Origin: Chloroflexota bacterium
GTDB taxonomy: Bacteria > Chloroflexota > DTOL01 > JACQYG01
Direction of reading: 5' to 3'
Assembly (NCBI GenBank): GCA_016208345.1
Contig: JACQYG010000203.1
Coordinates: 1 to 10,509, forward strand
DNA: 10,509 nucleotides
In this document: positions 1 to 10,509 of the stretch, one piece after another
How the letters are laid out: the number at the start of each line of letters is the position of its first letter
Numbering within the stretch: the stretch's first letter is position 1
Position numbers and translations under genes: made by a program
Notes under the pieces: generated by a model
The model's database searches: none
Told to the model about the DNA's origin: nothing
What the model saw: the letters and a program-made list of their open reading frames with translations, nothing else

Positions 1-416
1 CGCCGCAGAAAGGCCTGGAAGCTGATGTCCGCCCCCAGGAGCCGGGCCACCCCCTTCACCTGAGCCAGCTTGAGGTCGTTAACCTTGACGATCCGGCGCC
101 CCTGGGTGTCTACGATCTGCTTGTCCAGGACGTCCCGGGACAGGAAAAGCTCGCCGCTTGCCGGCACGTAGGGCTTGATGCTGTCCACGGGCACGTTCAG
201 CGAGATCCGGCGCTCCTCCAGGCCCACCACGTAACGCCAGGGCACGAGTAGGGTTTCCCTGGCAGAGAGAGGAGCAGGGGCGGGCACAGCCACGGCCAGG
301 GCCACCACGGTGGGGAAGAGCTCCCCATGGGACACCACCAGGTCGCTAAGGCTTCCGATCTTGCGTCCCTGAGAATCGTAGACCGCTTCGTTGAGCAGGT
401 CGCTGAGGAAGACCAT
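1..416 (-). CDS. PRC-barrel / MgtE-N family protein (CBS/magnesium transporter-like), N-terminal part, cut by window edge
   Basis: Reading the minus strand from an ATG at 416 gives an uninterrupted frame to the window edge (138 codons). It begins MVFLSDLLNEAVYDSQGRKI, a first PRC-barrel strand set (residues about 1-80). A second PRC-like unit follows (about residues 84-138) with the characteristic stretch FLSRDVLDKQIVDTQGRR and then IVKVNDLKLA. This double arrangement is known from proteins annotated as MgtE N-terminal/CBS-domain or magnesium transporter in Chloroflexota and Firmicutes; the MgtE_N and CBS domains would lie beyond the edge. A G-rich purine tract (GGGGGGTGG) sits about 5 bases before the ATG. 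Whether the full protein has MgtE transmembrane helices cannot be seen, so transport is not proven; some relatives lack them. It follows a strong promoter at 778-806 with a leader of about 350 bases. Confidence 0.82.
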   Translation of the reverse strand, partial: MVFLSDLLNEAVYDSQGRKIGSLSDLVVSHGELFPTVVALAVAVPAPAPLSARETLLVPWRYVVGLEERRISLNVPVDSIKPYVPASGELFLSRDVLDKQIVDTQGRRIVKVNDLKLAQVKGVARLLGADISFQAFLR

Positions 417-590
417 CCAAACCACCCCCCGTCTGTAGAGTAGAACAGGCAGCGTGCGGAGGCGCCTGCGCCGAGCGTGATTTGGACATCCAGATGCCGA
501 TCAGGGAATTGCAGAAGACAAACGAGAAGAGGCAGGTACGGAGGAGAATACGGTGGAGCGAGACGGGACATCACCTCCTGCAGAAGCTAA

Positions 591-731
591 TCAATCGCAC
601 CCCTCCCTAACGCACCACTCTATAGCTTTTCTGCCCATGTCTACGCTTGTCCTCTGGTCTCCCGCCACACCCTTGTTCAACCACGCCGGGTCGGCGTCGG
701 TACGGGAACTGTGACTGGGACCGGAGTCCAC
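591..731 (-). CDS. possible small protein of 46 residues, unknown function
   Basis: On the minus strand a GTG at 731 is preceded by GGAGGTGAG, an excellent ribosome binding site ending 5 bases upstream. It opens a 46-codon frame ending in TGA at 593-591. The N-terminal half is polar (VDSGPSHSSRTDADPAWLNK); the C-terminal half looks like an amphipathic helix ending MGRKAIEWCVREGCD, with two cysteines. Third-position GC is about 70%, in line with real genes here. It is the first frame after the strong promoter at 778-806 and precedes the PRC-barrel gene by 174 bases. I do not recognise the family. It could be a regulatory leader ORF, a free small protein, or a chance frame. Confidence 0.4.
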   Translation of the reverse strand: MDSGPSHSSRTDADPAWLNKGVAGDQRTSVDMGRKAIEWCVREGCD

Positions 732-777
732 GATCACTCACCTCCCAGAAGATCTTGATTTTTGGCCATGCCGAGAT

Positions 778-806
778 ATATTAGTCTTTGAATTGCCATT
801 TGTCAA
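778..806 (-). promoter_or_regulatory. sigma70-type promoter for the small ORF and PRC-barrel gene
   Basis: The minus strand reads TTGACA (801-806), a 17-base spacer, then TAATAT (778-783): a perfect -35, optimal spacing and a -10 one base off TATAAT. The surrounding DNA is AT-rich, unlike the GC-rich genes. The predicted start near 771 gives a leader of about 350 bases to the ATG at 416, or about 40 bases to the small ORF at 731. Confidence 0.75.
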
Positions 807-855
807 TACTTTTTCCCAATCAATATCCTGACTCCGCTGAAAGAACTCAGATTGA

Positions 856-914
856 ACCGCAGAGCACGCTGAGCACGCTGAGTTTTCCTGGATTTTCTCT
901 GCGCTCTCAGCGTT
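856..914. repeat. CGCTGAG/CGCAGAG-type palindromic repeat, copy 1
   Basis: The left arm starts at AACCGCAGAGCACGCTGAG and contains a further CACGCTGAG unit; the right arm is CTCTGCGCTCTCAGCGTT. The arms are imperfect reverse complements around an AT-rich loop. The arms are themselves short tandem units of the form CGC(T/A)GAG. This matches a widely dispersed intergenic repeat style seen in many environmental bacterial genomes (ACCGCAGAG... families). It sits between the DUF1385 gene end (951) and the promoter at 778-806, and as RNA could fold into a hairpin acting as a 3' end structure. A related copy lies at 9952-10017. Confidence 0.8.
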
Positions 915-950
915 CTTGTATACTGAGACTTGGGTTTGAACCTTAACAAC

Positions 951-1802
951 TCACGGGGTCTTGCAGATCGCCGTGATTGCCACCTCGATCTGCGAGCGGT
1001 CCGGCTCCCGGGTGGTCAGGCTCTGCAGGGACAGGCCCGGCGCCATGGCCGCCTTCACCCACCACAGACGGAAATTGTTCGCCGCCAGTTTTATGAACTC
1101 ATACGAGATGGCGGCCACCACCGGCACCAGGGCAATTCGGGAGAGCACGCGCCAGAACATGGGCGGACGGCCCAGGAGGGCGAACACCAGGATACAGGCC
1201 ACCAGGACCACCAACAAGAAACTCGTGCCGCACCGGGGATGGGCGGTGCTGTACCGCTCCACAGCCTGGGCCTCCAGCGGTTCACCGGCCTCGTAGGCGT
1301 TGATAGCCTTATGCTCGGCGCCGTGGTACGCGAACACCCGCCTGATGTCTGGCAGCAGGCCGATGAGGGCGATGTATCCCACGAAAAAGGCGATGCGAAC
1401 CGCACCCTCCACCACGTTGCTGACCAATGAGGACGCGATGTAGCGGTCAGCGAAGCTGGTCAACAGGAGAGGCGTCACGAAGAATACGCCCACGGCCAGG
1501 GCCAATGCGAAGAAGAGCGTCCCCCATATCATCGGGCCTGAGAGTTGCACGTCTTCCTCTTCCAGGGCCACCGCGGCGGAGTACATTATCGTCCTGATCC
1601 CCAGGATCAGCGTATCCCAGAGCAGCACCAGACCCCGAGCGAAAGGCAGCTTCCAGAAGGGATGGGTGTAGATGGCAGCGTTGAGCGGCTCGCTGTGGAC
1701 AATGATGTCCCCGGAGGGCTTGCGCACCGCCACGGCCATGTGCCTCTGGCCACGCATCATGACCCCCTCCATGACCGCCTGCCCACCGTAGTGGAAACTC
1801 AT
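951..1802 (-). CDS. DUF1385 (YqhQ/COG3872) family membrane protein, predicted metal-dependent enzyme
   Basis: The protein has 283 residues from the ATG at 1802. This start is chosen because the family begins with the hallmark seen here at residues 6-18, GGQAVMEGVMMRG. Other family signatures are YHGAEHK (159-165), HPRCGTSF (188-195) and TTREP (263-267) near the C-terminus. The conserved His/Glu/Cys residues are why a metal site is suspected, but no reaction is established. Hydrophobic segments lie at about 92-115, 131-150, 194-212 and 219-240, so it is a multi-pass inner-membrane protein. It starts 5 bases after the tdk stop codon, with AGGG-type purines in the end of tdk as binding site, so the two are probably translated from one message. 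A longer frame reaching into tdk is open but lacks family similarity before this Met. Confidence 0.92.
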   Translation of the reverse strand: MSFHYGGQAVMEGVMMRGQRHMAVAVRKPSGDIIVHSEPLNAAIYTHPFWKLPFARGLVLLWDTLILGIRTIMYSAAVALEEEDVQLSGPMIWGTLFFALALAVGVFFVTPLLLTSFADRYIASSLVSNVVEGAVRIAFFVGYIALIGLLPDIRRVFAYHGAEHKAINAYEAGEPLEAQAVERYSTAHPRCGTSFLLVVLVACILVFALLGRPPMFWRVLSRIALVPVVAAISYEFIKLAANNFRLWWVKAAMAPGLSLQSLTTREPDRSQIEVAITAICKTP

Positions 1803-1807
1803 GATCC

Positions 1808-2407
1808 CTATCCCTTTTCCCCTTCTCCCGGCCTTCGCGGCACTTCGTGGCAGTGCCGGCAACGGGCCTCGTACATCTCGCTGGCCCCCACCGCGATTAC
1901 GGGATCGTCGTAGGCCGCGGGCCTGCCGTCGATGAGGCGCTGGCTGCGGCTGGCTGCCCCACCGCACGACATGCAGATGGCGGCCAGCTTGTCCACCATC
2001 TCCGCCCGGGCCATCAACGTGGGCACCGGGCCAAAGGGTTCGCCTCGGAAATCCAGATCCAGCCCGGCCACGATCACCCGCACGCCTCGATCCGCCAGGT
2101 CGCAGCACAGCTCCACGATCTCGGCATCGAAGAACTGCACCTCGTCGATGGCCACCACGTCCACGTCGGACGCCAGGGCCTGGACGAGCTCCCGGGTGGC
2201 CCGCACCGACATGGCCTCCACCGACGTGCCGCTGTGGGAGGAGATGCCACTAATGGAATAGCGGGTATCGATGGCTGGCTTGAAGACCTGCACCCTTTGC
2301 CGGGCGATCTGGGCCCGCCGCACCCGGCGGATGAGCTCCTCGCTCTTGCCCGAGAACATCCCACCGCAGATCACCTCGATCCACCCGGCTTTTTGCGGTT
2401 GGGGCAT
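1808..2407 (-). CDS. tdk: thymidine kinase (type II)
   Basis: The protein has 199 residues, normal for the bacterial type II family. It phosphorylates thymidine to dTMP with ATP in the cytoplasmic salvage pathway. Visible motifs: P-loop GGMFSGKS (15-22), DEVQFF (88-93) with Glu89 as the expected catalytic base, [12 protein letters not shown] (115-126), and the lasso/zinc region with Cys145-x2-Cys148 and Cys183-x2-Cys186 (CMSC and CRHC). All four zinc ligands are present. The ATG at 2407 has GGAG 6 bases upstream. It follows rpmE after 87 bases containing a weak hairpin plus T-run, and precedes the DUF1385 gene by 5 bases. Linkage of tdk with rpmE and a DUF1385 gene is familiar from Firmicutes and Chloroflexota. 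Confidence 0.97.
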
Positions 2408-2431
2408 GCGTTGCTCCAGATAACAGCGGTT

Positions 2432-2460
2432 AAAGAAAAAGGCAAAGTGGGGGAGCCACT
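2432..2460 (-). terminator. weak hairpin plus T-run between rpmE and tdk
   Basis: On the minus strand AGTGG (2460-2456), loop CTCCC and CCACT (2450-2446) form a 5-bp stem. It is followed by TTGCC and then TTTTTCTTT (2440-2432). The stem is short and the T-run is separated by GCC, so it may be only a partial terminator that lowers tdk expression relative to the ribosomal genes, or chance. Confidence 0.35.
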
Positions 2461-2494
2461 CTGCCTCGGCAACTACCCTGTAAGGGCGGAGCGA

Positions 2495-2716
2495 CTAGGT
2501 TTCGGCGGCCAGCTTCTGGCTGCGCTCCAGCTTACGCATGAAGCGCTCCACCTGACCAGCGGTATCAACGATGCGCTGCTCACCGGTGAAAAAGGGATGG
2601 CATTTGGAGCAAACGTCGGTCTTCAGGATCTTCTTGGTAGAGCCAGTCTTGAACGTATTGCCGCAAGCGCAGGTAACCAGGGCCTCGAAATACTCCGGAT
2701 GTATGCCTTTCTTCAT
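2495..2716 (-). CDS. rpmE: 50S ribosomal protein L31 (zinc, C+ form)
   Basis: The protein has 73 residues and begins MKKGIHPEY, the standard L31 start. Four cysteines at 16, 18, 36 and 39 (CACG and CSKC) make it the zinc-binding C+ form rather than the zinc-free paralogue. The conserved [20 protein letters not shown] (40-59) is intact, with a short basic/acidic tail after it. It bridges the two ribosomal subunits through the central protuberance. The ATG at 2716 has AGGA 5 bases upstream. It lies 36 bases after rpmA, and a candidate promoter overlaps the rpmA stop codon. No Zur-like palindrome was noticed upstream. Confidence 0.97.
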
Positions 2717-2727
2717 CTGTCCTCACT

Positions 2728-2756
2728 TGTATAAAGCCTGGCCTCGCTTATGTCAA
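2728..2756 (-). promoter_or_regulatory. candidate promoter for rpmE embedded in the rpmA stop codon
   Basis: The minus strand reads TTGACA (2751-2756; its TGA is the rpmA stop), a 17-base spacer, then TATACA (2728-2733). The -35 is perfect and the -10 close to consensus. The expected start near 2721 is only about 5 bases before the rpmE ATG (2716) and would cut into its AGGA site. It would therefore give a nearly leaderless mRNA, or it is a fortuitous match. Confidence 0.35.
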
Positions 2757-3022
2757 GGCTGCGCCGGCTGGCGGGCATAGACGCTGACCTGCTGCTTGCC
2801 TTTGGCCACGAATTCAAACTTCACCGCACCGTCAATGGTGGCATAGATGGTGTGATCCTTACCCAAGCCCACGTTGCGGCCCGGCCGGAACTCCGTGCCC
2901 CGTTGCCGGACGATGATCGTGCCGGCCCTCACCGCTTCACCGGCAAAACGCTTTATTCCCAGTCGCTTGGACTGGCTGTCCCGGTTGTTTCTCGAGCTTC
3001 CCACACCTTTTTTATGAGCCAC
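2753..3022 (-). CDS. rpmA: 50S ribosomal protein L27
   Basis: The protein has 89 residues, typical length. It begins directly with [16 protein letters not shown], the mature N-terminus that reaches toward the peptidyl-transferase centre. There is no Firmicutes-type cleavable extension. Conserved segments: [20 protein letters not shown] (20-39), RGTEFRPG and [12 protein letters not shown]. The start is a GTG at 3022, fixed by the invariant N-terminus and by GGAGGT 7 bases upstream. It lies 29 bases after rplU, the near-universal rplU-rpmA pairing. The C-terminal tail (QPAQP) is a small family-variable extension. Confidence 0.97.
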
Positions 3023-3051
3023 GTCGGTACCTCCATTGATCTGCCGAACCG

Positions 3052-3372
3052 CTACGCTATGATCTCGTTTATCTCCAGCCTGGTAAAGTCCTGGCGGTGG
3101 CCCAGTCGGCGGCGATAGCGCACCTTGGGCTTGTATTTGAAAACGACGATTTTCTTGCCTCGGTCGTTGGCCACTACGGTGGCTTTCACCTTGGCGCCCG
3201 GCACCGTGGGCTGGCCAACTTTCACCTGCCCGCCGTCGGCCACCAGGAGCACCCGGTCCAGCTCCACTGGCTCACCTTCTTCAAAGGGCAGGCTCTCCAC
3301 GTCCACCTTGTCGCCCACCGAGACCCTGTATTGTTTTCCGCCCGTCTCCACGATGGCGTATTGATCGCTCAA
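3052..3372 (-). CDS. rplU: 50S ribosomal protein L21
   Basis: The protein has 106 residues. It begins with the classical [17 protein letters not shown] (5-21) and ends with the 23S-binding basic segment [20 protein letters not shown] (79-98), followed by the LEI strand. The start codon is TTG at 3372, supported by GAGGAG at 3381-3386 with an 8-base gap. An ATG just upstream (from 3380) is out of frame. It is the first gene after a very strong promoter (3433-3462), with a small perfect hairpin in its leader. It therefore heads the rplU-rpmA-(rpmE) unit, separate from recO 136 bases upstream. Confidence 0.97.
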
Positions 3373-3401
3373 CGAACATGCTCCTCACGACATAGCAAAT
3401 G

Positions 3402-3416
3402 GAGGCTCCCAGCCTC
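3402..3416 (-). promoter_or_regulatory. hairpin in the rplU leader
   Basis: The minus strand carries GAGGCT-GGG-AGCCTC, a perfect 6-bp stem with a 3-base loop. It lies between the predicted transcription start (about 3426) and the rplU ribosome binding site (3381-3386). Structured L21 leaders with autoregulatory roles are known in other bacteria. Here the position is suggestive only, and no match to a known L21 leader motif was established. Confidence 0.35.
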
Positions 3417-3432
3417 GATTCCACAAGCGGGC

Positions 3433-3462
3433 ATTATAGCAGAGCGGCCAAACCATTGTCAA
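3433..3462 (-). promoter_or_regulatory. strong sigma70 promoter for rplU-rpmA
   Basis: The minus strand reads TTGACA (3457-3462), an 18-base spacer, and TATAAT (3433-3438): both hexamers are perfect. The expected start near 3426 gives a leader of about 54 bases to the TTG start of rplU. This strength fits a ribosomal protein operon. Confidence 0.85.
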
Positions 3463-3474
3463 GTCTGCTAAGCC

Positions 3475-3497
3475 GAGTTATTTAACTAAAAGAACTC
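3475..3497. repeat. AT-rich imperfect palindrome downstream of recO, possible decayed copy of the 18-base element
   Basis: GAGTT at 3475-3479 and AACTC at 3493-3497 flank an AT-rich core (ATTTAACTAAAAG) that itself is nearly self-complementary, giving about 8 paired bases with one mismatch. The core resembles TTCTTT-CTAG-AAAGAA but differs in length by one base. It lies between the recO stop (3509) and the -35 of the rplU promoter. It is not followed by a clear T-run, so it is not a standard terminator. Confidence 0.3.
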
Positions 3498-3508
3498 ACG
3501 CCCGCCCC

Positions 3509-4279
3509 TTACGGCATCACTCCCTGGCGGCGCAGAGTGCGTAGGAACTCGGTGGATTTCAGGTCTCGCTCCAGGAGGTAGCGCAGGTAGCCGCCCAGGA
3601 GGGTTTGGATCTCGGCTTGAACGTCAGGGCCCAGGCGCAGGCGGCTGGCCCCGGGATAGGGGTTGTCCTGCAGGAACCGCAACACCTTGAGCCCATCCAG
3701 GCTCAGGTCAGGCGCGGATAGGTCTTTATGGCGGCAGTCCACGCACAGAACTCCACCCAAGGCAGGGCTGAAGACGTTGACCCGCGGCTCCAAGGCCCTG
3801 CCGCAAGAGACGCAGCTTCGCAATTGAGGCCGATACCCCAGGTGCTCCAGGAGCTTGACCTCGTAGTAGCGCATCAGGAGTTGCAGGTCTTTGACCGTGG
3901 TCAGGAGACCCAGGACCTCCAAAAGCAACTCGAACAGCGGGCGGTTTTCCAATCGCTCCTCGGTGAAGCCGTCCAAGAGCTCCATCAGGTAGCAGGCGTG
4001 GGATAGGCGCCACAGGTTCTCCCGCAACTCCCGGAAGGAGTGGATGGTCTCGGCCTGGGTGATGATGTCCAGGTTCCGGCCGGTGGCCACGAGAAGGCGC
4101 GAGTGGGTGAAGGGCTCCAGATGGCCGCCCATCTTGCTGGTGGGCCGGCGCACGCCCTTGGCCACCGCCCGGATCTTACCCAGGTAAGGGGTGTAGGCGG
4201 TCACGATCTTGTCGGCTTCGCCCAGGTCCAGCCGCTTCAGGACAATGGCCTCGGTCTTGTAAACTCGTTCAGTGCGCAT
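3509..4279 (-). CDS. recO: DNA repair protein RecO
   Basis: The protein has 256 residues. The N-terminal OB-fold (about 1-80) starts YKTEAIVLKRLDLGEADKIV, with the typical GKIRAVAKGVRRPTSKMGG segment. A helical domain follows (about 85-150, FTEERLENRPLFELLLEVL). The zinc-finger-like module has Cys156, Cys159, Cys179 and Cys182 (CVSC and CVDC), all intact. RecO acts with RecR to load RecA onto SSB-coated gaps. The ATG at 4279 lies 13 bases after the radical SAM gene stop. No clear Shine-Dalgarno is visible there (pyrimidine-rich CTCTACCCCC), so translation is probably coupled to the gene upstream. It appears to be the last gene of the long operon from ruvX. Confidence 0.95.
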   Translation of the reverse strand: MRTERVYKTEAIVLKRLDLGEADKIVTAYTPYLGKIRAVAKGVRRPTSKMGGHLEPFTHSRLLVATGRNLDIITQAETIHSFRELRENLWRLSHACYLMELLDGFTEERLENRPLFELLLEVLGLLTTVKDLQLLMRYYEVKLLEHLGYRPQLRSCVSCGRALEPRVNVFSPALGGVLCVDCRHKDLSAPDLSLDGLKVLRFLQDNPYPGASRLRLGPDVQAEIQTLLGGYLRYLLERDLKSTEFLRTLRRQGVMP

Positions 4280-4292
4280 GGGGGTAGAGCAG

Positions 4293-5720
4293 CTAGTCCG
4301 CGTCTATCTGCAGGAAATGGGTGAGCGAACGCAGGAACTCCCGCGTGGAGAGCCGGTGCGGGTGCAATCGGTTTTTAAGGGCGTATCCCTTCCAGAGTTT
4401 GTAGATGAGCCAGTATAGCCGGTTGGACGGCAGCTTGAGGCAGAGCCCGATAAGCGGCAGCAGGAATGGCCACTCCACCCCTACGGCGAAGAGCTTTTGC
4501 AAGTTCTCGATCTGCCGCTTCTCACGGGCATCGCTGAAACGCAGCACCGAATGAGCCGTGGCGGAGAAGGATATATCGTCGAAGGTACCTTCCATCAAGT
4601 GCTCTCGCTGAGCATACTCGCCCAGGGCGGTGCGGGGATAGGGCTGGAAGAGCAAGGCCGAGGCGTAGGCCGGCTTGCAGGCCCGGTTCAACTCCAGGGT
4701 CTCCAGGTCCGCCGCCAGGGAGCCACCGGGCAGGCCCAACATGTTGGTAGTCATCACGGCGATGTCCTGAGCGCCCAGAAGCTGGCAGGCCCGGATGATG
4801 GTCTCCTTGGACATGTTGCGGTTGAGCACGCGGTTACGCAGCTCGTCGTTCCCCGCCTCCACGCCCATGCTTACGCTGACGCAGCCGGCCTGCTTGAGCA
4901 GGCGGACAATGTCGTCGTTCACCAGGTTGGCCCGGACCTGGCACCAGAAAGGCTTGCCGATGACCCGCGGATACTTCTCCGCGAACTCGGCCACCCACTC
5001 CCGGGAAACGATGAAGGTATCGTCCATGAAGAGGGCCAGTTGAAAGGGATAGGCCTCCAGCACCCAGGACATCTCCGCCAGCACGTTATCCACGCTGCGC
5101 TGGCGGACCATCCGTCCCTTCCCACGGTAGAGCTTGGCAAAGGAATGATTGAAACAATAGGTGCAATTGTATGGGCAACCCCGGCCGGTTATGAACGGCT
5201 TCAAGGGGTTATAGCGGCTGGGGGCGTAGCGCTCGTAGAGCAGGGCCCGATCAGGAAAGGGCAGGCGATCCAGGTCCTCCACCAGGTGGCCCGGGGCGTT
5301 TTCGTGGATAGCGCCATTCTCCTTGATCCACCAGTTGGCAATGCCCGTCACCGGCTGTCCAGACTGGAGGGCATTGGCCAGCTCCAGAAAAGCCCCCTCG
5401 CCCTCACCGATGCAAATGCCGTCCACACCATCTTCCTGGATCAGCTCCGGGAAGAAGGTGGGGTGTGGCCCGCCAAAGACGGAGAAGACCTTTTGCCGGG
5501 CCCGGATGCGCCGGTTTACCTCCAGATAGTAGTGCTGGGAGCCGGTGAAGACGCTGTAGGCCACGATGTCGGGCCGCCAGCGAGCGGCCATTTCCGTCGG
5601 GTCTTGGACTGCGCCGATGGCCAACTCCACCTCATGTCCACCCGATTTGAGGACGCTGGAAAGATGCAGGATACCCAGGTGGTCGTTGTCCACCTGCTTG
5701 AGGATGAATAGAATACGCAA
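4293..5720 (-). CDS. radical SAM protein with N-terminal B12-binding-like domain
   Basis: The protein has 475 residues. Residues 1-125 form a cobalamin-binding-type Rossmann domain (MRILFILKQV, LGILHLSSVLKSGGHEV, YSVFTGSQHYY, FGGPHPTF, CIGEGEGAF). The classical cobalamin-ligand motif DxHxxG is absent: the corresponding stretch is NDHLGILHL. The radical SAM core spans about 175-390 and carries the [4Fe-4S] motif Cys182-x3-Cys186-x2-Cys189 (GCPYNCTYC), MDDTF (232-236), SMGVEAGND (284-292) and GLPGGS (329-334). The C-terminal 85 residues are hydrophobic/basic (WPFLLPLIGLCLKLPSNRLY), perhaps membrane-associating. The overall plan is that of BchE/HpnJ/methyltransferase-like enzymes, but the substrate cannot be read from the sequence. 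It lies 12 bases after the yqeB-type gene and 13 before recO, so it is in the same operon. Confidence 0.9.
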   Translation of the reverse strand: MRILFILKQVDNDHLGILHLSSVLKSGGHEVELAIGAVQDPTEMAARWRPDIVAYSVFTGSQHYYLEVNRRIRARQKVFSVFGGPHPTFFPELIQEDGVDGICIGEGEGAFLELANALQSGQPVTGIANWWIKENGAIHENAPGHLVEDLDRLPFPDRALLYERYAPSRYNPLKPFITGRGCPYNCTYCFNHSFAKLYRGKGRMVRQRSVDNVLAEMSWVLEAYPFQLALFMDDTFIVSREWVAEFAEKYPRVIGKPFWCQVRANLVNDDIVRLLKQAGCVSVSMGVEAGNDELRNRVLNRNMSKETIIRACQLLGAQDIAVMTTNMLGLPGGSLAADLETLELNRACKPAYASALLFQPYPRTALGEYAQREHLMEGTFDDISFSATAHSVLRFSDAREKRQIENLQKLFAVGVEWPFLLPLIGLCLKLPSNRLYWLIYKLWKGYALKNRLHPHRLSTREFLRSLTHFLQIDAD

Positions 5721-5732
5721 GCCGCTATCCTT

Positions 5733-6563
5733 TCACCGATGGATGGCCTGGGGACCGCGCCGCGAGAGCAGGTAAAGGATCGCCTCCAGCACACCGCCGC
5801 CGATGGCCAGCGCCTTGTCCGAGATCGTGAAACAGTACTCTCTCTCCCCCCGGGGGTCCACGTCGCCCACCTTCATTCCAGGCCTCACCTGGAGCCCGTC
5901 GGCCAGGAGGCCCCGGAGCACGCCGCCGATGCTGGTCACCACCGGCCGGCCAGCCACCAGGGCCACCGTGTCGCCCGCCTTCACCATGTCGCCGATCTCC
6001 TTCATGCCCTGAAAGACCCCAGCCGCTGGCGCCCGGAGCACCCTCTCCTGGCCGTACCCCTCCACCTCACCGGGCACCCCGGTGTCCGGGGCAGCAGCGC
6101 CCTCCAGGATCACCCGCCCCAGGTGGTGGCCCCGCTGGGTCTCCACCACGGCGTGGCAGTCCACCCCGGCGGCGAAGCCAGGCCCCAGGGCGACGACGAT
6201 GGGTGCGTCGGTCTGACGGGTGCCGGTGTTGCGCTTGGCCATGATGGCGTCCACCAGGACGCCGGGCCGCAGGACGCCAAGGGCCTGAGCCTCGGGATCG
6301 ATTAATACCGGTATCACGCCCTCTGACCAGGCCGAAGGCACGTCCATAGGGCTGGCCGCCAACCGGGCGGTGACGCCCTCCACGCTCGTCTGTCCCTGGA
6401 AGACCGCGTTGGCAAAGGCCACTGTCCGGCGGATCACCGTGGGGTGCTCCAGCTCGGTAATGGCCACCCGCAGGCCCGCCCGGTGGAGCCGGTGGGCCAC
6501 CCCGCTGGCCAGGTCGCCCCCGCCTTTGATCAGCACGATCACGTCACGCAGAGCAGTGGTCAT
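5733..6563 (-). CDS. YqeB-family selenium-dependent molybdenum hydroxylase accessory protein
   Basis: The protein has 276 residues. The N-terminus is a Rossmann-type nucleotide-binding segment, VIVLIKGGGDLASGVAHRL (8-26), followed by ITELEHPTVIRRTVAFANAV, a hallmark of the YqeB/EF2563 family linked to selenium-dependent molybdenum hydroxylases. Further family segments are VDAIMAKRNTGT (104-115), VALGPGF (124-130), HHLGRVILEG (146-155), RAPAAGVF (177-184) and ISDKALAIGGGVLEAIL (247-263). It probably helps mature the selenium-containing cofactor of an xanthine-dehydrogenase-like enzyme; the step is not established. The ATG overlaps the upstream xdhC-type stop as ATGA, indicating translational coupling. 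There is no hydroxylase, selD or selA in the window. Its start lies 4 bases from an 18-base palindromic element. Confidence 0.88.
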   Translation of the reverse strand: MTTALRDVIVLIKGGGDLASGVAHRLHRAGLRVAITELEHPTVIRRTVAFANAVFQGQTSVEGVTARLAASPMDVPSAWSEGVIPVLIDPEAQALGVLRPGVLVDAIMAKRNTGTRQTDAPIVVALGPGFAAGVDCHAVVETQRGHHLGRVILEGAAAPDTGVPGEVEGYGQERVLRAPAAGVFQGMKEIGDMVKAGDTVALVAGRPVVTSIGGVLRGLLADGLQVRPGMKVGDVDPRGEREYCFTISDKALAIGGGVLEAILYLLSRRGPQAIHR

Positions 6564-7402
6564 GTTTTCTTTACTAGCAAAGAATTCCTGGAGAGCGATT
6601 CGCCGCTGCCGACCTTCTTGACCTTGACTATCTCGGCCATGATCGAAAGGGCGATCTCCTCCGGCGTCTCCGCCCCCAGGTCCAGCCCGATGGGCGCCCG
6701 CACCCGGGCCAGCCTCTCCGCCGGAACCCCCTCCTTCGCCAGCCGGTCCAGGACCACCTTCACCTTGCGGCGGCTGCCGATCATGCCGATGTAGGCTGCG
6801 TCGGTGCCAACCACCCGTCGCAGGGCCTCCTCGTCCGAATCGTGGCCGCCGGTGACGATCACGACATAGGTGCTGGCATCAATCGGAAGCTCCGCCACAG
6901 CATCGGCTGCCTTCTTCGCCAGCAGGCGCTGGGCCTGCGGGAAATTCTTTACTAACAAAGAAACCCGCTCGTCGACCACCGTCACCGCAAACCCGGCAAG
7001 GGCTCCAATTTGAGCCAGGGGTTGAGCGATGTGCCCGGCGCCAAAGATTAGGAGCACCGGCTTGGGAATCAGCACGTCCACGAAAACCTCCATGGTGCCG
7101 CCGCACAGCATGCCCAGGTCGCTCTTCGTCTCGTCCAGGGTGTAGGACAAGTTCCTGGGCGCCCCGGACCCCATGGCCGTCAGGGCTTCCTGGATCACCC
7201 GGGCCTCCACTGCCGCCCCGCCGATAGTGCCGGCGATGGAGCCATCGGGATAGACCAACATCTTGGCCCCAGGGGACCGGGGCGTTGATCCCACCGCCCT
7301 GGTCACCGTGACCAGGGCCACTCTCTGGCCCTGGCGCAAAGCCTCTGCCGCTAGCTGAACGATGTCTTCCACGTCTCTCCAGTCGGATGGGAGCCCAACC
7401 AT
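6560..7402 (-). CDS. XdhC/CoxI-family xanthine dehydrogenase accessory protein
   Basis: The protein has up to 280 residues. The XdhC_CoxI domain at about 13-110 carries VGSTPRSPGAKMLV (37-50), GTIGGAAVEARV and the conserved MLCGG with Cys100. The Rossmann XdhC_C domain at about 116-258 carries LLIFGAGHIAQPLA (117-130), VTGGHDSDEEAL, YIGMIGSRRK (204-213) and GLDLGAETPEEIALSIMAEI (239-258). The family delivers or sulfurates the molybdenum cofactor for xanthine-dehydrogenase-type hydroxylases. The ATG at 7402 has no clear ribosome site; a GTG at 7372, preceded closely by GGAG, aligns better with the usual family N-terminus and is a real alternative. Two copies of an 18-base palindrome lie inside the gene, encoding SLLVKN (148-153) and, at the C-terminus, SLLVKK (274-279). 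The last residues are thus repeat-derived. Confidence 0.93.
   Translation of the reverse strand: MVGLPSDWRDVEDIVQLAAEALRQGQRVALVTVTRAVGSTPRSPGAKMLVYPDGSIAGTIGGAAVEARVIQEALTAMGSGAPRNLSYTLDETKSDLGMLCGGTMEVFVDVLIPKPVLLIFGAGHIAQPLAQIGALAGFAVTVVDERVSLLVKNFPQAQRLLAKKAADAVAELPIDASTYVVIVTGGHDSDEEALRRVVGTDAAYIGMIGSRRKVKVVLDRLAKEGVPAERLARVRAPIGLDLGAETPEEIALSIMAEIVKVKKVGSGESLSRNSLLVKKT
6567..6584. repeat. 18-base palindromic element, copy A (3' end of xdhC-type gene)
   Basis: The plus strand reads TTCTTTACTAGCAAAGAA: 6-base arms TTCTTT/AAAGAA around ACTAGC. On the coding (minus) strand it encodes S-L-L-V-K-K, the last residues but one of the XdhC-type protein. The yqeB-type start codon (6563-6561) lies just beyond it. 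It is the exact reverse complement of copy C at 9643-9660. Confidence 0.9.
6945..6962. repeat. 18-base palindromic element, copy B (inside xdhC-type gene)
   Basis: The plus strand reads TTCTTTACTAACAAAGAA, differing from copy A at one base (ACTAAC instead of ACTAGC). On the coding strand it encodes S-L-L-V-K-N at residues 148-153, just after the VTVVDER strand of the Rossmann domain. Relatives have a variable stretch here (VDxRPEFxN-type) before the conserved FP. Confidence 0.88.
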
Positions 7403-7439
7403 GTCGCGCGGGAGAACGTCAATCTTTATCCCTTATCCC

Positions 7440-8312
7440 CTAGCCGTTATTCAAACTCAACCCCTTGAGATACTCTCGAAACTCCGGGCCCAGGTCCGGG
7501 CGCCGGAGAGCGTACTCCACCGAAGCCTTCAGGAAACCCAGCTTGCTCCCGGCGTCGTAGCGGGTGCCGACGAACTCGTACCCGTAGATGGCCTGCCGCC
7601 GTAGGAGGGCCCGGAGCCCATCAGTGAGCTGTATCTCCCCGCCCTTGCCCGCCGGCACCTGGGCCAGGAACTCAAAGATCTCGGGGGTCAGGATGTAGCG
7701 CCCGATGATGGCCAGGTCTGAGGGCGCCTCCTTGGGCTCAGGCTTCTCGATCATATTGGAGATCTGGTATACCCTGTCCTCGATCTGGCGAGGCTCGATG
7801 ATGCCATAGGAAGCAGTATCTTCCTTAGGCACCCGTTGCACCGCAACGACCGAGCACTTATAGCGATCATACACCTCGATCATCTGCTTCATGCAGGGCG
7901 TCGGGGCCTCGATGAGGTCGTCGCTGAGGAAGATGGCGAAGGGCTCGTCGTCCACCAGTTCCTCGGCCACCAGGATGGCGTGGCCCAGCCCCAGGGGCTC
8001 CTTCTGCCGGATGTAGTGGATGGTGGCCATGTCGGAGATGCTGCGGATCTCCCTCAGGGCCTGGGTGTCGCCCTTCTGGCTCAGGAAATACTCCAGCTCG
8101 AAGGATATGTCGAAATGGTCCTCGATGGCCCGTTTGCCCCGGCCGGTGACGATGATGATCTCCTCAATGCCAGAGGCCACGGCCTCTTCCACCACGTACT
8201 GGATGATCGGCTTGTCCACCAAAGGCAGCATCTCCTTGGGTTGAGCCTTGGTGGCCGGAAGAAAGCGCGTCCCCAGCCCGGCGGCGGGGAAGACGGCCTT
8301 GCGAATTCTCAT
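7440..8312 (-). CDS. galU: UTP-glucose-1-phosphate uridylyltransferase
   Basis: The protein has 290 residues from the ATG at 8312 and makes UDP-glucose from UTP and glucose-1-phosphate for envelope polysaccharides. The nucleotide-binding start is KAVFPAAGLGTRFLPATKAQ (5-24), then PKEMLPLVDKPIIQYVVEEA. Further typical segments: LGLGHAILVA, FAIFLSDDLI, YGIIEP, IEKP, AIIGRYILTPEIFEFL, GEIQLTDGL and GTRYDAGSKLGFLKA. The start is chosen from AGGAGG at 8322-8327, 9 bases upstream. An in-frame ATG at 8330 would add six residues (MRRKRS), but those codons are the ribosome site itself. It follows mltG after 14 bases, with the Shine-Dalgarno beginning in the mltG stop, and precedes the xdhC-type gene by 37. 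Confidence 0.95.
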   Translation of the reverse strand: MRIRKAVFPAAGLGTRFLPATKAQPKEMLPLVDKPIIQYVVEEAVASGIEEIIIVTGRGKRAIEDHFDISFELEYFLSQKGDTQALREIRSISDMATIHYIRQKEPLGLGHAILVAEELVDDEPFAIFLSDDLIEAPTPCMKQMIEVYDRYKCSVVAVQRVPKEDTASYGIIEPRQIEDRVYQISNMIEKPEPKEAPSDLAIIGRYILTPEIFEFLAQVPAGKGGEIQLTDGLRALLRRQAIYGYEFVGTRYDAGSKLGFLKASVEYALRRPDLGPEFREYLKGLSLNNG

Positions 8313-8321
8313 CGATCGTTT

Positions 8322-8327
8322 CCTCCT
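8322..8327 (-). promoter_or_regulatory. ribosome binding site of galU, overlapping the mltG stop codon
   Basis: AGGAGG on the minus strand, beginning with the last base of the mltG TGA (8329-8327) and ending 9 bases before the ATG at 8312. It decides the galU start over the overlapping ATG at 8330 and suggests coupled translation of mltG and galU. Confidence 0.8.
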
Positions 8328-9460
8328 CATTTCTGGTACTTCTTTTGGTTCTCCAGGTGCTCCTCAAAGCTCCGGGCAAAGGCGTGGGTCCCGTCGCCTT
8401 TAGAGTAATAGTAAAGGAAGTCGGTCTTGGCCGGTTGCAGCACCGCCTGCAGGGAGGCCAGACCAGGGCTGCAAATGGGCCCCGGCGGCAGGCCGGGGTT
8501 CAGATAGGTGTTATAGGGAGACTGGACGGTGCGAAGCTCGTTCAGTTGCAACGGGTTCCACCACAGCTTCGTCTCTGGCCGGTAGCCGATGGCGTACTGC
8601 ACGGTGGCGTCGGCCTCCAGGGGCATGCCCGCGGCCCAGCGTTTCAGGTATATGGCGGCGATAATTGGTCGCTCGCTGGCGGCCTGGGCCTCCCGCTCCA
8701 CCAGGGAGGCCACGGTCACCACCTGATGGATGGTCAGCTTGCGCTCGGCCGCCTGCTGGCGCATGGCCGGGGTGAAGCGCTGGCCGAAGCCCTCCAGCAT
8801 CATCCCCACCAGGGCCTCGGCGCTGGGCCGGCCCGCGATATGGTAGGTGTCCGGGAAAAGGTAGCCCTCCAGGGAGCTGCCGGAGGGGCGGTCTCGGAGA
8901 AAAGGATAGTCGTATCGGCCCGTGGCCACCACTTTCAGGAACTCCTTCTGGTCCACCAGCCCCTGCTTGCCGAGAAGCTCCGCCACCTCCTCGGCCCGCA
9001 GCCCCTCTCGGATGATGGCCTTGAGCACGCCGGGTTGGCCATGCTGCAGGGCGGCGATGATCTCGTCCATGGTCATGTTGCGCCGCAGCCTGTACTCCCC
9101 CGCCTCCAGCCGCTCGCCCAGGCCGCGGCTCTTCACCACCTGCCGGAACAGGTTCGCATCCCTGATCAGGCCCTGGCTCTGCAGGCGCGAGGCGATGCTG
9201 GCAGCGGTGTCGCCGGAGCGAACGGTGAAGCTTACCTCGCTGGGATCCGTGCTGGCCGGGGCCTGGATCTCATCCTTCTTCGCCCACAGGTACACGTCGA
9301 GAAGGAATCCTTCCAGCATCCTGGCCGATGAGGAATTGCCTTTCACCTGCCCTTGAAAAGCCAGAACCATGCCACCGCAGGAGCCCAAGATGAGCCCCAG
9401 GGCGATCGCGAACCCCGCAAAGCGGAGAGCCCTTTTAGCCTTTATGGGTAAAGAAAACAT
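8327..9460 (-). CDS. mltG: endolytic murein transglycosylase MltG (YceG-like)
   Basis: The protein has 377 residues, somewhat longer than E. coli MltG. A basic N-terminus (KAKRALR) and a hydrophobic segment at about 14-35 anchor it in the membrane. A LysM-like part follows at about 78-110 (FTVRSGDTAASIASRLQ). The YceG catalytic domain spans about 145-370 with GYLFPDTY (199-206), VASLVEREAQ (250-259; Glu255 is the expected catalytic acid, equivalent to E. coli Glu218), LEADATVQYA (281-290), and SPYNTYLNPGLPPGPICSPG (314-333). It cleaves nascent glycan strands and releases them from the growing cell wall. The hydrophobic segment contains LGSC (25-28), a lipobox-like string. The ATG at 9460 is one base after the ruvX stop, with no clear Shine-Dalgarno of its own, so translation is probably coupled. 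Confidence 0.95.
   Translation of the reverse strand: MFSLPIKAKRALRFAGFAIALGLILGSCGGMVLAFQGQVKGNSSSARMLEGFLLDVYLWAKKDEIQAPASTDPSEVSFTVRSGDTAASIASRLQSQGLIRDANLFRQVVKSRGLGERLEAGEYRLRRNMTMDEIIAALQHGQPGVLKAIIREGLRAEEVAELLGKQGLVDQKEFLKVVATGRYDYPFLRDRPSGSSLEGYLFPDTYHIAGRPSAEALVGMMLEGFGQRFTPAMRQQAAERKLTIHQVVTVASLVEREAQAASERPIIAAIYLKRWAAGMPLEADATVQYAIGYRPETKLWWNPLQLNELRTVQSPYNTYLNPGLPPGPICSPGLASLQAVLQPAKTDFLYYYSKGDGTHAFARSFEEHLENQKKYQK
9438..9455. repeat. possible decayed copy of the 18-base palindromic element at the mltG start
   Basis: The coding strand of the mltG start, ATGTTTTCTTTAC (9460-9448), is identical over 13 bases to the plus strand at 6562-6574 (copy A with its left flank). The remaining half (CCATAAAGG) retains only AAAG. 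It encodes F-S-L-P-I-K, in the same phase as the S-L-L-V-K of intact copies. Similarity is partial (12 of 18 positions), so common origin is a suggestion. Confidence 0.35.
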
Positions 9461-9461
9461 T

Positions 9462-9896
9462 CTAATGATTATGTCCAGTCTGCTGGGCCCGGAAATCCAG
9501 GTATGACTGGAGGATCAACTGCGCCGTGGCGGCGTCGATCTTTTCCTTGCGCTGCTGGCGCCGCAGGCCAGCCTCCACCATCATCCTCTCCACCTCCACC
9601 GTGGAAAGGCGCTCGTCCCAGAGCACCACTGGCAGGCCGGTTTTCTTTGCTAGTAAAGAAGCAAAGTGCCGGGCCTGCCGCGCCTGGGCCCCGGCCCGAC
9701 CATCCATGAGCAAAGGGTGCCCTACTACAATGGCCTCCACCTCTAGTTTACCTGCCAACTGGGCCACCGCCTCCAGGTCCTTCTTCCGGCCCTGGCACTC
9801 CAGCACTGAATGGCCCTGGGCCAGGAAGGCCTGGGGGTCGCTTACCGCCACCCCGATGCGCCGCCCGCCCAGATCGAGGCCCAGGATGCGTCCCAT
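9462..9896 (-). CDS. ruvX: Holliday junction resolvase-like / pre-16S rRNA nuclease (YqgF/RuvX)
   Basis: The protein has 144 residues, normal for the YqgF family with an RNase H fold. It matures the 16S rRNA 5' end in E. coli and is often annotated as a putative Holliday junction resolvase. Motifs: GLDLGGRRIGVAVSD (6-20) with Asp7, IVVGHPLLMDG (56-66, where most relatives have VGLPxxMDG), VLWDERLST (91-99) with Asp94 and Glu95, and DAATAQLILQ (121-130) with Asp121. All expected acidic residues are present. The ATG at 9896 has AGGGG 5 bases upstream. The segment FASLLAKKTGLP (78-89) contains palindromic copy C, which encodes SLLAKK (80-85) in the helix before the DER strand, without lengthening the protein noticeably. 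First gene of the long run to recO. Confidence 0.95.
   Translation of the reverse strand: MGRILGLDLGGRRIGVAVSDPQAFLAQGHSVLECQGRKKDLEAVAQLAGKLEVEAIVVGHPLLMDGRAGAQARQARHFASLLAKKTGLPVVLWDERLSTVEVERMMVEAGLRRQQRKEKIDAATAQLILQSYLDFRAQQTGHNH
9643..9660. repeat. 18-base palindromic element, copy C (inside ruvX)
   Basis: The plus strand reads TTCTTTGCTAGTAAAGAA, the exact reverse complement of copy A. On the coding strand it encodes S-L-L-A-K-K, residues 80-85 of the YqgF/RuvX protein. Because the element is almost self-complementary, either orientation in this phase gives S-L-L-(A/V)-K-K. Confidence 0.9.
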
Positions 9897-9951
9897 GTCT
9901 GCCCCTGATTCTCTACTAATGGAGGCTCACCCCAAACCGACGAGGGCACTC

Positions 9952-10017
9952 ACCGCCGAGAGCGCGGAGTTCGCTGAGATCATTCCTTATTTCTGCGCTC
10001 TCAGCGGTCTCAGCGGT
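9952..10017. repeat. CGCTGAG/CGCAGAG-type palindromic repeat, copy 2
   Basis: The left arm is ACCGCCGAGAGCGCGGAG followed by TTCGCTGAGA; the right arm is TCTGCGCTCTCAGCGG followed by TCTCAGCGGT, around an AT-rich loop (TCATTCCTTATT). The arms are imperfect reverse complements. It shares the CTCTCAGCG right-arm core with copy 1 at 856-914. It lies in the spacer between the baseplate-like gene (ends 10083) and ruvX (starts 9896), upstream of the ruvX operon. Confidence 0.8.
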
Positions 10018-10082
10018 AAAAAGCTTGTCTCATGCTAATAATTCACCCTATGACGGTGCCTGGTAAAGAAAGCGCGCCACCC

Positions 10083-10509
10083 TCACTGCTCCAGCACCGT
10101 AACCTGGATCTTAAAATCGAACAGGGGGAGCCTCCCCAGAAAGCCCCGTTCCAGCGTGATCTGGGGTTCCCGGTTCAGCTTGAAACTCTGAAGCAACGTT
10201 TCGGTGGCTGCTTCCACCGTCTTGCCACGCACCGCACCGAGGACCTGGCCCGGGCTGATCTCGGCCCTCTGTCTCCCCGCCACCGTCAATTGGAACGAGG
10301 CCACGCCGCCCTCGAATTTCACGTTCGCCGGCCCCTTGAAGTCTATCTCTTCGGGAACCAGGGCGTAGCCGGCCTTTACCTTCGACTTCAGAAGCTGCCG
10401 GGCCATCTCTGCCAGCTCGCCACCGGATACCACCAGGCCCGACACCTCCACCTGCATCCGGGACAGGGAAACCTTATCCGCCACCTGGTCCAGGTCCTTG
10501 TCGTAGTCC
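10083..10509 (-). CDS. baseplate J/gp47-like protein, C-terminal part (5' end beyond window)
   Basis: The frame is open from the window edge (visible residues begin DYDKDLDQVADKVSLSR) to a TGA at 10085-10083, giving 141 residues; an internal GTG at 10484 is not taken as the start. The visible part has alternating beta-strand-rich stretches and a helix (GGELAEMARQLLKSKV). It ends in GKTVEAATETLL followed by FLGRLPLFDFKIQVTV. That closing pattern (a 'GK...A...' helix, then a strand with RLP and a final IxVxV strand) is what I know from the ends of baseplate J/gp47-family proteins annotated in Chloroflexota, often beside ruvX. No tail or phage gene is nearby, so this is probably a chromosomal cell-envelope or secreted relative. 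Family assignment is by recall and uncertain. Confidence 0.6.
   Translation of the reverse strand, partial: DYDKDLDQVADKVSLSRMQVEVSGLVVSGGELAEMARQLLKSKVKAGYALVPEEIDFKGPANVKFEGGVASFQLTVAGRQRAEISPGQVLGAVRGKTVEAATETLLQSFKLNREPQITLERGFLGRLPLFDFKIQVTVLEQ

Follow-up and report, generated by a model that had tools for sequence, protein, structure and literature searches.

Two draft genomes of a single genus carry a family of very small palindromic repeats whose 18-bp consensus, TTCTTTACTAGTAAAGAA, is a perfect palindrome. The copies are dispersed, mostly intergenic, present inside genes only in the two stop-free reading phases, and shared between the two species at many orthologous places; these two genomes are the only ones in which the family has been seen so far. 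Its unusual part is the form that presence and absence take, for at a few sites the difference between species is a block replacement, with other DNA standing in the place of the element. On balance, we lean toward the view that these tiny dispersed palindromes, with an 18-bp core often extended to 20 bp, multiply by block replacement.

Copies in the window and across genomes

The stretch of DNA that we analyzed (the window; 10,509 nucleotides) is one contig (C164) from a draft genome of 2.10 Mb (G000; 74% complete, 366 contigs), and the sole same-genus genome compared is also a draft (G001; 84% complete, 320 contigs), with aligned identity between the two of about 95% (94.7% and 95.7% in two comparisons). 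A preliminary description of the window had reported three near-identical 18-bp palindromes, the third the reverse complement of the first, all coding and in the same phase, and had judged chance very unlikely; we confirmed each of these points. Copy 1 (6567..6584; one mismatch to the consensus) forms the final codons of an XdhC-type gene (6560..7402, minus strand; homologues with PF02625 and PF13478), where it reads SLLVKK in a protein that terminates in NSLLVKKT. Copy 2 (6945..6962; two mismatches) lies within the same gene and reads SLLVKN, and copy 3 (9643..9660; one mismatch), the exact reverse complement of copy 1, reads SLLAKK within ruvX (9462..9896, minus strand; PF03652), so that all three stand in minus-strand genes in the SLL phase. 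With up to three mismatches allowed, the window holds 3 such places (6 matches over both strands), compared to 0 in every one of 200 dinucleotide shuffles; a chance origin was rejected on the basis of these shuffles and of the 200 control palindromes described below, both of which are near zero. The G001 orthologue of copy 1 has one additional change, that of copy 2 is the exact consensus, and that of copy 3 is identical; we rejected an assembly artifact because orthologous copies occur in two assemblies, each with its own substitutions. A search of the window against Rfam at gathering thresholds gave no match.

The preliminary description had proposed counting the motif across the genome and its relatives, and this count recovered 109 sites in G000 and 161 in G001 at up to two mismatches, whereas 59 further genomes from the phylum had none; the same pattern read backwards was absent from both carriers and occurred once in a few noncarriers. 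At up to one mismatch there were 61 and 90 sites, respectively, and 0 in 249 other genomes of the phylum, among which are the 59. An exact-match scan of one genome per species for 84,980 species, from which records very close to the genome of the window may be omitted, returned 29 stretches; 23 are in a MAG deposited as "Ktedonobacter racemifer isolate FI88_62_8" (contigs "Afr_mines") at positions matching G001, and the remaining 6 are singles from six other records. The name under which this MAG was deposited, together with homologues labeled Anaerolineae or Chloroflexota, points to Chloroflexota as the lineage. Two viral contigs carry one exact copy of the palindrome apiece.

Sampled DNA provided a finer count, with sites at 0/1/2/3 mismatches numbering 17/26/21/23 in 540,565 bases of G000 and 28/31/35/40 in 936,056 bases of G001 (samples in which two pairs of loci overlap slightly). 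About half of the sampled G000 contigs were chosen for containing sites, which inflates the sample densities and leaves the whole-genome counts unaffected. The corresponding means for 200 composition-matched control palindromes were 0/0/0.02/0.22 and 0/0/0.04/0.39, none of them above 0.39. In sampled DNA of both genomes (62% G+C), the palindrome core is the commonest 10-, 12-, and 14-mer, a ranking to be read with the same choice of G000 contigs in mind. Strong local clustering was rejected, since adjacent pairs less than 100 bp apart (5 and 6, against random means of 1.8 and 3.3) fall inside the simulated range. The palindrome sequence was not found in the literature searched, and literature on small mobile palindromes, judged by titles, held nothing concerning this lineage, with most subscription papers outside the scope of both searches.

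Placement was tabulated for 189 sites (three mismatches or fewer) drawn from 318,816 G000 bases and 755,920 G001 bases, using gene calls from our own codon-score script rather than a standard gene finder and pooling both species, so that orthologous sites are counted twice. In this set the preceding base is T in 94 copies and the following base is A in 90, and many copies are therefore 20 bp long. Intergenic DNA holds 122 of the sites, against 14% expected at random; 58 lie inside genes, 33 of them in a phase that reads FFTSKE and 25 in the SLLVKK phase, and 9 overlap a gene end. In five of these nine the gene takes its stop codon from the element (two of the five are orthologous); two others share a single base with a gene start, and the last two, which are in the SLL phase, extend across a 3' end. 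None of the 189 sites lies inside a gene in the remaining phase, which reads TAG TAA. With one phase containing stops and two open, survival accounts for the phases observed, and the occurrence of all three window copies in one open phase is unremarkable. The claim that the element always encodes SLL(V/A)K(K/N) thus does not extend beyond the window; avoidance of the stop phase within genes holds throughout the 189 sites, a single constant phase does not, and the uniform SLL phase is local. Phase and peptide are incidental.

Block replacement at sites that differ between species

Most sites whose two flanks were found in the other species are shared: 36 of 44 from G000 and 37 of 48 from G001. 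We defined a nonshared site as one with both flanks found and no element within four mismatches in the other species, after dropping sites less than 60 bases from a locus end and 124 site queries with no flank or one flank in the sampled DNA. The 19 nonshared sites (8 in G000, 11 in G001) included no plain insertion. Sorted by hand, eight are clean replacements in which the other allele is 16 to 31 nt of unrelated DNA between flanks that are 87 to 100% identical. Their lengths with and without the element (in nt) are 20/20, 22/28, 21/20, 19/25, 19/16, 22/20, 19/22, and 19/31, differing in 7 of 8 cases, and the other allele is 7 to 11 mismatches from the best-placed consensus window. The other 11 comprise 2 with a different hairpin in the other species, 3 altered copies of the element, and 6 messy regions. 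Some nonshared copies have three mismatches, and losses may therefore be included; the eight clean sites gave no evidence for either direction, and in the one coding case tried, a flavin-dependent dehydrogenase, the C terminus is unconserved in 30 aligned homologues. Presence and absence thus take the form of block replacement at a small number of mostly unpolarized sites.

Similar events are not confined to this family. A separate pass over 215,832 aligned columns turned up 51 blocks of low identity with good flanks on both sides, namely 6 element replacements, 26 element-free replacements, and 19 indels. Some of the 26 element-free blocks have runs of N, many have another hairpin family, and about ten, by hand count, have neither, so that block replacement also occurs apart from the element. 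Two other hairpin families, F2 and F3, yielded 10 and 13 core matches, respectively, in sampled G000 DNA and none in sampled G001 DNA, which points to their gain in G000; each of their 5 pairable copies has different sequence (11 to 21 nt) opposite it in G001. For a MITE-like element of 134 nt (F7; L094:189), the comparison between the species gives a clean 134 versus 0, demonstrating that the method is able to detect insertions.

Protein alignments are in keeping with this picture. For RuvX and XdhC, we considered the best 120 of about 7,900 homologues each (two RuvX rows being near-identical or 90% identical). The element in RuvX occupies exactly six columns, and all 120 listed homologues likewise have six residues there; copy 2 in XdhC occupies six residues where 117 of 120 listed homologues have seven, the sole six-residue row being the query's own cluster. 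These counts indicate that the element replaced codons. At the C-terminal XdhC copy the homologues are ragged, with 0 residues in 46 and 6 in 37 of the 120 listed. The preliminary description had allowed that SLLVKK might be conserved in distant homologues, but among 25 RuvX homologues listed only two carry the SLL peptide, P0121 (SLLAKK), which is near-identical, and P0122 (SLLAKE), a fragment with 90% identity, and we rejected a conserved peptide because homologues fill the element columns with other residues. Altogether we compared 10 copies, selected from 48 nonredundant in-gene sites after Pfam scans of 20 proteins, and found no clear six-residue insertion among them, although the elements in MutS and ValRS sit in longer, variable stretches that could conceal one. 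Judged against solved relatives, about one residue is missing at the UbiE-type copy and about two are added at the ARMT1-like copy; the two Ddl copies align without gaps at the element and have 8 extra residues nearby downstream in the protein, and the HemD element falls outside the alignment portions compared. The earlier view of a dispersed palindromic repeat tolerated by proteins therefore stands insofar as the repeat is real, dispersed, and tolerated; it does not behave like an inserted element, standing instead in place of other DNA or codons.

Possible routes of spread

If the family spreads by block replacement, each gain would be one copy-and-replace event. A replication or repair tract may copy the palindrome from elsewhere by template switching or gap repair, perhaps aided by the hairpin, and rejoin about 20 nt further along, and copies that break genes would subsequently be lost; conceivably, no dedicated transposase is required. 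Machinery searches eliminated two candidates, with absences that carry little weight in these incomplete genomes: Ku-type end joining was rejected as a route because neither genome has a Ku match, and reverse transcriptase was rejected as common machinery because a match occurs in G001 only, in two pieces and frames.

An unlikely, though credible, alternative is that the palindrome belongs with the REP-like elements, as an unusually small one mobilized by the genome's own Y1 transposase (RAYT). Y1_Tnp matches are present (3 in G000, 1 in G001), the sites are mostly intergenic, and other hairpin families that also change by replacement surround two of the Y1 genes, with AGACTCCCGG hairpins on both sides of the gene in L197 and GTCAGGAGT hairpins at that in L198, as expected of RAYTs. 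However, the palindrome flanks a Y1_Tnp gene on both sides at 0 of the 4 loci, in genomes where 74% and 84% completeness means that a RAYT could be missed. The only near-copy (L198:170) has four mismatches and lies about 300 bp from one gene, inside an upstream reading frame, and having 58 of 189 sites inside genes is unlike typical REPs.

A little less probable again, in our estimation, is that a nucleoid or regulatory protein binds the palindrome as a functional site and that selection retains it wherever the surrounding sequence permits; Noc, SlmA, MatP, and ParB sites, which organize chromosomes, are examples of such sites. A perfect palindrome dispersed over more than 100 sites would suit this role, as would the uneven conservation of its positions, with the outer TT and the C flanking the center being the most constant. 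Among 36 unique orthologous pairs, the outer arms differ slightly less than the flanks (17/432, or 3.9%, versus 200/3,539, or 5.7%), but this difference is not significant (P = 0.15), and the center, with 24/216 differences, has changed faster than the flanks (P = 0.003) and the outer arms (P = 0.0009). The pairs were required to have at most four mismatches, which biases slightly against change, and three further pairs could not be placed by the divergence script; in one of these (L060:2861) the two species have the same sequence. Of the 24 central differences, 22 are transitions, and 14 affect a single half-position, A7 of the consensus with its partner. Departures from the consensus are mirrored on the opposite arm in just 14 of 290 cases, and the clean replacements alter the whole block and its length at once. 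The pattern looks like the decay of inherited copies with a mutable center, with the caveat that 36 pairs would miss weak constraint. These pairs give no sign of a maintained binding site, the arms diverging about like the flanks and the center faster, and once in place the family drifts at about the local rate.

It is improbable that the palindrome is a HIP1-like motif that point mutations assemble step by step where it stands, driven by selection or by a mutational ratchet of the kind proposed for HIP1 (PMC4390886). In favor of this, the element in RuvX has exactly the ancestral number of codons, and there is a mild excess of sites at four mismatches (15 in G000 and 24 in G001, against control means of 2.7 and 4.5) and at five (34 in G001, against 13.9), which fits old decayed copies but would suit intermediates too. 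At six mismatches, however, there is no excess over controls (38 and 59 versus 44.8 and 75.3 in G000 and G001), and the distance of the other allele from the consensus at the eight clean sites, together with the differences in length, also argues against stepwise gain.

Intergenic copies lie mostly between tandem genes (80, with 18 divergent and 5 convergent among 103 placed; 19 are at contig edges), where intergenic length predicts 70% tandem, 21% divergent, and 8% convergent. A transcription terminator or RNA-processing hairpin is highly improbable, for although most copies are intergenic, are somewhat nearer gene 3' ends (48/90 within 50 bp, against 42/116 for starts), and in a few cases sit in the loop of a larger hairpin (7/189 rows with at least 8/12 complementary flank bases, some rows being orthologous, against about 1.2 expected), the lack of a convergent-gene excess and the weakness of the hairpin alone (-2.6 kcal/mol for 18 nt) led us to reject it as the main role, and many copies lie inside genes.

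We return to spread by block replacement, a bolder version of which we offer tentatively. The 18-bp palindrome might itself be a self-spreading copy-and-replace sequence, geneless and without a dedicated transposase, which would place it among the smallest mobile DNAs; a tract would switch to any exposed copy and overwrite, in one step, intergenic DNA as well as entire blocks of conserved codons when the reading frame and the protein tolerate it, and the same process would explain other hairpin families that appear by replacement. If gains are single block replacements, then a tiny repeat can change multiple codons of a conserved enzyme at once, and such clustered amino acid change is easily misread as many point mutations. 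If mobile, the family would rank among the smallest mobile-looking repeats. With two genomes that are about 95% identical, each holding more than 100 copies of which many but not all are shared, the multiplication of tiny bacterial palindromes becomes directly testable with more strains.

Comparison with known small repeats

Elhai and colleagues reportedly described, in 2008, small dispersed repeats (SDR) of 21 to 27 nt in Nostoc and relatives. SDR are tiny, dispersed, lineage restricted, geneless, and apparently mobile by an unsettled route, for which spread through an RNA intermediate has been proposed. The present family resembles them in being about 20 nt long, dispersed, lineage restricted, without a gene of its own, and variable in presence between close relatives, and it differs in its perfect 18-bp palindrome, its block replacement, and its unrelated lineage. 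A MITE, of which a target-site duplication and a clean empty site are expected, does not fit, given the absence of plain insertion at the 19 nonshared sites, with the 134-nt F7 as a positive control.

REP elements and REPINs, with their RAYT transposases, are described as short, mostly intergenic palindromes (PMC3116915), and our family shares with them a short palindrome, mostly intergenic placement, and a genome with RAYT-like genes, but it is shorter, AT rich, often genic (58/189), and not seen around a RAYT gene. Rickettsia palindromic elements are presented as insertions of about 150 bp that carry a peptide in frame inside unrelated genes (PMC10969869); dispersed palindromes in frame inside unrelated genes are common to both, whereas ours are 18 bp long, replace codons (0 residues gained in RuvX, -1 in XdhC), and encode two peptides (33 and 25 of 189 sites). 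HIP1 of cyanobacteria, an 8-bp motif (GCGATCGC) for which stepwise gain tied to methyltransferases is proposed (PMC4390886), is likewise an iterated palindrome in genes and elsewhere, but the consensus here is TTCTTTACTAGTAAAGAA rather than GCGATCGC, is 18 bp long and AT rich, and changes (at few sites) by blocks and not by near-miss steps. By sequence, we agree with the preliminary description that the element is neither HIP1 nor a Rickettsia palindromic element.

The GC clusters of yeast mitochondria are also short palindromes whose multiplication is described as unsettled, but these are organellar and GC rich, were searched at lengths of at least 30 bp, and have a putative AG target-site duplication (PMC4478555). 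Palindromes within coding genes are reported in nematomorph mitochondria (PMC6649704), palindromic mobile repeats in fungal mitochondria (PMC7218506), and short template switches in ape genomes (PMC7954356); it is we who extend template switching to this palindrome. In the account of small variable loci in Escherichia coli, replacement dominates, 105 of 640 microdiversity loci are at palindromic units, and these units are described as 30 to 37 bp long and intergenic (PMC2884548). Our family is shorter and partly genic, unlike those units, and like the E. coli segments it varies by replacement and not by plain insertion or deletion.

Hairpin families probably gained by replacement

Two hairpin families other than the palindrome, F2 and F3, differ between the window's genome (G000) and the second genome of the same genus (G001). 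At each of five F2/F3 copies (L062:2758, L156:8195, L066:6372, L089:4260 and L089:6038), G001 has 11 to 21 nt of other sequence instead, and a count of core matches recovered neither family in the G001 sample; together, these observations point to gain of the F2/F3 copies by replacement. Positions 2726-2739 of the window are a further replacement, with 14 nt there against 34 nt containing a hairpin in G001.

A 134-nt MITE-like element is present in G001 at L094:189 and cleanly absent from the G000 counterpart, L060. Exact matches to the core of this element number 11 in the G001 sample and 0 in the G000 sample. By eye, two intergenic stretches of the window with many GCTGAG/CTCAGC inverted repeats (840-930 and 9950-10020) resemble this element.

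Palindrome clusters, genes and larger hairpins

Four copies of the 18-bp palindrome lie within ~170 bp at L061:1455-1625 and L038:6481-6652, a cluster kept in both species, each with its own substitutions. Two more copies fall in the ligase portion of a single open frame with D-ala-D-ala ligase and FtsQ domains (L086:3330-5324). At L090:964 and L050:2530 the palindrome occupies the loop of a longer hairpin within a gene, the surrounding bases being complementary over 10/12 bp; as RNA, the 42-nt piece of L050 folds at -28.6 kcal/mol.

RAYT-like genes and their bordering hairpins

At L197:1213-1245, 1252-1926 and 1878-1910 we also identified a Y1 transposase gene resembling RAYTs, the transposases tied to REP hairpins, together with the AGACTCCCGG hairpins that border it on both sides; the core of these hairpins has 4 exact matches in the G000 sample and 18 in the G001 sample. 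L198:240-430, 495-1040 and 1050-1225 comprise a second RAYT-like gene and the several GTCAGGAGT...ACTCCTGAC hairpins that border it on both sides.
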